A stretch of DNA of 64,000 nt. It comes from Thioclava sediminum (GTDB taxonomy: Bacteria > Pseudomonadota > Alphaproteobacteria > Rhodobacterales > Rhodobacteraceae). Every line of letters starts with the position of its first letter. Position 1 is the stretch's first letter. Of this stretch, positions 1 through 64,000 are shown piece after piece. The notes under the pieces are model-generated. The model worked only from the letters and a program-made list of their open reading frames with translations. It was not told where the DNA came from and made no database searches. Where the stretch lies: NCBI RefSeq assembly GCF_002020355.1, contig NZ_MPZV01000002.1, positions 124,001 through 188,000 of the forward strand. The letters run 5' to 3'. Both the position numbers and the translations under genes were made by a program.

Positions 1-76
1 AATCGGAGCTGGCAGCGATTGCGGGCACGTGCTGATCCAGAGCGATCTTGCCGATGCCGACGAGCGCGAGTTTCAT
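1..76 (-). CDS. Gfo/Idh/MocA-family sugar dehydrogenase, N-terminal fragment (cut by window edge)
   Basis: Only about 25 codons are in the window. They begin MKLALVGIGKIALDQHVPAI, with the GxGKIA dinucleotide-binding loop of the Gfo/Idh/MocA oxidoreductases; this start resembles D-galactose / L-arabinose 1-dehydrogenases. Its ATG overlaps the stop of the arabonate dehydratase (TGATG), so it is the last seen gene of the sugar operon and probably translationally coupled. The role (first oxidation of the aldose to its lactone) is inferred from the operon. The rest of the gene lies beyond base 1. Confidence 0.7.
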   Translation of the reverse strand, partial: MKLALVGIGKIALDQHVPAIAASSD

Positions 77-1818
77 CAATGACTGTCCTTTCCGACCGGG
101 TTGCCCCGGCAGCCGACGAGGAAATCGAGATCCGCCCCGGTATCGGCACCCATCACATGCGCCTGATGCAGCCACGCGTAGCCACCGTCCGGCCGCTCAT
201 GACTCGGCTGCCACTTGGCAAGGCGCTCGGCCAGTTCCGCGTCCGAGATTTCGAGCGTCAGGCTCCGGTTCGGCACGTCGAGCGCGATCATGTCGCCGTT
301 CTGCACGACCGCGAGCGGGCCACCGGCGGCCGCCTCGGGCGAGGTATGCAGCACCACCGTTCCGTAAGCGGTGCCTGACATCCGCGCATCCGAGATGCGG
401 ACCATATCGGTGATGCCCTTCTTCAGCACTTTCGGCGGCAAGCCCATGTTTCCGACCTCGGACATGCCGGGATAGCCCTTGGGGCCGCAATTCTTCAGCA
501 CCATCACGCAGGTCTCGTCGATATCGAGCGCGTCGTCGTTGATCTTCGCCTTATAGTCGTCGATGTCCTCGAAGACGACCGCGCGACCGCGATGGGTCAG
601 CAGATGCGGGCTCGCCGCAGAGGGTTTGAGCACCGCCCCTTTCGGCGCGAGATTGCCGCGCACCACCGCGATGCCGCCCTGATCGGTCAGCGGCTTGTCG
701 GCGGGCAGGATCACGTCCTCGTTCCAGTTCACGACGTCCTTGACCTCGTCCCAGATCGCCCCGCCCGACACGGTCAGCACGTCCTTGTGGAGCTGCCCCG
801 CCTCGCCCAGACGTTTCAGCACGACCGGCAGACCACCCGCGTAGAAGAACTCTTCCATCAGGTATTTCCCCGACGGCATCAGGTTGACGATGGTCTTCAC
901 GTCGCGCCCGCAGCGGTCCCAGTCATCGAGCGTGACATCAACGCCCACGCGCCCCGCCAGCGCCAGCAGATGCACCACCGCATTGGTCGAGCCGCCGATC
1001 GCGCCATTGGTGCGGATCGCGTTCTCGAAAGCCTGCTTGGTCATGATGTCGGAGGGTTTCAGATCGTCCTTCACCATCTGCACGATGCGCCGCCCCGAAA
1101 GCTGCGCCATGACGCGGCGGCGGCTGTCCACCGCCGGGATCGCGGCGTTGCCCGACAGCGCCATGCCAAGCGCCTCGGCCATGCTCGCCATCGTGCTTGC
1201 CGTGCCCATCGTGTTGCAGGTGCCCGAGGATCGGCTCATCGACGCTTCGGCCTCGAGAAATTCCTCCTGCGTCATCTCGCCCGCCTTCACGGCTTCGGAG
1301 AATTTCCACAGATGCGTGCCCGAGCCCACACGCTCGCCCCGGAAATAGCCGTTCAGCATCGGCCCGCCGGTTACGACGATGGACGGAATATCGCAGCTTG
1401 CCGCCGCCATCATCAGCGACGGCGTGGTCTTGTCGCAGCCCACCAGAAGCACCGCGCCGTCCATCGGCTGGCCGCGGATCGTCTCTTCGATCGCGAGGGC
1501 TGCAAGGTTGCGAAACATCATCGCGGTCGGGCGGAACGTGTTCTCCGAGGCCGAGAAGACCGGCACTTCGACGGGGAAACCACCCGCCTCCCAGATGCCC
1601 GCCTTCACCTTCTCGGCCAGCTCGCGCAGGTGGCCATTGCAGGGCGTCAGGTCCGACCAAGTATTCAGGATGCCGATGATCGGGCGCCCGTCGAACAGGT
1701 CATGCGGATAGCCTTGGTTCTTCATCCAGCCGCGATGGTAGATCGTGTCGCGCGTATTGCCGCCATACCATTCCTGCGAACGCAGTTTGCGGGGCCAAGG
1801 GGCGGGTGTGAAAGCCAT
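76..1818 (-). CDS. araC: IlvD/Edd-family sugar-acid dehydratase, probably L-arabonate dehydratase
   Basis: A 580-residue IlvD/Edd protein that removes water from a sugar acid, giving a 2-keto-3-deoxy acid. The three cysteines expected to bind its [2Fe-2S] cluster are at C60 (TPCNGH), C128 (VGCDKTTPS) and C201 (SSGTCNTMG), one residue offset from the published positions of the rhizobial L-arabinonate dehydratase. Length fits the sugar-acid branch rather than IlvD. The start is ATG at 1818, just upstream of the gguC stop; an open frame extending to 2409 overlaps gguC and is not used. With gguC and the dehydrogenase it makes an L-arabinose (or D-galactose/D-fucose) oxidation route. Exact substrate is inferred from similarity and context. 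Confidence 0.85.
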   Translation of the reverse strand: MAFTPAPWPRKLRSQEWYGGNTRDTIYHRGWMKNQGYPHDLFDGRPIIGILNTWSDLTPCNGHLRELAEKVKAGIWEAGGFPVEVPVFSASENTFRPTAMMFRNLAALAIEETIRGQPMDGAVLLVGCDKTTPSLMMAAASCDIPSIVVTGGPMLNGYFRGERVGSGTHLWKFSEAVKAGEMTQEEFLEAEASMSRSSGTCNTMGTASTMASMAEALGMALSGNAAIPAVDSRRRVMAQLSGRRIVQMVKDDLKPSDIMTKQAFENAIRTNGAIGGSTNAVVHLLALAGRVGVDVTLDDWDRCGRDVKTIVNLMPSGKYLMEEFFYAGGLPVVLKRLGEAGQLHKDVLTVSGGAIWDEVKDVVNWNEDVILPADKPLTDQGGIAVVRGNLAPKGAVLKPSAASPHLLTHRGRAVVFEDIDDYKAKINDDALDIDETCVMVLKNCGPKGYPGMSEVGNMGLPPKVLKKGITDMVRISDARMSGTAYGTVVLHTSPEAAAGGPLAVVQNGDMIALDVPNRSLTLEISDAELAERLAKWQPSHERPDGGYAWLHQAHVMGADTGADLDFLVGCRGNPVGKDSH

Positions 1819-1826
1819 ATCGGACC

Positions 1827-2813
1827 TCAGAGGCTGGCGACGGCCACGGGGGCCGACGCGTCGGAGTTGAGGGCGAGCGGATTGCGCAGCGCGAGACCGA
1901 ACTGTGGGCATTCGATCTCGAACACGTCCCCCGGCGCGGCGCTGATCCCGTCGGCGAAGCTGAGCGTGGCGGTGCCGAAGAAATGCACATGCACATCGCC
2001 CGGCTCGCGGAAGGGCGCGTATTTGAAATGGTGATGTTCGAGATTGGCGATGGAGTGGGACATGTTCGCCTCGCCCGACAGGAAAGGTTTCTCCCAGACC
2101 GTCTTTCCGTCGCGCAGGATGCGGCTGATGCCCTCGACGCTTTCGGGCAGATCGCCCACCAGCATCTCGGGGCCGAAGCTCGCCGGGCGCAGCTTGGAAT
2201 GGGCGAGCCACAGGTAGTTGCCGCGCTCGGTCACATGATCGGAGAACTCGTTGCCCAGCGCGAAGCCCACGCGGACCGGCTGCCCGTCGGGCGCGATGAC
2301 GTAGAGCCCCGCGACCTCTGGTTCCTCGCCACCATCGAGCGCGAAGCTCGGCGAGGTCAGCGCAGCGCCCGGCGCGACTGCCGCCAGACCGTTGCCCTTG
2401 TAGAACCACTCGGGCTGGACACCCACCGAGCCAGCGGCGGGCTTTCCGCCCTCCAGCCCCATGCGGAACATCTTCATGCTGTCGGTCATCTCCTCGGTGA
2501 CCTTGGTGTGCATCGCATCGCGAGTGGAGGCGGAGCCCAGATGGGTCAGCCCCGTCCCGGTCAGATGCAGATGCGCGGCATCGGGATGATCGAGCGGCAC
2601 CAGCATCCGCCCCTCGGCATAGGCGGCCTCCAGGTCCACCTCGTCCCCCTGCCCGCGCGCGGCGATCTCGGCAGCCAGATCGTGCCCGGCGGCGATGGCG
2701 GCCAGCGCCAGATCGCGGGTCGAGGTGACACCCGGAACCAGATGCGCGGGGCCGTTGTCGCGCACGGCCACGGCGCGCGATCCGTCGGCAAGGGTCAATT
2801 GCGAGAGCAACAT
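1827..2813 (-). CDS. gguC: GguC / AraD1 family protein (fumarylacetoacetate hydrolase fold)
   Basis: A 328-residue protein beginning MLLSQLTLADGSRAVAV, typical of the GguC/AraD1 family. The C-terminal part carries FAH-fold sequence (GNEFSDHVTERGNYLWLAHSK region, then GDLPESVEG). GguC lies directly downstream of gguB in Agrobacterium, as here; family members are proposed to act on 2-keto-3-deoxy sugar acids in nonphosphorylative arabinose/galactose breakdown, but this is not proven for all. The ATG at 2813 begins one base after the gguB stop, so coupling is likely. The open frame extends upstream into gguB; that extension is rejected. Confidence 0.82.
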   Translation of the reverse strand: MLLSQLTLADGSRAVAVRDNGPAHLVPGVTSTRDLALAAIAAGHDLAAEIAARGQGDEVDLEAAYAEGRMLVPLDHPDAAHLHLTGTGLTHLGSASTRDAMHTKVTEEMTDSMKMFRMGLEGGKPAAGSVGVQPEWFYKGNGLAAVAPGAALTSPSFALDGGEEPEVAGLYVIAPDGQPVRVGFALGNEFSDHVTERGNYLWLAHSKLRPASFGPEMLVGDLPESVEGISRILRDGKTVWEKPFLSGEANMSHSIANLEHHHFKYAPFREPGDVHVHFFGTATLSFADGISAAPGDVFEIECPQFGLALRNPLALNSDASAPVAVASL

Positions 2814-2814
2814 C

Positions 2815-4017
2815 TCAGGCTTCCTTGTTCTTGTTGTAGACATCGAAGAAGACGGCGGCGAGCAGCACGAGCCCCTTGATGACCTGTTGGTAATCGATGC
2901 CAATCCCGAGGATCGACATGCCGTTATTCATCACGCCCATGATGAAAGCGCCGACAACCGCGCCGATGATCTTGCCCGAGCCGCCCGACATCGAGGCGCC
3001 CCCGATGAACACGGCCGCGATCACGTCGAGCTCCACCGCGAAGCCCGCCTTCGGGGTCGCGGTATTCAGACGTGCGGCGAAGACGAGACCAGCGAGCGCG
3101 GCCAGAAGGCCCATGTTCACGAAGGTCAGGAAGGTCAGCCGCTCGGTGCGGATGCCCGACAGCTTGGCCGCCTTGGAATTGCCGCCCACCGCATAGACCC
3201 GGCGGCCCAGAGTGGTGCGTTCGGTTACGAAGACATAGATGATCGTCAGGATCACCATCGACAGCAGCACGTTCGGCAGACCGCGGAACCATGCGAGTTT
3301 CCACGTCACGAAGAGAAGCGCCACGGCGACGATCGCATTGCGAAGCACGAAGAGGCCAAGCGGTTCGCCCTCGATCCCGTAGCGCGCATCGCGCGACCGC
3401 GCCCTCAGGCCCAGCCACACCAAGAGCACCACAGCCGCGACACCGACCGCCAGTGCCAGCATATTCGGACGGCCCACGCCGAACGGGTCCGCGATGAACC
3501 CGGTCGAGAGCGCTTGGAACGACTTCGGGAAGGGGCCGATGGATTGGCCTTCGAGCAGCCAGAGCGACAGCCCGCGGAACACCAGCATCCCCGCCAGTGT
3601 CACGATGAAGGACGGGATTTTCCAATAGGCTACGAAATAGCCCTGCACCGCGCCAATCGCCATGCCCATCACGAGGCACGCCGGGATCGCCACCGCGACC
3701 GGCAGGTCCATCGACACGATCAACACCGCGGCAAAGGCCCCGATAAAGCCCATCACCGAGCCGACCGAGAGGTCGATATTGCCCCCCACGATCACCAGCA
3801 ACATGCCCAAGGCCATGATGATGATGTAGCTGTTCTGCAGGAACAGGTTGGTGATGTTGACCGGCTTGAGCAACGTGCCGCCCGTCACGATCTGGAAGAA
3901 CAGCATGATCGCGATCAACGCAAACAGCAGTCCGTATTCGCGGATGTGGCGCGCGATATAGGCGCCGATCCCAAGGCCTCCCGAAGGCTCGGAATTCGCT
4001 TGTTCGATCTGGTCCAT
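2815..4017 (-). CDS. gguB: Sugar ABC transporter permease GguB (MmsB/XylH type)
   Basis: A 400-residue inner-membrane permease of the CUT2/monosaccharide class with about ten hydrophobic segments. It has the GGNIDLSVGSVMGFIGA segment found in RbsC/XylH permeases, and a late GGASMSGGSGKIIGAVVGA segment. The length (about 400, longer than RbsC) matches the XylH/GguB branch. It lies between the ATPase gene (8-base gap) and gguC (one-base gap). It should form the channel of the ChvE-GguAB importer for arabinose, galactose, xylose and related sugars. Confidence 0.92.
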   Translation of the reverse strand: MDQIEQANSEPSGGLGIGAYIARHIREYGLLFALIAIMLFFQIVTGGTLLKPVNITNLFLQNSYIIIMALGMLLVIVGGNIDLSVGSVMGFIGAFAAVLIVSMDLPVAVAIPACLVMGMAIGAVQGYFVAYWKIPSFIVTLAGMLVFRGLSLWLLEGQSIGPFPKSFQALSTGFIADPFGVGRPNMLALAVGVAAVVLLVWLGLRARSRDARYGIEGEPLGLFVLRNAIVAVALLFVTWKLAWFRGLPNVLLSMVILTIIYVFVTERTTLGRRVYAVGGNSKAAKLSGIRTERLTFLTFVNMGLLAALAGLVFAARLNTATPKAGFAVELDVIAAVFIGGASMSGGSGKIIGAVVGAFIMGVMNNGMSILGIGIDYQQVIKGLVLLAAVFFDVYNKNKEA

Positions 4018-4025
4018 GACTTTCC

Positions 4026-5546
4026 CTATTCCCTAACGATCAAGGACATGATGCGCTCCTGGCTGGCCTCGTCGGCGTTCAACTCGCCCACGAAGCTGCC
4101 CTCGTTCATCACGTAGATCCGGTCGGACATGCCCAGAAGTTCCGGCATCTCCGAAGAGATCATGATGACGGCCTTCCCGGCCGCGCTCAGTTCATTGATG
4201 ATCCCGTAGATTTCGTATTTCGCGCCGACATCGATGCCGCGCGTCGGCTCGTCGAGGATCAGCACCTCCGGCTCGGTAAAGAGCCATTTCGCGAGCACGA
4301 CCTTCTGCTGGTTGCCGCCCGAGAGGTTCATCACCTTCTGGAACACCGAGGGCGTGCGGATATTGAGGTCGCGGCGGTATTTCTCGGCCACCTCGGTTTC
4401 GCGAAAATCCTCGACCACGCCGTTCTTCGCCACCGCGCCGAGATTGGCGAGGCTGGTGTTGCGCTGGATCGTTTCTTCGAGGATCAGCCCGAGGCTTTTG
4501 CGGTCCTCGGTGACATAGGCGAGCCCCGCCGCGATGGCTCGGTCGACGCTGGAGACATCGGCGGGCTTGCCGTGGATCAGCACCTCGCCCGAGATATCGC
4601 GCCCGTAGCTGCGCCCGAAGACGCTCATGGCAAGCTCGGTGCGGCCCGAACCCATCAGCCCCGCGATGCCCACAACTTCGCCTGCCCGGACATGCATCGA
4701 CAGGTCGCGGATCATCTGGCGGTCGCGATGTTCGGGGTGGCGCACGTTCCAGTTCTTCAACTCAAACAGCACCTCGCCCGCGCGACGGGTCCGGTCGGGG
4801 AAGCGATGCGCCATGTCGCGGCCCACCATGTCGCGCACGATGCGGTCTTCGGTGAGATCGCCGCCGCGCGCATCGATGGTAGAGATCGTGGCGCCGTCGC
4901 GGATCACGGTGACGCTGTCGGCCACGCGCTTCACCTCGTTGAGCTTGTGGCTGATGATGATCGAGGTGACGCCCTGCGCCTTCAGCTCCAGCAGCAGATC
5001 CAGCAGAGCCTGACTGTCGGATTCCGACAGCGCCGCCGTCGGCTCGTCGAGGATCAGCAGGCGCACGTTCTTCGACAGCGCCTTCGCGATTTCGACAAGC
5101 TGCTGCTTGCCCACGCCGAGACTGTCGACCAGCGTGCCGGGCGCCTCGCGCAGACCGACCTTCTTCAGCAGGCCTTCGGTCTGCTGGAAGGTTTCCTGCC
5201 AGTTGATCACGCCGCTCTGGGCGCGTTCATTGCCCAGATAGATGTTCTCGGCAATCGACAGAAGCGGCACCAACGCCAGCTCCTGGTGAATGATGATGAT
5301 GCCACGATCTTCGCTGTCGCGGATGTCGCGGAATTCGGCAGCGGCGCCGTCATAGACGATCTCGCCCTCGTAGCTGCCTGCGGGATAAACGCCTGAGAGC
5401 ACTTTCATCAGGGTCGATTTTCCCGCGCCGTTCTCACCGCAGATCGCGTGGATTTCACCGTCACGGACCGCGATCGAGACGTCGTCGAGCGCTTTCACAC
5501 CAGGAAAGGTCTTGGTGATGTTGCGCATTTCAAGAAGGGTGGTCAT
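4026..5546 (-). CDS. gguA: Sugar ABC transporter ATP-binding protein GguA
   Basis: A 506-residue tandem-ATPase of the CUT2 family. The N-terminal domain has Walker [10 protein letters not shown] (about residue 38), a degenerate signature LGVGKQQL and Walker [12 protein letters not shown]. The C-terminal domain has a weak P-loop ([10 protein letters not shown]), a good signature LSGGNQQK and Walker [13 protein letters not shown]. This division between a canonical and a degenerate site is usual for RbsA/XylG/GguA proteins. It powers the GguB permease and receives sugars from the binding protein encoded just upstream. Confidence 0.94.
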
Positions 5547-5628
5547 CCGACCTCTCCGGCGTCAAATCGAGTGGGGGGGACTGGCCGCCCCGAAGGGCGG
5601 CCAGCGTGGCAAGTCGGGGAGGCCCGGC

Positions 5629-6684
5629 TTACTCGATCTGATCCTTGGTGTAGTAACCGGAGCCGATCAGAACCTTTTCCCAGTTCGATTTGTCCACCGG
5701 CACCGGCTGGAGCAGGTAGGACGGGATCACCTTGACGCCGTTGTCATAGGTCTCGGTATCGTTGATCTCGGGCTCGCCGCCCTTGAGCATCGCGTTGACC
5801 ATGCCGACGGTGACTTTCGCCAGTTCGCGGGTGTCCTTGAAGATGGTCGAGTACTGCTCGCCCGCGAGGATCGATTTCACCGAAGGCACTTCCGCATCCT
5901 GACCGGTAACGATCGGCATCTTCATGTCGCCCGAGCCATAGCCCACGCCCTTGAGCGAGGACAGGATGCCGATGGACAGCCCGTCATAGGGCGAGAGCAC
6001 GCCCTGCACCTGCTTGTCGGTGTAATTGGCCGACAGAAGGTTATCCATGCGCGACTGTGCCACGGCACCGTCCCAGCGCAGCGTGCCGACCGTGTCCATG
6101 CCCATCTGGCCCGACGGGATCACGACATCGCCCGAGTCGATGAGCGGCTGCAGCACCGACATCGCGCCATTATAGAAGAAATAGGCGTTGTTATCGTCCG
6201 GCGAGCCGCCGAACAGCTCGACATTCCACGGCTTGGTGTCGGGGAAACGCTCCTTGAGCCCCTGCACCAGCGAATTGGCCTGCTCCACGCCGACCTTGAA
6301 GTTGTCGAAGGTCGCGTAATAGTCGACATCCGGCGTGTCGCGGATCAGGCGGTCGTACGCGATGACCTTGATATCGGCGGCCTTCGCGTTGGCCAGAGCG
6401 TTCGACAGCGTCGTGCCGTCGATCGCCGCGATCACCAGAACGTCCACGCCCTTGGTGATCATGTTCTCGACTTGAGCGAGCTGGTTCGGAATATCGTCTT
6501 CCGCATATTGCAGGTCAGTGTCGTAGCCAGCTTCCTGGAACTGTTCGACCATCGAGTTGCCGTCAGATATCCAGCGAGCCGACGATTTGGTCGGCATCGA
6601 TATCCCTACGGTTTCGGCCCAAGCGCCGGAACCGAGCAAAGCGGTGCCGATCGCCAGCACTGCGGCGGCGGTTTTAATTTTCAT
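5629..6684 (-). CDS. chvE: Periplasmic multiple-sugar-binding protein ChvE
   Basis: A 351-residue periplasmic binding protein with a clear Sec signal peptide ([20 protein letters not shown], cleavage near GAWA-ET). The mature start [19 protein letters not shown] and the end YYTKDQIE are typical of ChvE. ChvE binds several aldoses (arabinose, galactose, glucose, xylose) and in Agrobacterium also assists the VirA sensor; no virulence system is seen here, so uptake is the likely role. It is the first gene of the operon. A GGAGG ribosome site lies 6 bases before ATG. The 134-base gap to the divergent LysR gene should carry both promoters. Confidence 0.93.
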
Positions 6685-6802
6685 GGTGTCCTCCCTATGA
6701 CGGTGCGCGGCCGTCTGTCCTCCTCGCGCAGCCCGATACCGGGCGTGGGAGAAACACTAGCAATGTGGGAGCATGATGATAAAATTACATTCAACGCAAT
6801 CT

Positions 6803-6822
6803 GCATACCGAAAGTGATATGC
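6803..6822. promoter_or_regulatory. Candidate LysR operator (GCATA-N10-TATGC)
   Basis: A perfect 5-base inverted repeat GCATA-N10-TATGC in the chvE/gbpR intergenic region, containing the T-N11-A pattern typical of LysR-type sites. It overlaps the ATG of the LysR gene, a position suited to autorepression. The assignment is by pattern and place only. Confidence 0.4.
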
Positions 6823-7751
6823 CCCTTTCTCACCTGATGCTGAAACCGGCGCAGTTGCGCCTGATCCGGGCGGTCGCCGAGTCCGGGCAACTCCAACTCG
6901 CCGCCGAGAGCTGCGCCATGACGCAGCCGGCCGCCTCGCGGATGCTGGCCGAGGTGGAGCGGCGGGTCGACGCGCCGCTGTTCACCCGGCAGCCCAAGGG
7001 GATGGAGCCGACAGAGATCGGGCTGGCCGTGTTGCGCCGCGCCCGGGCCGTTCTGCGCGAACTCGAGAGCATGGGCTCCGACATCGAGGCGCTGCGCAGC
7101 GGCCATGCCGGGCGGGTGCGGATCGGCGCGGTGACCGGCCCTGCGGTGGGCTATCTCGTACCCGCGATCCGCGCCGTCAAACGTGCCTCGCCCGAGAGCG
7201 ACATTTCCGTGGAGGTTCTGCCGTCACGCGATCTGTTGGGCTATCTCGCGGCGGGAGAAATGGATTTCATCCTCGCCCGGGTTCTGCCCGAGTTCGACAG
7301 CGAGCTTTTCGACATCACCCCGATGCGCGACGAGAAAATCGTCTTTCTCGTGCGCGCCAATCACCCGCTGGCCCGCTCGCCCTTCGTCACGATGACCGAA
7401 CTGGGGGATTACGAATGGATCCTGCAGCAGCGCGGCGCGCCGATCCGGGAGGCGACCTTCGAGGCCTTCGCGGCGCTGGGCCTCTCCGAGCCGCGCGACT
7501 GCGTGAACAGCCCGTCGCTGCTGTTCACCATCGCCTATCTCGCGCAAAGCGACGCCGTGGCCGCCGTCTCGGAAGAGGTCGCGCAGCTTCTTATCCGGGA
7601 CCCGGTCAATGCGGGCTTCGCGGTTCTGCGCATCCAGCAGGAATTTCGGGTGTCGTCCTATTACCTGCTGGGTCTGCGCCGCCGCCCGCTCTCGCCGCTT
7701 GCCCTTAGATTGCGCGAAGAGCTGCTGCAGCTTTCGGGGCAGGCAAGCTGA
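6819..7751 (+). CDS. gbpR: LysR-family regulator of the sugar operon (GbpR-like)
   Basis: A 310-residue LysR-type regulator: N-terminal winged HTH (about 7-66: LKPAQLRLIRAVAESGQLQL followed by TQPAASRMLAEVERRV) then a periplasmic-binding-like effector domain (about 95-300). It is divergent from chvE, the arrangement of gbpR-chvE in Agrobacterium, where GbpR controls chvE in response to sugars. ATG 6819 has no strong ribosome site; a second ATG at 6837 is possible. The symbol rests on synteny and family likeness. Confidence 0.85.
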   Translation: MPLSHLMLKPAQLRLIRAVAESGQLQLAAESCAMTQPAASRMLAEVERRVDAPLFTRQPKGMEPTEIGLAVLRRARAVLRELESMGSDIEALRSGHAGRVRIGAVTGPAVGYLVPAIRAVKRASPESDISVEVLPSRDLLGYLAAGEMDFILARVLPEFDSELFDITPMRDEKIVFLVRANHPLARSPFVTMTELGDYEWILQQRGAPIREATFEAFAALGLSEPRDCVNSPSLLFTIAYLAQSDAVAAVSEEVAQLLIRDPVNAGFAVLRIQQEFRVSSYYLLGLRRRPLSPLALRLREELLQLSGQAS

Positions 7752-7793
7752 TCGCAGACAGCAGCCACGTCCCCACATCTCCATCCGCTTAGC

Positions 7794-9431
7794 TCACCCG
7801 GTCAGGCGCGTCGCGCGCAGATCGCCTGCCTGTTCGAGGATCGGATAGGCCACATAGGTCACGTCCGTATTGATCTGCTTCAGCGCGCGCACGGTTTCCT
7901 GATGGATATTCGTGGTCTCGATAGAGGCACTGTTATTCGCGCGCAGCCGGGCAAGGTGGGCCGCCTGCAAATCGGCCTCAGCGGCGCGAGTGCGGTCTTT
8001 CTCCTCCACGAGCTGGCGCGCATCGTCGATCTCCCCCGACATCAGGACGTTCAGGGCCAGACGCGTGTTCGAGGTGACGCGGTCATGGAAATCGGTCAGC
8101 TCCCGCAGCCCCTCTTCCGAGAAGGTCAGGCCGCGTTCGTGGATGCGCTGGGCGAGATCGACGAGATTGGTCGAAATCTGATCGCCCGCATCCTCGAGAT
8201 GGTTCGCCACCATCGCGATCTCCATCGCGCGCCGGGATTGCTCGGTGCTCAGCCGCGTCTCATTGAGCCGCGCGACATAGAGCTTGATCTCGTAATGCAT
8301 GCGGTCGACCTCGGTTTCGTTGCGCTTGATGCGGGCGGCGACCTCCGGGTCCCAGCGGACGAAAAGCCCGAGCGCAGGCTGCAGCATCTCCAAGACCTGC
8401 TCGCCCATGCGCAGCAACTCGCGCGCGGCATTGCCAAGGGCATGGCCCGGATCGCCCAAGCCCTTTTGGTCGAGCGCGGTGATCCGTGTGGGCGACAGAT
8501 CCTTGCGTTCGACCACGACCGCCCCGGCAAGACGCAGCACCGCAGGGATCAGCGGAAGCGACAGGATCGCGACGCCGAGGTTGAAGACCAGATGCAGGTT
8601 GACCACCTGCCGCGCCGTCGTCGCGCCCAGAAAGTCGAGCGCATGCGGGAAGGCCATCAGACCGATCAGCACCAGCGCGGCCCCGCCCCCGCGCAGGACG
8701 AAATTCGAGACCATGATGCGGCGCGGGATCGGATCGGCCGACAGCGTCAGCATCACCGGGATGATCGCCCCGCCGAGGTTCGCGCCCAGCACCATCGCCG
8801 CGGCGCCCGTCCCCGGCAAAAGGCCCTGGCCCGCGAAGGTCACGAACATCAAGACCGCCGCGATCGAGGAATGCATCGCCCAGGTCAGCAAGGCCCCGAG
8901 GACGAAGGCCGAGACGAGGTCGCTGCCCAGCCGGGTCAGCACCGCGTCTACCAGTTCGCTGTCGCGCAAGGGCGCCGTCGCCTCGCCGATCAGACCCAGC
9001 GAGAGCAGCACCAGCGCCAGCCCCACGAAGATGCGTCCCGCCTGCCGCGGCCGGCGGGCTTTCGACTTGAGAAACAACGTCACCCCGATCACGAGAAGCG
9101 CGGGCACAAGGACATGGATCGGCGAGAGCAGGATCTGCGCCACGATCGACGAGCCCAGATCGGCGCCTAGCACCAGCGCCACGCCCGACACGGCGGCCAA
9201 TGTTCCGCTCGCGGCGAAGCCGGCGGTCAGGATCGCGACGGCGGTCGAGCTTTGCAGCAGCATCGCCGCCCCCGTCCCCGCCGCCATCGCACTGATCCGC
9301 GTGCCCGCCGTGCGGCGCAGGAACTGGCGCAGCGAAGCCATGAAGGCGCGCTCGACCCCGGTGCGGATCAGCCGAACCGCCCAAAGCAGCAGCGCCACCG
9401 CGCCCGCGAGATTGATCAGGAAATAGATCAT
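7794..9431 (-). CDS. Na+/phosphate symporter family protein with C-terminal PhoU-like domain
   Basis: A 545-residue Na/Pi cotransporter-family protein (NptA/YjbB type). Two inverted membrane repeats carry the family's serine motifs: LLQSSTAVAIL in the first and a weaker AMHSSIAAVLM in the second. After about residue 320 the chain is soluble and helical, resembling PhoU (RNETEVDRMHYEIKLYVARL region). The ATG at 9431 (MIYFLINLAG) follows GGAGAG by five bases; an upstream in-frame start would add 16 residues of non-membrane sequence. It is divergent from a DeoR regulator. Transport of phosphate is inferred from the family; some members move other anions. Confidence 0.88.
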   Translation of the reverse strand: MIYFLINLAGAVALLLWAVRLIRTGVERAFMASLRQFLRRTAGTRISAMAAGTGAAMLLQSSTAVAILTAGFAASGTLAAVSGVALVLGADLGSSIVAQILLSPIHVLVPALLVIGVTLFLKSKARRPRQAGRIFVGLALVLLSLGLIGEATAPLRDSELVDAVLTRLGSDLVSAFVLGALLTWAMHSSIAAVLMFVTFAGQGLLPGTGAAAMVLGANLGGAIIPVMLTLSADPIPRRIMVSNFVLRGGGAALVLIGLMAFPHALDFLGATTARQVVNLHLVFNLGVAILSLPLIPAVLRLAGAVVVERKDLSPTRITALDQKGLGDPGHALGNAARELLRMGEQVLEMLQPALGLFVRWDPEVAARIKRNETEVDRMHYEIKLYVARLNETRLSTEQSRRAMEIAMVANHLEDAGDQISTNLVDLAQRIHERGLTFSEEGLRELTDFHDRVTSNTRLALNVLMSGEIDDARQLVEEKDRTRAAEADLQAAHLARLRANNSASIETTNIHQETVRALKQINTDVTYVAYPILEQAGDLRATRLTG

Positions 9432-9505
9432 AAGCTCTCCAAAATCCCGCGTTTGGCTTCGGATGCCCTCCAAGGCCACGCGGTTCTACCTCGTTAAACT
9501 GCATC

Positions 9506-9529
9506 AAAATGTGGGTTTCGCAACATTTT
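9506..9529. promoter_or_regulatory. Inverted repeat AAAATGT-N10-ACATTTT between divergent transporter and DeoR genes
   Basis: A perfect 7-base inverted repeat in the 169-base gap between the Na/Pi transporter and the DeoR gene. The A/T content differs from the G+C-rich surroundings and the site lies in the promoter zone of both genes, so it may be an operator. The binding protein is unknown. Confidence 0.35.
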
Positions 9530-9571
9530 TCTTGAATTTATGCGGCATAGGCCACATCAATTTTAGAGTTC

Positions 9572-9587
9572 GGTGAGTTTTCTCACC
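9572..9587. promoter_or_regulatory. Inverted repeat GGTGAG-TTTT-CTCACC before the DeoR gene
   Basis: Perfect 6-base arms with a TTTT spacer, ending 13 bases before the DeoR-family ATG. It can be read as a small operator for autoregulation or as a leader hairpin close to the ribosome site. No direct evidence separates the two. Confidence 0.3.
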
Positions 9588-9600
9588 TTCGGGAAAAGCG

Positions 9601-10395
9601 ATGGATGCGAGCGTGAAACAAGACGGACAGCGACTGCGCAAACGCGACCGGCGCGAGCAGATCCTGTTCGAGTTGAAGCTGCGCCCCCACCTGCGCATCT
9701 CGGAACTCGCGGCGCGGTTCGGGGTCTCGACCGAAACGATCCGGCGCGATTTCGATGCGCTCGAAGAGAAGGGGCTGATCGACCGCGCGCATGGCGGGGC
9801 CTCGCGCCCCCATCCGGGTCACTATCCGACGCTGGACGAGCGCGAACGCGACCAGTTTCAGGAACGCGAGCGGATCGGGCGCGTTGCCGCCGCGCAGGTA
9901 GCCCCCGGCGAAACGCTGATGATCGACTCCGGCTCGACCACGCAGCAGATGGCCCGGTTTCTGGCCATGGCAGGCACCCCCTGCCGCGTCATCACCAATT
10001 CCCTGCCCATCGCCATGCTTCTAGGCGGAAGCGAGGGGGCGGAGGTGATCCTTGCCCCGGGGAATTACCTGCCGACGGAATCGGCGGTCGTGGGCGAAGA
10101 GACGCTCGAATTCCTGTCGCGCCATCACGTCGACCGGGCGGTGATCGGGGCCACGGCGCTTTCACTGGAAGGCGTGTCCGAAACCATTCCGGGCTTCGCC
10201 GCGATCAAGCGCGTGATGCTTGCGCAGGCGCAGGCCGGAATGCTGCTGATCCTCGGGTCGAAATTCGGCATTCACGGCTTCACCCGCGCCGCCACGCTAG
10301 GCGCGCTCGCCTCGGTGGTGGCGGACCGCGCGCCGCCCGCCGATCTGAAAGAGGCGCTGCGCGAAAACGCCGTGGAAGTACTGCTCGCCAAGTGA
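9601..10395 (+). CDS. DeoR/GlpR-family transcriptional regulator
   Basis: A 264-residue DeoR-family repressor. Residues about 17-72 form the HTH (LRISELAARFGVSTETIRRD, then the family signature region FDALEEKGLIDRAHGGA). The rest is the sugar-phosphate-sensing DeoRC domain, with the IDSGSTTQQMA and ITNSLPIA segments. It lies 121 bases upstream of a HAD phosphatase gene on the same strand, suggesting control of sugar-phosphate metabolism. The target genes cannot be read from the sequence. Confidence 0.9.
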   Translation: MDASVKQDGQRLRKRDRREQILFELKLRPHLRISELAARFGVSTETIRRDFDALEEKGLIDRAHGGASRPHPGHYPTLDERERDQFQERERIGRVAAAQVAPGETLMIDSGSTTQQMARFLAMAGTPCRVITNSLPIAMLLGGSEGAEVILAPGNYLPTESAVVGEETLEFLSRHHVDRAVIGATALSLEGVSETIPGFAAIKRVMLAQAQAGMLLILGSKFGIHGFTRAATLGALASVVADRAPPADLKEALRENAVEVLLAK

Positions 10396-10516
10396 GGTCA
10401 TCCACAAGAGTTTCCTGGGATGCCGGGCCAGCCGCAGACCTGAACGTGCTGGTGATCGCTGTCGCTGTGGTGATAAGTGAGCCCCTATCGGCACAGGCGC
10501 GAAGGACGACCATCTG

Positions 10517-11416
10517 ATGACCATGACAGCGCAGGAAGCGCTCGTAGCTTATGAGCGCGCGCGCCATCGACTGCCCTCCCCGGGCGCGGGCACGACAAGC
10601 CAGATGGCCCGCGATCTCTCGGAACTTGCCGATCTGTTCGACGTCTTCCTGCTCGATGCGTTCGGCGTGCTCAATATCGGCGAGACCGCGATCGAAGGCA
10701 CGCCCGAGCGCGTCGCGGCGCTGCAAGCGCAGGGCAAGCGGGTGATGGTCGTGTCGAACGCGGCGGGCGTCCCGCATGACAGCCTGATGCGGAAATACGC
10801 ACGGCTCGGCTATGACTTCGCGCCCGAGGATGTCGTCACCAGTCGCACCGCTCTCGTTGCAGCCCTGCGCGAAGCGCCTGCCCGGGCCTGGGGCCTGATG
10901 GCGAGCCAAACGACGGGCGATGACGAGCTGGATCAGTTCGACGTCACATGGCTCGCCGAAGACCGCACCGCCTATGACGCGGCCGAAGGCTTCCTGCTGA
11001 TCGGCGCGGCGGACTGGACCGAAGAGCGCCAAGGCCTGCTCGAAGCGTCCCTCCGCGATAACCCGCGCCCGGTCTGGGTCGGCAATCCGGATATCGTCGC
11101 CCCCCGTGAGGTCGGGTTCTCGCAGGAGCCGGGTCACTTCGCGCATAGGCTCGCCGATGCGACGGGTGTGGCGCCGGAGTTCTACGGCAAGCCTTTCACC
11201 AATATCTACGACATCGCCTTCGCGCGTCTCGGTCCGGTCGATCCTGCGCGCGTACTGATGGTGGGCGACAGCCTGCACACCGACATTCTCGGCGCACAGG
11301 CGACCGGAATCCGCTCTGCCCTGATCGCGGGATATGGCTTCTTCGGTGGCGAGGACGCGCAGGCGGCCATCGCCTCCTGCGGCATCGTTCCGGATTTCGT
11401 TCTGGAACGGCCGTGA
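10517..11416 (+). CDS. HAD superfamily class IIA phosphatase (TIGR01459-like)
   Basis: A 299-residue HAD hydrolase. Motif I is FLLDAFGVL with nucleophile Asp47, but the usual second Asp (DxD) is replaced by Phe49, a change also known in the TIGR01459/NagD-like branch. Motif II is VVSNAAG, Lys of motif III lies in YGKPF and motif IV is MVGDSLHTDI. GAAGGA sits ten bases before ATG 10517; a second in-frame ATG at 10523 is also possible. It probably dephosphorylates a small phosphorylated metabolite under control of the DeoR regulator upstream; substrate unknown. Confidence 0.85.
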   Translation: MTMTAQEALVAYERARHRLPSPGAGTTSQMARDLSELADLFDVFLLDAFGVLNIGETAIEGTPERVAALQAQGKRVMVVSNAAGVPHDSLMRKYARLGYDFAPEDVVTSRTALVAALREAPARAWGLMASQTTGDDELDQFDVTWLAEDRTAYDAAEGFLLIGAADWTEERQGLLEASLRDNPRPVWVGNPDIVAPREVGFSQEPGHFAHRLADATGVAPEFYGKPFTNIYDIAFARLGPVDPARVLMVGDSLHTDILGAQATGIRSALIAGYGFFGGEDAQAAIASCGIVPDFVLERP

Positions 11417-11556
11417 GCGCGCCGCCGCTGACCCCGGCGAAATGATGTGTTTTTTAAAGCCATCGCGCGCGCTCCTGACCCGACCGTGATGGGCTATACT
11501 TGATATGCACCTTTTAGTATGTGTGTCCCCCGAGGAGCACGGAGGCCAGACCTGTC

Positions 11557-12546
11557 ATGGACTCACCAGAAAGCATCCAACAGCATTTGGCTGCGATTGT
11601 GGAAGGCTCGGAAGATGCGATTGTCACCAAGGACCTCAACAGCATCATCCTGAGCTGGAATCGCGGCGCGGAAAACCTGTTCGGCTACACAGCACAAGAA
11701 GCCATCGGTCAGCCGATCACGATTATCTTTCCCGACGACCGGATGGATGAGGAGGTCGATTTCATCGCCCGTCTGCGGCGCGGAGAGCGGATCGCCAATT
11801 ACGAAACGATCCGCCAGCGCAAGGATGGCAGCCCCGTTCCGGTGTCTCTGACCGTCTCGCCCGTGCGAGATGCCGATGGCCAAGTCGTCGGCGCGTCGAA
11901 GATCGCGCGCGACATCACCTTGCAGCATCAACTGGCGGAGCAGCAGAGACTGCTCCTGTCCGAGATGCGCCACCGGGTCGGCAACGCCTTCGCCGTGGCC
12001 GCGTCCCTGATTGCCGTCGCCGCGCGGCAGGCAGACAGCGCGGAGCAGCTCAGTTCCGAGATGCGCAGCCGCCTGCACGCGATTGCCTCGCTCAATTCGA
12101 TGACCGTGAACGACCCCTCGGGCGAACAACCCGATGGCATGCCGCTTTCCTATCTTGTGAGCACGATCCTGAAACCCTTCAGCGAAGGGGCGAGCGTTCA
12201 GACCTCGCTTCCGGATATTCAGGTGCGCCCTGCTGCGATCACGCCGCTGACGCTCGTTCTCTTCGAGCTTGCGACGAATTCGGTGAAATATGGGGGCCTG
12301 TCGCAGAGCGGCGACGGCGTCGAGATTAGCGCGGAGATCGAGGACGGGCGCTTCAGGCTTGCATGGAAAGAGCCCGGCATCACCGAAGCGGGATCCGGCA
12401 AGGACGAAAACAAAGGGTTCGGCACATCGCTTTGTCGGCTCACCGTGTCCACCTCGCTCGGCGGCAGCTTCTCGCGCGAATTCACGCCGGAAGGATTGGT
12501 CGCGGCGTTGGATCTCGATCTGACCATGGTAGCGCAGATGCCGTGA
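11557..12546 (+). CDS. PAS-domain HWE-family sensor histidine kinase
   Basis: A 329-residue soluble kinase with one PAS domain (about 10-125; GAENLFGYTAQEAIGQPITI) and an HWE catalytic module. The phospho-acceptor region is LLLSEMRHRVGNAF, the N-box has ELATNSVKYG, and the WxE signature appears as AWKEPG, followed by GFGTSL. The PAS domain lacks the LOV cysteine motif. No partner receiver adjoins it. HWE kinases often feed the alphaproteobacterial general stress response or orphan receivers. ATG 11557 was chosen because GGAGG precedes it; an upstream in-frame start has no ribosome site. A TATACT at 11495-11500 may be its -10 box. Confidence 0.88.
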   Translation: MDSPESIQQHLAAIVEGSEDAIVTKDLNSIILSWNRGAENLFGYTAQEAIGQPITIIFPDDRMDEEVDFIARLRRGERIANYETIRQRKDGSPVPVSLTVSPVRDADGQVVGASKIARDITLQHQLAEQQRLLLSEMRHRVGNAFAVAASLIAVAARQADSAEQLSSEMRSRLHAIASLNSMTVNDPSGEQPDGMPLSYLVSTILKPFSEGASVQTSLPDIQVRPAAITPLTLVLFELATNSVKYGGLSQSGDGVEISAEIEDGRFRLAWKEPGITEAGSGKDENKGFGTSLCRLTVSTSLGGSFSREFTPEGLVAALDLDLTMVAQMP

Positions 12547-12664
12547 GACCGCCGGGCGCGGAGCTGCACCTGCGATTTGGGTTTCAGGCGTCGCGATTTG
12601 CGCCCAACTCGAAGAAAAGGCTACGTATGTCGCGGAGATAGCAGAAAAATCGCGAGGCTCGACC

Positions 12665-13960
12665 ATGGCACCGGACGGAAGCACAGCAAAACCGGCAGAG
12701 CTTCGGCACCGGATCATGGCCGGTTTCATCGGCAACGTGGTCGAATGGTATGATTTCGCGCTCTACGGCTATCTTGCAGGCGTCATAGCCCCGGTCTTCT
12801 TTCCCTCCAACGACCCGACCGCAGGCCTGATCGCGACTTACGGGATTTTCGCGGCCGGTTTCCTGATGCGCCCGCTTGGCGCGGCTGTGTTCGGGTGGTT
12901 CGGCGACCGCTATGGGCGCGCACGCACGATGCAGATTTCGGTCGTGATGATGGCGATGCCGACGCTGTTTCTGGGCATATTGCCGACCTATGCGCAGGTC
13001 GGCGTTCTGGCGCCGGCGCTTCTGGTTCTGGTGCGGCTGCTGCAGGGCTTGTCGGTCGGTGGGGAGTTCTCGTCCTCGGCGACCTACCTTGTCGAAACCG
13101 CGCCCCTGAAGAAACGCGGCCTGACGGGGAGCTGGGCCAATATCGGCTCCATGTCGGGCTCGCTTCTGGGGGTCGGGGCGGCGGCGCTGGTGACGAACCT
13201 CTTCGATCCGCAGACACTCGCGGATTGGGCATGGCGCCTGCCCTTCCTCGGCGGCGCGGTTCTTGGAACAGTGGCGATCCTGATCCGCCGCAACCTGCAC
13301 ACATCAGAGCATTTCCAGCAGCATCAGGAGGGGCGCGACGAGACATCGCCCCTGCTCGAAGCCTTCACGACGAACCGCAGGGAAACGCTTCTGGCGGTGG
13401 CCTTCGCGGCCAGCTACGGCACCTGCTACTACATCGCCTTCGTCTATCTTCCGGAATGGCTGTCCGGTCAGGGCTTGATGGCGCGGGACACCGCGCTTCT
13501 GATCAACACCGCGATGACGGTCCTCGTGATCCCGGCGATGCCGCTGGCGGCAATCGTGGGCGACCGGTGGGTGCCGCGTCGGGTCTGGATCGCTCTGGCG
13601 ATCGGGCTGCTGGCGCTGGTCGCATGGCCGCTGCACGAGTGGATGCTCGAGTCGGGCGGCGCATTGCTGCCAGTGGTCGTAGCACATGCCGTGACCTTCC
13701 TGCTTTTGGCCGTGCCGCTGGGCTCCGGCCCCGCCCTGTTCGCGGAGATGTTCCCCGAGCGGGACCGGCTCTCGGGCTATTCCGTGGCCTTCAACATCGG
13801 CCTCGGCATTTTCGGAGGCCTCACGCCGATGATCGCCACGAGCCTCATCGCCGCGACCGGCATGGTCACCGCGCCTGCGCTCTACATGCTCGTGGCGGGT
13901 TTGATCGCTGTGGTCGCGCTTGTTTTCACTCCGGATCGCAGTCGCGCGCCTTTGCGCTGA
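12665..13960 (+). CDS. MFS transporter, metabolite:H+ symporter (MHS) family
   Basis: A 431-residue, twelve-helix major facilitator protein. The start GFIGNVVEWYDFALYGYLAG and the following RPLGAAVFGWFGDRYGRAR (loop 2-3 motif) are hallmarks of the MHS group (ProP, ShiA, KgtP). LLQGLSVGGEFSSSATYLVE is the matching TM4 segment. Substrates in this family are compatible solutes or carboxylic acids; nothing nearby fixes it here. It lies 118 bases after the HWE kinase and upstream of the P-type ATPase on the same strand. Confidence 0.9.
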   Translation: MAPDGSTAKPAELRHRIMAGFIGNVVEWYDFALYGYLAGVIAPVFFPSNDPTAGLIATYGIFAAGFLMRPLGAAVFGWFGDRYGRARTMQISVVMMAMPTLFLGILPTYAQVGVLAPALLVLVRLLQGLSVGGEFSSSATYLVETAPLKKRGLTGSWANIGSMSGSLLGVGAAALVTNLFDPQTLADWAWRLPFLGGAVLGTVAILIRRNLHTSEHFQQHQEGRDETSPLLEAFTTNRRETLLAVAFAASYGTCYYIAFVYLPEWLSGQGLMARDTALLINTAMTVLVIPAMPLAAIVGDRWVPRRVWIALAIGLLALVAWPLHEWMLESGGALLPVVVAHAVTFLLLAVPLGSGPALFAEMFPERDRLSGYSVAFNIGLGIFGGLTPMIATSLIAATGMVTAPALYMLVAGLIAVVALVFTPDRSRAPLR

Positions 13961-14092
13961 CCGAAGCACATTCGCGAAACCGAATTGGAGGCTGGACCGA
14001 TCACCGGGATGCGCTATCACGGTGACGGCGCTCTCGGTTTGGAGATGCGAGGCGCCATCGACCGTGAGACGTGCAGAAGGACCACAGACCGG

Positions 14093-15931
14093 ATGGAGCA
14101 GCGCGGAACCGACCGTCTGAAACTCGCCCTCCTCGCGCTTGCCGTAGCGGCGCTGGTGGTGGGCCTCGCCTTCTGGGCGGCTGGCGCGGACGCCTTGGCG
14201 AAAGCCAGCTGGATCGTCGGCGTCGTGCCCACCCTTGCCGCGCTTGTTTTTGAGATCTCCCGCAGCCTCCGCCGCGGCGAAGTCGGTCTGGATATCGTGG
14301 CCGCGCTCTCGATGACGGCCGCCCTCGTCTTCGACGAAACGCTCGCCGCGGCGGTCGTCGCGGTGATGTATTCCGGCGGCACCTTTCTTGAGAGCTTCGC
14401 CGAGGGCCGCGCCCGGCGTGAGATGCACGACCTGCTCTCGCGTGTCCCACGGACCGCGACCCGGCATCGCGATGGCGGGCTGGAGGATATTCCGCTCGAC
14501 GAGATCGCCCCCGGGGATCGGCTGCTGATCCATCAGGGCGACGTGGTGCCGGTGGACGGGACATTGGCCTCCGAGACAGCCTTTCTGGACACATCGGCAC
14601 TGACCGGGGAGTCTCTGCCGGTGCGTCTGGCGCATGGGGCCGACGTCATGAGCGGCTCGACCAATGCAGGCGAGGCGTTCGATCTGTTGGCGGTGCGGCC
14701 TGCGAAGGACAGTACCTATGCCGGGATCGTCCGGCTGGTCGAGGAAGCGCAGGCCTCCAAGGCGCCGATGTCGCGCCTCGCGGATCGCTGGTCGCTGGGG
14801 TTTCTCGTCGTCACGCTCGCCATCGCCTTCGCGGCGTGGTGGTTCACCGGAGACCCGATCCGGGCCGTCGCCGTGCTCGTGGTCGCCACGCCCTGCCCGC
14901 TGATCCTCGCCGTGCCGGTCGCTCTGGTGGCGGGCCTTTCGCGCGCGGCGCATTACGGCGTGCTGATCAAGGGGGCGGGGCCGCTCGAGACGATGGCGCG
15001 CATCGGCACGCTGGTCCTCGACAAGACCGGCACCCTGACCGAAGGCCGCCCGCAGATCGTTTCCATCGATAGTCACGACGGGATGGAGGAGGACGAGATC
15101 CTGCGCCTTGCCGCAGCCCTCGATCAGGCCTCGAAACACCCGGTGGCACAGGCGATCGTCACCGCCGCGAAAGAGCGCGGCTTCACCCTGCCCGTCCCGT
15201 CGGATGTAGCGGAAATCGCGGGCGAAGGCGTCGTGGGCCGTGTCGATGGGCGCAAGGTCATCGTGGGTGGCGACGACTTCGTGGCGGCGCGCGTCGGGCG
15301 CAAACCGGGCGACCACCCGACGATGGCCGCCGGGGCGGTTCTCGTCGCCGTCGCCGTGGACGGGCGCATGGCCGGGCATCTGGTGATGGCCGATCCGCTG
15401 CGCGAAGATGCGGGCGCCATGCTCGACGGGCTGCGCCACGAGGGGATCGAACGGATTCTGCTCGCCACCGGCGACCGGACGGATGTGGCCGAACGCGTGA
15501 CCGAGGGGCTCGGCCTCGACGGGCTGCGCGCGGGCCTGACGCCGGACCAGAAGGTTCTCCTCGTGCTGTCCGAGCGCAAGCATGGGCCGGTCATGATGGT
15601 GGGCGACGGTGTGAACGACGCGCCCGCGCTCGCCGCCGCAGATGTCGGCGTCGCAATGGGCGCGCGCGGGGCCGCCGCCTCCGCCGAAGCGGCCGATGTA
15701 GTGCTTCTCGTCGACCGGATCGATCAACTGCGCGCAGGCATCGAAATCGCCGCATCCTCGCGGCGGATCGCCTTCGAGAGCGTCGCCGCCGGGATCGGCC
15801 TCTCCGTGCTGGGCATGATCGCGGCCGCCTATGGCTACCTCACGCCGGTGGAGGGCGCCATCTTGCAGGAGGCGATCGACGTCGCCGTGATCCTGAACGC
15901 CCTGCGCGCCCTTAGGATCAGGCCCAAGTGA
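14093..15931 (+). CDS. Heavy-metal (P1B-type) cation-translocating ATPase, TPCPL subtype
   Basis: A 612-residue P-type ATPase with TGES (actuator), DKTGT (phosphorylated Asp), SKHPVAQAI (HP motif of metal ATPases) and GDGVNDAPAL. The metal site in the fourth membrane segment reads ATPCPLILAVP instead of CPC, CPH or SPC, and the last membrane pair has LQEAIDVAVILN (QExxD). No N-terminal heavy-metal-associated domain is present. TPC with QExxD resembles the group proposed as P1B-5 (iron/nickel), but this comparison is from memory and substrate is uncertain. ATG 14093 is chosen as the nearest start before the first membrane helix; longer in-frame starts at 14045 or TTG 13985 would add polar sequence. 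Confidence 0.88.
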   Translation: MEQRGTDRLKLALLALAVAALVVGLAFWAAGADALAKASWIVGVVPTLAALVFEISRSLRRGEVGLDIVAALSMTAALVFDETLAAAVVAVMYSGGTFLESFAEGRARREMHDLLSRVPRTATRHRDGGLEDIPLDEIAPGDRLLIHQGDVVPVDGTLASETAFLDTSALTGESLPVRLAHGADVMSGSTNAGEAFDLLAVRPAKDSTYAGIVRLVEEAQASKAPMSRLADRWSLGFLVVTLAIAFAAWWFTGDPIRAVAVLVVATPCPLILAVPVALVAGLSRAAHYGVLIKGAGPLETMARIGTLVLDKTGTLTEGRPQIVSIDSHDGMEEDEILRLAAALDQASKHPVAQAIVTAAKERGFTLPVPSDVAEIAGEGVVGRVDGRKVIVGGDDFVAARVGRKPGDHPTMAAGAVLVAVAVDGRMAGHLVMADPLREDAGAMLDGLRHEGIERILLATGDRTDVAERVTEGLGLDGLRAGLTPDQKVLLVLSERKHGPVMMVGDGVNDAPALAAADVGVAMGARGAAASAEAADVVLLVDRIDQLRAGIEIAASSRRIAFESVAAGIGLSVLGMIAAAYGYLTPVEGAILQEAIDVAVILNALRALRIRPK

Positions 15932-15979
15932 GGACGCAAAACGACGTCGCACCCTCACTCAAGCCTGTGCCCAGTGGCG

Positions 15980-16453
15980 TTATCGCAGATAGACCTGATT
16001 GCCGCTGCGCACGACGCTCACCCTGTCACCGACGCGGAACTGGTTCGACATTTGGATGACCGTAATCGAGCCACCATTGTCGAGCCGCACGGTCCACGCA
16101 TAGGACGTGTAGGTGCCGCCTTGGCTGGCGACGTTGCTGCCGATAATTGTGCCCGCGATCGCGCCCGCGCCGGTCATCACGTCCTTGCCGGTTCCGGAGC
16201 CGAACTGGTGGCCGATCACCGCGCCGACGAGGCCGCCCGTGACTGCGCCGACGATCTGGTCGCCGTCATTGGTGCGGCGCATCGTGACCGGCTGCACCGA
16301 AACGATGCGGCCATATTCGATGCTGTCATAGCTGTAGGTGGTGCGCGGGCCGGGGCCGGGACCGGTATAGGGACCGTTCGCATAGGGACCCGGCGTCGGG
16401 TTGCAGGCGGCAACGCTCAGCGCCGCAGGCAGAACAAGAAGAAAAATACGCAT
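15980..16453 (-). CDS. Glycine-zipper 2TM-domain outer-membrane lipoprotein (SlyB/YcfJ-like)
   Basis: A 157-residue lipoprotein: signal MRIFLLVLPAALSVAAC with lipobox AAC (acylated Cys17), a Pro/Gly/Tyr-rich linker, then a glycine-zipper pair (IVGAVTGGLVGAVIGHQFGSG and GAGAIAGTIIGSNVA) and a beta-rich tail ending GNQVYLR. The family (17 kDa antigen/SlyB/YcfJ) helps envelope integrity. GGAGG six bases before ATG 16453 fixes the start. It is convergent with the P-type ATPase. Confidence 0.87.
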   Translation of the reverse strand: MRIFLLVLPAALSVAACNPTPGPYANGPYTGPGPGPRTTYSYDSIEYGRIVSVQPVTMRRTNDGDQIVGAVTGGLVGAVIGHQFGSGTGKDVMTGAGAIAGTIIGSNVASQGGTYTSYAWTVRLDNGGSITVIQMSNQFRVGDRVSVVRSGNQVYLR

Positions 16454-16600
16454 TTTGAACCTCCATGGTAGCTCCGCCGCATGTCTTTGACATCCGGGCG
16501 TAAAAGAAGCTTGCCGCGATTCAGAGCGCGTTTCCTTGTTTTCGGACAATGAGGTTGAATAAGTCGCAGGCGGAGGCCGCGTCGCAAGAAGCGAGGATTT

Positions 16601-16677
16601 TGGCGATCCCTCGAGGACTCGAACCCCGAACCTGCTGATTAGAAGTCAGCTGCTCTATCCAGTTGAGCTAAGGGACC
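16601..16677 (-). tRNA. tRNA-Arg (anticodon TCT)
   Basis: A 77-base cloverleaf on the minus strand with encoded CCA. The acceptor pairs GGTCCCT with AGGGATC (one G-U), the T arm carries GGTTCGAGTCC, and the anticodon stem CTGAC/GTCAG-type arm encloses the loop with TCT, reading AGA. No gene overlaps it. Confidence 0.95.
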
Positions 16678-16718
16678 GCTTGGCCCCTAAATGCGCGATC
16701 GGGGCGCGTGGTGCAAGT

Positions 16719-17186
16719 TCAGATCGCGCGCATCAGGAAGACGGAATTCGGATCGGGCTGATAGCCGACATAGGGCCCGCATTCCGCAAAGCCCGCGCGC
16801 AGGTAAAGCTGGCGCGCGGGTGCGAAGGAGTCCTGCGATCCGGTCTCGAGATAGAGCCGCGCCATCCCTTCGGCGCGCGCCGCCGCGATCAGCTGCTCAA
16901 GCATCCGCCGCGCGAGCCCCTGCCCGCGCATCTCGGAGAGGATATGCATCGATTTGATCTCGCCCTCATCGGGCGCGATGCGCTTCAGCGCGCCCATGCC
17001 CACCGGGCGCCCCGCCTGCCGCATCACGAAGAAGGAAATGCCGGGCGCAGCCAGCGCATCTGGCGGCAGCATATGGATCGACTCGGGCGGCGTATCTTCA
17101 TGCATCGCCGCCGCGTGGCGGGCGTGAAGCTCTGCGAGATCCGCGCCCAGCGGGGTCTCGCGCGCGATTTCGATCGTGTCTTCCAT
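16719..17186 (-). CDS. GNAT-family N-acetyltransferase
   Basis: A 155-residue GNAT protein. Motif A, the acetyl-CoA pyrophosphate loop, is EMRGQGLARRMLEQLI (QGxA pattern), preceded by the beta-4 segment GEIKSMHILSEM and followed by RLYLETGSQ and ARQLYLRAGFAECGPY (motif B). This order matches small acetyltransferases of the PhnO/YsnE-like kind. Substrate unknown. It lies alone between tRNA-Arg and a lytic transglycosylase gene. Confidence 0.88.
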   Translation of the reverse strand: MEDTIEIARETPLGADLAELHARHAAAMHEDTPPESIHMLPPDALAAPGISFFVMRQAGRPVGMGALKRIAPDEGEIKSMHILSEMRGQGLARRMLEQLIAAARAEGMARLYLETGSQDSFAPARQLYLRAGFAECGPYVGYQPDPNSVFLMRAI

Positions 17187-17254
17187 GGGGCGTCCTCATC
17201 CGTATCGGCGGCAGATTAGGCGCGGCGCGCACCAGCCTCCAGCGCGAAAACGCC

Positions 17255-18148
17255 TTAGTTGCGGATGACTTTGCAGAACCCGCCCTGTCCGCGGATTTTC
17301 TCGCAGGTCGCCAGCGCCTCCTTGCGCGAACCTGCCGGGACTTGCGCCGTGTATTGCGCGCGCCGCCCGAAGCCCGGCATCACCGCGCGCACGAAGCGCA
17401 GCTTGGCGTCACCAATCGCGCCGGAATGACGCGCGGCGGCCCGTTTCCCGAAGACCTCAGCCGATCTCTGGGTGCGCCCGGCGGCCACGATCACGCCCCA
17501 GGGAGGGACCGGATCGCGGAACTCCCGGATCGCCCTGCCCTTCGCCAATGTGGTGCAGGCCGCAAGGAAAGGCGTCTCCCCATCGAGCCGGAAATCCACC
17601 TCCTCGGGTGGGGAGTCGCGCCAATCCTCCGCCGAATGGCCGGTAATCGCGCGCACATAGGCGCGGGTCTCGCCCGCAAGCCCGCCGGTCTTCGCGATGA
17701 ACCCCGCCGCACGGTCCTCACCGCCGTTATAGCCGATCGCTGCGAGTCCGGGATTGCCGAAGCGCGTCGCCATCTCGGCCAGATAGCGCGCCGAGGCTTC
17801 GATCGCTTCGGCCGGATTGAACGGGTCTCCAAGCGCGCGCAGCCGCGCCGTGCCGGGCATGAACTGCGCGATCCCCTGCGCACCCGCCGGGCTGATTGCC
17901 GCCGGATCAAACCGGCTTTCGCGCCAGAGAAGCCGTGCGAAATAGCCCGGGTCGATCCCCGCCTCCTGCGCCGCGTTTTCGATAAGCCCGCAGGTATCGG
18001 CGAAATAATCTTTCAACCCGATGCAGCGCCGCCCATCTTCGGTGCAGCGCAGATCGGGTGCCGGAGGCCCGATCATCGCCCGAACGGGCTGCGCGTTCAG
18101 CGCCCCCGCGAGGACACAGAAAAACAGGGCTGAGAGGAGGGTTTTCAT
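17255..18148 (-). CDS. Periplasmic lytic transglycosylase (SLT domain) with SPOR-like tail
   Basis: A 297-residue exported murein hydrolase. A signal peptide (MKTLLSALFFCVLAGALNA) leads to an SLT/goose-lysozyme-like domain (about 45-165) with catalytic Glu in LLWRESRFDP, then GAQGIAQFMPGTA and IGYNGGEDRA, all diagnostic. The C-terminal 80 residues (YTAQVPAGSRKEALATCEKI) look like a SPOR-type repeat for septal glycan. Two starts are adjacent (GTG 18151, ATG 18148); ATG was taken. No strong ribosome site is visible. Confidence 0.88.
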   Translation of the reverse strand: MKTLLSALFFCVLAGALNAQPVRAMIGPPAPDLRCTEDGRRCIGLKDYFADTCGLIENAAQEAGIDPGYFARLLWRESRFDPAAISPAGAQGIAQFMPGTARLRALGDPFNPAEAIEASARYLAEMATRFGNPGLAAIGYNGGEDRAAGFIAKTGGLAGETRAYVRAITGHSAEDWRDSPPEEVDFRLDGETPFLAACTTLAKGRAIREFRDPVPPWGVIVAAGRTQRSAEVFGKRAAARHSGAIGDAKLRFVRAVMPGFGRRAQYTAQVPAGSRKEALATCEKIRGQGGFCKVIRN

Positions 18149-18204
18149 CACTGAAAATTAGCGGGAATTCCGGCATGGCGCCAGAGCGACGTCGAGGCCG
18201 AGCC

Positions 18205-19053
18205 TTAGTCGCGCAGCACACCTGCGGCGGCCAGCACTTTGCGATCCGGGCGCCAGATATCGCGATGCGGTGTCGCGAAGGCGCGCGTGGAGAAGCTGGC
18301 ACTCACGCCCCGATCGCGCAGGAAGGCCCGGTCGATCGCCTCCTCTTTCGCGACATCGATCGGCAGCGGATAGGCTTTCAAGCTATAGCCGTGAAAGCCC
18401 AGCGTGCCCTCCGGCCCAAGATCGCGATGCGCGCCCGCCATGAAGATCAGCGTGCAGGCGGAATAGCAGCGTTTCGTCACCTGCGTGCTCAGCCCCCGCG
18501 CCAGCACGCGTTGCGCCAGCGCCCGCGCGGCGAAGACCTGCCCGCCGGCACTGTCGAGATCGACCGCCGAGACGCCCGTCGCCGGGGTCGCCTCGAACCG
18601 CGCCAGAAGATCGTAGCCGATATCGCCGGTCAGATAAGCGACGCCGTTGCGCACCTCCAGCGGCTGCGGCCCGGCATAGGCGGCCGGCACCAAGGCCGCG
18701 GTCTGCCTCGCGGCCTGATCGAGCGCATGGGTCACCGTCACCACCGCGACCGCGACCACCGCCACGCGCCCCGCCAGCAGCACATGGCCCCGCGCCTGCG
18801 CATCGATCCAATGCGACAGGCTGCGCCACGCCCCCACCAGCTGCCACAGCGCCAGTGTCATATCCGCGAGGAACAGCAACGCGAAAAACGGCATCGAGAG
18901 CGGCGACGACAAAGCTTGCCACAGCTCGGCGACAGCCAACCGTCCGCCGATCAGCACCACGACGAGCGCGATCCAAGGCGGGCACTCGCCCTGCCAGTAG
19001 CTGCCGAGACCCCAGTGTGAGGCGGGCTGAAATATCCGGGTGGCTCGGGCCAT
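18205..19053 (-). CDS. Membrane-anchored ClpP/SppA-like periplasmic protein (COG3904 type)
   Basis: A 282-residue protein. About residues 26-120 hold three or four hydrophobic helices; residues about 130-282 form a crotonase/ClpP-like domain: VDLDSAGGQVFAARALAQ (oxyanion-type SAGG loop), RCYSACTLIFMAGA (candidate nucleophile Ser between two Cys), and TLGFHGYS (candidate His). This pattern matches predicted periplasmic proteins of COG3904 and resembles SppA/NfeD proteases. Proteolytic activity is not established. It is divergent from the [FeFe]-hydrogenase gene, 159 bases away. Confidence 0.65.
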   Translation of the reverse strand: MARATRIFQPASHWGLGSYWQGECPPWIALVVVLIGGRLAVAELWQALSSPLSMPFFALLFLADMTLALWQLVGAWRSLSHWIDAQARGHVLLAGRVAVVAVAVVTVTHALDQAARQTAALVPAAYAGPQPLEVRNGVAYLTGDIGYDLLARFEATPATGVSAVDLDSAGGQVFAARALAQRVLARGLSTQVTKRCYSACTLIFMAGAHRDLGPEGTLGFHGYSLKAYPLPIDVAKEEAIDRAFLRDRGVSASFSTRAFATPHRDIWRPDRKVLAAAGVLRD

Positions 19054-19212
19054 TTACGTCGTCCTTTCGAGCACCATCGGCTTTCAGTGTAGCACGACTG
19101 ACCCGAAAATTGGGAAACTGCTGGAAAGGACGCGATTGCGGGCGGGCCGAAGGCGGGACTTCTGCCGCGAGCCATGCCTCTGCTATACTAAAGAGACGGG
19201 AGGTCCCTTCGC

Positions 19213-21285
19213 ATGATCACGCTTACGATCAACGGGCGGCACGTCGAAGTCGATGACGGCACCAGCTTGCTGGAGGCGGCGAAGCTGGCTGGCATCCATG
19301 TCCCGACGCTCTGCTATTACCCCGGCTTGCCCGCCCATGCCGTGTGCCGCATGTGCCTCGTCGAGATCGAGGGCACTCAGAACCCGCAACCCGCCTGTCG
19401 CACGCTGGCGAAGGAGGGCGATGTCGTGGCGACGGACACCGTGGCGCTGGCAGCCTTTCGGAAAGCCGATGCGCAATGGCTGCTCGCGCGTCACCCCAAT
19501 GACTGCATGCGCTGCGAGGTGAACGGGGCGTGCCAGCTGCAGCGTCTCGTCCATGAGAACCAGTGGGAGGAGCGTTGGCCGAAGATGCCCGCCGGGGCGC
19601 CTGCCGCCTCGGAAGAGCTCGCGAGTGATCACACCTCCCCCAGCATCTGGCGCGATCTGTCGAAATGCATCGAATGCGGGTTGTGCGCGGAGGTCTGCGG
19701 CGACGCCGTCCAAAACCAGAATGTCATCGGGTTCGCCAATCGCGGATTTGACCGCCGCCCCGTCACGGTCTTCGACGTACCGCTGTCGCAGACCAATTGC
19801 ATCTCCTGCGGCCAGTGCACGCTTGTCTGCCCGGTTGGCGCGCTGATCGAGGCGCCCCATTGGCACGCGGTGCTGCAGACGCTCGACGCTCATCGGCGCG
19901 TCTCCGTGGTTCAGGTGGCCCCGGCGACCCGCATCGCCATCAGCGAGGAATTCGGGTTGGAGCCGGGCACCGTCAGCACGGGACGCTTGATCAATGCGCT
20001 GCGGCTTCTGGGGTTCGATTACGTGTTCGACACCAATTTCGCCGCCGATCTGACGATCATGGAGGAAGGCACCGAACTGCTGTCGCGGCTCAAAGCCGGG
20101 ACGGAGCTGCCGCTGTTCACCTCCTGCTGTCCGGGTTGGGTGAATTGGGTCGAGCTGAACCGCCCCGATCTTCTGCCGCATCTGAGCACGACCAAATCTC
20201 CCCAGCAGATGCATGGCGCGATCGCCAAACGGGGCCGCTTTGCACGGTCTCTGGGGCCCGATTTCGCGGAGGGCAAAGCCGAGCCCTATGTCGTGAGCGT
20301 GATGCCCTGCACCGCCAAGAAGGACGAGGCCCAGCGCCCCGGCGTCTCTGGCGACGTGGATCATGTGCTCACCACCCGCGAACTGGCGCGGATGATCCGG
20401 TCGCGGGGCATCCCGTTCGGGGCGCTCTCCGAGGACGGGCAATTCGACAGCCCGCTGGGCGAGAGCACCGGGGCCGCCCAGATATTCGGCGCCTCCGGCG
20501 GGGTCATGGAGGCGATGGTCCGCACGGCTGCACATTTCAAAGGGGTCGAGCACGATTTGCCGCTGGAATGGGAGGCGCTTCGCGGCGTCCGTGAGGGCGT
20601 GAAAACCGCGACCATTCCCGGCGTCGGCACGGTGGCCGTGTGCAACGGGATCGCCTCGGCCCAGCGCATGCTGGAGGACGAGGCATGGCGCGACGACTAT
20701 GTCGCGATCGAAGTCATGGCCTGCGTCGGCGGCTGTCTCGGCGGCGGCGGCGAGCCGAAATCCATGGACCCGCATATTCTGCAAAAACGCGCCAAGGCGA
20801 TCTACAGCGTTGATGCGAAGGCACCGCGCCGCCGTTCCTATGAGAATGCGGATGTGCAGGCGCTTTATGCCTCGGAATTGGGCGCGCCGAACTCGCCGAC
20901 CGCGCATCGCCTGCTCCACACCCATTACGCCACCAGACATTCCGCGCGCTCACTGCTGATGCGCTTTCTGGATTGCGTGGACCGGCGCGATGGCGCGGCG
21001 GCCGCAAAGCTGTTTCATCCCGATGGGGTCTGGTCGACCACCTCTCCCTTCGGCGTGCTGACCGGCGCAGACGAGATCGCGGGGCTTATCAACGCGAAGC
21101 TGCCGCCGAACCTGCGCGGTGCGAAATATGCGCGTCACCAGATGGAGAGCGCCTCAGATATCGACGATCTCACGGTCCTCGCCCCCGACGGGAGCCGCAG
21201 CCGCTTCGATCTGGAGCTGAGCACCGTGGAAGCTGACGGCTATTCTCAGACGGTGATCCAGACCCTCACGCGCACCGTCCTTTGA
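19213..21285 (+). CDS. [FeFe]-hydrogenase (CpI/HydA-like) with extra C-terminal NTF2/SnoaL-like domain
   Basis: A 690-residue protein. Residues 1-80 form a [2Fe-2S] ferredoxin domain (C34, C45, C48, C62); H94/C98/C101/C107 match the His-ligated [4Fe-4S] site; C152-C162 and C196-C206 are two CxxCxxCxxxC clusters. The H-cluster domain has L1 TSCCPGW (C305 proton relay, C306 ligand), L2 MPCTAKKDE (C366, K369) and L3 EVMACVGGCLGGGGEP (C504, C508), all intact. A small-subunit-type segment (about 525-575, ending LLHTHYATR) follows. Residues about 578-690 are an added NTF2/SnoaL-like domain. A GGGAGG lies before ATG and TATACT at 19184-19189. No hydE, hydF or hydG is in the window. It reversibly makes or oxidises H2 if matured. 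Confidence 0.9.
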   Translation: MITLTINGRHVEVDDGTSLLEAAKLAGIHVPTLCYYPGLPAHAVCRMCLVEIEGTQNPQPACRTLAKEGDVVATDTVALAAFRKADAQWLLARHPNDCMRCEVNGACQLQRLVHENQWEERWPKMPAGAPAASEELASDHTSPSIWRDLSKCIECGLCAEVCGDAVQNQNVIGFANRGFDRRPVTVFDVPLSQTNCISCGQCTLVCPVGALIEAPHWHAVLQTLDAHRRVSVVQVAPATRIAISEEFGLEPGTVSTGRLINALRLLGFDYVFDTNFAADLTIMEEGTELLSRLKAGTELPLFTSCCPGWVNWVELNRPDLLPHLSTTKSPQQMHGAIAKRGRFARSLGPDFAEGKAEPYVVSVMPCTAKKDEAQRPGVSGDVDHVLTTRELARMIRSRGIPFGALSEDGQFDSPLGESTGAAQIFGASGGVMEAMVRTAAHFKGVEHDLPLEWEALRGVREGVKTATIPGVGTVAVCNGIASAQRMLEDEAWRDDYVAIEVMACVGGCLGGGGEPKSMDPHILQKRAKAIYSVDAKAPRRRSYENADVQALYASELGAPNSPTAHRLLHTHYATRHSARSLLMRFLDCVDRRDGAAAAKLFHPDGVWSTTSPFGVLTGADEIAGLINAKLPPNLRGAKYARHQMESASDIDDLTVLAPDGSRSRFDLELSTVEADGYSQTVIQTLTRTVL

Positions 21286-21475
21286 CACTCTCCTGCGCAG
21301 GCTTTCCGCGCAACGGGCGAAGACAGGTCACAAATTCATCATCCCGACGATCACAAGCGCGTTTCTTTTTCCTTTCTTGTTCTAGAGCAAAGCCATAGCG
21401 GGCGACGGGGTTCATTTTCTCGGACGTAATACTCCCGCCCGAGCTTGCGGGAAGAGACACCGGAACGGATGAACG

Positions 21476-22726
21476 ATGCCAAGCCAGAGCCGCGACGAAA
21501 TCGAAAAAATGCTGTCCACTGCGAAGAGTGGACGCCCCTGGCGACTCTGGGCTTTCGGCGCGGGTGCTGTCGTGATCGCGATCGGCGCGTGGCTTTGGCT
21601 CGCGCCTGCCGGCGACACCACGGGCACGAGCTATGTAACGCAAGCCGTCACGCGCGGCGATCTGACCGTCACGGTTACCGCAACCGGCACGGTGCAGCCC
21701 ACGACGGAAGTCGAAGTCTCCTCGGAGCTGTCGGGCACGCTCGATAGCATCGATGTCGACTATAACGACGAGGTCAAAGTGGGTCAGGTCCTCGCGCGGC
21801 TCGACGACACGAAATTCAAGGCGCAGGTCGCCAATGCCGAAGCCGCGCTTGCGGCCGCCAAGGCGCAGCTCGCACAGGCCGAAGCCACCCAGAAGGAAGC
21901 GACGGCGCTTTATGAGACACAAGCCGAGCTGGACCGGCGCGGCGTCTCGACCCATAGCACCTTCGTAACCTATATCGCGCAGCGCGATCGCGCCGTGGCC
22001 GCCGTTCAGGCCGCGAAAGCGTCGCTGACGCTGGCCGAGGCGAACCTCGCTTTGGAGAAGGACGATCTGGAGAAATCGGTCATCCGTTCCCCGATCAACG
22101 GCGTCGTTCTGGACCGCAATGTCTCGGCCGGTCAGATCGTGGCCGCCTCACTGTCCGCGCCCACCCTGTTCACGCTGGCCGAGGACCTGCGCCGGATGCA
22201 ATTGCTGGTCGATATCGACGAGGCGGATATCGGTCAGGTTGCGGTCGGCAATGACGCGACATTCACCGTCGACGCCTATTCCGGTCGCTCCTTCCCGGCG
22301 ACGATCACGCAGGTGCGCTACGCCCCCGAGACCACCGACGATGTCGTGACCTACAAGGGCGTGCTGGCGGTCGACAATTCCGATCTTCTCCTGCGCCCCG
22401 GCATGACCGCGACGGCGACGATCACCGTGGACGAGGCCAAGGACGCGCTTCTGGTCCCGAACGCGGCGCTGCGCTACGCGCCCCCGCAAGAGGTCGAAGA
22501 TACGGGCAATGGCGGAAGCGGGCTCATCGGTCTCGTGATGCCGAGCCGCCCGAGTTCGGAGAGCGGCACCGCGAGCGGCAAGTCCGTCTGGGTGCTTCGC
22601 GACGGCACCCCCGTCGAAGTGGCGGTCACGCCGGGGGCGACGAACGGCAAGTTCACGATCGTCACCGCGGGCGATCTGGCCGTTGGCGATCAGGTCATCA
22701 CCGATCAGCGGGATATGTCGCGATGA
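21476..22726 (+). CDS. Periplasmic adaptor (membrane fusion) subunit of MacAB-type exporter
   Basis: A 416-residue HlyD/MacA-type adaptor with an N-terminal membrane anchor (about 20-45, WRLWAFGAGAVVIAIGAWLW). TVTATGTVQPTTEVEVSSELSG is the first half of the lipoyl domain, a coiled-coil hairpin spans about 110-200, and VIRSPINGVVLDRNVSAGQIV is the returning lipoyl half, followed by beta-barrel sequence. Its stop overlaps the ATPase start (ATGA), so the three genes form one operon. It should link the inner-membrane permease to a TolC-like channel, which is not in the window. Confidence 0.9.
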   Translation: MPSQSRDEIEKMLSTAKSGRPWRLWAFGAGAVVIAIGAWLWLAPAGDTTGTSYVTQAVTRGDLTVTVTATGTVQPTTEVEVSSELSGTLDSIDVDYNDEVKVGQVLARLDDTKFKAQVANAEAALAAAKAQLAQAEATQKEATALYETQAELDRRGVSTHSTFVTYIAQRDRAVAAVQAAKASLTLAEANLALEKDDLEKSVIRSPINGVVLDRNVSAGQIVAASLSAPTLFTLAEDLRRMQLLVDIDEADIGQVAVGNDATFTVDAYSGRSFPATITQVRYAPETTDDVVTYKGVLAVDNSDLLLRPGMTATATITVDEAKDALLVPNAALRYAPPQEVEDTGNGGSGLIGLVMPSRPSSESGTASGKSVWVLRDGTPVEVAVTPGATNGKFTIVTAGDLAVGDQVITDQRDMSR

Positions 22727-23427
22727 GTGAACCGCTTCTCGAGCTGCGCGGGATCGAGCGCCACTATGGCCATGACGAAACCCTCGTGCGCGCTCTCGAC
22801 GGCGTCGATCTTCGCGTCGAACCGGGGGAATTCCTTGCGATCATGGGGCCCTCGGGGTCGGGAAAATCGACCGCGATGAACATCATCGGCTGTCTCGACC
22901 GGCCGACCGCGGGCAACTACCTGTTCAACGGTGTCGAGGTGGCGACCCTGAACCGCGACCAGCGCGCCCTGCTGCGCAGGCACTACCTCGGGTTTGTCTT
23001 TCAGGGCTACAACCTTTTGCCGCGCACCACCGCGCTGGAAAATGTCGAACTTCCCCTGATCTACAAGGGGATGCGCAAGGCCGAGCGCGTGGCGCGGGCC
23101 CGTCAGGCTCTGGCGCGGGTCGGGCTTGAGGGGCGCGAGGATCACACGCCGTCGCAGCTCTCGGGCGGTCAGCAGCAACGCGTCGCCATCGCGCGGGCGC
23201 TGGCGGGAGAGCCGATGGTGATGCTCGCCGACGAGCCCACCGGCAACCTCGACACCAAACGCAGCGTCGAGATCATGAACCTGATGCAAGACCTTAACCG
23301 CGAGTCCGGGCTGACCATCGTGATGGTCACGCATGAGGAGGACATGGCCGCCTATGCCTCCCGCCTCGTCGTCTTCACCGACGGTCGCGTCGTACGCGAC
23401 GAGAAGATGCACGAAGGAGCGCTGTGA
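22723..23427 (+). CDS. MacB/LolD-type ABC exporter ATP-binding protein
   Basis: A 234-residue ATPase with Walker A GPSGSGKST, Q-loop VFQGYNLLPRTTALENVELP, signature LSGGQQQRVAIARAL and Walker B MLADEPTGNLD. These are typical of the MacB/FtsE/LolD class. In E. coli MacB the ATPase and permease are one chain; here they are separate genes, with overlapping starts and stops on both sides. It drives export through the permease encoded next. Confidence 0.94.
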   Translation: MSEPLLELRGIERHYGHDETLVRALDGVDLRVEPGEFLAIMGPSGSGKSTAMNIIGCLDRPTAGNYLFNGVEVATLNRDQRALLRRHYLGFVFQGYNLLPRTTALENVELPLIYKGMRKAERVARARQALARVGLEGREDHTPSQLSGGQQQRVAIARALAGEPMVMLADEPTGNLDTKRSVEIMNLMQDLNRESGLTIVMVTHEEDMAAYASRLVVFTDGRVVRDEKMHEGAL

Positions 23428-24632
23428 TGCTCTGGGAAACCATCCGCCTAGCGCTGACCGCGATCATCCGCAACGCGCTTCGATCCTTTCTCACCGTGCT
23501 GGGCGTGGTGATCGGGGTTGCAGCCGTCATCGCGATGGTGACCGTCGGGCAAGGCTCCTCCGAACAGGTCTCGGCCAATGTGGAATCGCTCGGCACGAAT
23601 GTGCTGGTCCTGCGCTCGGGGGCGCGGATGATGGGGCCCGGATCGCGCGATACCGCCCCGTCCTTCAAGCTTTCGGATGCAGAAGCGCTGGAGGACCTGA
23701 GCAGCCTCTCGGCGGTCGCACCTGTCGTCTCGACCTCAGCCACGGCGGTCTTCGGCAACAACAATCGCACGACATCGATCACTGGCACTACGTCGCCCTA
23801 TCTCGAGATCGGCGGCTGGACAATCGCGCTCGGGCGCAGCTTCACCCCGGCGGAGGACCGCAGCGGCGCCAATCTTTGCATCATCGGCGAGACCGTACGG
23901 ACGACCCTGTTCGGCGCGACCGATCCGACCGGCGAGAAGATCCGCATCAAGTCGATCTCCTGCGAGGTGATCGGCGTGCTGAAGTCCAAGGGCGCCGGGT
24001 CCTTCGGGCAGGATCAGGACGACCTCGTGCTGATGCCGGTCCGAACGGTGCAAAGGCGGCTGATGGGCAGTCAGGACGTCTCTTCGATTTCGCTTCAGGT
24101 GGCCCGGACGGCCTCCGTGGAGCGGGCGACGTCCGACATCGAGGCCCTGATGCGCGAGCGTCGCCGCATCGCGATCGGTGAAGACGACGACTTCTCGGTC
24201 TTCGACATGGCCGAACTGAGTTCGATGCTCAATTCGGTCAATTCGGTTCTCACCGGCCTGCTGTCCTCCGTCGCCGCGGTCAGCCTGCTCGTGGGCGGCA
24301 TCGGGATCATGAACATCATGCTGGTCTCGGTGACCGAGCGCACCCGCGAGATCGGCATCCGCCTCTCGGTCGGCGCGCAGGCCCATCAGGTCTTGATGCA
24401 GTTTCTGGTAGAGGCGGTGGTGCTGTCGGTTCTGGGCGGGATCATCGGGATCCTCTTCGGCCTCGGCCTCGCCTATGTCGCGGCGCAGATCATGGCGATC
24501 CCCTTCTCGCCCAGCCTGAACGTCATCGCCCTCGCCTTCGGCTTCTCCGCCGTGGTGGGTATGGTCTTCGGCTACTTTCCTGCGCGGCGGGCGGCCCGGC
24601 TCGATCCGATCGATGCGCTGCATTATCAGTAG
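23427..24632 (+). CDS. MacB-like ABC exporter permease
   Basis: A 401-residue FtsX/MacB-type permease: an N-terminal helix (LTAIIRNALRSFLTVLGVVI), a periplasmic MacB_PCD domain (about 45-250), then three C-terminal helices with the conserved GGIGIMNIMLVSVTERTREI segment. The ATG at 23427 overlaps the ATPase stop as GTGATG. Substrate may be a toxin, peptide, lipid or antibiotic; nothing here decides. Confidence 0.92.
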   Translation: MLWETIRLALTAIIRNALRSFLTVLGVVIGVAAVIAMVTVGQGSSEQVSANVESLGTNVLVLRSGARMMGPGSRDTAPSFKLSDAEALEDLSSLSAVAPVVSTSATAVFGNNNRTTSITGTTSPYLEIGGWTIALGRSFTPAEDRSGANLCIIGETVRTTLFGATDPTGEKIRIKSISCEVIGVLKSKGAGSFGQDQDDLVLMPVRTVQRRLMGSQDVSSISLQVARTASVERATSDIEALMRERRRIAIGEDDDFSVFDMAELSSMLNSVNSVLTGLLSSVAAVSLLVGGIGIMNIMLVSVTERTREIGIRLSVGAQAHQVLMQFLVEAVVLSVLGGIIGILFGLGLAYVAAQIMAIPFSPSLNVIALAFGFSAVVGMVFGYFPARRAARLDPIDALHYQ

Positions 24633-24647
24633 ATGTCAGGCACAAAA

Positions 24648-24677
24648 AAGCCCCCTGCCGCGGAGGACAGGGGGCTT
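24648..24677 (-). terminator. Rho-independent terminator AAGCCCCCTG / CAGGGGGCTT
   Basis: A perfect 10-bp stem with a 10-base loop between the MacB-like permease and the convergent secreted-protein gene. On the minus strand the stem is followed by TTTTTTG, so it mainly ends the transcript of the secreted-protein gene; it may also stop the exporter operon. Confidence 0.85.
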
Positions 24678-24702
24678 CGGGATCATGTATCGTCGAAGGT
24701 GA

Positions 24703-25233
24703 TCAGGCGTTGTTGTCGACCACGACGATCAGATTGCCTTCGGCGTTGATATACGCGGCAGCGACATCCTCGGGCGTGTAGTCGGTGCCGTCGAAGACGC
24801 TGGACGGAAGCTGGCTGTAATCGGCATCCACGTCAGCGCCCATTGCGTTCTCGAGAGCCGCGGAGCCATTCTCGGCGCCTTTACCCTTCAGATCGGACAG
24901 AGCGACGATCTTGGCTTCGCCATCGGTTCCCACTTCATAATCGGCGAACTGGTCGGTGGACGCAGCGCCATTGGCCTGAAGGTCCGCGACGAGCTGACCA
25001 TAGGTCTTCACCGACCCATCTTGGCCCATTCCACCATTCGAGCCCGCAGTCGTTGCGGCATCCGTCGATGCGCCCATATCCGCGCTTGCGCCGACATCAG
25101 CGCCTGCAGCCTGCGCCGAGACCGATGCGCCAGCGTCCGTTCCGGTGGATACGTCAGCCTGAGCCAGGGCCGCAACGGGCGCGGCAGTGGCCAGAATACC
25201 TGCGAGAGCGATCGACTTGATGGTGTAGGTCAT
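24703..25233 (-). CDS. Secreted Ala/Gly/Asp-rich protein of unknown function
   Basis: A 176-residue exported protein: signal peptide (MTYTIKSIALAGILATAAPV, cleavage near ALAQA), a low-complexity Ala/Gly/Asp/Ser stretch (about 28-72), then a small acidic globular part with VKTYGQLVADLQANG and YTPEDVAAAYINAEGNLIVVV. The acidic, repeat-like linker suggests a periplasmic or surface protein. GGAGA stands before ATG 25233, supporting this start over one seven codons upstream. I do not recognise a function. Confidence 0.75.
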   Translation of the reverse strand: MTYTIKSIALAGILATAAPVAALAQADVSTGTDAGASVSAQAAGADVGASADMGASTDAATTAGSNGGMGQDGSVKTYGQLVADLQANGAASTDQFADYEVGTDGEAKIVALSDLKGKGAENGSAALENAMGADVDADYSQLPSSVFDGTDYTPEDVAAAYINAEGNLIVVVDNNA

Positions 25234-25287
25234 AGTGTTCTCCTTGCATTTCATGCGCCGACCGTCAGCCGGCAGACAGAGAACACT
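25234..25287 (-). promoter_or_regulatory. Leader inverted repeat covering the ribosome-binding site
   Basis: On the minus strand AGTGTTCTC (25287-25279) is the exact complement of GAGAACACT (25242-25234), which ends at the ATG of the secreted-protein gene and includes part of its ribosome site. A 36-base loop holds a smaller GCAT-GAA-ATGC hairpin. If the mRNA starts upstream of 25287 the start site could be masked. A near-match to an EcfG-type promoter (GGAAC-N16-TGTT, 25306-25282) would instead begin inside the loop. Confidence 0.4.
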
Positions 25288-25590
25288 GCAGAAAGATCAC
25301 CGTTCCTGAGCGCGAGCAGGCTCGGAAAAACTCTGCTCAAACGTCGAAAATCGTGAGCGCGATAATGCCAAGGAACAAAGCGACGGGCTCTTGGGACGGA
25401 ACGCAGAGCTACGTCGGAAATTCGGGCCACGTTGGAACCTGCGCGAGACCGTCGGTGGCACAGGTTGGAACGCAGTAAGAAACCGAAACGCAGCCTGACG
25501 CCCCAGCTTCATTCACGTGGAAATCGGGGGGGGGCGCGGTGCGGAAAACTCTCCCTCAGCCGGGAAAGCTTTCGCCGAAATCGCAAATAT
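25288..25590. other. Intergenic stretch with no recognised feature
   Basis: Between the secreted-protein gene and the complex I accessory gene. Apart from a possible GGAAC promoter element at its left edge I see no convincing coding region, tRNA or strong hairpin. A run of ten G at about 25528-25537 is notable only for low complexity. Confidence 0.4.
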
Positions 25591-25902
25591 TCAGTGCGTC
25601 CAGTTCGCGCGGCGGTCGGTCGCGAAGTTCTCGCCATAGCCGCGGGCGCGGACATTCGGGGCGCGCTTATGCGGCTCCGTCACGACGTAATCGATGCCCT
25701 TTTCCTTGGCATAGGCTTCGGCCGCCTCGCGGGTCTCGAAGCGCAGCCGCACTTGGGCCTGCGTGTCGTTGGAGCTGGTCCAACCCATCAGCGGGTCGAT
25801 CTCACGCGCGTCGGAGGCGACATAGTCGAGATACCAGAACCGCGTTTTCGCGGTGCCCGATTGCATGGCGTTGCGGGCGGGTTGGTAGATGCGCGCGCGC
25901 AT
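25591..25902 (-). CDS. NDUFS4-like accessory subunit of respiratory complex I
   Basis: A 103-residue protein of the ETC complex I NDUFS4/AQDQ family. It has [16 protein letters not shown] at the start, [29 protein letters not shown], then [12 protein letters not shown] and a Pro/Arg-rich tail, the order seen in alphaproteobacterial and mitochondrial 18 kDa subunits. It stabilises the peripheral arm of NADH:ubiquinone oxidoreductase. GAGGAG lies eight bases before ATG 25902. The main nuo operon is not in the window. Confidence 0.9.
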
Positions 25903-26315
25903 GGGCAAACTCCTCTGCGATACCTCTGACTTTTCTTAGTGCATCTGAGCCAAATCGCAAGCCCCGGAGCGCAAAGCCGAAAGATGCGAGGTGATTGTGC
26001 ATGACATGCCGAGCCCGGAGAGAACGCCGCCGCCTACCCTGTCCGAAGGATCCCGCGAGCACCGGTGAGATGAGGAACTGCCGACCGACTGGGGAGCAAG
26101 GGGTGGGGGTGGTGCGCCGGCCGGCAGTCTGATGCTACTTGCAAAAGGCAAGATGCGCGCGCGCCGCCGCGAATTCAAGCCAAACAGAGACGCAAGCCAC
26201 TGTTAAATATAGACAATTCGAAACTCCGCGTTAAGCCTTCCGTAACGCCTTTCGCAAACCCTTGAATGCGAACGAAAAGAGGACAACTTTGGGGGGCAAG
26301 CAAAAGGTCTGCGCG
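25903..26315. other. Intergenic region upstream of uvrB
   Basis: About 410 bases between divergent genes. It contains A/T-rich sequence near 26200-26260 that should hold the uvrB promoter and a weak LexA-like site (GAAC-N7-GGAC, 26270-26284). In-frame TTG codons at 26262 and 26289 could extend UvrB but lack support. No RNA gene recognised. Confidence 0.4.
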
Positions 26316-28499
26316 ATGCCTCACAACAATACCAATCTGCCCTCCGAACGCCCCGACGTGCTCACCCGCCCCAAGCTGGAAGGCGGCAAGCGGTTCGTGA
26401 TGCAGACTCAGTTCAACCCGGCCGGCGACCAGCCGACCGCGATTGCGGAACTGTCTTCCGGTGTCGAGGCGCTCGAACGCGATCAGGTGCTGCTGGGGGC
26501 GACCGGCACGGGCAAGACCTTCACGATGGCCAAGGTAATCGAGGAAACCCAACGCCCCGCGATCATCCTCGCGCCGAACAAGACGCTGGCCGCGCAGCTA
26601 TATGGCGAATTCAAGAGCTTCTTCCCCGACAACTCGGTGGAGTATTTCGTCTCCTACTACGACTACTACCAGCCCGAAGCCTATGTGCCGCGCTCGGACA
26701 CCTATATCGAGAAGGAATCGCAGATCAACGAGCAGATCGACCGGATGCGCCACTCGGCCACCCGGGCGCTTCTGGAGCGTGACGACGTGATCATCGTGGC
26801 TTCGGTCTCGTGCATCTACGGCATCGGCTCGGTCGAGACCTATTCGGCAATGACGCAGGACCTCAAGACCGGCGATCTGATCGAACAGCGCAAGTTCATC
26901 AACGAGCTGGTGGCGCAGCAATACAAGCGACTCGATGCGGCCTTCCAGCGCGGCGCGTTCCGTGTGAAGGGCGACACGGTCGATCTGTGGCCCGCCCACT
27001 TGGAGGACCGCGCCTGGCGCTTCTCCTTCTTCGGCGAGGAGCTGGAGGCGATCACCGAATTCGATCCGCTGACCGGGGCGAAGACCGACAGTTTCGACCA
27101 GATCCGCATCTATGCGAACAGCCACTACGTCACGCCGCGCCCGACCCTGCAGCAAGCCGCGAAGGGCATCCGCAAGGAGCTGGCGCTCCGGCTGAAGCAG
27201 TTGGAAGAGGAAGGCAAGCTGCTGGAGGCGCAGCGCCTTGAACAGCGCACCAATTTCGATCTGGAGATGCTGGAGGCGACCGGCGTCTGCAACGGGATCG
27301 AGAACTACTCGCGCTACCTCACCGGTCGCGCACCCGGCGAGCCGCCGCCTACCCTGTTCGAGTTCATTCCCGATAACGCGATCGTCTTCGCCGACGAAAG
27401 CCACGTCACCGTGCCGCAGATCGGCGGCATGTATCGCGGGGACTATCGGCGCAAATTCACGCTGGCAGAGCACGGGTTCCGCCTGCCGTCCTGCATGGAT
27501 AACCGCCCGCTCAAATTCGAGGAATGGGACGCGATGCGCCCGCAATCGGTCTTCGTCTCGGCCACCCCCGCCGCGTGGGAGCTAGAACAGACCGGCGGCG
27601 TCTTCACCGAACAGGTCATTCGCCCGACCGGCCTTCTGGACCCGATCGTGGAGATCCGCCCGGTCGAGACGCAGGTGGACGATGTGCTCGATGAGATCCG
27701 CACCGTCGCCGCACGCGGCTATCGCACACTCGTCACCACGCTCACCAAACGCATGGCCGAGGATCTGACCGAATACCTGCACGAACAGGGCGTTCGCGTG
27801 CGCTACATGCACTCCGATATCGACACGATCGAGCGGATCGAAATCCTGCGCGACCTGCGCCTCGGGGCCTTCGACGTGCTGATCGGGATCAACCTGCTGC
27901 GCGAGGGTTTGGACATTCCCGAATGTGGGCTGGTCGCGATCCTCGATGCCGACAAGGAGGGCTTCCTGCGCTCGGAAACCTCGCTGATCCAGACCATCGG
28001 CCGCGCCGCGCGGAACTCTGAGGGCCGCGTCATCATGTATGCCGACAGGATCACCGGCTCGATGCAGCGCGCTATGGACGAGACCGACCGCCGCCGCGCC
28101 AAGCAGATCGCCTATAACGAGGAACACGGCATCACGCCCGAGACGATCAAGAAGAATGTCGATGACGTTCTGGCCGGTCTCTATCAGGGCGACACCGATA
28201 TGTCGCGGGTCACCGCCAAGGTCGATGCGGTCAAACCCGGCGCGAACCTGCAGGCGCATCTCGACGACATGCGCGCCAAGATGCGCAAGGCCGCCGAGGA
28301 TCTGGAATTCGAGGAAGCCGCCCGTCTGCGCGACGAGGTGAAACGTCTGGAAGCGGTGGACCTCGCCGTCCACGACGACCCGCTCGCGCGGCAATCGGCG
28401 GTGGAGGCGGCCAGCGAGGCCGCCGTCAAGGCGCAGGGCCGCTCCACAGCCGGGCGCCCCGGTCAGCGCGGGGGTGTTAAGCGGCGGAAGGGTCGGTGA
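26316..28499 (+). CDS. uvrB: UvrABC excinuclease subunit B
   Basis: A 727-residue UvrB, the helicase-like damage-verification subunit of nucleotide excision repair. Walker A is [10 protein letters not shown], the damage-probing beta-hairpin is [15 protein letters not shown], helicase motif II appears as FADESHVT, motifs V/VI as [13 protein letters not shown] and QTIGRAARN, and a C-terminal UvrC-binding UVR motif is near residues 650-690 ([20 protein letters not shown]). It has the N-terminal and C-terminal extensions common in alphaproteobacteria. ATG 26316 follows AAAGG by eight bases. Confidence 0.96.
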
Positions 28500-29254
28500 G
28501 GCGCGCCCGGCACATCGTCCTGAGCGCCTGGCTCGGTGTGATGACCGGACCGGCGCACGCCCAGATCCTCACTTGTGCCGCCCCACCCTTCGATAAGCCT
28601 CCCGAAATCGCAGCGCTCGTCACACAGCTGCGTCCCGCCCTCGACCGCTGGCCGAGCCTGCATGTCGCGCTCTTTCAAGACGCTGGCGAGCTGTGTCTCG
28701 CCGACACGCTGCACGATGCGCGGGGATATTTCGAGCCGCGCTCCTCCCGGCTCGTGATCGCCACCGACATGGCACCCGCCCTGCAAAAGGCAGTTCTGAT
28801 TCACGAATTGCGCCATCTGGAGCAGAAATTCCACGGTTCCTGTCCCGATCCGAACCTGTCGATGAAGGAAAATGCCCGCGCGATCTTCGCGATGGAGGCG
28901 GACGCGACGACCTTCAGCCTCGCTGTGGCTTGGGATCTGCGCGAAGCCGGGATGCCCGACGCCTGGGACGCGCTTGCAGGATGGCCGATGCAGGACGATA
29001 TCGCCGCAGCCTTCGAGACAGAAATGGGCCGCTCGGACGATCTCATCAGCGCGGCCAGCGCCGCTTTCACCCAGTGGTACGCGAAAGATGCACGACGCGA
29101 GCTATACTACCTCGCGTCGTGCAGCGATTATCTCGAGTCCCGCGACCGGGAACACAGAATGCTCAGCTATGATCGGCTTTCCAGCAGCTTCTTCGACGCG
29201 CTTTGCCGGCTACCCGATGGCGAAGCCTACCCTTGCACAGAGCCCGGAGACTGA
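28496..29254 (+). CDS. Exported HExxH metallopeptidase-like protein (DUF6782 type)
   Basis: A 252-residue protein starting GTG, overlapping the uvrB stop by four bases (GTGA). A signal peptide (to about GPAHA-QI) precedes a domain with [10 protein letters not shown], an exact HExxH zinc motif, and [18 protein letters not shown] about 30 residues later, where Glu may be the third ligand. Cysteines at positions suggesting disulphides fit a periplasmic protein. The overlap with uvrB suggests co-transcription but no functional link is obvious. Peptidase activity is inferred from the motif. Confidence 0.75.
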
Positions 29255-29257
29255 GGT

Positions 29258-29857
29258 TCAGCCCCCGCTGACCGTCAGCCCCAGCAGCCGCCACTGCTGC
29301 ATCCCGCCGCGGTAGTAATAGATCTTTTCCGCCGGGAAACCGGCTTCGATCATGCGGCGTGCGGCAGTGGGCGACTGACCGCACCACGGTCCGTTGCAGT
29401 AAAGCGCGACCGATTTCACATCCTCGCCATCGCAGATGAAGCCCTCGAAATCGGGCTGACAGCCAAGCTCGCCCAGACGGTCGGGGGCTTCCATATAGGG
29501 AATATTAATCGCACCGGGGATCGCGCCGCCCTCGAAGTCGCGGGTCACCCGCCCGTCGACGACCACCACGTTGGGATCCTTGAGAAATTCCATCATCTCC
29601 AGCTCCCCCACCGGGGTCACGCCGGGGGCCGGGATCATCGGCTGGATGCAGAAGCTCGGACAGGGGCGCGAGGTCTTGGCCCAATCGCCTTCCAGCTTGT
29701 TCTCGTTATCCTGAATCCGCTTGATCTCGACCGGTCCGTTGGCAGTGTCGACCGTGACGGACATGACGTCAGGGCGAATATTGACCGGCTCGGCGAAAGC
29801 GGGCTCGACAATAACAGGCGCGGCAGCCAGAAGCGCGGCAAGAAAAATGAAACGCAT
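29258..29857 (-). CDS. Periplasmic rhodanese-like protein
   Basis: A 199-residue exported protein: signal peptide (MRFIFLAALLAAAPVIVEPA, cleavage near AFA-EP), then a rhodanese-homology domain (about 75-195) with VVVDGRVTRDFEGGAIPGAINIPY and an active-site loop YCNGPWCGQSPTAARRM. The catalytic loop holds two cysteines (CNGPWC), unlike the usual single Cys, so it may act in sulfur transfer or thiol redox. Two more cysteines are in RPCPSFCIQP. It lies convergent to the metallopeptidase gene. Confidence 0.87.
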   Translation of the reverse strand: MRFIFLAALLAAAPVIVEPAFAEPVNIRPDVMSVTVDTANGPVEIKRIQDNENKLEGDWAKTSRPCPSFCIQPMIPAPGVTPVGELEMMEFLKDPNVVVVDGRVTRDFEGGAIPGAINIPYMEAPDRLGELGCQPDFEGFICDGEDVKSVALYCNGPWCGQSPTAARRMIEAGFPAEKIYYYRGGMQQWRLLGLTVSGG

Positions 29858-29933
29858 GTTAACCTCCCTTTTTCGTGATCATAACACGACTGCCAGCCTT
29901 GTCGCCGGCAGTGTGGACCTTTAGCTCAACGAA

Positions 29934-30398
29934 ATGAGAGCGATTTTGATCCTTGGTGCAGCGGTTTGGGCGCAAGAAGCCCCCTCGCCCACATTGCTGC
30001 GGCGCACCCGTCACGCGGCATCGCTCTGGCATTCCGGCGCGGCGGAGCGGGTGATCTGTTGCGGAGGTGTCGGGCGGCATCCGCCGAGCGAGGCCGAAGT
30101 GATGGCCCGGATCCTGCGCGCGGAAGGCGTCGACGACGGGGCGATCACGCTCGAGGACCGCTCGACCACTACTTACGAGAATATCGGCTTCGCCCGGGCG
30201 CATCTGGAGAGCGACGAGGTGATCATCGTCACCGACCCCTATCACGCGCCGCGCGCGGTGATGATCGCGCGGCGGATGGGGCTGCGAGCGCGCGCGGATT
30301 GTCCGCCGCACCGCGCGAGCGCGAAGGCCCGCGCCCGCGAAGGGTTCGCCTACCTGAAGCTGGGATGGTGGCTGGCACGCGGTGGGCCTTCGCCCTGA
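29934..30398 (+). CDS. YdcF/SanA family (DUF218) protein
   Basis: A 154-residue DUF218 protein: ILILGAAVWAQEAPSPTLLRR (nucleotide-like loop GAAVW), VICCGGVGRHPPSEAEVMARIL, ITLEDRSTTTYENIGFAR and VIIVTDPYHAPRAVMIARRMG are the four family blocks. Members are tied to envelope or vancomycin-barrier functions (SanA, ElyC), mechanism unknown. It is shorter than typical and lacks an N-terminal membrane anchor. Confidence 0.87.
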   Translation: MRAILILGAAVWAQEAPSPTLLRRTRHAASLWHSGAAERVICCGGVGRHPPSEAEVMARILRAEGVDDGAITLEDRSTTTYENIGFARAHLESDEVIIVTDPYHAPRAVMIARRMGLRARADCPPHRASAKARAREGFAYLKLGWWLARGGPSP

Positions 30399-30413
30399 GG
30401 CGCGCGCCTTGCG

Positions 30414-30686
30414 TCAGTCGAGGATCATCTTGCCGATAACCAGCACGATGACCGCACCGACAAGCGCGATGGCAATGATCGCAAGCAGACCGCCCGCCGC
30501 AAGCACCGCCCCGCCCAGAAGGGCCACGATGAAGGGGGTGATCAGGGCGCCGACCACGCCGATCGCCAGATAGGCGGCCTTGTGACGCCCACCCGAGACG
30601 ACGCTCGCGATCCAGCCCGCCAGAAGACCTGCGAGCACGAGAAAGATCAGGCCGACCGTGCCGATAGCTTGCAGAACGCTTTCCAT
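30414..30686 (-). CDS. GlsB/YeaQ/YmgE-family stress membrane protein
   Basis: A 90-residue membrane protein with three hydrophobic helices (LIFLVLAGLLAGWIASVV; YLAIGVVGALITPFIVALL; LLAIIAIALVGAVIVLVIG). Glycine-rich GWIASVVSGGRHK is typical of the GlsB/YeaQ group, often stress induced. ATG 30686 has GGAGTG upstream. An EcfG-type promoter precedes it, which supports a general-stress role. Confidence 0.82.
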   Translation of the reverse strand: MESVLQAIGTVGLIFLVLAGLLAGWIASVVSGGRHKAAYLAIGVVGALITPFIVALLGGAVLAAGGLLAIIAIALVGAVIVLVIGKMILD

Positions 30687-30715
30687 GATGTCACTCCGAT
30701 ATGTCTTTTCACAAC

Positions 30716-30740
30716 AACGCGAGGCGAGCGATGAAGTTCC
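30716..30740 (-). promoter_or_regulatory. EcfG-type general stress promoter (GGAAC-N16-CGTT)
   Basis: On the minus strand GGAAC (30740-30736) is followed after 16 bases by CGTT (30719-30716), matching the alphaproteobacterial EcfG consensus, with the GlsB-family ATG 30 bases further. Consensus is known; use in this cell is inferred. Confidence 0.65.
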
Positions 30741-30788
30741 CTCTCCGCGCAACCATTTCGGCAGCGCAGAAACGTCCCCGCCTGCCCG

Positions 30789-31106
30789 TCAGAAATCGGC
30801 GGAAACCTCATACATCACCGGCTCGAAATTGCGGCACAGCGTGTAGATCACGCGGTTGCGCGAGATCATCTCGGGGCTGCGCAGCATCGCCTGATAGTCG
30901 CCCCGCTCGTTCCATTTCGAATAGGTCGCGATCCGCGTGCGCGCGTCGTTCATATGCAGGCCCGCGCCGATGAAACCGGGCGCTTTCGAGATCACCTCGG
31001 AATAGGCGGCTTGCAGCTTCTCCATCAACTCGTCGGCTGTGGCGGGCGTCATCTCGAAGGTGCAGATCACGGTCTGCCCTTTGAAATCGCTGGTAATCTC
31101 GGTCAT
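30789..31106 (-). CDS. ABM-type (antibiotic biosynthesis monooxygenase fold) protein
   Basis: A 105-residue single-domain dimeric alpha/beta barrel candidate. VICTFEMTPATADELMEKLQ, APGFIGAGLHMNDARTRIATYSKW and YQAMLRSPEM match the ABM layout (catabolic strand, helix, W after YSK). Family members include quinol monooxygenases and small haem or signal proteins; no cofactor residue decides here. GGAGG precedes ATG 31106. Confidence 0.75.
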   Translation of the reverse strand: MTEITSDFKGQTVICTFEMTPATADELMEKLQAAYSEVISKAPGFIGAGLHMNDARTRIATYSKWNERGDYQAMLRSPEMISRNRVIYTLCRNFEPVMYEVSADF

Positions 31107-31175
31107 GGGCGGTCCTCCTCGGCCTCATGCTCGCACAGAAGCGCGCAGAAATCACCGCTCTTTTGCGGACCTGCG

Positions 31176-31268
31176 TCAGAGTGGCAGAAGCGCCAGCGCC
31201 GGGATCGCCACGATCAGCGCGATGCGGATCAGATCGGCGCCCACGAACCAGCTCACCGCGACCCGAGT
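31176..31268 (-). pseudogene. Remnant of TRAP transporter large permease (dctM) C-terminus
   Basis: Right after the dctP stop, 30 codons stay open and read TRVAVSWFVGADLIRIALIV then AIPALALLPL and a stop. The FVGADLIRIALIVAIPALAL tail is the usual end of DctM permeases. No start codon with ribosome site, no dctQ, and none of the remaining 400 residues of DctM are present. The simplest reading is an internal deletion that joined the dctP end to the last part of dctM. Confidence 0.65.
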
Positions 31269-32312
31269 TCAGAACGAATGTTTCTCGATCAAGGCACGGG
31301 CGGAGCTCAGCAACGCCTCACCCGGCACACCGTTCTCTTCCATCTCGGCAACCCATGCGTCGATCACCGGCTGCGAGGCGTCTTTCCAGATCGACGTATC
31401 CTCGGCCGGGATCGTGATGATCTCGTTGCCCAGATCCATCGCGGCCTGACGCGAGGGGATATCCTCTGCCTGCTGCAGGTGTCCCGCCTGCGCCGAGAAC
31501 TCAACGCCCGAGACGCTGTCGATCGCGGCCTGCAGATCGGGGTCGAGCGCTGCGTAGCGGTCCTTGTTCATCGCGAGAATGAAGCACGCCGTGTAGATCG
31601 AGGGGCCTGCAAATTGCGTGTGGTGATGGACCAGCTCGCCGATCCGCAGCGAGGCCGAGACCTCCCAAGGCAGGAGCGCCCCGTCGATCGTCCCGTGCGA
31701 GAGCGCCTCGGGCACAGCCGGGACCGGCATTTCGACAGCCGTCGCGCCGAAGTGTTCGAGCAGATTCGTCGTGACCCGCGACGGGCCACGCAGTTTCAGC
31801 CCTTCGAAATCGGAAATCGCGCGCACAGGTTTGTTCGCGTGGATCACGCCCGGCCCGTGCACCCAGGTCCCCAGCAGGTGAATGTCGCGGAAATCGGTGT
31901 CCACCATCTCCGCCTGCGCCAGCTCCCACAGCGCAGCAGACGCGGCTTCGGCCTCGGCGACCAGGAAGGGAAGCTCCATCACCTCGGTGCGCGGAAACCG
32001 CCCCGGCGTGTAGCCCGGCAGCGTCCAGACGATGTCGACAACCCCGTCAGTGACCTGATCGATAAGATCGGTCGGCTTCCCGCCAAGCTGCATCGAGGGG
32101 TAATGCTGGATGCGCACCCGGCCCTGCGACGCCTCTTCGACCGCCTTGATCCAAGGGGTGAGGATATGGGCGGGCACGAAGCTGGTCAGCGGCAGAAATT
32201 GATGCAGGCGCAGCGTGACCTCGGGCTCTGCGGCCAGCACAGGCGGCGCGGCCAAGGCGGCGGCACCGGCGGCAAGGGCGAAACTCTCACGGCGGGTAAA
32301 TCTCTGGCTCAT
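31269..32312 (-). CDS. dctP: TRAP-type C4-dicarboxylate-like substrate-binding protein (DctP), orphan
   Basis: A 347-residue TRAP solute receptor with a Tat-like signal (RRESFALAAGAAALAAPPVLA). The DctP fold is seen in LRLHQFLPLTSFVPAHILTPW, the conserved Arg region GLKLRGPSRV, and PVPAVPEALSHGTIDGALLPWEV. End (ARALIEKHSF) is complete. The transporter needs DctQ and DctM, both missing downstream, so this receptor is likely non-functional in transport or works with another locus. GGGAG precedes ATG 32312. Confidence 0.9.
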   Translation of the reverse strand: MSQRFTRRESFALAAGAAALAAPPVLAAEPEVTLRLHQFLPLTSFVPAHILTPWIKAVEEASQGRVRIQHYPSMQLGGKPTDLIDQVTDGVVDIVWTLPGYTPGRFPRTEVMELPFLVAEAEAASAALWELAQAEMVDTDFRDIHLLGTWVHGPGVIHANKPVRAISDFEGLKLRGPSRVTTNLLEHFGATAVEMPVPAVPEALSHGTIDGALLPWEVSASLRIGELVHHHTQFAGPSIYTACFILAMNKDRYAALDPDLQAAIDSVSGVEFSAQAGHLQQAEDIPSRQAAMDLGNEIITIPAEDTSIWKDASQPVIDAWVAEMEENGVPGEALLSSARALIEKHSF

Positions 32313-32460
32313 GCGGGTCTCCCTCTCACGCGGTCCAAAGCGGATTTACCCGGCGGATGCCCCCAACGTCCAGTTTTGCTTTTCGCGAGATGACGGGACC
32401 TGTCGTGCGGCCACAGCAGCGGCACTCGACGCATGGCAAAACCGCTCCTTCCCGCAAAAG

Positions 32461-32487
32461 AAAAACCCGCGCCAAGCGCGGGTTTTT
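32461..32487. terminator. Bidirectional terminator AAAAACCCGCGC / GCGCGGGTTTTT
   Basis: A 12-bp perfect stem with a 3-base loop and A/T tracts at both sides, between dctP and the small membrane-protein gene. It can stop transcription from either direction and insulates dctP. Confidence 0.88.
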
Positions 32488-32536
32488 CCTGTCCCCGGAG
32501 CTTCAGGCCCTACCCCGTATCTCCGGAAATGAAAAA

Positions 32537-32559
32537 GGCCGGAACGCGTACGTCCGGCC
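32537..32559 (-). terminator. Terminator GGCCGGA / TCCGGCC
   Basis: A 7-bp stem with a 9-base loop just after the stop of the small membrane-protein gene; on the minus strand it ends in TTTTT, so it terminates that gene. A second terminator follows at 32461-32487. Confidence 0.8.
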
Positions 32560-32584
32560 CCTTCCAATTCGGTGTTACCCGAAA

Positions 32585-32773
32585 TTAGTTGTTCGAGGCT
32601 GCGACAGCAACGCCGAGCAGCAGCAGAACCGGGATGATGATGCCGGCGTTCGAGGACGACGACTGCTCAACCACAACGGGCTCGGGCTCGACGACCGGAG
32701 CGGTGTAGCCGCCAGCAAAAGCGGTCGAACCGGTGAGGCCGAGGGCCAGGGCGATGGTAGCGATCTTTTTCAT
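32585..32773 (-). CDS. Small signal-peptide/TM protein common in Rhodobacteraceae
   Basis: A 62-residue protein: signal peptide MKKIATIALALGLTGSTAFA, a short PVVEPEPVVVEQSSSS linker, then a hydrophobic helix AGIIIPVLLLLGVAVAA. Such small proteins recur in Rhodobacteraceae and are sometimes mislabelled as ferrochelatase; I know of no proven function. GGAG precedes ATG 32773. It is followed by two terminators, suggesting a strongly expressed monocistronic gene. Confidence 0.75.
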   Translation of the reverse strand: MKKIATIALALGLTGSTAFAGGYTAPVVEPEPVVVEQSSSSNAGIIIPVLLLLGVAVAASNN

Positions 32774-32906
32774 AGTAATCTCCGTCATTACCGTAGGGAG
32801 CCGCCGGACTTTTCTGGCAGCTTCCCGGCGAGACTTACACAGCTTCCCGGGATTGCAAAGAGTGAAATACACGGCCCATTCACGCAGAGGCGAAGACTGT
32901 TGCACT

Positions 32907-32924
32907 TTGGCACTTTTCTTGCAT
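32907..32924 (+). promoter_or_regulatory. Sigma-54 (-24/-12) promoter upstream of ugd
   Basis: TTGGCAC-N5-TTGCA with the invariant GG and GC separated by exactly ten bases, as required for RpoN. Transcription would begin near 32933, giving a 150-base leader to ugd. The region also contains the divergent start of the small membrane-protein gene. A sigma-54 promoter needs an activator; none is adjacent. Confidence 0.6.
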
Positions 32925-33085
32925 GAAATGCCCAGAATTCGTGTCTAACGCGGCACAGGCTACCATTCCGCGCTTCTGGAGCGACGCGGATTCTGAGAAG
33001 AATTACGAGAACTTGTCCGGAACCGGCTTGCAATTTCGCCGCCCGGGAATCAAGGCACCGACACAGCACAGGCAAGGACGAGAAT

Positions 33086-34390
33086 ATGAAAATCGCGATG
33101 ATCGGCACGGGCTATGTTGGCCTTGTTTCGGGGGTGTGTTTCTCCGATTTCGGCCATGAAGTCGTTTGCGTCGACAAGAACCCCGCGAAGATCGAAATGC
33201 TCGAGGGCGGCCGCGTGCCGATCTACGAGCCGGGGCTCGACGAATTGATGGTGAAGAACGTCGAAGGCGGACGTCTTTCCTTCACCACCGATCTCAAGGC
33301 TGCGGTCGCCGGCGCCGATGCGGTCTTCATCGCGGTCGGCACGCCGACGCGGCGCGGCGACGGCCATGCGGATCTGACCTATGTGATGGCCGCCGCCGAG
33401 GAGATCGCCAACGCGATGACCGGCTATGCGGTGATCGTGACGAAATCGACCGTGCCGGTGGGCACCAACCGTCAGGTCGCTGAAGTCGTGCGCAAGACCC
33501 GCCCCGATATCGAGTTCGACGTGGCCTCGAACCCCGAATTCCTGCGCGAAGGCGCGGCGATCGACGATTTCATGCGGCCCGACCGGGTCGTCGTCGGCAC
33601 CACCTCGGAGAAGGCCGAAGCCGTGATGGGCGAGATCTACCGCCCGCTCTTCCTGCGCGAATTCCCGATCCTCTATACCGATCTGGAAACCGCCGAGATG
33701 ATCAAATACGCGGCCAACGCGTTCCTCGCGACGAAGATCACCTTCATCAACGAGATCGCACGGCTCTGCGAAAAGACCGGCGCCGATATCAAGCAGGTCT
33801 CGCGCGGCATGGGGCTCGACGGTCGGATCGGCAACAAGTTCCTCCATGCGGGCCCGGGCTATGGCGGTTCGTGCTTCCCGAAGGATACGGCGGCGCTGGC
33901 GCGGATCGGTCAGGACTATTCCTGTCCGATGGAGATCGTCGAAACCGTCATCAAGGTGAATGACGACATCAAGCGTCGGATGATCGAGAAGGTCGTCGAT
34001 CTCTGCGGCGGCTCGGTCAACGGCAAGACGATCGCGGTCTATGGCGTGACCTTCAAGCCGAACACCGACGACATGCGCGAGGCCCCTGCCCTGACCATCG
34101 TGCCCGCGCTCGTGGGCGGCGGCGCGAAGGTGCGCGTGGTCGATCCGCAGGGCAAGCGCGAGGGCGAAGCGCTGCTGCCGGGCGTGTCCTGGATGGACGA
34201 TGCCTATGCGGCAGCCGAGAAGGCCGATTGCGTGGTGATCCTGACCGAGTGGAACGAGTTCCGCGCGCTCGACCTGAACAAGCTGGCCGCGACGATGGAG
34301 ACCGCGCGCATGGCCGACCTGCGCAACATCTACGCCGAGAAGGACGTCAGGAAGGCGGGCTTCGAGGATTACGTGGCGGTCGGGCGGTAA
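33086..34390 (+). CDS. ugd: UDP-glucose 6-dehydrogenase
   Basis: A 434-residue UDP-glucose/GDP-mannose dehydrogenase. The N-terminal Rossmann motif is MIGTGYVGLVSGVCFSDFG, the central domain has SNPEFLREGAAIDDFMRPDR and the catalytic Cys lies in GPGYGGSCFPKDTAAL; the C-terminal UDP-binding domain includes YGVTFKPNTDDMREAPAL. It makes UDP-glucuronate for capsule, exopolysaccharide or lipid A. The capsule export genes at 51.8-56.3 kb may use its product indirectly. Confidence 0.96.
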   Translation: MKIAMIGTGYVGLVSGVCFSDFGHEVVCVDKNPAKIEMLEGGRVPIYEPGLDELMVKNVEGGRLSFTTDLKAAVAGADAVFIAVGTPTRRGDGHADLTYVMAAAEEIANAMTGYAVIVTKSTVPVGTNRQVAEVVRKTRPDIEFDVASNPEFLREGAAIDDFMRPDRVVVGTTSEKAEAVMGEIYRPLFLREFPILYTDLETAEMIKYAANAFLATKITFINEIARLCEKTGADIKQVSRGMGLDGRIGNKFLHAGPGYGGSCFPKDTAALARIGQDYSCPMEIVETVIKVNDDIKRRMIEKVVDLCGGSVNGKTIAVYGVTFKPNTDDMREAPALTIVPALVGGGAKVRVVDPQGKREGEALLPGVSWMDDAYAAAEKADCVVILTEWNEFRALDLNKLAATMETARMADLRNIYAEKDVRKAGFEDYVAVGR

Positions 34391-34415
34391 GCCCTGACGG
34401 CATAGAAATCGATCC

Positions 34416-34525
34416 GGGAGGGGGCTCTGCCCCCGTCACCGGAGGGCGACAAAACTTAAGAGGGAGGGGGCTCTGCCTCCGCCCTTCGGGCCCCTCGGGG
34501 ATATTTCTTCCAAGAGGAAGAGGCG
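34416..34525. repeat. G-rich intergenic repeat (two copies of a 16-base unit) with hairpins
   Basis: GGGAGGGGGCTCTGCC occurs at 34416-34431 and again at 34462-34477; each forms a GGGGGC-TCT-GCCCCC-like hairpin. They are followed by CCCCTCGGGGATATTTCTTC and a purine tail. This composition matches an intergenic element repeated in many Rhodobacteraceae genomes. Here it separates convergent ugd and the flavoprotein gene and may act as terminator. Confidence 0.6.
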
Positions 34526-34530
34526 CGTGG

Positions 34531-35721
34531 TCAGGCCACCTGCCCCGCAGCCCAGCCCGAGGCCCAGGCCCATTGGAAGTTGTAACCGCCCAGCCAGCCG
34601 GTCACATCGACAACTTCACCGATGAAATAGAGCCCCGGCACCTGCTTCGCCTCCATCGTCTTCGCATCGAGCGCATCGGTCGACACGCCGCCTAGCGTGA
34701 CCTCCGCCGTGCGATACCCTTCCGAGCTGACCGGCCGCACCTGCCAGCGATGGATCTGATCGTCGAGCTTGGCGAGGTCCTTGTTCGATTGCTCGGCCAG
34801 CCGCCCCGATAGCTTCGCCTCCGCCACCACGAAATGCGCGAGCTTCTCCGGCAGATGCCGCGCGAGCGCATTGTGCAGCGCCTGCCGGCCCGCCGCGTCG
34901 CGCTGCTCCGACAGCGCCGCCGCGATGTCATTGCCCGGCGCCAGATCGATCTTGAGCGTGTCGCCCTCGCGCCAATAGCTGGAGATTTGCAGGATGGCGG
35001 GCCCTGACAGCCCGCGATGGGTGAACAGCAGATCCTCGGCGAAATGCGTCTTGCCGAGGCGCAGATCGACGGGCCGCGCGAGACCCGACAGCGGCGCAGT
35101 GCGCGCCAGATCCTGCTCGGCGAAGGTCAGCGGCACCAGAGCGGGCCGCGTCTCCACGATATCGAGGCCGAATTTCTGCGCGATCTCGTAGCCGAGGCTG
35201 GACGCGCCCATCTTCGGGATCGACTTGCCGCCCGTAGCCACGATCACCGAAGCCGCGCGGATCGGGCGTTGCGAGGTTGTGACGAGAAAGCCGTCGCCCT
35301 CCCGCTCCACCCGCTCGATCTCCGTCTCGAGCGACAGCACGCCGCCTGCCGCGCGCAGATCGCGCAGTAGCAGGTCGATGATCTGCGTGGCCTTGCCGTC
35401 GCAGAAGAGCTGCCCCAGATGCTTCTCGTGCCAGGCGATCCCCGCCGCATCGAGCCGCGCGATGAAATCCGCGGGCGTGTAGCGCGACAGCGCGGAGAGC
35501 GCGAAGCGGGGATTGCGCGACAGGAATCGTTCGGTCGCGTTTTGCCGGGTCAGGAGACGGTTGGTGAAGTTGCACCGCCCGCCGCCAGAGATTCGAATCT
35601 TCTCGCCCGGACGCCGCGCATGGTCGAGCACCCGCACCGAGCGCCCGCGCCGCGCCGCCTCGATCCCGGCCATCAGCCCGGCAGCCCCTGCGCCAAGCAC
35701 CAAAACATCGCAATTTTCCAT
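34531..35721 (-). CDS. YhiN/HI0933-family FAD-dependent oxidoreductase
   Basis: A 396-residue flavoprotein (BaiN/YhiN). N-terminal FAD-binding GAGAAGLMAGIEAARRG is complete; ISGGGRCNFTN, VIVATGGKSIPKMGASSLGYEIA and the C-terminal GLYFIGEVVDVTGWLGGYNFQWAWASG are the signature segments. Members are proposed to reduce unsaturated substrates or act on RNA; function here unknown. ATG 35721 (MENCDVLVLGAG) is chosen directly at the Rossmann strand. Confidence 0.92.
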   Translation of the reverse strand: MENCDVLVLGAGAAGLMAGIEAARRGRSVRVLDHARRPGEKIRISGGGRCNFTNRLLTRQNATERFLSRNPRFALSALSRYTPADFIARLDAAGIAWHEKHLGQLFCDGKATQIIDLLLRDLRAAGGVLSLETEIERVEREGDGFLVTTSQRPIRAASVIVATGGKSIPKMGASSLGYEIAQKFGLDIVETRPALVPLTFAEQDLARTAPLSGLARPVDLRLGKTHFAEDLLFTHRGLSGPAILQISSYWREGDTLKIDLAPGNDIAAALSEQRDAAGRQALHNALARHLPEKLAHFVVAEAKLSGRLAEQSNKDLAKLDDQIHRWQVRPVSSEGYRTAEVTLGGVSTDALDAKTMEAKQVPGLYFIGEVVDVTGWLGGYNFQWAWASGWAAGQVA

Positions 35722-35820
35722 GCCATCTCGCTTGCCGTAGCGGCGCGTGACGCGCAATCGAAATTTGTCGGATTTTCCTCTTGAAGCCCCGCGCCCACTT
35801 GGCTACATACCCCCCCACGT

Positions 35821-35895
35821 TGGGGCGTAGCCAAGTGGTAAGGCACCGGTTTTTGGTACCGCGCACCGTAGGTTCGAATCCTACCGCCCCAGCCA
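35821..35895 (+). tRNA. tRNA-Gln (anticodon TTG)
   Basis: A 75-base cloverleaf with encoded CCA. Acceptor arms TGGGGCG / CGCCCCA pair fully, the T arm has GGTTCGAATCC, and the anticodon loop TTTTGGT has TTG at its centre. It reads CAA. Confidence 0.94.
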
Positions 35896-36210
35896 CTTTT
35901 CTCAGTAGAACTGAATTGTTTAAGGTTTCGCTGGCCGCTCAGGCCGTGAAATTGGCCTCTGCTCGGCTTGTTAACAGGCGGCGGCGACGCGACGTCTCCA
36001 GAGTTGCGCTCTCTCGACCCAAACGACGGCCACAAATCGCAGCCCCCTTCGCTCGAGGACGGACGGCTTCACTTCGCCGCCGGAATCACGCTGACCAACT
36101 ATTCCAACCGGACCTTCATGTGGTCGCGCCGATCAACAGCTCGAACGCGTTTTCACGATTGAAAACGGCGCCGTTTGGTGGCGCATGTCGGTCATCTAAG
36201 GGGCGGAGGA
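35896..36210. other. Intergenic stretch between tRNA-Gln and the tandem-hairpin RNA
   Basis: No supported gene. A 64-codon open frame at 35968-36162 has no good ribosome site and no recognisable motif, though part of it (FAAGITLTNYSNRTFMW) reads like ordered protein and could be a remnant. The region right before the hairpins has weak dyads only. Confidence 0.4.
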
Positions 36211-36281
36211 GGCGGTGACCTCAGGGAGGAGGAGAGAGGCCACCGCCAATTTCCGAGGCTCAGGGAGGAGGAGAGAGCCTC
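36211..36281 (-). ncRNA. Tandem-hairpin sRNA with CCUCCUCCC loops (CcsR / cuckoo type)
   Basis: Two neighbouring hairpins share the same 13-base loop, on the minus strand TCTCCTCCTCCCT, but have different stems: a 7-bp stem GAGGCTC/GAGCCTC (36281-36255) and a 12-bp stem GGCGGTGGCCTC/GAGGTCACCGCC (36247-36211). The single non-Watson-Crick pair is G-U if transcribed from the minus strand but A-C on the plus strand, which points to minus. CCUCCUCCC is the anti-Shine-Dalgarno-like motif defining CcsR/cuckoo RNAs of Rhodobacter. The usual DUF1127 gene upstream is absent; promoter not identified. Confidence 0.72.
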
Positions 36282-36398
36282 AGGAACTGTTGCAACGATT
36301 TGCTCGCTGCGTTGAAATCTTTTTCGCACAAATGCTGCGCCGCAGAAACAGCTTATTCGACATAGCCGCGCTGCGCCTTCCGCATAGCTGACGGCGGA

Positions 36399-37439
36399 TC
36401 ACGATCCGTGCTGCGGGGCGCTGACCTCGGCGGACAGACCCGGGGCCAGTCGTTGGGCCTGCGGTTGGTCGGGGTCTATCGCGATCCGGACCGGCACACG
36501 CTGCGCGATCTTGGTGAAGTTCCCGGTCGCATTGGAGCCCGACAGCAGGCTGAACTGCCCTGCCGTCGCGGGCGAGAACCGCTCGATATGGCCTTTGAAT
36601 TGCGTCTTGCCCAGCGCGTCGACGGTGAAAGTCACCGGCTCGCCCATCTGCAGCCCCGCAAGCTGGGTCTCCTTGTAATTCGCGATCAACCAGAGATCGG
36701 AGGGCACGAGCGAGACCAGTGTGCTCCCGGCGCTGACGAATTTGCCGACTCGCGCCGAGACCTGGCCCAGCCGCCCATCCTCGGGCGCACGGATCACCGC
36801 GTGATCGAGCGCCACCTGCGCCGCATCGAGTGCGGCCTGAGCTGCATCGGTTTTCGCGGCGAGCGAGCGTTTGTTCAACTGTGCCGTCTGCACCGCCTGC
36901 TCGGCCACGTCGATGGCGCTTTGCGCCTCCTGTACGCCCGCCTTCGCCTGATCGAGCGTAAGCTGCGCCTGATCGGCATCCGATTGCGAGACATAACTTT
37001 TCTTCGTCAGTTTTGACGCCCGGTCCCGCGCGGTCTGCGCCGTGGCTTGAGCTGCTTTCGCCGAGGCGAGCGAAGCCTGCTTAGCCTCGAGCGTAGCTTT
37101 CGCCGAATTCACCGCCTGCGCCCCGTTCGACTGCGCGGCCTTCGCCGTCTCGAGCGCAGCCTGCGCCTGCTCCACAGCCGCTTTCAGCGCGCGATCGTCG
37201 AGACGCACCAGCACATCGCCCTTCTTGACCTCCTCGAAATCACTGACCGGCACCGCCGTGACCTCGGCGGCGACCTGAGCAGAGATCGGCGTGACCTTGC
37301 CCTGCAGATAGGCATTGTCGGTCCAGGCAACGTCAGAACGGAACGGCGGCAGGCGCCATGCGTAGAGCACGGTCGCGACACCGGCGAGCGCGATGAGAAG
37401 GATCAGGGCGGAAGCGAGATAGCGGCGGGTCTGTGACAT
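36399..37439 (-). CDS. EmrA/HlyD-type membrane fusion protein
   Basis: A 346-residue adaptor: N-terminal anchor (ASALILLIALAGVATVLYAW), AWTDNAYLQGKVTPISAQVAAEV (EmrA-like biotinyl/lipoyl start), a long Ala/Gln-rich coiled-coil hairpin (about 90-200), VIRAPEDGRLGQVSARVGKFVSAG as the return strand and a beta-barrel end. It follows the DHA2 transporter by four bases; the two form an EmrAB-type pump under the MarR gene first in the operon. ATG 37439 is taken; an upstream extension overlaps the transporter. Confidence 0.9.
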   Translation of the reverse strand: MSQTRRYLASALILLIALAGVATVLYAWRLPPFRSDVAWTDNAYLQGKVTPISAQVAAEVTAVPVSDFEEVKKGDVLVRLDDRALKAAVEQAQAALETAKAAQSNGAQAVNSAKATLEAKQASLASAKAAQATAQTARDRASKLTKKSYVSQSDADQAQLTLDQAKAGVQEAQSAIDVAEQAVQTAQLNKRSLAAKTDAAQAALDAAQVALDHAVIRAPEDGRLGQVSARVGKFVSAGSTLVSLVPSDLWLIANYKETQLAGLQMGEPVTFTVDALGKTQFKGHIERFSPATAGQFSLLSGSNATGNFTKIAQRVPVRIAIDPDQPQAQRLAPGLSAEVSAPQHGS

Positions 37440-37443
37440 CGGA

Positions 37444-39255
37444 TCAACTCGTAGAAACAGGGGTGGAGGGCGTGAGGCGCAGGCCCGGGAGGGGCCAGCT
37501 TCGGTGCAGGGCGACATGGGCGATCAGCCCGGCCAAGGCCGCCAGCGCGAACCAGAACACGGCGCGGAACGCATCGTCATAGGCGAGAATAGTGGCCTGC
37601 TGCTGCACCGTAGAGGCGACGGAAGACAGCGCGGCCCCTGCCCGCGCCCCGGCATCCGCAGTCTGGCTGCCCAGCGATGCGGCACTCTGCGCGAGGGTCT
37701 GGCTCAACATCGGGTTGTCGGCCGATATCTGCGGCGAAAGCTGCGCCATGTGATAGGCGGTGCGGTCGACCACCAAGCTCCGGAACAGACCGGAGCCGAT
37801 GACCCCGCCGATGGATTGCGTGGCCAGAAACAGCACGACGAAGCTCAGCAGGTAGTGCGGCCCCTTCGCGAAGGCAGCTCCCAACCCTTTCGCCATCGCT
37901 GGCGGCAGGAACAGGATACCGGCAAAGCCGATCATCGCTTGGCTAAGATACATCTGCTCGGGCCCGGTGAGCGCGGTCGATTGCGAGTCGAGCCACGCCC
38001 CTGCCGCGATCAACACCAGCGCGATCCCGTGGAACAGCGGCGCGCGCGCTCCGCTATTGGTCAGCATCAGGACACCGGTCGCGGCCAGCATCGACAGCGC
38101 GATGATCCCGAACAGCAGTTGCTCCTGCCCGGGCTGCAGCCCCATCGTGCGCAGGAAACCGACGGCGCCCGCGCTTTGTTCGGCCAGCGCGATACGGAAC
38201 ACCAGCAGGGTCCCCGCCAGATGCAGGATCGGCGGGCTCAGCAACCAATGAAAATCGATCAGCGGATTGGCCCGCTGCATTTCGATCAGCACCGCGCCCG
38301 CGACCATCACGATCGCCGCCGCGAGCGCCACGCCCAGCCATTCGGTCTGCGTCCAGTAGTCGAGCGCACCGAACATGAAGACGCTGGTGAATGCACCGAA
38401 GCCAACCGCGAGCAGACTGAAGGAGACGAAATCGAGCGGCTTGAGCACCTTTTGCAGCGGGCGCGGCGTCAGTGGCAGCGCGAAGATCAGTGCCAGCGCC
38501 ACCAGCGCCATGCCCATCTGGAACAGGCTCACCGCGTGCCAACTGGCATTCGCGGTGAGTTCGGGCAGCAGCACCCGCGCCAAGGGCCTGCCCACCATGA
38601 TCATCGTCAGGACAGCGGGGATCGCGACCTTGAGGCGCTGAGCGGCGGGAATGGCCTCCAGCATGTAAAGAAAGCCGAGGCTCGACAACGGGGCCGCGGC
38701 GCAGCCGCTCAGGAAGGCCACGATGACCGCGGAATGCAGATCGTCCACCCAGAGATTGAGCACCATCGCCAGCACGAAGCAGACGATCCCGACCTCGGCG
38801 AAGCGGCGCAGGCCGAACTGGTCGCGGATGCGGATCAGCATCAGCGGCATCGAGGCGCGCGGCGCCATGAAGGCCGCCATCACCCAATAGGTGTGGTTCG
38901 TGGTGGCGTGCAAATCGCCCGCAAGCTGCGGAAGATTGGCCGAGACGAAGCCGGTCGCCAACGACTGCGATAGGGCCACGAAGACGGCGGCGCTGGCATA
39001 GACGATTCGCTTGCCTGCGGAATGGTCGGGCTCCGCAGGCGCGGCAGGCTGGGGCGCAGCCTCTGGCTCGGCGATCTCTCCCGCTGCGGACTCGTTTTGC
39101 GTGACCTCAGCCTCTTTGGCCGGGGCCGCCTCGGGCCGCGGCTCTGTCACCTCGGAACGCGCGTGCTCGCGCAGCGCCGGGTCGCGCGGCGATACCGGTT
39201 CGGCGGCCATCGGACGCGCATCCGGGCCGTTGATGTCGCGAATCTGGGAATTCAT
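37444..39255 (-). CDS. EmrB/DHA2-family MFS drug transporter with long N-terminal extension
   Basis: A 603-residue, about 14-helix exporter. The first 85 residues are a soluble Ala/Pro/Glu-rich tail not found in E. coli EmrB; membrane region starts at VYASAAVFVALSQSLATGF. Its ATG overlaps the marR stop (ATGA). A large periplasmic segment near the end (about 500-560, SPQISADNPMLSQTLAQSAA) is also EmrB-like. Together with the EmrA-like subunit it should expel toxic organic compounds. Confidence 0.88.
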   Translation of the reverse strand: MNSQIRDINGPDARPMAAEPVSPRDPALREHARSEVTEPRPEAAPAKEAEVTQNESAAGEIAEPEAAPQPAAPAEPDHSAGKRIVYASAAVFVALSQSLATGFVSANLPQLAGDLHATTNHTYWVMAAFMAPRASMPLMLIRIRDQFGLRRFAEVGIVCFVLAMVLNLWVDDLHSAVIVAFLSGCAAAPLSSLGFLYMLEAIPAAQRLKVAIPAVLTMIMVGRPLARVLLPELTANASWHAVSLFQMGMALVALALIFALPLTPRPLQKVLKPLDFVSFSLLAVGFGAFTSVFMFGALDYWTQTEWLGVALAAAIVMVAGAVLIEMQRANPLIDFHWLLSPPILHLAGTLLVFRIALAEQSAGAVGFLRTMGLQPGQEQLLFGIIALSMLAATGVLMLTNSGARAPLFHGIALVLIAAGAWLDSQSTALTGPEQMYLSQAMIGFAGILFLPPAMAKGLGAAFAKGPHYLLSFVVLFLATQSIGGVIGSGLFRSLVVDRTAYHMAQLSPQISADNPMLSQTLAQSAASLGSQTADAGARAGAALSSVASTVQQQATILAYDDAFRAVFWFALAALAGLIAHVALHRSWPLPGLRLTPSTPVSTS

Positions 39256-39731
39256 TGGCCGCGCATCCTTTCGAGATTGGCCTGCATCCGCTCCATCGTC
39301 TTGCGGGCGCGGGCGACCTCCTCGGCGTCGATGCCGTCGTAGAGCTTCGCGCGTAGCGCCTCGACGAAGGTCTCGATCTCGGAGGCATTCGCGCGGGCAT
39401 GTTCGGTGAGAAAGATCTGGCGGACGCGTTTGTCGTCGGGATCGGCGCGGCGCTCCACAAAACCGAGCTTCTCCAGCCCGTCGAGCGTTCGGTTCAGCGT
39501 CGGCGTCTCGATCGCCAGCGTCTCGGCCAGTTGCGTCTGGTTCAGCCCCTCGTCGCGGGAGATCGCCAGGATCGCCTGCGCCCGCGCGAAGGTCAGCCCC
39601 ATGTCCCGCGCCTGCGCGTCGAACATCGCGCGCACCGACCGCGCCAGCAGCATCATCGTGCGCGTCAACTCGGCACGGTCGCGGCGGGCGGCTTCGGTGG
39701 GTGCGGATGTAAGAGCGGCGCGGTCGGACAT
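39252..39731 (-). CDS. MarR-family transcriptional regulator of the efflux operon
   Basis: A 159-residue MarR protein with winged HTH (about 48-115): GLTFARAQAILAISRDEGLN, TQLAETLAIETPTLNRTLDGLE (recognition helix) and the wing RRADPDDKRVRQIFLTEHA. First gene of the operon; its stop overlaps the transporter start. A perfect GTTAGC-CT-GCTAAC operator lies 18 bases upstream, suggesting autorepression relieved by a pump substrate. Confidence 0.92.
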   Translation of the reverse strand: MSDRAALTSAPTEAARRDRAELTRTMMLLARSVRAMFDAQARDMGLTFARAQAILAISRDEGLNQTQLAETLAIETPTLNRTLDGLEKLGFVERRADPDDKRVRQIFLTEHARANASEIETFVEALRAKLYDGIDAEEVARARKTMERMQANLERMRGQ

Positions 39732-39749
39732 GGGGGCCTCGGGAATAAA

Positions 39750-39763
39750 GTTAGCCTGCTAAC
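39750..39763. promoter_or_regulatory. MarR-type operator GTTAGC-CT-GCTAAC
   Basis: A perfect 6-base inverted repeat with a 2-base centre, A/T-rich, 18 bases upstream of the marR ATG. Length and spacing are typical of MarR-family operators. It is the only such palindrome in the gap. Confidence 0.65.
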
Positions 39764-39880
39764 GTTTTCGTCCCATCCCACATATCCTCTGGGTCGCGAG
39801 GATCAACACAGGCCGCCCGCACAGGGGGCCGTGCGAAATTGCGAAAGGCCCCGGATCGCGCTGTCATTCAGCGTTCACGC

Positions 39881-40945
39881 TCAGGCGGAAAGCAAGGTCA
39901 CAAGCCCGAGACCTGCGCCCACCAGCATCACCAGCGACAGCGTCACCGTCGCGATCACACGCGGCCCGGCGGCTGCCACCGCCCGCGCATCGACGCCAAG
40001 CCCCAGCGCGGCCATCGCGATCACCGTCAGGATGGACGCCCCCTGCCCCATCGGTGCGAGAGCCGCCTCCGGGAGCGCCCCGGCAGAGCGCAGAACGATC
40101 ATCCCGAGAAACCCGAGGATGAAGAGCGGCGGCATCAGCCCGCGCCGTACGCGCCCTTCCGGCGCGGCGGAGCGCCCATCGGTCGGCAGATGCGGCGCGA
40201 GAAGCGACAGAACCACCGTAATCGGCCCCAGCATCAAGACGCGCACCAGCTTCACCAGCGTGCCGAGCTGGATCGCCGCGGCCCCCATCGGCGCTGCGGC
40301 CGCCAGAACCTGCGGCACCGCGTAGACCGTGATCCCCGACAGGATGCCATAGCCATGCACGCTCATCCCCGCCACGTGGCCGACCACCGGCAGCAGCAGG
40401 ACGACCGCGACGCCCAACACGGCAGTAAACGCGATTGCGGCGCTGACATCGTCGCTATCGGCGTCGATCACGGGGGCGACGGCGGCGATGGCGGAGTTCC
40501 CGCAGATGCCGTTGCCGCAAGCGATCAGCAGCGCCATGCGGGCCGGCAGACGCAGGGCCCGCCCCAGCAGGTAGGCCGCGGGCACCATCAGCGCGACCAC
40601 TGCGACGATGCCACCCAACAGCCCCGGCCCCACCGACAGAAGCGTCTGGGCGCTCACCGAGGCCCCGAGCAACACGATCGCGATCTCCAGCACCGTCTTG
40701 GCGGAAAATCGGATACCGGCTTCGAACCGTGCAGGCGGCGTCCAGAGGTAGCGCACTACCGCACCGATGAGGATCGCCAACACCAGCGGTTCCAGCCATG
40801 CCGCACCGAACAGCGCGTGCTCAGCCAAACCGCCCAAGGCCGCGAGCGCGGCGACGCCGATGCTCAACCCAAGCCCCGGCGCGAAGGCGCGAAGCGCAAG
40901 CCGCGGGCGGGTGAGGCTGCAGGCAAGGGTCGAATGGTGCGGCAC
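39881..40945 (-). CDS. yeiH: YeiH/UPF0324-family membrane protein, putative sulfate exporter
   Basis: A 354-residue protein with about ten hydrophobic helices. KTVLEIAIVLLGASVS, ACGNGICGNSAIAAVAPVIDA (conserved CGNGICGNSA), TAVLGVAVVLLLPVVGH and SGITVYAVPQVLAAA are the YeiH family signatures. Linked in related bacteria to sulfite/taurine-derived anion export, but transport activity is not proven generally. Divergent LysR gene is the usual partner (yeiE-yeiH in E. coli). Confidence 0.9.
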   Translation of the reverse strand: MPHHSTLACSLTRPRLALRAFAPGLGLSIGVAALAALGGLAEHALFGAAWLEPLVLAILIGAVVRYLWTPPARFEAGIRFSAKTVLEIAIVLLGASVSAQTLLSVGPGLLGGIVAVVALMVPAAYLLGRALRLPARMALLIACGNGICGNSAIAAVAPVIDADSDDVSAAIAFTAVLGVAVVLLLPVVGHVAGMSVHGYGILSGITVYAVPQVLAAAAPMGAAAIQLGTLVKLVRVLMLGPITVVLSLLAPHLPTDGRSAAPEGRVRRGLMPPLFILGFLGMIVLRSAGALPEAALAPMGQGASILTVIAMAALGLGVDARAVAAAGPRVIATVTLSLVMLVGAGLGLVTLLSA

Positions 40946-41025
40946 GGTGGCCTCCTATCGTCAGGTCTTGCCCTGTAATTGCCCGCGCCAATTCATTCTT
41001 CAAACGAAATGTTTTTGTCGATATG

Positions 41026-41040
41026 ATCGATTTTATCGAT
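41026..41040. promoter_or_regulatory. Candidate LysR operator ATCGAT-TTT-ATCGAT between yeiH and its regulator
   Basis: A perfect 6-base dyad, with a third related ATCGAC/GTCGAT half-site just upstream (41017-41022), 20 bases before the LysR ATG. The A/T-rich spacing fits LysR control of the divergent pair. Confidence 0.5.
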
Positions 41041-41060
41041 TATTCGAACCAGAGACACGC

Positions 41061-41957
41061 ATGACCCCCGAACAACTCCGCGTTTTCGTCGCGGTCGCGG
41101 AAGAGCAGCACATGACCCGCGCCGCCGCCCGGCTGAACATGACGCAATCGACGGCCTCAGCCGCCATTGCGGCGCTTGAGGCGCGTCATGAGATCAAGCT
41201 GTTCGACCGGATCGGACGGGGAATTTCACTGACCGAGGAGGGCCGCGCCTTTCTACCCGAGGCGCGCGCGGTGCTGGCACGGTTTGCCGAGGCGGAGGCG
41301 ATGCTTGCCGAGACCCGCGGCCTCGAACGCGGGCATATCCGCCTGATCGCCAGCCAGACCATCGCGGGCTACTGGCTGCCGCCCTACCTTGCCGCTTTTC
41401 GGCAAGCCCGCCCGGGGATCGAGGTGACGCTGGAAATCGGCAACACGCAGGAGGCGGCGGAACGCCTGCGCGCAGGCCTGCACGATCTCGCGCTTGTCGA
41501 AGGCGATGTCGAGGATGCGAAGCTGGAGCGGGTTCAGATCGGGGCGGATCGGCTGATGCTGGTCAGCGCCGCGCCGCCCCCCGGCAAGCTGGATGCGCGG
41601 GCGTTGAGCGCGGCGAGTTGGGTGCTGCGCGAGCCGGGCTCTGGCACGCGCTCTACCGCGGAAGCTGCCCTCGCCGATCTGGGTGTCGCGCCGCACGCGC
41701 TCTCAGCGGCGCTGGTCCTGCCCTCGAACGAGGCGGTGCTGAGCGCGGTCGAGGCAGGGGCCGGGATCACCATTCTCTCGGCCCATGTCGTCGCGCGGTC
41801 ACTGAGCCTTGGAACGGTACGGGACTGGGATTTGCATCTCGCGCCGCGGCCCTTCTATGCGCTGCGTCACCGCGACCACCATGTCAGCCACGCCACCCGC
41901 GACCTGCTGGCACGGATCGATCAGTCCCAGCTCGACGATCTCACTCTGACGGAATGA
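41061..41957 (+). CDS. LysR-family regulator (YeiE/CysB-like partner of yeiH)
   Basis: A 298-residue LysR regulator: HTH about 1-60 (TPEQLRVFVAVAEEQHMTRA then MTQSTASAAIAALE), effector domain about 88-290 with ERGHIRLIASQTIAGYWLPPYLA. Divergent from yeiH, an arrangement shared with E. coli yeiE-yeiH. The last 17 bases overlap the convergent response-regulator gene. ATG 41061 starts at the HTH. Confidence 0.9.
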   Translation: MTPEQLRVFVAVAEEQHMTRAAARLNMTQSTASAAIAALEARHEIKLFDRIGRGISLTEEGRAFLPEARAVLARFAEAEAMLAETRGLERGHIRLIASQTIAGYWLPPYLAAFRQARPGIEVTLEIGNTQEAAERLRAGLHDLALVEGDVEDAKLERVQIGADRLMLVSAAPPPGKLDARALSAASWVLREPGSGTRSTAEAALADLGVAPHALSAALVLPSNEAVLSAVEAGAGITILSAHVVARSLSLGTVRDWDLHLAPRPFYALRHRDHHVSHATRDLLARIDQSQLDDLTLTE

Positions 41958-42330
41958 ACCAATTCGCGAGCTTCGCCTCGATCTCCGAGGGAAGCGCAGG
42001 CTTCGGGCAGACAGCCGCGCCGGGATACCGCTCGCGCAGCTGATTGGCCTCGGCATGGCCGGAATGGAACAGAAGCGGCACGCCCGCCTTGTGAAGATGA
42101 TCGGCCAGTTCGTAGACTTCGCCATCGGCCAGCATCACGTCGAGGATCGCAGCGCCCGGCAAACGATCGCGGACCAGATCCAGACCCGCGCGCACGGTGG
42201 CGCACGGCCCCCAGACATCCATCCCGAGATCCTCGAGCATGAACTGAAGATCAAGCGCGACGACGGCTTCATCTTCGACAAGGAGCACCTCGCTCGGTGC
42301 TTTCTCAGTCAGCGTCGCCATCGATTTCAT
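41941..42330 (-). CDS. Single-domain response regulator
   Basis: A 129-residue receiver: acidic pair VEDEA, phospho-acceptor Asp in AAILDVMLADG, Ser in LLFHSGHAE and Lys in VCPKPALPSEI, so all receiver residues are present; no output domain. The start overlaps the kinase stop by 26 bases. ATG 42330 (MKSMATL) or 42321 (MATLTEK) cannot be separated by ribosome site. It should receive phosphate from the CheB-CheR-HWE kinase and pass it on or act as sink. Confidence 0.88.
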   Translation of the reverse strand: MKSMATLTEKAPSEVLLVEDEAVVALDLQFMLEDLGMDVWGPCATVRAGLDLVRDRLPGAAILDVMLADGEVYELADHLHKAGVPLLFHSGHAEANQLRERYPGAAVCPKPALPSEIEAKLANWFIPSE

Positions 42331-45300
42331 GCGCGAAGATAATCCTGTTGCAACGGCTTTCCGGCGTCTGACGCGTGTCGACCCGCGCCGATATCTGGCT
42401 TGCGGAAATATCGACCAACGTCGAGCCGAAGCCCTGTTTGTTCGTGTCGAGTTGCAACGCTTCACGGTACCGCTCGTTCCACGAAAGTATCACGGTATCG
42501 TCGTTTTCCATCGACCATGTGATCTCGAGATCACCCTCTCGCGGCCCCAATACCCCATATTTAGCGGCATTGGTGCTCCATTCGTGGAAAATCAGCGCAA
42601 GAGCCGTCAGGTGATGCGTCGGCACATCAACATCCGGCCCATCGATCAGGAATTTCGACGGGTCGTCATAGGGGGCCAGAGTCGTTTCGATCACCTCGCG
42701 CAGCGGGATCGCCGCACCAGAGGTTCGGGTGCGCGCCAGATCATGCGAGCGCGCAAGCGCGTTGATCCGCTGGCCCACATCCTCAACCAACTCGCGCGGG
42801 CTGGCCGCCGAACGCCCCGCGATGCGCAACATGCCCGAGACGATGGAGAACAGGTTCTTCACCCGGTGGTTCATCTCGCGCAGCATCAGCTCGCGCATCT
42901 GCGCCGCCTCTTCATCGGCGGTGATATCGACGCTGAGCCCCAGCAGGCGGTTTTCACTCCCCTCGCCCATCGTCCGACCCGTTGCGCGCAGATGGCGCTT
43001 CGTGCCGGAGGGGAGGTCGAGTTCGTAATCGACTTCCAATTCGGAACCAGTCTCGCGGGCCTCGCGCACCGCCTCTTCGACACGGGCACGGTCATGTTCC
43101 GCGATGCGTTCGAAGAACCGCTCGATCGGATAGGTGCCAGCCGCTTCGAATTCGAAGAAGGCTGCGACAGCCTCGTCGACTTCGACATCTCCATTGGGCT
43201 CAGTGATCGACCAAACCCCGATCTGCGCGATTTCCAGTGCGAGTTGCAGCCGCTCGCCCTTCAACGTCAGCTCGGTTTCGAGGCGCAACGCCTCGGTGAT
43301 GTCGGTGAAGACGAGCGTCGCGCCTTCCACCTCGCCGCGCGAATTCAGATACGGCGTCGCGGAGAGCGACCAGACCTTGCCGAGCTCGGTGGACTTGACC
43401 CGGCGCGGTCGCGGCAACTCGCCCTCAAGGACCACATTGATCAGTTCGATCATCACCTCGGGCGTGTCGAGCAGGTTCTGGATGTCGTCGAGCGGACGCC
43501 CCCGGTCACTGCCGCGCAGGCGGATCATCTCGCTCGCGCCATCGGTGAAGTTGCGCAGGCGCAGCTTGCGATCGACCGTCACCAGCGCATGCAGCTTGGA
43601 ATCGAAGATGTTGCGCAGATCGGCATTCGCGGTCGAAAGCTCCTCTACCTTGGTCTTGAGTTCGTCATTGACCGTCGCGAGCTCTTCGTTTGTCGATTGC
43701 AACTCCTCGTTCATCGACATCATTTCCTCGTTCGAGGATTTCAGCTCTTCGTTGGCGGTCTCCAGCTCTTCGACCGTCGTGCGCAGGCGGTTGCGGGTCG
43801 CGCGCAACTCGGCTTCCAGCACCTGCACATGGCTTTCCGACGGCGCGATCTCGTCGAAATCATATTCGTCCAACGCTTCGAACGGGCCACGGTCGCGGAA
43901 AACGATCAGCAGCGTATCGTCGGAGAGCGGATCGGCCAGCACATCGACACGCTGCCGCCCGGTTTCCGAGATCACTTCGACGTCGCGCACGATCTTGCGC
44001 GTGCCAAGCTCCGCCGACTCGCGGATCACCGCGGAGAGCGCCTCGCGTAGGCCCGCCCGCGCGAGCGATTGTGCATAGCCCTGCCCGGTCTCGGACGGGT
44101 CGATCTCAAGATACTTGCCCAAGCGCCCCGTCGCGGCGAGGATCGCCCCATCGCGATCGACATTTAGCGTCGCGGGCGCATAAAGATCGAGGATACGATT
44201 ACTGGCCAAGGTCGTGTTCCAGTCTTTGGTTCTTCTGTCAGTCGTCTTCGGTCGGAGTGGCGCAAGTCGCGCATGAGGGTCGGAGCGCATCGGCAGTTCG
44301 GTCGGATAAGGAGACCGGGGCCCTATGCTGCGGAAGATGCGCATCGCGCCATCTATGGGATCGAAAAGTTCCTCATGCCGCCCGATCGTCTCGGATGGGC
44401 CGAGGAAGAGAACGCCGCCCGGATTGAGCGCGTAATGGAAGATCGGCAGTGCCCGCGCCTGCAACTTCTCTCCGAAATAGATCAGCAGATTGCGGCACGA
44501 CACCAGATCGAGCCGCGAGAACGGCGGGTCCTTGATCAACGAATGCGGCGAGAAGCGCACCCGGTCACGCAGCGCGGCGGTGATCTGGAAATTGCCCTCA
44601 CGCCCGATCGTGTAGAGATCGCGGTACCTTTCGGGCAGGTCAAGCAGGACCGAGACCGGATAGCGCCCCTCACGCGCGATCGCGAGCATCCGTTCGTCGA
44701 TATCGGTGGCGAAGATCTGGAAATCGATCTCCTTGCCGCTCGCATGGATCGCCCGGTCGATGAGCATCGCCAGCGTGTAGGCTTCTTCGCCGCTCGAACA
44801 GCCCGGCACCCAGATGCGCAGCGCGCCGCCATCATCGGCCTTCTCGACCATCGGCTTGATCGCCGTCTCGTTCAGCGCCTCGAAATGCGCGCTGTCCCGG
44901 AAGAAGCGGGTGACGTTGATCAGCAGGTCGCCCAGCAGCGCCAGAGGCTCGTCTTCTTCGCGTTCGAGCCGTTCGAGATATTCGCGCGGGTGCAGAATGC
45001 CCACGACCTGCATCCGGCGCTGGATCCGACGCTCGAGGGTCGAGCGCTTGTATTGCGCGAAATCATGCCCCGTCAGACGGTTCAGCGCCGCGCAGATTTC
45101 ATCGAGCGTTCCGGAAACCGGCGGCGCCGTGTTCACCTGATCCGGGTCGACATTGCGGAACTCGGTGATCCGCGCGATCACGTCGGAGGGCGCGCTGACC
45201 ACATCGACCATCCCGGTCGCGACCGCCGAATTCGGCATGGAATCGTAGCGCGCCGTTGCGTCCTGCGCGATGCAGAAGCCGCCATGTTCTTTCACCGCCC

Positions 45301-45721
45301 GCAGCCCGACGGAGCCATCCGTGCCGGTGCCCGACAGGATCACGCAGACCGCGCGGCGCCCGAGATCCTGGCCGAGCGACACGAAGAAATCGTCGATCGG
45401 ACGGCGAAGACCGCGGGGTTGGGCGAATTCCGAAAGCTTCAGGCGCCCGTTCTCGACCTCCAGCCCGTAGCCCGGCGGGATCGTATAGACATGCCCGGCC
45501 TCCAGCTTCGCGCCATCTTCGGCCTGAAGCACTTCGAGCGAGGTCGACCGGCCGAGCAATTCCGCCAGAAGCGACTCGTGGTTCGGATCGAGATGCTGAA
45601 CCACGACATAGGCGCTGGGGTCATCCACCCGCGCAGGCTCCAGAAGATCGCGAAGCGCTTCAAGCCCACCAGCGGAGGCGCCGATGCCGACAACGTATAG
45701 ATCCTCGGGGGCGTCCGTCAC
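42305..45721 (-). CDS. CheB-CheR-PAS-PAS-HWE hybrid histidine kinase
   Basis: A 1138-residue soluble fusion. Residues about 1-190 are a CheB methylesterase domain without receiver (GASAGGLEAL Ser16, QHLDPNH, SGTGTDGSVG), 205-470 a CheR methyltransferase domain (FAQYKRSTLERRIQRRM; SAM loop VPGCSSGEEAYTLAML). A long coiled coil (about 620-715, repeated EELxSxNEE) leads to two PAS domains (about 720-960). The HWE module has LREMNHRVKNLFS (His), EWSTNAAKYG (N-box), SWNERYR (WxE) and GFGSTLVD. Downstream receiver overlaps its stop. Likely an intracellular sensor; methylation role of CheB/CheR in such fusions is not known. Confidence 0.92.
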   Translation of the reverse strand: MTDAPEDLYVVGIGASAGGLEALRDLLEPARVDDPSAYVVVQHLDPNHESLLAELLGRSTSLEVLQAEDGAKLEAGHVYTIPPGYGLEVENGRLKLSEFAQPRGLRRPIDDFFVSLGQDLGRRAVCVILSGTGTDGSVGLRAVKEHGGFCIAQDATARYDSMPNSAVATGMVDVVSAPSDVIARITEFRNVDPDQVNTAPPVSGTLDEICAALNRLTGHDFAQYKRSTLERRIQRRMQVVGILHPREYLERLEREEDEPLALLGDLLINVTRFFRDSAHFEALNETAIKPMVEKADDGGALRIWVPGCSSGEEAYTLAMLIDRAIHASGKEIDFQIFATDIDERMLAIAREGRYPVSVLLDLPERYRDLYTIGREGNFQITAALRDRVRFSPHSLIKDPPFSRLDLVSCRNLLIYFGEKLQARALPIFHYALNPGGVLFLGPSETIGRHEELFDPIDGAMRIFRSIGPRSPYPTELPMRSDPHARLAPLRPKTTDRRTKDWNTTLASNRILDLYAPATLNVDRDGAILAATGRLGKYLEIDPSETGQGYAQSLARAGLREALSAVIRESAELGTRKIVRDVEVISETGRQRVDVLADPLSDDTLLIVFRDRGPFEALDEYDFDEIAPSESHVQVLEAELRATRNRLRTTVEELETANEELKSSNEEMMSMNEELQSTNEELATVNDELKTKVEELSTANADLRNIFDSKLHALVTVDRKLRLRNFTDGASEMIRLRGSDRGRPLDDIQNLLDTPEVMIELINVVLEGELPRPRRVKSTELGKVWSLSATPYLNSRGEVEGATLVFTDITEALRLETELTLKGERLQLALEIAQIGVWSITEPNGDVEVDEAVAAFFEFEAAGTYPIERFFERIAEHDRARVEEAVREARETGSELEVDYELDLPSGTKRHLRATGRTMGEGSENRLLGLSVDITADEEAAQMRELMLREMNHRVKNLFSIVSGMLRIAGRSAASPRELVEDVGQRINALARSHDLARTRTSGAAIPLREVIETTLAPYDDPSKFLIDGPDVDVPTHHLTALALIFHEWSTNAAKYGVLGPREGDLEITWSMENDDTVILSWNERYREALQLDTNKQGFGSTLVDISASQISARVDTRQTPESRCNRIIFAHEIDGDAD

Positions 45722-45756
45722 TGCACGGCCCGCCGATCCGCGCAGCGCGCGTCCAA

Positions 45757-45779
45757 AAGGGCGCGGCCTGCGCGCCCTT
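45757..45779 (-). terminator. Hairpin AAGGGCGCG / CGCGCCCTT between LOV gene and kinase
   Basis: A 9-bp stem with 5-base loop, followed on the minus strand by TTTT. It stands 36 bases upstream of the kinase ATG and 109 after the LOV stop, so it may end LOV transcripts or, if transcription passes, attenuate kinase expression. Confidence 0.6.
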
Positions 45780-45887
45780 CTCTATAGTTCTCTTTGCAGT
45801 TCATCCGGAGATCGGTGTCACTAGCCTCAGGGCCCTGCAATAACATTTGACATAGTACTGAACACATAACCGTGGCCGCAGCCATTC

Positions 45888-46451
45888 TTAGCCCTCGCGG
45901 TAGATAATCGTGGCCATTGTGGAGAGGCTCTCCGACAGAACCTTGGCAGAGCCGATCATCGCGAGACCGAATCCGCGCGACATCGCGGCGAGATCGTCGG
46001 CATTGCGCAGTAGGCTCTCGTCATGCGCAGCGATGTCGACCTTCACGTTCTGACGTTCCGCCGCGGAGGTAAGGTCGAATTGCGACCCGAGGAACAAGCG
46101 CGTATCGCCATTGGCCTCGCGCAGACGCGTCATGAACACGAAATTCTGGAAGGTCTCGCCATTCGCGCGGCTGTTGGTGACACGGAAACGGCCCGCGGAA
46201 ATGTCCTCGTCGTCGATGAACTCCCGCATCGCAGAGCGTTCTTCCTCAGTCGCGGCACCCGCCTGCAGGAAGCGACAGTTCTGCCCCAGCACCTCTTCAG
46301 CGGAATACCCGGTCAGATTGAGAAACGCCTGATTCACATAGACGAGCGGCACATCATCCCGATCGGCCGCGGCAATGGTCAGCGCGACATTCGACTTGTC
46401 GCAATAGCTGACCAGCGCATCTGGCAGTTCGTAATCTGTGTAAACGGGCAT
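45888..46451 (-). CDS. Short LOV-domain blue-light photoreceptor
   Basis: A 187-residue protein with one LOV domain (about 20-130): LVYVNQAFLNLTGYSAEEVL, the flavin-adduct motif GQNCRFLQ with photoactive Cys59, NYF-like FMN contacts (RVTNSRANGETFQNFVFM) and the gate Gln in FLGSQFDLT. All residues needed to bind FMN and form the cysteinyl adduct are present. No effector domain follows; the last 55 residues are helical. Similar short LOV proteins (DsLOV, PpSB1) dimerise through such helices. GGAGG five bases before ATG 46451. The kinase and receiver lie downstream on the same strand. Confidence 0.9.
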   Translation of the reverse strand: MPVYTDYELPDALVSYCDKSNVALTIAAADRDDVPLVYVNQAFLNLTGYSAEEVLGQNCRFLQAGAATEEERSAMREFIDDEDISAGRFRVTNSRANGETFQNFVFMTRLREANGDTRLFLGSQFDLTSAAERQNVKVDIAAHDESLLRNADDLAAMSRGFGLAMIGSAKVLSESLSTMATIIYREG

Positions 46452-46550
46452 GAAGCCTCCGCTGCGTTTGAGAAAACAAGATTGATCATTGCGCGGAAAA
46501 GTCCAGCGCGCGAGGCGAAATACCACCGATAACCAATTTGAAGGGGGGGA

Positions 46551-46627
46551 TGGTACCGCCTCCCCGGCTTGAACGGGGGACCTCTGGATCCACAATCCAG
46601 CGCTCTAACCAACTGAGCTAAGGCGGC
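46551..46627 (-). tRNA. tRNA-His (anticodon GTG)
   Basis: A 77-base cloverleaf with encoded CCA. Anticodon loop TTGTGGA holds GTG. Acceptor arm GCCGCCT pairs AGGCGGT, giving a G1:U72 wobble and A73, with no encoded G-1. That is the known alphaproteobacterial tRNA-His identity and helps place the organism. Confidence 0.95.
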
Positions 46628-46757
46628 ACTGGCGCGGGATTTAGCCCCCTCGCGCGCGGAATGCAAGTGTCCGATGACGAGAAATTCGCACCAAGTCTTG
46701 CCTGCGCACGTCGCGGGGGTTAGGTGCATTTTCCATCCAACCTCTCAGGAGTTTTCG

Positions 46758-46967
46758 ATGAGCATCGACAAGGAAAGCGACATCTCCGCGAATCTGCAAA
46801 TCGGCCCGACCTCGCTCGGAATGGTGCGGATCTATGTCGAGGGCGAAGGCGTCGAGCTACCGCTCGATTTCGATCCCGACGAGGCGATGGAAATCGCCGA
46901 AGAACTGCAGGCCGCTGCGGAAGCTGCGCGTGAAATGAGCAAAGGCGGCAAGGGCAAGAAGCGCTGA
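46758..46967 (+). CDS. Small acidic protein (DUF6324-like)
   Basis: A 69-residue soluble protein: ANLQIGPTSLGMVRIYVEGE then VELPLDFDPDEAMEIAEELQAAAEAA, with a basic Lys/Gly tail. AGGAG stands five bases before ATG 46758; upstream in-frame sequence overlaps the tRNA flank and is rejected. It seems to be the conserved small protein DUF6324 of Rhodobacterales; function unknown. Confidence 0.75.
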   Translation: MSIDKESDISANLQIGPTSLGMVRIYVEGEGVELPLDFDPDEAMEIAEELQAAAEAAREMSKGGKGKKR

Positions 46968-46970
46968 GCC

Positions 46971-47429
46971 TCAAAATCCGGGCGGTATCGCGCCCGGATC
47001 GCACAGCCGCTGCAACCGCCGTGCCGACGCGCGCGCGAAATCGAGCGTCAGCGCCTTGCGCCGCGCCGGCGCAAGCTTGGACAGCGGCGCCTCGCGGATC
47101 ATCTCGGCGCCGTAGCCATCCGCGATGAAAAGCCCCGTCCCCTCGGGCAGAAGATCCGTGGGGAAATCCTGGTCTACCGCCCAGAAATAGCGGTCGCACC
47201 AGTCCAGATAGCCGTCCCATTTCCGATCCGAGGTGAAATCGGCGCGGCTCGACTTGCACTCCACGATCCAGATTTCGCCCTTCCGGTCGATCGCCATCAG
47301 ATCGGCGCGCAGCCTTGGGCGCAGCACCATTTCCGGCAAACTGTCGAGCCCTAGCTCGGACAGCGCGCGGGCCGTGCCGCGTGCTAGCACCTGCCCCGGC
47401 TGAAGTTCGGAAAGCGGAATCTGCGTCAT
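46971..47429 (-). CDS. mmcB: MmcB-family DNA repair protein
   Basis: A 152-residue protein, PD-(D/E)XK-like: LRADLMAIDRKGEIWIVECKSSRADF has the D-ExK pattern, then DGYLDWCDRYFWAVDQDFP and GTGLFIADGYGAEMIREAP. This is the alphaproteobacterial MmcB group, tied to DNA-damage tolerance in Caulobacter. ATG 47429 is used, with 47441 as an alternative. A perfect LexA box lies immediately upstream. Confidence 0.87.
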   Translation of the reverse strand: MTQIPLSELQPGQVLARGTARALSELGLDSLPEMVLRPRLRADLMAIDRKGEIWIVECKSSRADFTSDRKWDGYLDWCDRYFWAVDQDFPTDLLPEGTGLFIADGYGAEMIREAPLSKLAPARRKALTLDFARASARRLQRLCDPGAIPPGF

Positions 47430-47441
47430 GTGGGAAAACAT

Positions 47442-47456
47442 GAACGAAGTGTGAAC
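47442..47456 (-). promoter_or_regulatory. LexA (SOS) box GTTC-N7-GTTC of mmcB
   Basis: On the minus strand GTTCACACTTCGTTC fits the alphaproteobacterial LexA consensus exactly, ending 12 bases before ATG 47429. LexA bound here would block transcription or initiation; induction by DNA damage is expected. Confidence 0.8.
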
Positions 47457-47512
47457 AAAAGTCCAGACTCAGCCCACCGCACCGATGCGAAGCAGCGGAT
47501 CAAAAGGTCGGA

Positions 47513-47869
47513 TCAGAAGACCAGCACCGAGAACACCAGAACGATCAGCGCCGCGCGCAGCACCCAGACGCCGGACTCGGCCACCCGCAGCAGCGTCGCG
47601 GCCTCGGCCAGCCCTTCGGGTTTGATCTGGCCAAGAAGCCCCGCAGCGCTGACCCGGAACGCCTCGCCAGCAAACAGCGCCAACGCCAACAGCAGATAGA
47701 GCAGGTAGTCGATCATGCGCGCATGGCCCGCCACCATCACCGGCAGCAACAGCGCCCCGGCGCCGACCTCGGTGCGCAAGGTGTTGTCCGCCCAGAGCCG
47801 CTCCAGCACTGCGCCGATCCCGGTGCTGCCACTCCCGCCGCCTGCGGCGGGCCCGTTCAAATCGCTCAT
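47513..47869 (-). CDS. Small membrane protein, possibly a degenerate DgkA-fold protein
   Basis: A 118-residue protein with three hydrophobic helices (about 42-60, 62-82, 97-118). The order NTLRTEVGAGALLLPVMVAG, a second helix before GEAFRVSAAGLLGQIK and a final helix resembles diacylglycerol kinase DgkA, including an RxE pair before helix 1, but NSAIE and the Lys-Asp site are missing. So if related, it is not an active kinase of that type. AGGAG precedes ATG 47869. Confidence 0.6.
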   Translation of the reverse strand: MSDLNGPAAGGGSGSTGIGAVLERLWADNTLRTEVGAGALLLPVMVAGHARMIDYLLYLLLALALFAGEAFRVSAAGLLGQIKPEGLAEAATLLRVAESGVWVLRAALIVLVFSVLVF

Positions 47870-47988
47870 GAAAACTCCTGTCCGCGAATTCCTGCCGCCA
47901 AGGGTAGAGCCTCGCAGGGCGAACCCAAGCGCCAAGGTGTCGCAGCGGCAGAGCCTTGCCACCCGGAAAAACCCGCCCTCTCCCCCTC

Positions 47989-48017
47989 TTGCCGGAGCGC
48001 GGTTTCACCCCTATCTG
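47989..48017 (+). promoter_or_regulatory. Sigma-70 promoter TTGCCG-N17-TATCTG of the 6S-like RNA
   Basis: -35 TTGCCG (47989-47994) and -10 TATCTG (48012-48017) with 17-base spacing predict a start at 48023-48024, exactly at the closing stem of the RNA. The A/T content is low but both hexamers retain key bases. Confidence 0.55.
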
Positions 48018-48022
48018 GGGGG

Positions 48023-48185
48023 CTGACGGTTACTGCTCTTTCTGTGAAAGACCCTTTTCCAGTGGCCTATACCATTCCTGAGGGAGCTGGCTCTGCCGGG
48101 GTCCTGGCCTCGGTATCTGGCGCCCACCTGACTTTTCAGGTCTCCGGGAACTCTCGTCTACACGTCTGCTGCGGTTTCCGTCACT
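48023..48185 (+). ncRNA. ssrS: Structured non-coding RNA, probably 6S RNA
   Basis: About 163 bases closed by TGACGG (48024-48029) and CCGTCA (48178-48183). Inside are a hairpin ACCTGA-CTTT-TCAGGT (48126-48141) and a larger arm with ATACC/GGTAT pairing and a CCTGAG segment. Length, long-range stem, promoter exactly at its 5' end and terminator 20 bases after it fit 6S RNA, which binds the main RNA polymerase. No SRP, tmRNA or RNase P motif is seen. Identity is from shape and size, not alignment. Confidence 0.55.
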
Positions 48186-48205
48186 CCACCCATCGCAAGA
48201 CAGCA

Positions 48206-48235
48206 AAAAGCCCCGCCGGACCGGTCGGGGCTTTT
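48206..48235. terminator. Bidirectional terminator AAAAGCCCCG / CGGGGCTTTT
   Basis: A 10-bp perfect stem whose loop itself contains CCGG/CCGG. It ends the 6S-like RNA on the plus strand and the membrane-protein gene (stop at 48259) on the minus strand. Confidence 0.88.
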
Positions 48236-48258
48236 GTCGTCTCGGGAGGTGGATGCGC

Positions 48259-48603
48259 TCAGCGGCGAAGCTGCATCTGCTGACGCGACTTGGGCGTATC
48301 GACCGGAACCGGGATCGCCAGATGCTCGGCCGCCATATCGGTGGGGATGCCGTCGCGTTTGCCGCCGCCGGAGCTGTCGTCATCCTCGGCCATGCGCATC
48401 ACCGCGATCGCGAATTGGACGCCGGAGAAGACGATCGTGTTGAACACGACCAGCAGCGCCATTGCGATATAGCCGATATCGGACGTGAAAATCAGGTGGC
48501 GGAGATTGCCGACATTGAAGCCGAGAAGAAGGCCAACGAAGGTGAGCGCGATGAAGAAGCCAATGATGACGTTCTTGATGTAGAGCCGGACCAGTTCGGG
48601 CAT
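48259..48603 (-). CDS. Two-helix membrane protein of unknown function
   Basis: A 114-residue protein: helices IGFFIALTFVGLLLGFNVG and IGYIAMALLVVFNTIVFSGVQF, then a hydrophilic tail (MRMAEDDDSSGGGKRDG then IPTDMAAEHLAIPVPV). The topology suggests both termini in the cytoplasm. I do not recognise a family. It is separated from nusB by 122 bases. Confidence 0.75.
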   Translation of the reverse strand: MPELVRLYIKNVIIGFFIALTFVGLLLGFNVGNLRHLIFTSDIGYIAMALLVVFNTIVFSGVQFAIAVMRMAEDDDSSGGGKRDGIPTDMAAEHLAIPVPVDTPKSRQQMQLRR

Positions 48604-48725
48604 GAAAAATCCTCCTGCTTACCTCACAATCTAGTGCATATTCCCAAGTTTCAAACAGGGAAACGGGCGGCAATTGCGAGATAAGCGGGGGTTTGCCCGT
48701 GGCATGGTGTCGCGAGTGAGCGCGC

Positions 48726-49244
48726 TCAGAACGCGTCGGGTTGCAGCGCGCGCGCCATGTGATCGAGCACCGCGTTGACGAATTTCGGCTCCTTGCCTTC
48801 GGGGAAGAAGGCGCGGGCCACGTCGACGAACTCGGTGATGACGACACGCGGCGGCGTCGCGGGGGTGATCAGCTCTGCCCCGGCGGCACGGAACAGCGCG
48901 CGCAGCACCGGGTCGATCCGGTCGATCGGCCATTTCGCCACCAGCGCACGGTCGGTCGCCTGGTCGATCTTCGCCTGCCAGGTTACCGCATCGTCGATCA
49001 GACGGCGGAACAGGTCGAGATTGCCCTCGGCCATTTCGGTGCCGTCCTCATCCACGGCGCCAAAGCGGAAATTTTCGAACTCACGGCGCACCTTGTCGGC
49101 GCCCTGCCCGGCCGCTTCCATCTGAAACAGCGCCTGAACCGCGTAAAGACGCGAGGCGGATTTCATCTGGCGCTTCTCCTCTTGGGTGAGCTTGCGCGGT
49201 TTCGGGGCGTCTTGGGGCGCGTCGGAAGAGGCGTCGTCGGTCAT
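48726..49244 (-). CDS. nusB: Transcription antitermination factor NusB
   Basis: A 172-residue NusB with an N-terminal Asp/Ala-rich extension. KRQMKSASRLYAVQALFQME is the canonical helix 1, and DRALVAKWPIDRIDPVLRALFRAA with VVITEFVDVARAFFPEGKEPKFVN the C-terminal core. It joins the rRNA antitermination complex with NusE (S10) at boxA. Its ATG overlaps the ribH stop (ATGA), the usual coupling in alphaproteobacteria. Confidence 0.95.
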   Translation of the reverse strand: MTDDASSDAPQDAPKPRKLTQEEKRQMKSASRLYAVQALFQMEAAGQGADKVRREFENFRFGAVDEDGTEMAEGNLDLFRRLIDDAVTWQAKIDQATDRALVAKWPIDRIDPVLRALFRAAGAELITPATPPRVVITEFVDVARAFFPEGKEPKFVNAVLDHMARALQPDAF

Positions 49245-49786
49245 GCGTTGTTCGATCCGTCAGTGTCGCCGGCGATACGGAAGGATTCGGCGGGCTTGAA
49301 CCCGATACCCTTCGTCCGGCGCGCCCATTTGCGCGACAATGAGATGAGATGCAAGGCCGCAGCCGCCGCGCCGCCACCTTTGTTTTGATCGGCAGGGTCG
49401 GCGCGCACTGCCGCCTGCTCGTAATTTTCGACCGTCAGGATGCCGTTGCCGATGCAAATCCCTTCGAGCCCCATCAGCGTCAGCCCGCGCGAGCTGTCGT
49501 TGCAGACGGTCTCGTAATGGGTGGTCTCGCCGCGGATCACGCAGCCAAGCGCCACGAAGCCGTCGTAATCGGCCATGCGCGCGGCCATCGCGATCGCGGT
49601 GGGCACTTCGAGCGCGCCGGGCACCTCGATCACGTCCACATAGGCGCCCGCCTCTTCGGCCACCGCCTTCGCCCCCGCGATCAGGTTGTCCGCGATATCC
49701 TTGTAATACGGCGCGACCACGATCAGCAGCCGCGGCGCGCTGTCGAATTTCGGCAGGTCGAGCGTGTAATGCGAGATTCCGGCCAT
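49241..49786 (-). CDS. ribH: 6,7-dimethyl-8-ribityllumazine synthase
   Basis: A 181-residue lumazine synthase. LLIVVAPYYKDIADNLIAGA, VPGALEVPTAIAMAAR, ALGCVIRGETTHYETVCND and GLTLMGLEGICIGNGILTVE are the active-site blocks; His of THYE is the catalytic base. The C-terminal basic tail (SRKWARRTKGIGFKPAE) is longer than in E. coli. It condenses the pyrimidine with the butanone phosphate made by RibB. Three bases separate it from ribB. Confidence 0.95.
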   Translation of the reverse strand: MAGISHYTLDLPKFDSAPRLLIVVAPYYKDIADNLIAGAKAVAEEAGAYVDVIEVPGALEVPTAIAMAARMADYDGFVALGCVIRGETTHYETVCNDSSRGLTLMGLEGICIGNGILTVENYEQAAVRADPADQNKGGGAAAAALHLISLSRKWARRTKGIGFKPAESFRIAGDTDGSNNA

Positions 49787-49789
49787 GTC

Positions 49790-50947
49790 TTACTCCGTGA
49801 TGGGGCGTGTGCCGACGATGCGCAGGCCATAAGCGTCGAGGCCCACATATTTCGTCTGCGGATTGTCGGTGAGAAGAATCATGTCATGCAGCCCCATCGA
49901 GGACAGGATCTGCGAGCCCAGACCGATCTGCTTGATCGTGCGCGGCCCCTGATCCTCTTCGCGCAGAAGGCGGTTCGACGGGTCGCGGAAGAGGCATACG
50001 AGGCCACGACCTTCCTCGGCCACGATCTCCATCGCGCGACGCACCTCGTCGGCGGGACCGGGGCCGATGCCCAGCACGTCGTCGAGAATGTTGAGCGAGT
50101 GGGTGCGCACCAGAACCGGCTCGGGCGTTGAAATGTCGCCCTTCACCAGAACGATGTGATCGACGCCCTCGGCCATATCGGTGAAGACACGCATCTCCCA
50201 CTCGCCGCCATGGCTCGACGTGACCATCTGGCGCAGGCCCTCGCGCACGAGATTGTCGTGACGGCGGCGGTAGGCGATCAGGTCCGAGATCGTGCCGATC
50301 TTCAGCCCGTGTTTCTTGCCGAACTCGATCAGCCCCGGCAGGCGCAGCATGTGACCGTCATCGCCCATGATCTCGCAGATCACGCCGGCGGGCTTGAGCC
50401 CGGCCAGACGCGCCACGTCCACGGCGGCTTCGGTATGGCCCGCGCGCACCAGCACCCCGCCGTCGCGCGCCCGCAGCGGGAAGATGTGGCCGGGCGAGGC
50501 GATATCCTGCGGCCCTTTGCTCGGATCGATCGCCACCTTGATCGTCTGCGCCCGGTCATGGGCGGAAATCCCGGTGGTGATGTTCTCGCGCGCCTCGATC
50601 GAGACGGTGAAGGCCGTCTCGTGGCGCATCGAATTGGCGCGCACCATCGGCGCAAGGCCCAGTTGGTCGACGCGATCCGAGGTGAGCGGCAGGCAGATCA
50701 GCCCGCGCCCGTAAGTCGCCATGAAGTTCACCGCTTCGGGGGTGCATTTCTCGGCCGGAATATACAGATCGCCCTCGTTCTCGCGATCCTCGTGATCGAC
50801 GAGGATCACCATGCGCCCGGCCTTCGCCTCGGCGATAATGTCCTCGGCGGGCGCGATCACGTGGCGCAGGCTTTCCTCGACCTCGCCGGGCATGTCATGG
50901 GTGCCGGATTTGTCGACCGGGGTCAGGGGTTTGCCGTCGGTGGTCAT
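49790..50947 (-). CDS. ribB: 3,4-dihydroxy-2-butanone-4-phosphate synthase with degenerate GTP cyclohydrolase II-like domain
   Basis: A 385-residue protein. N-terminal RibB (about 30-230) is intact: VDHEDRENEGDLYIPAE, GLICLPL, GHIFPLRARDGGVLVRAGHTEA, GVICEIM. The C-terminal RibA-like part (about 240-385) lacks the zinc cysteines: the usual CLTGDxxxSxRCDC is replaced by LNILDDVLGIGPGP, so GTP cyclohydrolase activity is unlikely (RibBX type). A true RibA must lie elsewhere. ATG 50947 overlaps the ribE stop (ATGA); a start three codons upstream is possible. Confidence 0.92.
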   Translation of the reverse strand: MTTDGKPLTPVDKSGTHDMPGEVEESLRHVIAPAEDIIAEAKAGRMVILVDHEDRENEGDLYIPAEKCTPEAVNFMATYGRGLICLPLTSDRVDQLGLAPMVRANSMRHETAFTVSIEARENITTGISAHDRAQTIKVAIDPSKGPQDIASPGHIFPLRARDGGVLVRAGHTEAAVDVARLAGLKPAGVICEIMGDDGHMLRLPGLIEFGKKHGLKIGTISDLIAYRRRHDNLVREGLRQMVTSSHGGEWEMRVFTDMAEGVDHIVLVKGDISTPEPVLVRTHSLNILDDVLGIGPGPADEVRRAMEIVAEEGRGLVCLFRDPSNRLLREEDQGPRTIKQIGLGSQILSSMGLHDMILLTDNPQTKYVGLDAYGLRIVGTRPITE

Positions 50948-51567
50948 GCGTTCCACTCCTGCAGCCGCGCGACATAGCGCGCGAGCGTGTCGATCTCTAG
51001 ATTGATCCGGTCGCCCGCCTTGGCATGGCCCCAGTTGGTGACCTGCTTGGTATGCGGGATGATGTTGACGCCGAACGTCGCGCCCTCGACCTCGTTCACG
51101 GTCAGCGAGGTGCCGTTCAGCGCGACCGAGCCTTTCGGCGCGATGTATTTCGCGAGCGCTTCCGGCGCGCGGAAGGTAAAGCGCGTGCTGTCGCCCTCAT
51201 CCACCATCGCCACGATCTCGGCCACGCCATCGACATGGCCCGACACGATGTGACCGCCCAGCTCGTCGCCCACTTTCAGCGCGCGTTCGAGATTGATCTT
51301 CTGCCCGACTTGCCAACCGCCGCTGGCATCGTTGCCGCGGCCGCCGATATTGGTCTTGGCCTGGCTCTCGGCGGAGATTTCCACGTCGAACCAGTTTTTC
51401 GGCTCAGAGCCCGTGGCGATCACGGTCAGGCAGCAGCCGTCGCAGGCAATCGACGCGCCCAACTCGATGCTGCCCACGTCATAGCTTGTGCCGATCCGCG
51501 CGCGCAGATCGCCGCGCTGCTCCAGCTCCAGAATTTCTCCGATATCGGTCACGATCCCGGTGAACAT
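50944..51567 (-). CDS. ribE: Riboflavin synthase alpha subunit
   Basis: A 207-residue enzyme with two barrel repeats: MFTGIVTDIGEILELEQRGD and GASIACDGCCLTVIAT in the first, ERALKVGDELGGHIVSGHVDG and GSVALNGTSLTVNEV in the second. The MFTGIV start is invariant. It dismutates two lumazines to riboflavin. Heading the ribE-ribB-ribH-nusB operon. No FMN riboswitch is evident in the 200 bases upstream. Confidence 0.96.
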   Translation of the reverse strand: MFTGIVTDIGEILELEQRGDLRARIGTSYDVGSIELGASIACDGCCLTVIATGSEPKNWFDVEISAESQAKTNIGGRGNDASGGWQVGQKINLERALKVGDELGGHIVSGHVDGVAEIVAMVDEGDSTRFTFRAPEALAKYIAPKGSVALNGTSLTVNEVEGATFGVNIIPHTKQVTNWGHAKAGDRINLEIDTLARYVARLQEWNA

Positions 51568-51775
51568 GGCATATCCCCTCAGATTTCGGACCTTAGCTAG
51601 CCCGCAGGGCGCGCCTTCGCAAGAGATGAGCGCCCCGCCGTCCCGTCACACTCTGCGCGGCCCCGCACAGCGCCTGCCCTAAAATTGTCCAATATTTAAG
51701 GGATTACCCCACAAACTCCGTGACTTCGCGCGCATCCTGCGCAATCACGGAAGCAGGCCAAGGACCCACGACTGG

Positions 51776-53062
51776 ATGAACCGTTTCGAAAATCGCCACT
51801 TCCTGATGCTGCAGGGGCCCCACGGCCCCTTCTTTCATCAGCTTGGCGCGATGCTTCGGCAGGCGGGGGCGACGGTCTGGCGCGTGGGGTTCAACCGCGG
51901 GGATGAGGTCTTCTGGTTCGACCGCGCCTCCTACCTGCGTTTCGACGCACCGCCGGAGGATTGGCCTGATCACCTGCGCGCCCTGATCGCCGAGAAAGGC
52001 ATCACCGATCTCGTGCTCTATGGCGACACCCGCCCAATCCATGCGCAGGCCGTCGAGGTCGCGAAGGCGCTGGGCCTGTGCGTGCATGTCTTCGAAGAGG
52101 GTTACGTCCGCCCCTACTGGGTCACTTACGAGCGCGGCGGCTCGAACGGGCACTCCCGGCTGATGGAGATGTCGGTGGCGCAGATGCGCACGGCACTTGC
52201 CCAGTCCGAGATCGAGTTTCCCGACGCCCCGCCCCGCTGGGGCGATATGCGCCACCACGTGTTCTACGGCGCGCTCTACCATTTCTTCGTAATGCTCCGC
52301 TCCGGTCCCTATCGCCGCTTCCGTCCGCATCGCGACATCACCGTGTTTCAGGAATTCCGCCTCTGGCTTCGCCGCCTGCTGCTGATGCCGCTGCATATGC
52401 TGGAGCGCAAACGCGCGACGCGGCGCATCCGGCATGGCGGCTTTCCATATCACCTCGTGCTGCTGCAGCTCGAACACGATTCCAGCTTCCGGATGCACTC
52501 TCCCTTCGCGAGCCAGACCGAGTTCATCGATCTGGTGATGGAGAATTTCGCGAAAGGCGCCCCGCCTCATCATCACCTCGTCTTCAAGGCCCATCCGCTC
52601 GAAGATGGGCGCGCGCCCATCCGCGAGACGATCCGCAAAGCGGCCCGCGCACATAGGCTGGCGTCGCGCGTGCATTTCGTGCGCGGCGGCAAGCTGGCGG
52701 GGCTTCTGGCGCAGGCGCGCTCCGCCGTCACGGTCAATTCGACCGCCGCGCAGCAGGCACTCTGGCGCGGGCTGCCGCTGAAATCTCTGGGTCGTGCGAT
52801 CTTCGACAAGCCGGAATTCACCTCCGCGCAACCGCTCGAGGCCTTCTTCGCAAGCCCGGCCCGCCCCGACAGCCGCGCCTATCGCGACTATCGCCACTAC
52901 CTGCTGGAAACGAGCCAGGTTCCGGGCGGCTTCTACTCTGCGAAAGGCCGCCGCGCCCTGCTGCGACAGGTGGTCGACATGATGCTGGCCGCCGAAGACC
53001 CCTATGATGCGCTGGTCGCAGGCAACGCGGCCCCACGGCAACAGTTGCAGGTGGTACGATAA
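51776..53062 (+). CDS. kpsS: Capsule polysaccharide export/biosynthesis protein, KpsS (LipB)-like
   Basis: A 428-residue protein of the capsular-synthesis family. FLMLQGPHGPFFHQLGAMLR, VWRVGFNRGDEVFWF, HVFEEGYVRPYWVTYERGG (conserved EEGY-RP-W) and HHHLVFKAHPLEDG are typical of KpsS. KpsS-type enzymes put the first beta-Kdo residues on a lipid anchor for group 2 capsule. First gene of a three-gene plus-strand cassette between ribE and ribD. Confidence 0.88.
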   Translation: MNRFENRHFLMLQGPHGPFFHQLGAMLRQAGATVWRVGFNRGDEVFWFDRASYLRFDAPPEDWPDHLRALIAEKGITDLVLYGDTRPIHAQAVEVAKALGLCVHVFEEGYVRPYWVTYERGGSNGHSRLMEMSVAQMRTALAQSEIEFPDAPPRWGDMRHHVFYGALYHFFVMLRSGPYRRFRPHRDITVFQEFRLWLRRLLLMPLHMLERKRATRRIRHGGFPYHLVLLQLEHDSSFRMHSPFASQTEFIDLVMENFAKGAPPHHHLVFKAHPLEDGRAPIRETIRKAARAHRLASRVHFVRGGKLAGLLAQARSAVTVNSTAAQQALWRGLPLKSLGRAIFDKPEFTSAQPLEAFFASPARPDSRAYRDYRHYLLETSQVPGGFYSAKGRRALLRQVVDMMLAAEDPYDALVAGNAAPRQQLQVVR

Positions 53063-53141
53063 TTTTTCTCGTTTTTTTCCCGAGGCTTCGGTAGCTTGGT
53101 CGCAAAACGATAAGCAGCATCCCGAACGAGGAGCTCGAGCA

Positions 53142-54272
53142 GTGACCATGACCCCTTCCCGCAGGGCCGTTTTGACGGGCCTTTCCGCCACGCTTTTGAC
53201 CGCATCTTGTGGCCTTCCGCGCTCCGGCCCCAACAAGCGCGAACTCTTTGCAGGCTCCGTGATGCGCCAGGGCGATGCGTTCGTCGTCAAGGTGAACGAC
53301 TTCGTCACCCGCGCAACCGCCGTGCAACCGGCGCTCGGCTTCACCTCCAATTTCATCAATGCCGGTCAGATCGGCTCCGATACGATCCGCCCGGGCGACA
53401 CGCTTTCGCTGACGATCTGGGAGAACGTCGATGACGGGCTGCTCGCCAGCAAAGGCGCCAACGCGACCCAGCTGCAAGAGGTGCAGGTCGATGGTGCGGG
53501 CTTCATCTTCGTCCCCTATGCGGGCCGCATCAAAGCCGCGGGCAACACGCCCGACGGGCTGCGCCGCATCATCACCACCAAGCTCGACGCGCAAACGCCG
53601 GACCCGCAGGTTCTCGTGACCCGCGTGGCAGGCGATGGCGCGACGGTTTCGGTCATGGGTGCGATCAACGGTCAGGGCGTCTACCCGATCGAGCGGCCGA
53701 CCCGGACGCTTTCGGCGATGATCGCCAAGGCGGGCGGCGTGGCGATCCCCCCCGAGGTCGCCAAGATCACCGTGACGCGCGGCGGCATGTCGGGCTCGAT
53801 CTGGCTCAAGGATCTCTACGAGAACCCCAAGATGGACATCGCGCTGCGCAATGGCGACGTGATCCTCGTCGAGAAGGACCAGCGCGCCTTCACCTCGCTC
53901 GGCGCGACCGGCAAGCAGGCCCGCGTGCCCTTCGAGACCCAGACGCTTTCGGCGCTGGAGGCCATCGCAACGGTGGGCGGCTTGCAGTCGAACCTCGCCG
54001 ATCCGACCGGCGTCTTCGTGCTGCGCAACGAGCCGGCCGATATCGCGATGAAGGTGCTTGATCGCACCGACCTCGTCGGCGATCAGCGCATGATCTACGT
54101 GCTCGACCTGACCCAGCCCAACGGCATGTTCATGGCGCGCGATTTCGCGATCCGCGACGGCGACACGGTCTATGTCACCGAGGCGCCCTTCGTGCAGTGG
54201 CAGAAGACGCTCTCGGCGCTGACCCAGCCGCTGGGCACGGTGAACACGCTCAATACGCTCGCCGGGAACTGA
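53142..54272 (+). CDS. Polysaccharide export outer-membrane lipoprotein (Wza/KpsD-like)
   Basis: A 376-residue lipoprotein: RRAVLTGLSATLLTASC (lipobox TASC), then two PES/SLBB segments (IRPGDTLSLTIWENVDDG; VSVMGAINGQGVYPIERPTRT; LSALEAIATVGGLQSN) and an end with RDGDTVYVTEAPFVQWQK. It forms the outer-membrane exit of capsular polysaccharide. GTG 53142 is preferred since AGGAG lies eight bases before; ATG 53148 would be fourteen away. Its stop overlaps the kpsC ATG. Confidence 0.88.
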   Translation: MTMTPSRRAVLTGLSATLLTASCGLPRSGPNKRELFAGSVMRQGDAFVVKVNDFVTRATAVQPALGFTSNFINAGQIGSDTIRPGDTLSLTIWENVDDGLLASKGANATQLQEVQVDGAGFIFVPYAGRIKAAGNTPDGLRRIITTKLDAQTPDPQVLVTRVAGDGATVSVMGAINGQGVYPIERPTRTLSAMIAKAGGVAIPPEVAKITVTRGGMSGSIWLKDLYENPKMDIALRNGDVILVEKDQRAFTSLGATGKQARVPFETQTLSALEAIATVGGLQSNLADPTGVFVLRNEPADIAMKVLDRTDLVGDQRMIYVLDLTQPNGMFMARDFAIRDGDTVYVTEAPFVQWQKTLSALTQPLGTVNTLNTLAGN

Positions 54273-56287
54273 TGCCCCGCGACAGAGACCAGGAGGCCGC
54301 CGGGGCGATCCCCCGGCGGCTTTTTTTCTACAATGGCGGGGTGCTGCGCCAGAAGCGCCTGCGCGAGATTTTGCGCGCAGCAGACCATGCACCGCGCCTC
54401 GGCCTACCCGGCCCCGACGATGGCGTGATGGTCTGGGGCCGCTCGCCCTATGCGGCGCGCGGTGAGGCGGTGGCCGCCAAGCGCGACGTGCCGCTGATCC
54501 GGGTGGAGGATGCGTTTCTGCGCTCGATCCATCCGGGCCGAACCGGCGCGCCGCCTTTGGGCCTGATCCTCGATCCAATGGGCGTGCATTTCGACAGCTC
54601 CCAGCCCTCGCGGCTCGAACATCTCCTCGCGACCGAGCCGCTCGACGATAGTGCCGTCTTGCAGCGGGCGCGCGACGGGATTGCCCGGCTGAAAACCTCG
54701 GAGCTCTCGAAATACAACGATTTCGACCCGGACCTGCCCGTTCCCGACCCGGGCTATGTTCTGGTGATCGACCAGACACGGGACGATGCCTCGATCACCC
54801 ATGGCGGGGCGACGGCGGCCACGTTCCGCGAAATGCTGGCCTATGCGCGGATCGAAAACCCCGGCGCGCGCATCCTGATCAAGACCCATCCCGAAACCCG
54901 CGCCGGGCTGCGGGGCGGCCATTACGGGCCGGAAGATTGCGATGCGAATTCCGAGATTTACGACGCGCCGGCCTCGCCATGGAAACTGCTCGAAGGCGCG
55001 ATAGCGGTCTATACCGTGTCGTCGCTCATGGGCTACGAGGCGATCCTCGCAGGCCACAAGCCGCGCGTCTTCGGCCAACCGTTCTATGGGGGATGGGGGC
55101 TCACGCAGGACGAAAACCCCGTACCCCGCAGATCGCGCAGCCTGACCCGCGCGCAGATTTTCGCGGTGTCGCATATCCTCGCGCCGATCTGGTACGATCC
55201 TTGCCGCAAGCGCCTGTGCAGCTTCGAGGAGGCGGTGGATCAGCTCGAGGCCGAAACCCGCGCCTATCGCGAGGATCGGCAGGGCTACGTCGCGGGCGGC
55301 ATGTCGCTGTGGAAACGCCCGCATCTGCGCAAGTTCTTCGGACATCACGGGTCGCTGCGGTTCAGCGAGACACCCGACCCTGCTCGGCCCTTTCTCTACT
55401 GGGCCACGCGCGCGGCCCCAGACGACGACCGCGACCCTATCCGCGTCGAAGACGGGTTTCTGCGCTCACGCGGCCTCGGCGCCGAACTCGTCCCGCCGCT
55501 CTCGTTGATCGCGGATCGCACTGGCATCTTCTACGACCCGACCCATCCCAGTGATCTGGAGGCGTTGATCGCGCGGCCTCTGCCGCCGGGCGGCGAGGTG
55601 CGGGTGCGCAAGCTCATCCAACGGATCACGACTGATGGCCTGACGAAATACAATCTCGGCGGCGCGCTTCCCGACCTGCCCCAAGGCCATAAGATCCTCG
55701 TGCCCGGCCAGGTCGAAGACGATGCCTCAATCCGCCTCGGCGCGGGGGAGACTTGTACAAATGCGATGCTTCTGGAGAGAATCCGGGCCGAGAACCCCGA
55801 TTCAGTTATCCTTTTCAAACCTCACCCCGATGTCGTCGCTGGTCTGCGTCCCGGCGTCGTACCCGATGAAGTGGCGAAGACATATGCCGATCTGATCCTG
55901 CCCGAGACCAACACCGCTGCGCTGATCGACGCGGTGGACGAGGTCTGGACGATGACTTCCGGCCTCGGCTTCGAGGCTCTCTTGCGCGGCAAGGCTGTCA
56001 CCACCCTCGGGGCGCCCTTCTATGCCGGCTGGGGGCTCACACGCGATCTCGGGCCTGTTCCGGCGCGCAGAGCGGCGCGCCCCGATCTGCTGCAGCTCAC
56101 CCATGCCGCGCTGATCGCCTATCCGCGCTATCTCGACCCGGTCAGCGGGTTGCCCTGCCCGGTCGAGGTCGCGCTGGATCGCCTGAGCGAGGGCCGCACC
56201 CTACCCCGGGGCCCGCTCAACCGGATCGGCGCGAAGCTGCAAGGCGTGTTCGCGTCCTACGCGTGGCTCTGGCGCCGCCAGCGGTGA
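54272..56287 (+). CDS. kpsC: Capsule polysaccharide biosynthesis protein, KpsC (LipA)-like, two-domain
   Basis: A 671-residue tandem protein. The two halves repeat: VEDAFLRSIHPG / VEDGFLRSRGLG; LVIDQTRDDASITHGGA / LVPGQVEDDASIRLGAG; HPETRAG / HPDVVAGL; VYTVSSLMGYEAILAG / VWTMTSGLGFEALLRG; GQPFYGGWGLT / GAPFYAGWGLT. KpsC-type proteins are two beta-Kdo transferases that extend the poly-Kdo linker. Its end overlaps the convergent ribD by 31 bases. KpsM/T/E/F genes are not in the window. Confidence 0.9.
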   Translation: MPRDRDQEAAGAIPRRLFFYNGGVLRQKRLREILRAADHAPRLGLPGPDDGVMVWGRSPYAARGEAVAAKRDVPLIRVEDAFLRSIHPGRTGAPPLGLILDPMGVHFDSSQPSRLEHLLATEPLDDSAVLQRARDGIARLKTSELSKYNDFDPDLPVPDPGYVLVIDQTRDDASITHGGATAATFREMLAYARIENPGARILIKTHPETRAGLRGGHYGPEDCDANSEIYDAPASPWKLLEGAIAVYTVSSLMGYEAILAGHKPRVFGQPFYGGWGLTQDENPVPRRSRSLTRAQIFAVSHILAPIWYDPCRKRLCSFEEAVDQLEAETRAYREDRQGYVAGGMSLWKRPHLRKFFGHHGSLRFSETPDPARPFLYWATRAAPDDDRDPIRVEDGFLRSRGLGAELVPPLSLIADRTGIFYDPTHPSDLEALIARPLPPGGEVRVRKLIQRITTDGLTKYNLGGALPDLPQGHKILVPGQVEDDASIRLGAGETCTNAMLLERIRAENPDSVILFKPHPDVVAGLRPGVVPDEVAKTYADLILPETNTAALIDAVDEVWTMTSGLGFEALLRGKAVTTLGAPFYAGWGLTRDLGPVPARRAARPDLLQLTHAALIAYPRYLDPVSGLPCPVEVALDRLSEGRTLPRGPLNRIGAKLQGVFASYAWLWRRQR

Positions 56288-57360
56288 AGCAGGTCGTCGC
56301 CGATGGGGCGGCTTTCGACCAGCGTGTAGCGCGGCGCAGAGGCCAGCGCACTCAGCCCCATATCGCCGACCCCGGCGCGACCATCCGCGCCCAGTACCAT
56401 GCCCGCCGTGAAACCGATCAGCTCGTCCACCAGCCCCGCATTGATCAGAGAGGCCGCGAACTTACCGCCGCCTTCGCAGAACACGCGCGTCAGGCCGAAC
56501 CCGGCCAGAGCCTCCATCAGCGCCAGCGGATCGAGACCGCCGCCAACTGTCTCGGCCACCTCGATCGGCTCCGCGCCCACATCACGCCAGTAGTCTTTCG
56601 CTTCCTCGGGCGCGGCAGCCCCATGGATCAGCCAAAGCGGCGCGACGTCCAGCGACCCGGCAAGCCGCTTGCGCGGCAAATCAAGCCGCACCGAGGCCAC
56701 GATCCGCAGAGGTTGGCGCAGCGGCTTGAAGCTGCGCACGGTCAGCAGCGGATCGTCGGCCCGCGCGGTCCCGCCGCCCACCATCACCGCGTCGAATTCA
56801 GCGCGCATCGCATGGACCAGCGCGCGCGATTGCGGCCCGGTGATCCACTGGCTCTCGCCGGTCGAGGTCGCGATACGCCCGTCGAAACTGCTCGCAAGCT
56901 TCAGCGCGAGCCACGGCCGCGCGCGGGTCACACGGCTGAGAAATCCCGCCTGCAGATCGCGCGCCTCCGCCTCCATGAGCCCGGTTTCCACGTCGATCCC
57001 CGCGTCGCGCAGCATCGCATGACCGCCGCCCGAAACGCGCGGATCGGGGTCTTCCATCGCCGAGACGACACGCGCCACCCCGGCCTCGCGCAGCGCCATC
57101 GCGCAGGGCGGCGTCTTGCCGTAATGGGCGCAAGGCTCCAGCGTGACATAGGCCGTGGCGCCATGCGCCGCCTCCCCCGCCTGCGCGAGCGCACGCACTT
57201 CCGCATGGGGCCGCCCGCCCGGCTGGGTCCAGCCGCGCCCGACGACGCGGCCCTCTTTCACGATCACGCAGCCGACGGCCGGGTTCGGCCAGACATTGCC
57301 AAGGCCCCGGCGCGCAAGCGTCAGGGCCATCGACATGAACCGCCGGTCTTCTTCGGTCAC
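56257..57360 (-). CDS. ribD: Bifunctional riboflavin deaminase/reductase RibD
   Basis: A 367-residue enzyme. Deaminase domain (about 1-145): [10 protein letters not shown] zinc His and Glu, and [15 protein letters not shown] with both zinc Cys. Reductase domain (about 150-360): [36 protein letters not shown] and [21 protein letters not shown]. It deaminates and then reduces the ribosylated pyrimidine. Its ATG overlaps the nrdR stop. Confidence 0.95.
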
Positions 57361-57827
57361 TCGGGGTCGCCCGCTCCCGGCGGACGCAATTCGGAGACGA
57401 ACTTGTCGAAGTCGTCCGCTTCCTGGAAGTTCTTGTAAACGCTGGCGAACCGGACATAGCCGACCGTGTCGATCCGCGCGAGCGTCTCCATCACGATCTC
57501 CCCGATCACCTTCGAGGAGATGTCGGTCTCGCCCATGCTTTCCAGACGCCGCACGATGCCGGAGATCATCTGGTCGATCCGCTCGGGTTCGACCGGGCGC
57601 TTCTGCATCGCGATCCGGATCGAGCGTTCGAGCTTGTCGCGATCGAAATCCTCACGCTTGCCGGAGGTCTTGATCACCACGAGGTCGCGCAGCTGGACGC
57701 GTTCGTAAGTGGTGAAACGACCGCCGCAGGCCGGGCAGAACCGACGTCGCCGGATCGCGACGTGATCTTCCGCCGGACGGCTATCTTTCACCTGAGTATC
57801 GACATTTCCGCAAAATGGGCAGCGCAT
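57357..57827 (-). CDS. nrdR: Transcriptional repressor NrdR
   Basis: A 156-residue NrdR: zinc ribbon [20 protein letters not shown] with [19 protein letters not shown] (CxxC twice), then an ATP-cone ([20 protein letters not shown]). It senses dATP/ATP to repress ribonucleotide reductase genes. Its stop overlaps the ribD start, as in many alphaproteobacteria. Confidence 0.96.
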
Positions 57828-57969
57828 TCGCTTTCCCCCGTTCGTTGTCCCGCCTCACGATAGGGTCTGCATGCCCCTCTTATCCACAAGACCTTAGCCT
57901 AGCGTCGATGGTTTGGGTAGGAAAAATCTTTCGACCCCAGATGTGGCGGTTGCCTGTGGCGAATGAGAC

Positions 57970-58386
57970 TCAGCGCATGAGGGCCATGACCTCGCGGCGA
58001 TGCGCGCGGCTGCGATGTTCGAAAAGGTAAATTCCCTGCCACGTTCCGAGCGCCATACGCCCCGAAATGACAGGAATCTGCAAGCTGACCGGTAGAAGCG
58101 CCGATTTGATATGGGCCGGCATATCGTCCGGCCCCTCATAGGTATGGGTCAGGTAGGACATGCTGGGATCGGTCGTGGGCGGCACGAGCCGATGGAAGAA
58201 TTCCTTCAGATCGGAGCGCACTTCCGGGTCGGCATTTTCCTGGATCGCGAGACTTGCCGAGGTGTGACGGATGAACAGCGTGAGCAACGCCTCCTCCGCA
58301 TCGGCGCCCGCGACCCAAGCCGCCACGTCACGCGTGAATTCGTAAAGACCCGGGCCCGATGTTGCGATCTCGAACCGGCGATGCAT
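57970..58386 (-). CDS. YjbQ/UPF0047-family protein
   Basis: A 138-residue protein: GLYEFTRDVAAWVAGADAEE, LLTLFIRHTSASLAIQENAD, PPTTDPSMSYLTHTYEGPDDMPAHIKS and GTWQGIYLFEHRSRAHRREV. These match YjbQ, described as having low thiamine-phosphate synthase activity. ATG 58386 overlaps the lipoprotein stop (TGATG). The long upstream in-frame extension overlaps that gene and is not used. Confidence 0.9.
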   Translation of the reverse strand: MHRRFEIATSGPGLYEFTRDVAAWVAGADAEEALLTLFIRHTSASLAIQENADPEVRSDLKEFFHRLVPPTTDPSMSYLTHTYEGPDDMPAHIKSALLPVSLQIPVISGRMALGTWQGIYLFEHRSRAHRREVMALMR

Positions 58387-58709
58387 CAGCTTTTCGGCGC
58401 GGGACGCGCCTCGGAGCGATCCGTCGCGACGATCGCGAGGCATTCGGGGTTGATGTCCATGATCTTGCGCTCTTTCGCCCACACCGCATCGGCCTGCGCG
58501 CCGCTTAGCCCGCGCTTGACCATGGCCTTGGGTTGCGGCGTGCCGTCGCCGACGCCCGAGACCACCGAATAGGTGCCGCCTGCCTCTTCCTGCACATAGA
58601 GGAAACAGGTGCCTGCTTGATCCATGCGCGGCGTGCCCGATTGCATCGTGCCGACCTGACAGGCAGCGAGAACGAGAGGGGCGAGCAAGGCAGGCGCAAA
58701 CTTGAACAT
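58386..58709 (-). CDS. Small putative lipoprotein
   Basis: A 107-residue protein with lipobox LAAC (MFKFAPALLAPLVLAAC; acylated Cys17). The mature part has LYVQEEAGGTYSVVSGVGDG and MVKRGLSGAQADAVWAKERKIM and two more Cys (TCFLY, PECLA) that may bond. Function unknown. Overlaps yjbQ start. Confidence 0.72.
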   Translation of the reverse strand: MFKFAPALLAPLVLAACQVGTMQSGTPRMDQAGTCFLYVQEEAGGTYSVVSGVGDGTPQPKAMVKRGLSGAQADAVWAKERKIMDINPECLAIVATDRSEARPAPKS

Positions 58710-58803
58710 GGTATCTCCGGTTATTGGGTCGCTTCAATTTGGACCGCCGCAAGACGACAGGCAACGCCTTTTGCCCACGCGCGCCACACGAATTAGGCCG
58801 CCA

Positions 58804-59523
58804 CTACGCGTGGGAAACCTCGGCACTCTGGAACTGCGCGAGCAGGTAACTGAAACCGTAGCCGCAGGCGATGGAGGCGAAGATGATCTCACCGCCATCT
58901 TCGATCAAGCCGAGAAGCCATGAGAGCGGAGCGCCCTCGAACACGCTATGGATCGCGTCGAACCCCACTCCACAGATGATGAGACCGAAGATCGAAGCGG
59001 AAAAGCGAAGCACATAGAGGCGCTGCTCCGGCGACCCGAAGCGATAAGCGAGCCACAGAAGCGCGACAACAACGACGCCTTGTCCCGCGAAATACACAAG
59101 CTCTCCGATCGTCTGCGCGGCATGCGGATCGGCGATGACTTGTTCGAACACCCCTTCCCTCAGAAACCGGCCTGCGTGTTCGTGCAACTGCTTGCTGTCA
59201 TCGGCAAGCAGAATGGCGAAGACGGCAAATATGAACACGCTCATGGCGTTCGGCTTTTTCAGGAACGACGCGAGCATGAACACCATGATCGCGGTCCATT
59301 TGAAGAACCCGAAATTCTCGGAAAAGCTGAGGTCGAGACCGATATCGAACCGCCAGAACTGTTCGGCGATCAGCCCGTCGCCATGATTGAGCCCCAAAAC
59401 GTTGTAAGTGATGAAAATAACCAGCAGCACTGCATCCACGAAAAGCAAAGCGAACAGAAACTTTCGCGTTAACTCGTCATTGAACGGTTTCAGCAGGGCT
59501 GGCGCGTAATTGCGCAGCCGCAT
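58804..59523 (-). CDS. Polytopic membrane protein of unknown function
   Basis: A 239-residue protein with about six hydrophobic helices (LFALLFVDAVLLVIFITY; TAIMVFMLASFL; VFIFAVFAILLADD; GQGVVVVALLWLAY; ASIFGLIICGVGF; IFASIACGYGFSYLL). Conserved-looking charged patches DDSKQLHEHAG and GFDAIHSVFE sit at membrane borders. Codon usage resembles its neighbours but the protein is richer in Phe and Lys than most here. No family recognised. Confidence 0.72.
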   Translation of the reverse strand: MRLRNYAPALLKPFNDELTRKFLFALLFVDAVLLVIFITYNVLGLNHGDGLIAEQFWRFDIGLDLSFSENFGFFKWTAIMVFMLASFLKKPNAMSVFIFAVFAILLADDSKQLHEHAGRFLREGVFEQVIADPHAAQTIGELVYFAGQGVVVVALLWLAYRFGSPEQRLYVLRFSASIFGLIICGVGFDAIHSVFEGAPLSWLLGLIEDGGEIIFASIACGYGFSYLLAQFQSAEVSHA

Positions 59524-59712
59524 TTAACTCCCCCCAACGAACACCCCAATTGTCCGTAAGGTGACGATAACACGATCAGGGGAATTTCAAACTTTCCAGC
59601 AACTTGAGGGACGAAAAAGCCGTTCCACCCCCCGAAATGCTCAAGAAATGTGCGAAATATGCGGTTTAGGGGCCGCCGCCTCGACGCAGCAATGCAAGCG
59701 GACCGCCCTCCG

Positions 59713-60081
59713 TCACGGCACGTGAACGAGACCGTTCATCTTGCAGCCCAGCGGCGCAAGATCGGCTTCGACCGCGGCTTTATGCGCGTTGAATTCGACG
59801 TTATGGGCGTCGATCGCCTCTTGGCTCGGGGCATGGCCGGACTCGCGCTGCGCCGTGGTTTTCGCCTCCAGACGCGCGGCCTCGGCCTGATGATCGCTGG
59901 CGAAGACGGCCTTGGCCTTCTCCCAATTCTCGGCGATCGCCTCCTGGCTCTCCCCTTCGCAAGTGAAGAGATAGACCAGCTTGGCAGGCTTGTCGGGAAT
60001 GTAGAATTGCGCGCGCTCGGCGGCGCTGGCGGACCCAGCGACCAGAAGGGCTGCAGCCACAAACGTAGTGAAGACTTTCAT
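59713..60081 (-). CDS. Small exported protein of unknown function
   Basis: A 122-residue protein: signal peptide MKVFTTFVAAALLVAGSASA, then LVYLFTCEGESQEAIAENWE and an Ala/Glu/His-rich helical body (EAARLEAKTTAQRESGHAPS) ending DLAPLGCKMNGLVHVP. Two cysteines may form a disulphide. ATG 60081 is chosen (signal begins there; GGGGAG precedes). Function unknown. Confidence 0.72.
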   Translation of the reverse strand: MKVFTTFVAAALLVAGSASAAERAQFYIPDKPAKLVYLFTCEGESQEAIAENWEKAKAVFASDHQAEAARLEAKTTAQRESGHAPSQEAIDAHNVEFNAHKAAVEADLAPLGCKMNGLVHVP

Positions 60082-60106
60082 GCTCCCCTCCCCGGATGAC
60101 ATGAAA

Positions 60107-60128
60107 ACGCCCCCGAAACCGGGGGCGT
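60107..60128 (-). terminator. Rho-independent terminator of rpoD
   Basis: ACGCCCCC / GGGGGCGT, an 8-bp stem with a 6-base loop, starting 16 bases after the rpoD stop; on the minus strand it is followed by TTTT. It also separates rpoD from the small exported-protein gene. Confidence 0.87.
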
Positions 60129-60143
60129 CCTGATCGAATGCTA

Positions 60144-62159
<2,016 letters not shown>

Positions 62160-62341
62160 GTGGGCTCCTCGGTCAGGGCTTGGTTGGGCTCAAGCTATGA
62201 CGAAAGCGAATCATATCTCGTCTGTGTATCGAATCGCGGCGGCGAATCACAGGGGCGCGAGGGCTGTGGACAGAAAGTTGATTCTGAATGTGTCCGCAAC
62301 AATTCGCTTTTCCGTAATCCGTTGGCCCGCAGCCATCCGGC

Positions 62342-64000
62342 TCAATGTTTCTTACGCCAGATTTCCCCGTCGATCATGGCCTGAAGCGTTGCGGACAGCG
62401 CCGCTTGATCTTCGCCCATATCGGAGGAGTCCTCCAGTTTCGATCTCTCTGCACGATGGCGAAGCGATGCTGCTTGCGCCAGACGCCATGTCACGCCTTC
62501 GTCGGCAAGCCCCGCCAGATCCTCCATCGCGTCGGCGACCTCTTCGCGCACGGCGCGAGCGGCGTCCAGCTTGGCCAGTTCCTCGGTCAGGCACATCCGC
62601 GCCAAATCGAGGTTCTCAGCGTTGCGAACCGGAGGGGCAGAGCGCAAATGGGGCAGGTTCAACAGTTTTTCAAGGTCGGCCGCCATTTCCGCGTAAAGGT
62701 TTTTCGCGATTTCCGGGGCGGGCGCGGCGACATGGGCGAGCATCCGGTGGCGCAGCTGATCATGCGTCGCGTCGCGCAGCGGCACGGCTTCCAGTTCCGC
62801 CTCGAATTCGGCGATCAGCGCCGGGTGGGTGACGCAGATGCCGAGGATCATCGCCTCGCGCAGATGCTCGGCCACGTCGCTCGGCGCGGTCGCCAGAAGC
62901 GAGGAGCGCGTCTCGGGCAAGGCCGGCGGCGGCGCACCGAAGCGGCCCTTGCCGCGCTTGCCGCCGGGGCCGAAACCGCTCGGCGTGAAGCCCCCGCGGG
63001 ATCCTTGCGCGCCGCCCTGTTGGCCAGCCTGCGGACCGGTGCCGAACAGCTCCCAGCGCAGGCGTTTGATCTCGTCCCCGTAATGGCCGCGAATCGAGGG
63101 ATCCTGGATGCGCGCAATCGCGGCGCGCAGGCTCTTGTCCAGGGCCGCCCGACGCTCGGGACTGTCGAAGACTTTCCCCTCGGTCTCACGTTGCCACAGC
63201 AGCGAGACCATCGGCTTCGCCTCGGCGAGGATCGTCTCCATCGCCTCGCGGCCCTGCTTGCGGATCACGTCATCCGGGTCGAGCCCCGGCGGCATGATCG
63301 CGAAACGCACGCCCTTCCCCGCCTCCAGCAGCGGCAGCGCGAGATCGATCACCCGCAGCGCCGCGCGCAGGCCCGCCGTATCGCCATCGAGCGCGATGAT
63401 TGGCTCGTCATGGATGCGCCACATCAGGCGCAGCTGATCTTCGGTGATCGCGGTGCCCAGAGGTGCGACCGCCCCGCCGAAGCCGCCCTCGACCATGGCG
63501 ATCACATCCATATAGCCCTCGCAGACCACAAGCGGCGCGCCCTTGCCGCAGGCTTCGCGCGCGGGGCCATGGTTATAGAGCGAGCGCCCCTTGTCGAATA
63601 GCGCGGTCTCGGGCGAGTTGAGATATTTCGCCGGATCGTTCGGATCCATCGCCCGCCCGCCGAAGGCGATGCAGCGCCCGCGCGGATCGCGGATCGGGAA
63701 AATGATACGGTTGCGGAAGACGTCGAAGGGTTCGCGCCCCTTCTGGCTGTCCTTCGCAAGCCCCGCGCCCTTGATCAGTTCGTCGGAAATCCCCTTCGCC
63801 TTGAGCGCGTCGCGCAGGCCCTGCCAGCCGGGCGGCGCAAAGCCGATCTCAAAGCGGTCCACGGCGGGTTTGTTCAGGCTGCGCCCGGCCAGATAGTCGC
63901 GCGCGGCGCTCCCGGCCTGCGTGTTCAGATGGAGGCGGAAATACTTCACCGCCTCTTCCATCACATTGGCCAGCTCGGTGCGCAGATCGGCCTTCTCCTG
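62342..64000 (-). CDS. dnaG: DNA primase DnaG, C-terminal 552 residues (cut by window edge)
   Basis: The N-terminal zinc-binding domain lies beyond base 64000; the visible part begins QEKADLRTELANVMEEAVKYF. RNA polymerase domain: AGRSLNKPAVDRFEIGFAPPGW, GRCIAFGGRAMD, KYLNSPETALFDKGRSLYN; TOPRIM motifs VVCEGYMDVIAM (Glu) and ALDGDTAGLRAAL (DxD). A Gly-rich linker (about 325-365 of the visible part) leads to the helicase-binding C-terminal domain. It primes replication at the fork. Confidence 0.95.
   Translation of the reverse strand, partial: QEKADLRTELANVMEEAVKYFRLHLNTQAGSAARDYLAGRSLNKPAVDRFEIGFAPPGWQGLRDALKAKGISDELIKGAGLAKDSQKGREPFDVFRNRIIFPIRDPRGRCIAFGGRAMDPNDPAKYLNSPETALFDKGRSLYNHGPAREACGKGAPLVVCEGYMDVIAMVEGGFGGAVAPLGTAITEDQLRLMWRIHDEPIIALDGDTAGLRAALRVIDLALPLLEAGKGVRFAIMPPGLDPDDVIRKQGREAMETILAEAKPMVSLLWQRETEGKVFDSPERRAALDKSLRAAIARIQDPSIRGHYGDEIKRLRWELFGTGPQAGQQGGAQGSRGGFTPSGFGPGGKRGKGRFGAPPPALPETRSSLLATAPSDVAEHLREAMILGICVTHPALIAEFEAELEAVPLRDATHDQLRHRMLAHVAAPAPEIAKNLYAEMAADLEKLLNLPHLRSAPPVRNAENLDLARMCLTEELAKLDAARAVREEVADAMEDLAGLADEGVTWRLAQAASLRHRAERSKLEDSSDMGEDQAALSATLQAMIDGEIWRKKH

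Follow-up and report, generated by a model that had tools for sequence, protein, structure and literature searches.

How can a bacterium keep a gene for a seemingly complete [FeFe]-hydrogenase when HydE, HydF and HydG, the maturases taken as required for an active enzyme of this type, are not detected in its genome? The question is raised by a gene in the window, that is, the whole stretch of 64,000 nucleotides of Thioclava sediminum DNA analyzed here. The original prediction described the product as a complete [FeFe]-hydrogenase rather than a NuoG-like relic. Both descriptions stand: all the residues it named occupy their positions in the 690-aa open reading frame, the H-cluster ligands are intact, and the profile check that it proposed, with Fe_hyd_lg_C, gave a match at 8.5e-81. 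The gene and the domains of its product are:

19213..21285 (stop codon included), plus strand: SnoaL-tailed [FeFe]-hydrogenase homologue of 690 aa, ATG start (Pfam and NCBIfam)
19213..19440, plus strand: 2Fe-2S (Fer2_4) domain, residues 1-76, ligands C34/C45/C48/C62 (Pfam 1.3e-18, alignment)
19459..19563, plus strand: His-Cys 4Fe-4S region (NADH-G_4Fe-4S_3), residues 83-117, ligands H94/C98/C101/C107 (Pfam 1.7e-9, alignment)
19654..19854, plus strand: two 4Fe-4S motifs, residues 148-214, C152/C155/C158/C162 and C196/C199/C202/C206 (Pfam, alignment)
19903..20748, plus strand: H domain (Fe_hyd_lg_C), residues 231-512, with C305, C306, C366, K369, C504 and C508 (Pfam 8.5e-81, alignment)
20773..20937, plus strand: small-subunit domain (Fe_hyd_SSU), residues 521-575 (Pfam 1.2e-18)
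20938..21282, plus strand: SnoaL/NTF2-like C-terminal domain, residues 576-690 (PF13577, AlphaFold model, Foldseek)

By sequence family, the window protein is classed as a group A [FeFe]-hydrogenase: it scores 439.4 bits against TIGR02512, above the NCBIfam cut-off of 405.95, and its ligands are intact. The best-scoring NCBIfam model is that of the group A6 NADH-dependent [FeFe]-hydrogenases (NF040763; 654.6 bits over residues 2-575), but the score lies below the A6 cut-off of 765 bits, and whereas plasmid examples of A6 adjoin NuoE/NuoF-like genes, the window gene does not. The closest solved relative in a sequence search is HydA1 in 8a6t (492.7 bits), and the full-length AlphaFold model (mean pLDDT 86.3, pTM 0.87) fits 8a6t_A, the nearest chain of known structure (HydA1 from a bifurcating hydrogenase), with an rmsd of 2.4 over 582 columns. 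The order of the Fe-S and H domains is shared with HydA of the electron-bifurcating HydABC enzymes of Thermoanaerobacter kivui (8a6t), Acetobacterium woodii (7q4v) and Thermotoga maritima (7p5h). Unlike HydABC, however, the window gene has no adjacent HydB/HydC-like gene and no detected maturases, and its product carries the SnoaL tail and 51 clade-specific positions. The tail scores 31.2 bits against PF13577 (cut-off 24, E 2.4e-7); modeled alone (residues 576-690) it reaches a pLDDT of 89.3, and Foldseek places the model with NTF2/SnoaL-like chains at a best E of 6.7e-6 (291 matches of all kinds at E ≤ 0.001). In fold and profile residues 576-690 thus resemble the SnoaL/NTF2-like proteins, from which they differ in being fused to a hydrogenase. 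No published report of a SnoaL-fused [FeFe]-hydrogenase was recognized among titles and the beginnings of abstracts, and no paper with both "FeFe hydrogenase" and "SnoaL" was found, in a literature to which subscription journals were mostly outside scope.

Neither the tail nor the breadth of the family figured in the original prediction; both emerge here. With six exact peptide patterns, and among the best 80 of 319 matches, tailed relatives (65-98% identity) were found at no fewer than 66 loci, at least, in Proteobacteria, comprising alpha-, beta- and gammaproteobacteria and a Mariprofundus; 64 of these loci extend to the end of the tail and two are broken off by contig ends. Many of the host genera are aerobes. 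The nearest locus among the same best 80 is that of Thioclava sp. JE_KL1, with a protein 98% identical and a DNA identity to the window of 95.4% over 21.8 kb. Within the order, PF02906 exceeds its cut-off in 2 of 292 genomes, and within the family in 2 of 394, both times the own genome and G280; within the phylum it does so in 4 of 398 (G000, G353 and G414, tailed; G616, untailed). G280, a genome 99% complete, has an untailed and different HydA (L095:9882-11930) within the same bacterial family; it adjoins a gene resembling a NuoF/NAD(P)-oxidoreductase fusion, and the genome has HypD, with no HydG and no HydE above cut-off.

In a quick tree built from residues 1-575, all 60 tailed rows fall on one side of one branch (SH-aLRT 100, stem 1.56) and adjoin 12 Thermotogota HydA rows with a support of 98; the tree holds 79 rows of group A relatives alone, is rooted at its midpoint, includes several long comparison branches and leaves out Nar1, R. 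rubrum and groups B-D. The phylogeny that the original prediction had proposed, with placement among non-hydrogenase homologues as its refuting outcome, is thereby answered in part: in a tree confined to group A relatives, a long stem sets the clade off as sister to Thermotogota HydA.

The active site is kept in the aligned members of this clade. When the window protein is aligned with 61 relatives (leaving out L011, L013, L063, L066 and L068), C306, C366, C504, C508, C305 and K369 are present in 62 of 62 rows, and in every metal ligand column, as at C305 and K369, all letters present agree, each column being filled in 59-62 of 62 rows. In the alignment of 60 tailed rows, from which rows of 600 aa or less were dropped and four of the 23 comparison loci (L081, L083, L101, L103) are absent, E285, E288, R292, C305, P330, M364, K369 and M502 are kept in all 60, S325 in 59 and Q331 in 58. 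These are positions that we take, by CpI numbering, to form the pocket and the proton path, restricted to residues that could be mapped. Of such pocket positions, our own choice via that numbering, 12 of the 14 that are not ligands are invariant, compared with 108 of the remaining 291 in the H domain (p 2e-4; 60 rows, relatedness ignored). Moreover, in comparisons of the window gene with seven relatives, dN/dS is 0.04-0.10 for the H domain, 0.04-0.19 for the N-terminal part and 0.12-0.34 for the tail; the H domain is under purifying selection. The core has otherwise diverged: 51 of positions 1-580 carry residues specific to the clade, but the pocket is unchanged. By comparison, two more divergent H-domain proteins encoded next to SpoIIE have neither M364 nor R292, and C306 is missing from one Ilyobacter protein.

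Several other features of these proteins may be recorded. Six tryptophans (residues 89, 122, 146, 312, 453 and 492; window 19477-20688) are kept in 58-60 of the 60 tailed rows, at positions where comparison HydA proteins have other residues, and the mean number per core is 8.6 in tailed rows vs 2.2 in comparison HydA; these extra tryptophans might bear on oxidative protection. C477 (20641-20643) and Q423 (20479-20481), the latter two residues away from the pocket Phe, are clade-invariant in the H domain and absent at these positions from all 19 comparison rows. On plasmids, an H-domain protein of Ilyobacter (L123) has TSTCT in place of the TSCCP motif, and in Paraclostridium (L122) an H domain lies inside a protein annotated as rubrerythrin.

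The observation in the original prediction that HydE, HydF and HydG are missing from the 64 kb extends to the whole genome (4.13 Mb, 99.99% complete, a single Fe_hyd_lg_C match). Its suggestion that the maturases lie elsewhere finds no support in this genome, in which HydG has no match at E ≤ 0.001, HydE has no match, and HydF matched GTPases alone, the best at 69.8 bits against a cut-off of 325.55. The same holds across the hosts of the clade, searched as 43 genomes reached from 44 of the 66 tailed loci (L057 missing) plus G000, G414 and G353; G353 and G321, with identical proteins and the same weak HydE place, are treated as one, which gives 45 distinct hosts. HydG was found in none of the 45 (0/43 via loci, 0/3 in G000, G414 and G353). 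HydE above cut-off was found in none of the 46 tailed-host rows, that is, in none of the 45 distinct genomes; weak matches occur in 11 of the 46 rows, the best at 42.9 vs 254.6 bits. HydF was found in none of 44 host genomes (43 via loci at E ≤ 1e-40 and the own genome by cut-off), a count that covers neither G414 nor G353 and in which some first-look candidates in five genomes are unscored. As positive controls, HydG and HydF were each found in four of six Thermotogota genomes with an untailed relative (from 6 of the 14 Thermotogota loci), and Thermotoga maritima was positive in each maturase control (HydG, HydF, HydE). HydE exceeded its cut-off in 5 of 5 genomes, the four HydG-positive Thermotogota and G616, whose ordinary untailed HydA is accompanied by both HydG and HydE.

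It is highly improbable that the genes are decaying relics, or that the absence of maturases reflects incomplete genomes. Some hosts are indeed draft metagenome assemblies, and two of the six Thermotogota controls also gave no HydG and HydF matches, so drafts can miss maturases. However, the low H-domain dN/dS and the full-length open frames do not fit decay; nor does incompleteness fit the near-complete own genome or the 23 of 43 loci-derived genomes that belong to cultured strains by their record titles, all 23 without a HydG match.

HydG and HypD make or mount CO/CN on iron. HypD, which we searched for as the other Fe-CO/CN route, was undetected in 37 of the 45 distinct hosts and present in eight, the own genome among them. 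Since it is so restricted, the Hyp route cannot be general, and Hyp-made Fe(CN)2CO is ruled out as a general source. Could the protein nevertheless be a true hydrogenase, its canonical H-cluster built by undiscovered replacements of HydE, HydF and HydG, with Hyp-made Fe(CN)2CO perhaps used in some hosts? The ligands, K369, C305 and the proton path found in 60 of 60 rows (S325 in 59) would be accounted for, as would the purifying selection on the H domain and the passing of the group A model TIGR02512, and it agrees with this that more divergent H-domain proteins (SpoIIE-adjacent, Ilyobacter) lose some pocket residues. We regard such an enzyme as rather unlikely, however, given that HydG, HydE and HydF are undetected in the hosts searched, that HypD is confined to so few of them, and that no candidate maturase adjoins the gene.

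This last point follows from the neighborhood, the nearest features of which are:

18205..19053, minus strand: divergent gene for a ClpP-like protein of 282 aa, a weak match to phage ClpP-related proteases (best E 1.6e-4), no Pfam match
19181..19189, plus strand: possible extended −10 element TGCTATACT, located 32 bases upstream of the ATG, named from a consensus match and not from evidence of function
19198..19203, plus strand: likely ribosome-binding site GGGAGG (sequence)

Beyond the hydrogenase gene lie genes for an HlyD/MacA-type protein, an ABC ATPase and a MacB permease (Pfam), so that the flanks given in the original prediction, a ClpP-like protein (here a weak match) and a MacAB-type exporter, are confirmed. 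A heavy-metal translocating P-type ATPase is encoded at window 13985-15931 (TIGR01525, 508.9 bits). The arrangement varies even within the genus. The gene is directly upstream of MacA in 5 of 16 Thioclava genomes and missing from the stretches around MacA in G088, G718 and G100, and Fe_hyd_lg_C has no match anywhere in the G088 and G100 genomes. In Thioclava pacifica the divergent ClpP-like gene accompanies the hydrogenase gene, MacA not being adjacent; in G718, probably the same genome, MacA is about 17 kb off. At five other alphaproteobacterial loci that were compared (L013, L014, L017, L068, L069), the ClpP-like gene is not adjacent. Among ORFs of at least 80 aa, no family other than the gene itself is common to more than nine loci; for the nearest ORF on either side, no more than three loci share a family (family 1, a mixed cluster), and small ORFs within 900 bases are common to at most three, near-identical, loci. 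NuoE/NuoF-like (HydC/HydB) genes are adjacent neither in the window nor among the nearest ORFs of the loci. A hidden accessory gene next door is therefore rejected, as no neighbor is widely common among large, nearest or small ORFs; lying in unlike surroundings across loci, the gene has brought no common neighbor along. At two gammaproteobacterial loci only (L023:9245-9487 and L028:1957-2220), a BFD-like 2Fe-2S protein is encoded in the same orientation, roughly 100 bases upstream.

The upstream regions share little. The extended −10 pattern occurs in 4 of 59 in a pattern scan, three times at −32/−33, and one perfect FNR-type box (L017) among the 59 leads us to reject common FNR control. Phage or plasmid carriage is likewise rejected: viral contigs gave no pattern match, and the 348 matches in plasmid records all lie under 60% identity. 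Recent foreign DNA is rejected on composition, the GC of the gene being 0.654 vs 0.644 for the window and its GC3, 0.81, like that of the neighboring MacA.

What, then, does the H domain hold? It may carry its 4Fe-4S cluster only, the protein being an electron carrier or a redox or gas sensor in which the pocket residues are structural. This we consider quite unlikely. It would explain why all known [2Fe] machinery is lacking in the hosts searched; the long stem branch suggests a shift of role, and a SnoaL/NTF2 domain at the C-terminus is an additional domain of a ligand-binding type. But the invariance of E285, E288, C305 and K369 in 60 rows answers no obvious need of a 4Fe-4S carrier.

Because the pocket is kept while the known makers of the CO/CN-bearing [2Fe] unit are undetected in the hosts, we tentatively favor, at slightly less than an even chance, an H domain that would perform proton-coupled redox chemistry with a non-canonical occupant in the [2Fe] pocket. 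In favor of such an occupant are the failure to detect HydG, HydE and HydF in hosts while the positive controls ring, the small share of hosts with HypD, the invariance of the pocket (12/14) together with the H-domain dN/dS, and the long stem and clade-specific residues that left the pocket unchanged. Against it, E285, E288, K369 and C305, the very residues on which H2 chemistry depends in CpI, are retained, as a normal H-cluster would demand, which favors a canonical cluster instead; the presence of HypD in eight of 45 genomes, that of the window included, also counts against it, as does the choice of the pocket positions by ourselves. The suggestion in the original prediction that the protein works without a normal H-cluster is strengthened by the 45 distinct hosts without detectable HydG or HydE, and stands as a possibility.

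With a non-canonical occupant, the gene would stand alone and belong, as a horizontally scattered member, to a group A HydA clade of Proteobacteria that acquired a SnoaL/NTF2-like tail. A partner whose gene lies elsewhere in the genome would supply electrons, which would pass through the N-terminal 2Fe-2S, the His-Cys 4Fe-4S and the two 4Fe-4S clusters and reach the 4Fe-4S cluster within the H domain, a path drawn from homologues, as in HydABC. The [2Fe] pocket and the proton path are held under constraint; the occupant may be a diiron site made in a different way or a small ligand bound to the 4Fe-4S cluster, and the tail may shape substrate access or partner contact.

HydA without HydE, HydF and HydG has been reported for "a few species" (PMC3226654), and for Rhodospirillum rubrum and, in a table, Entamoeba invadens (PMC4967309). 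The clade is like the Rhodospirillum and Entamoeba cases in having HydA and not HydE/F/G. It differs in its SnoaL tail and in being a broad, stand-alone clade, neither of which is described in the available portions of those papers; no report of the tailed clade was found in the literature searched, maturase-less bacterial HydA being already in print for a few species. That the clade is of [FeFe] type and independent of HydEFG, with an undiscovered route of H-cluster assembly or a new metal or ligand in the [2Fe] pocket, is a tentative proposal to which we give less than an even chance. In any event, a constrained single-gene family that retains its complete active site in bacteria where HydE/F/G are not detected makes the old puzzle of maturase-less HydA testable in culturable, genetically simple bacteria. 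Should these proteins prove active, the site would have to be built or filled in a new manner, a matter of interest for oxygen-tolerant H2 catalysts; if inactive, they would show what an H domain is capable of without the [2Fe] unit.
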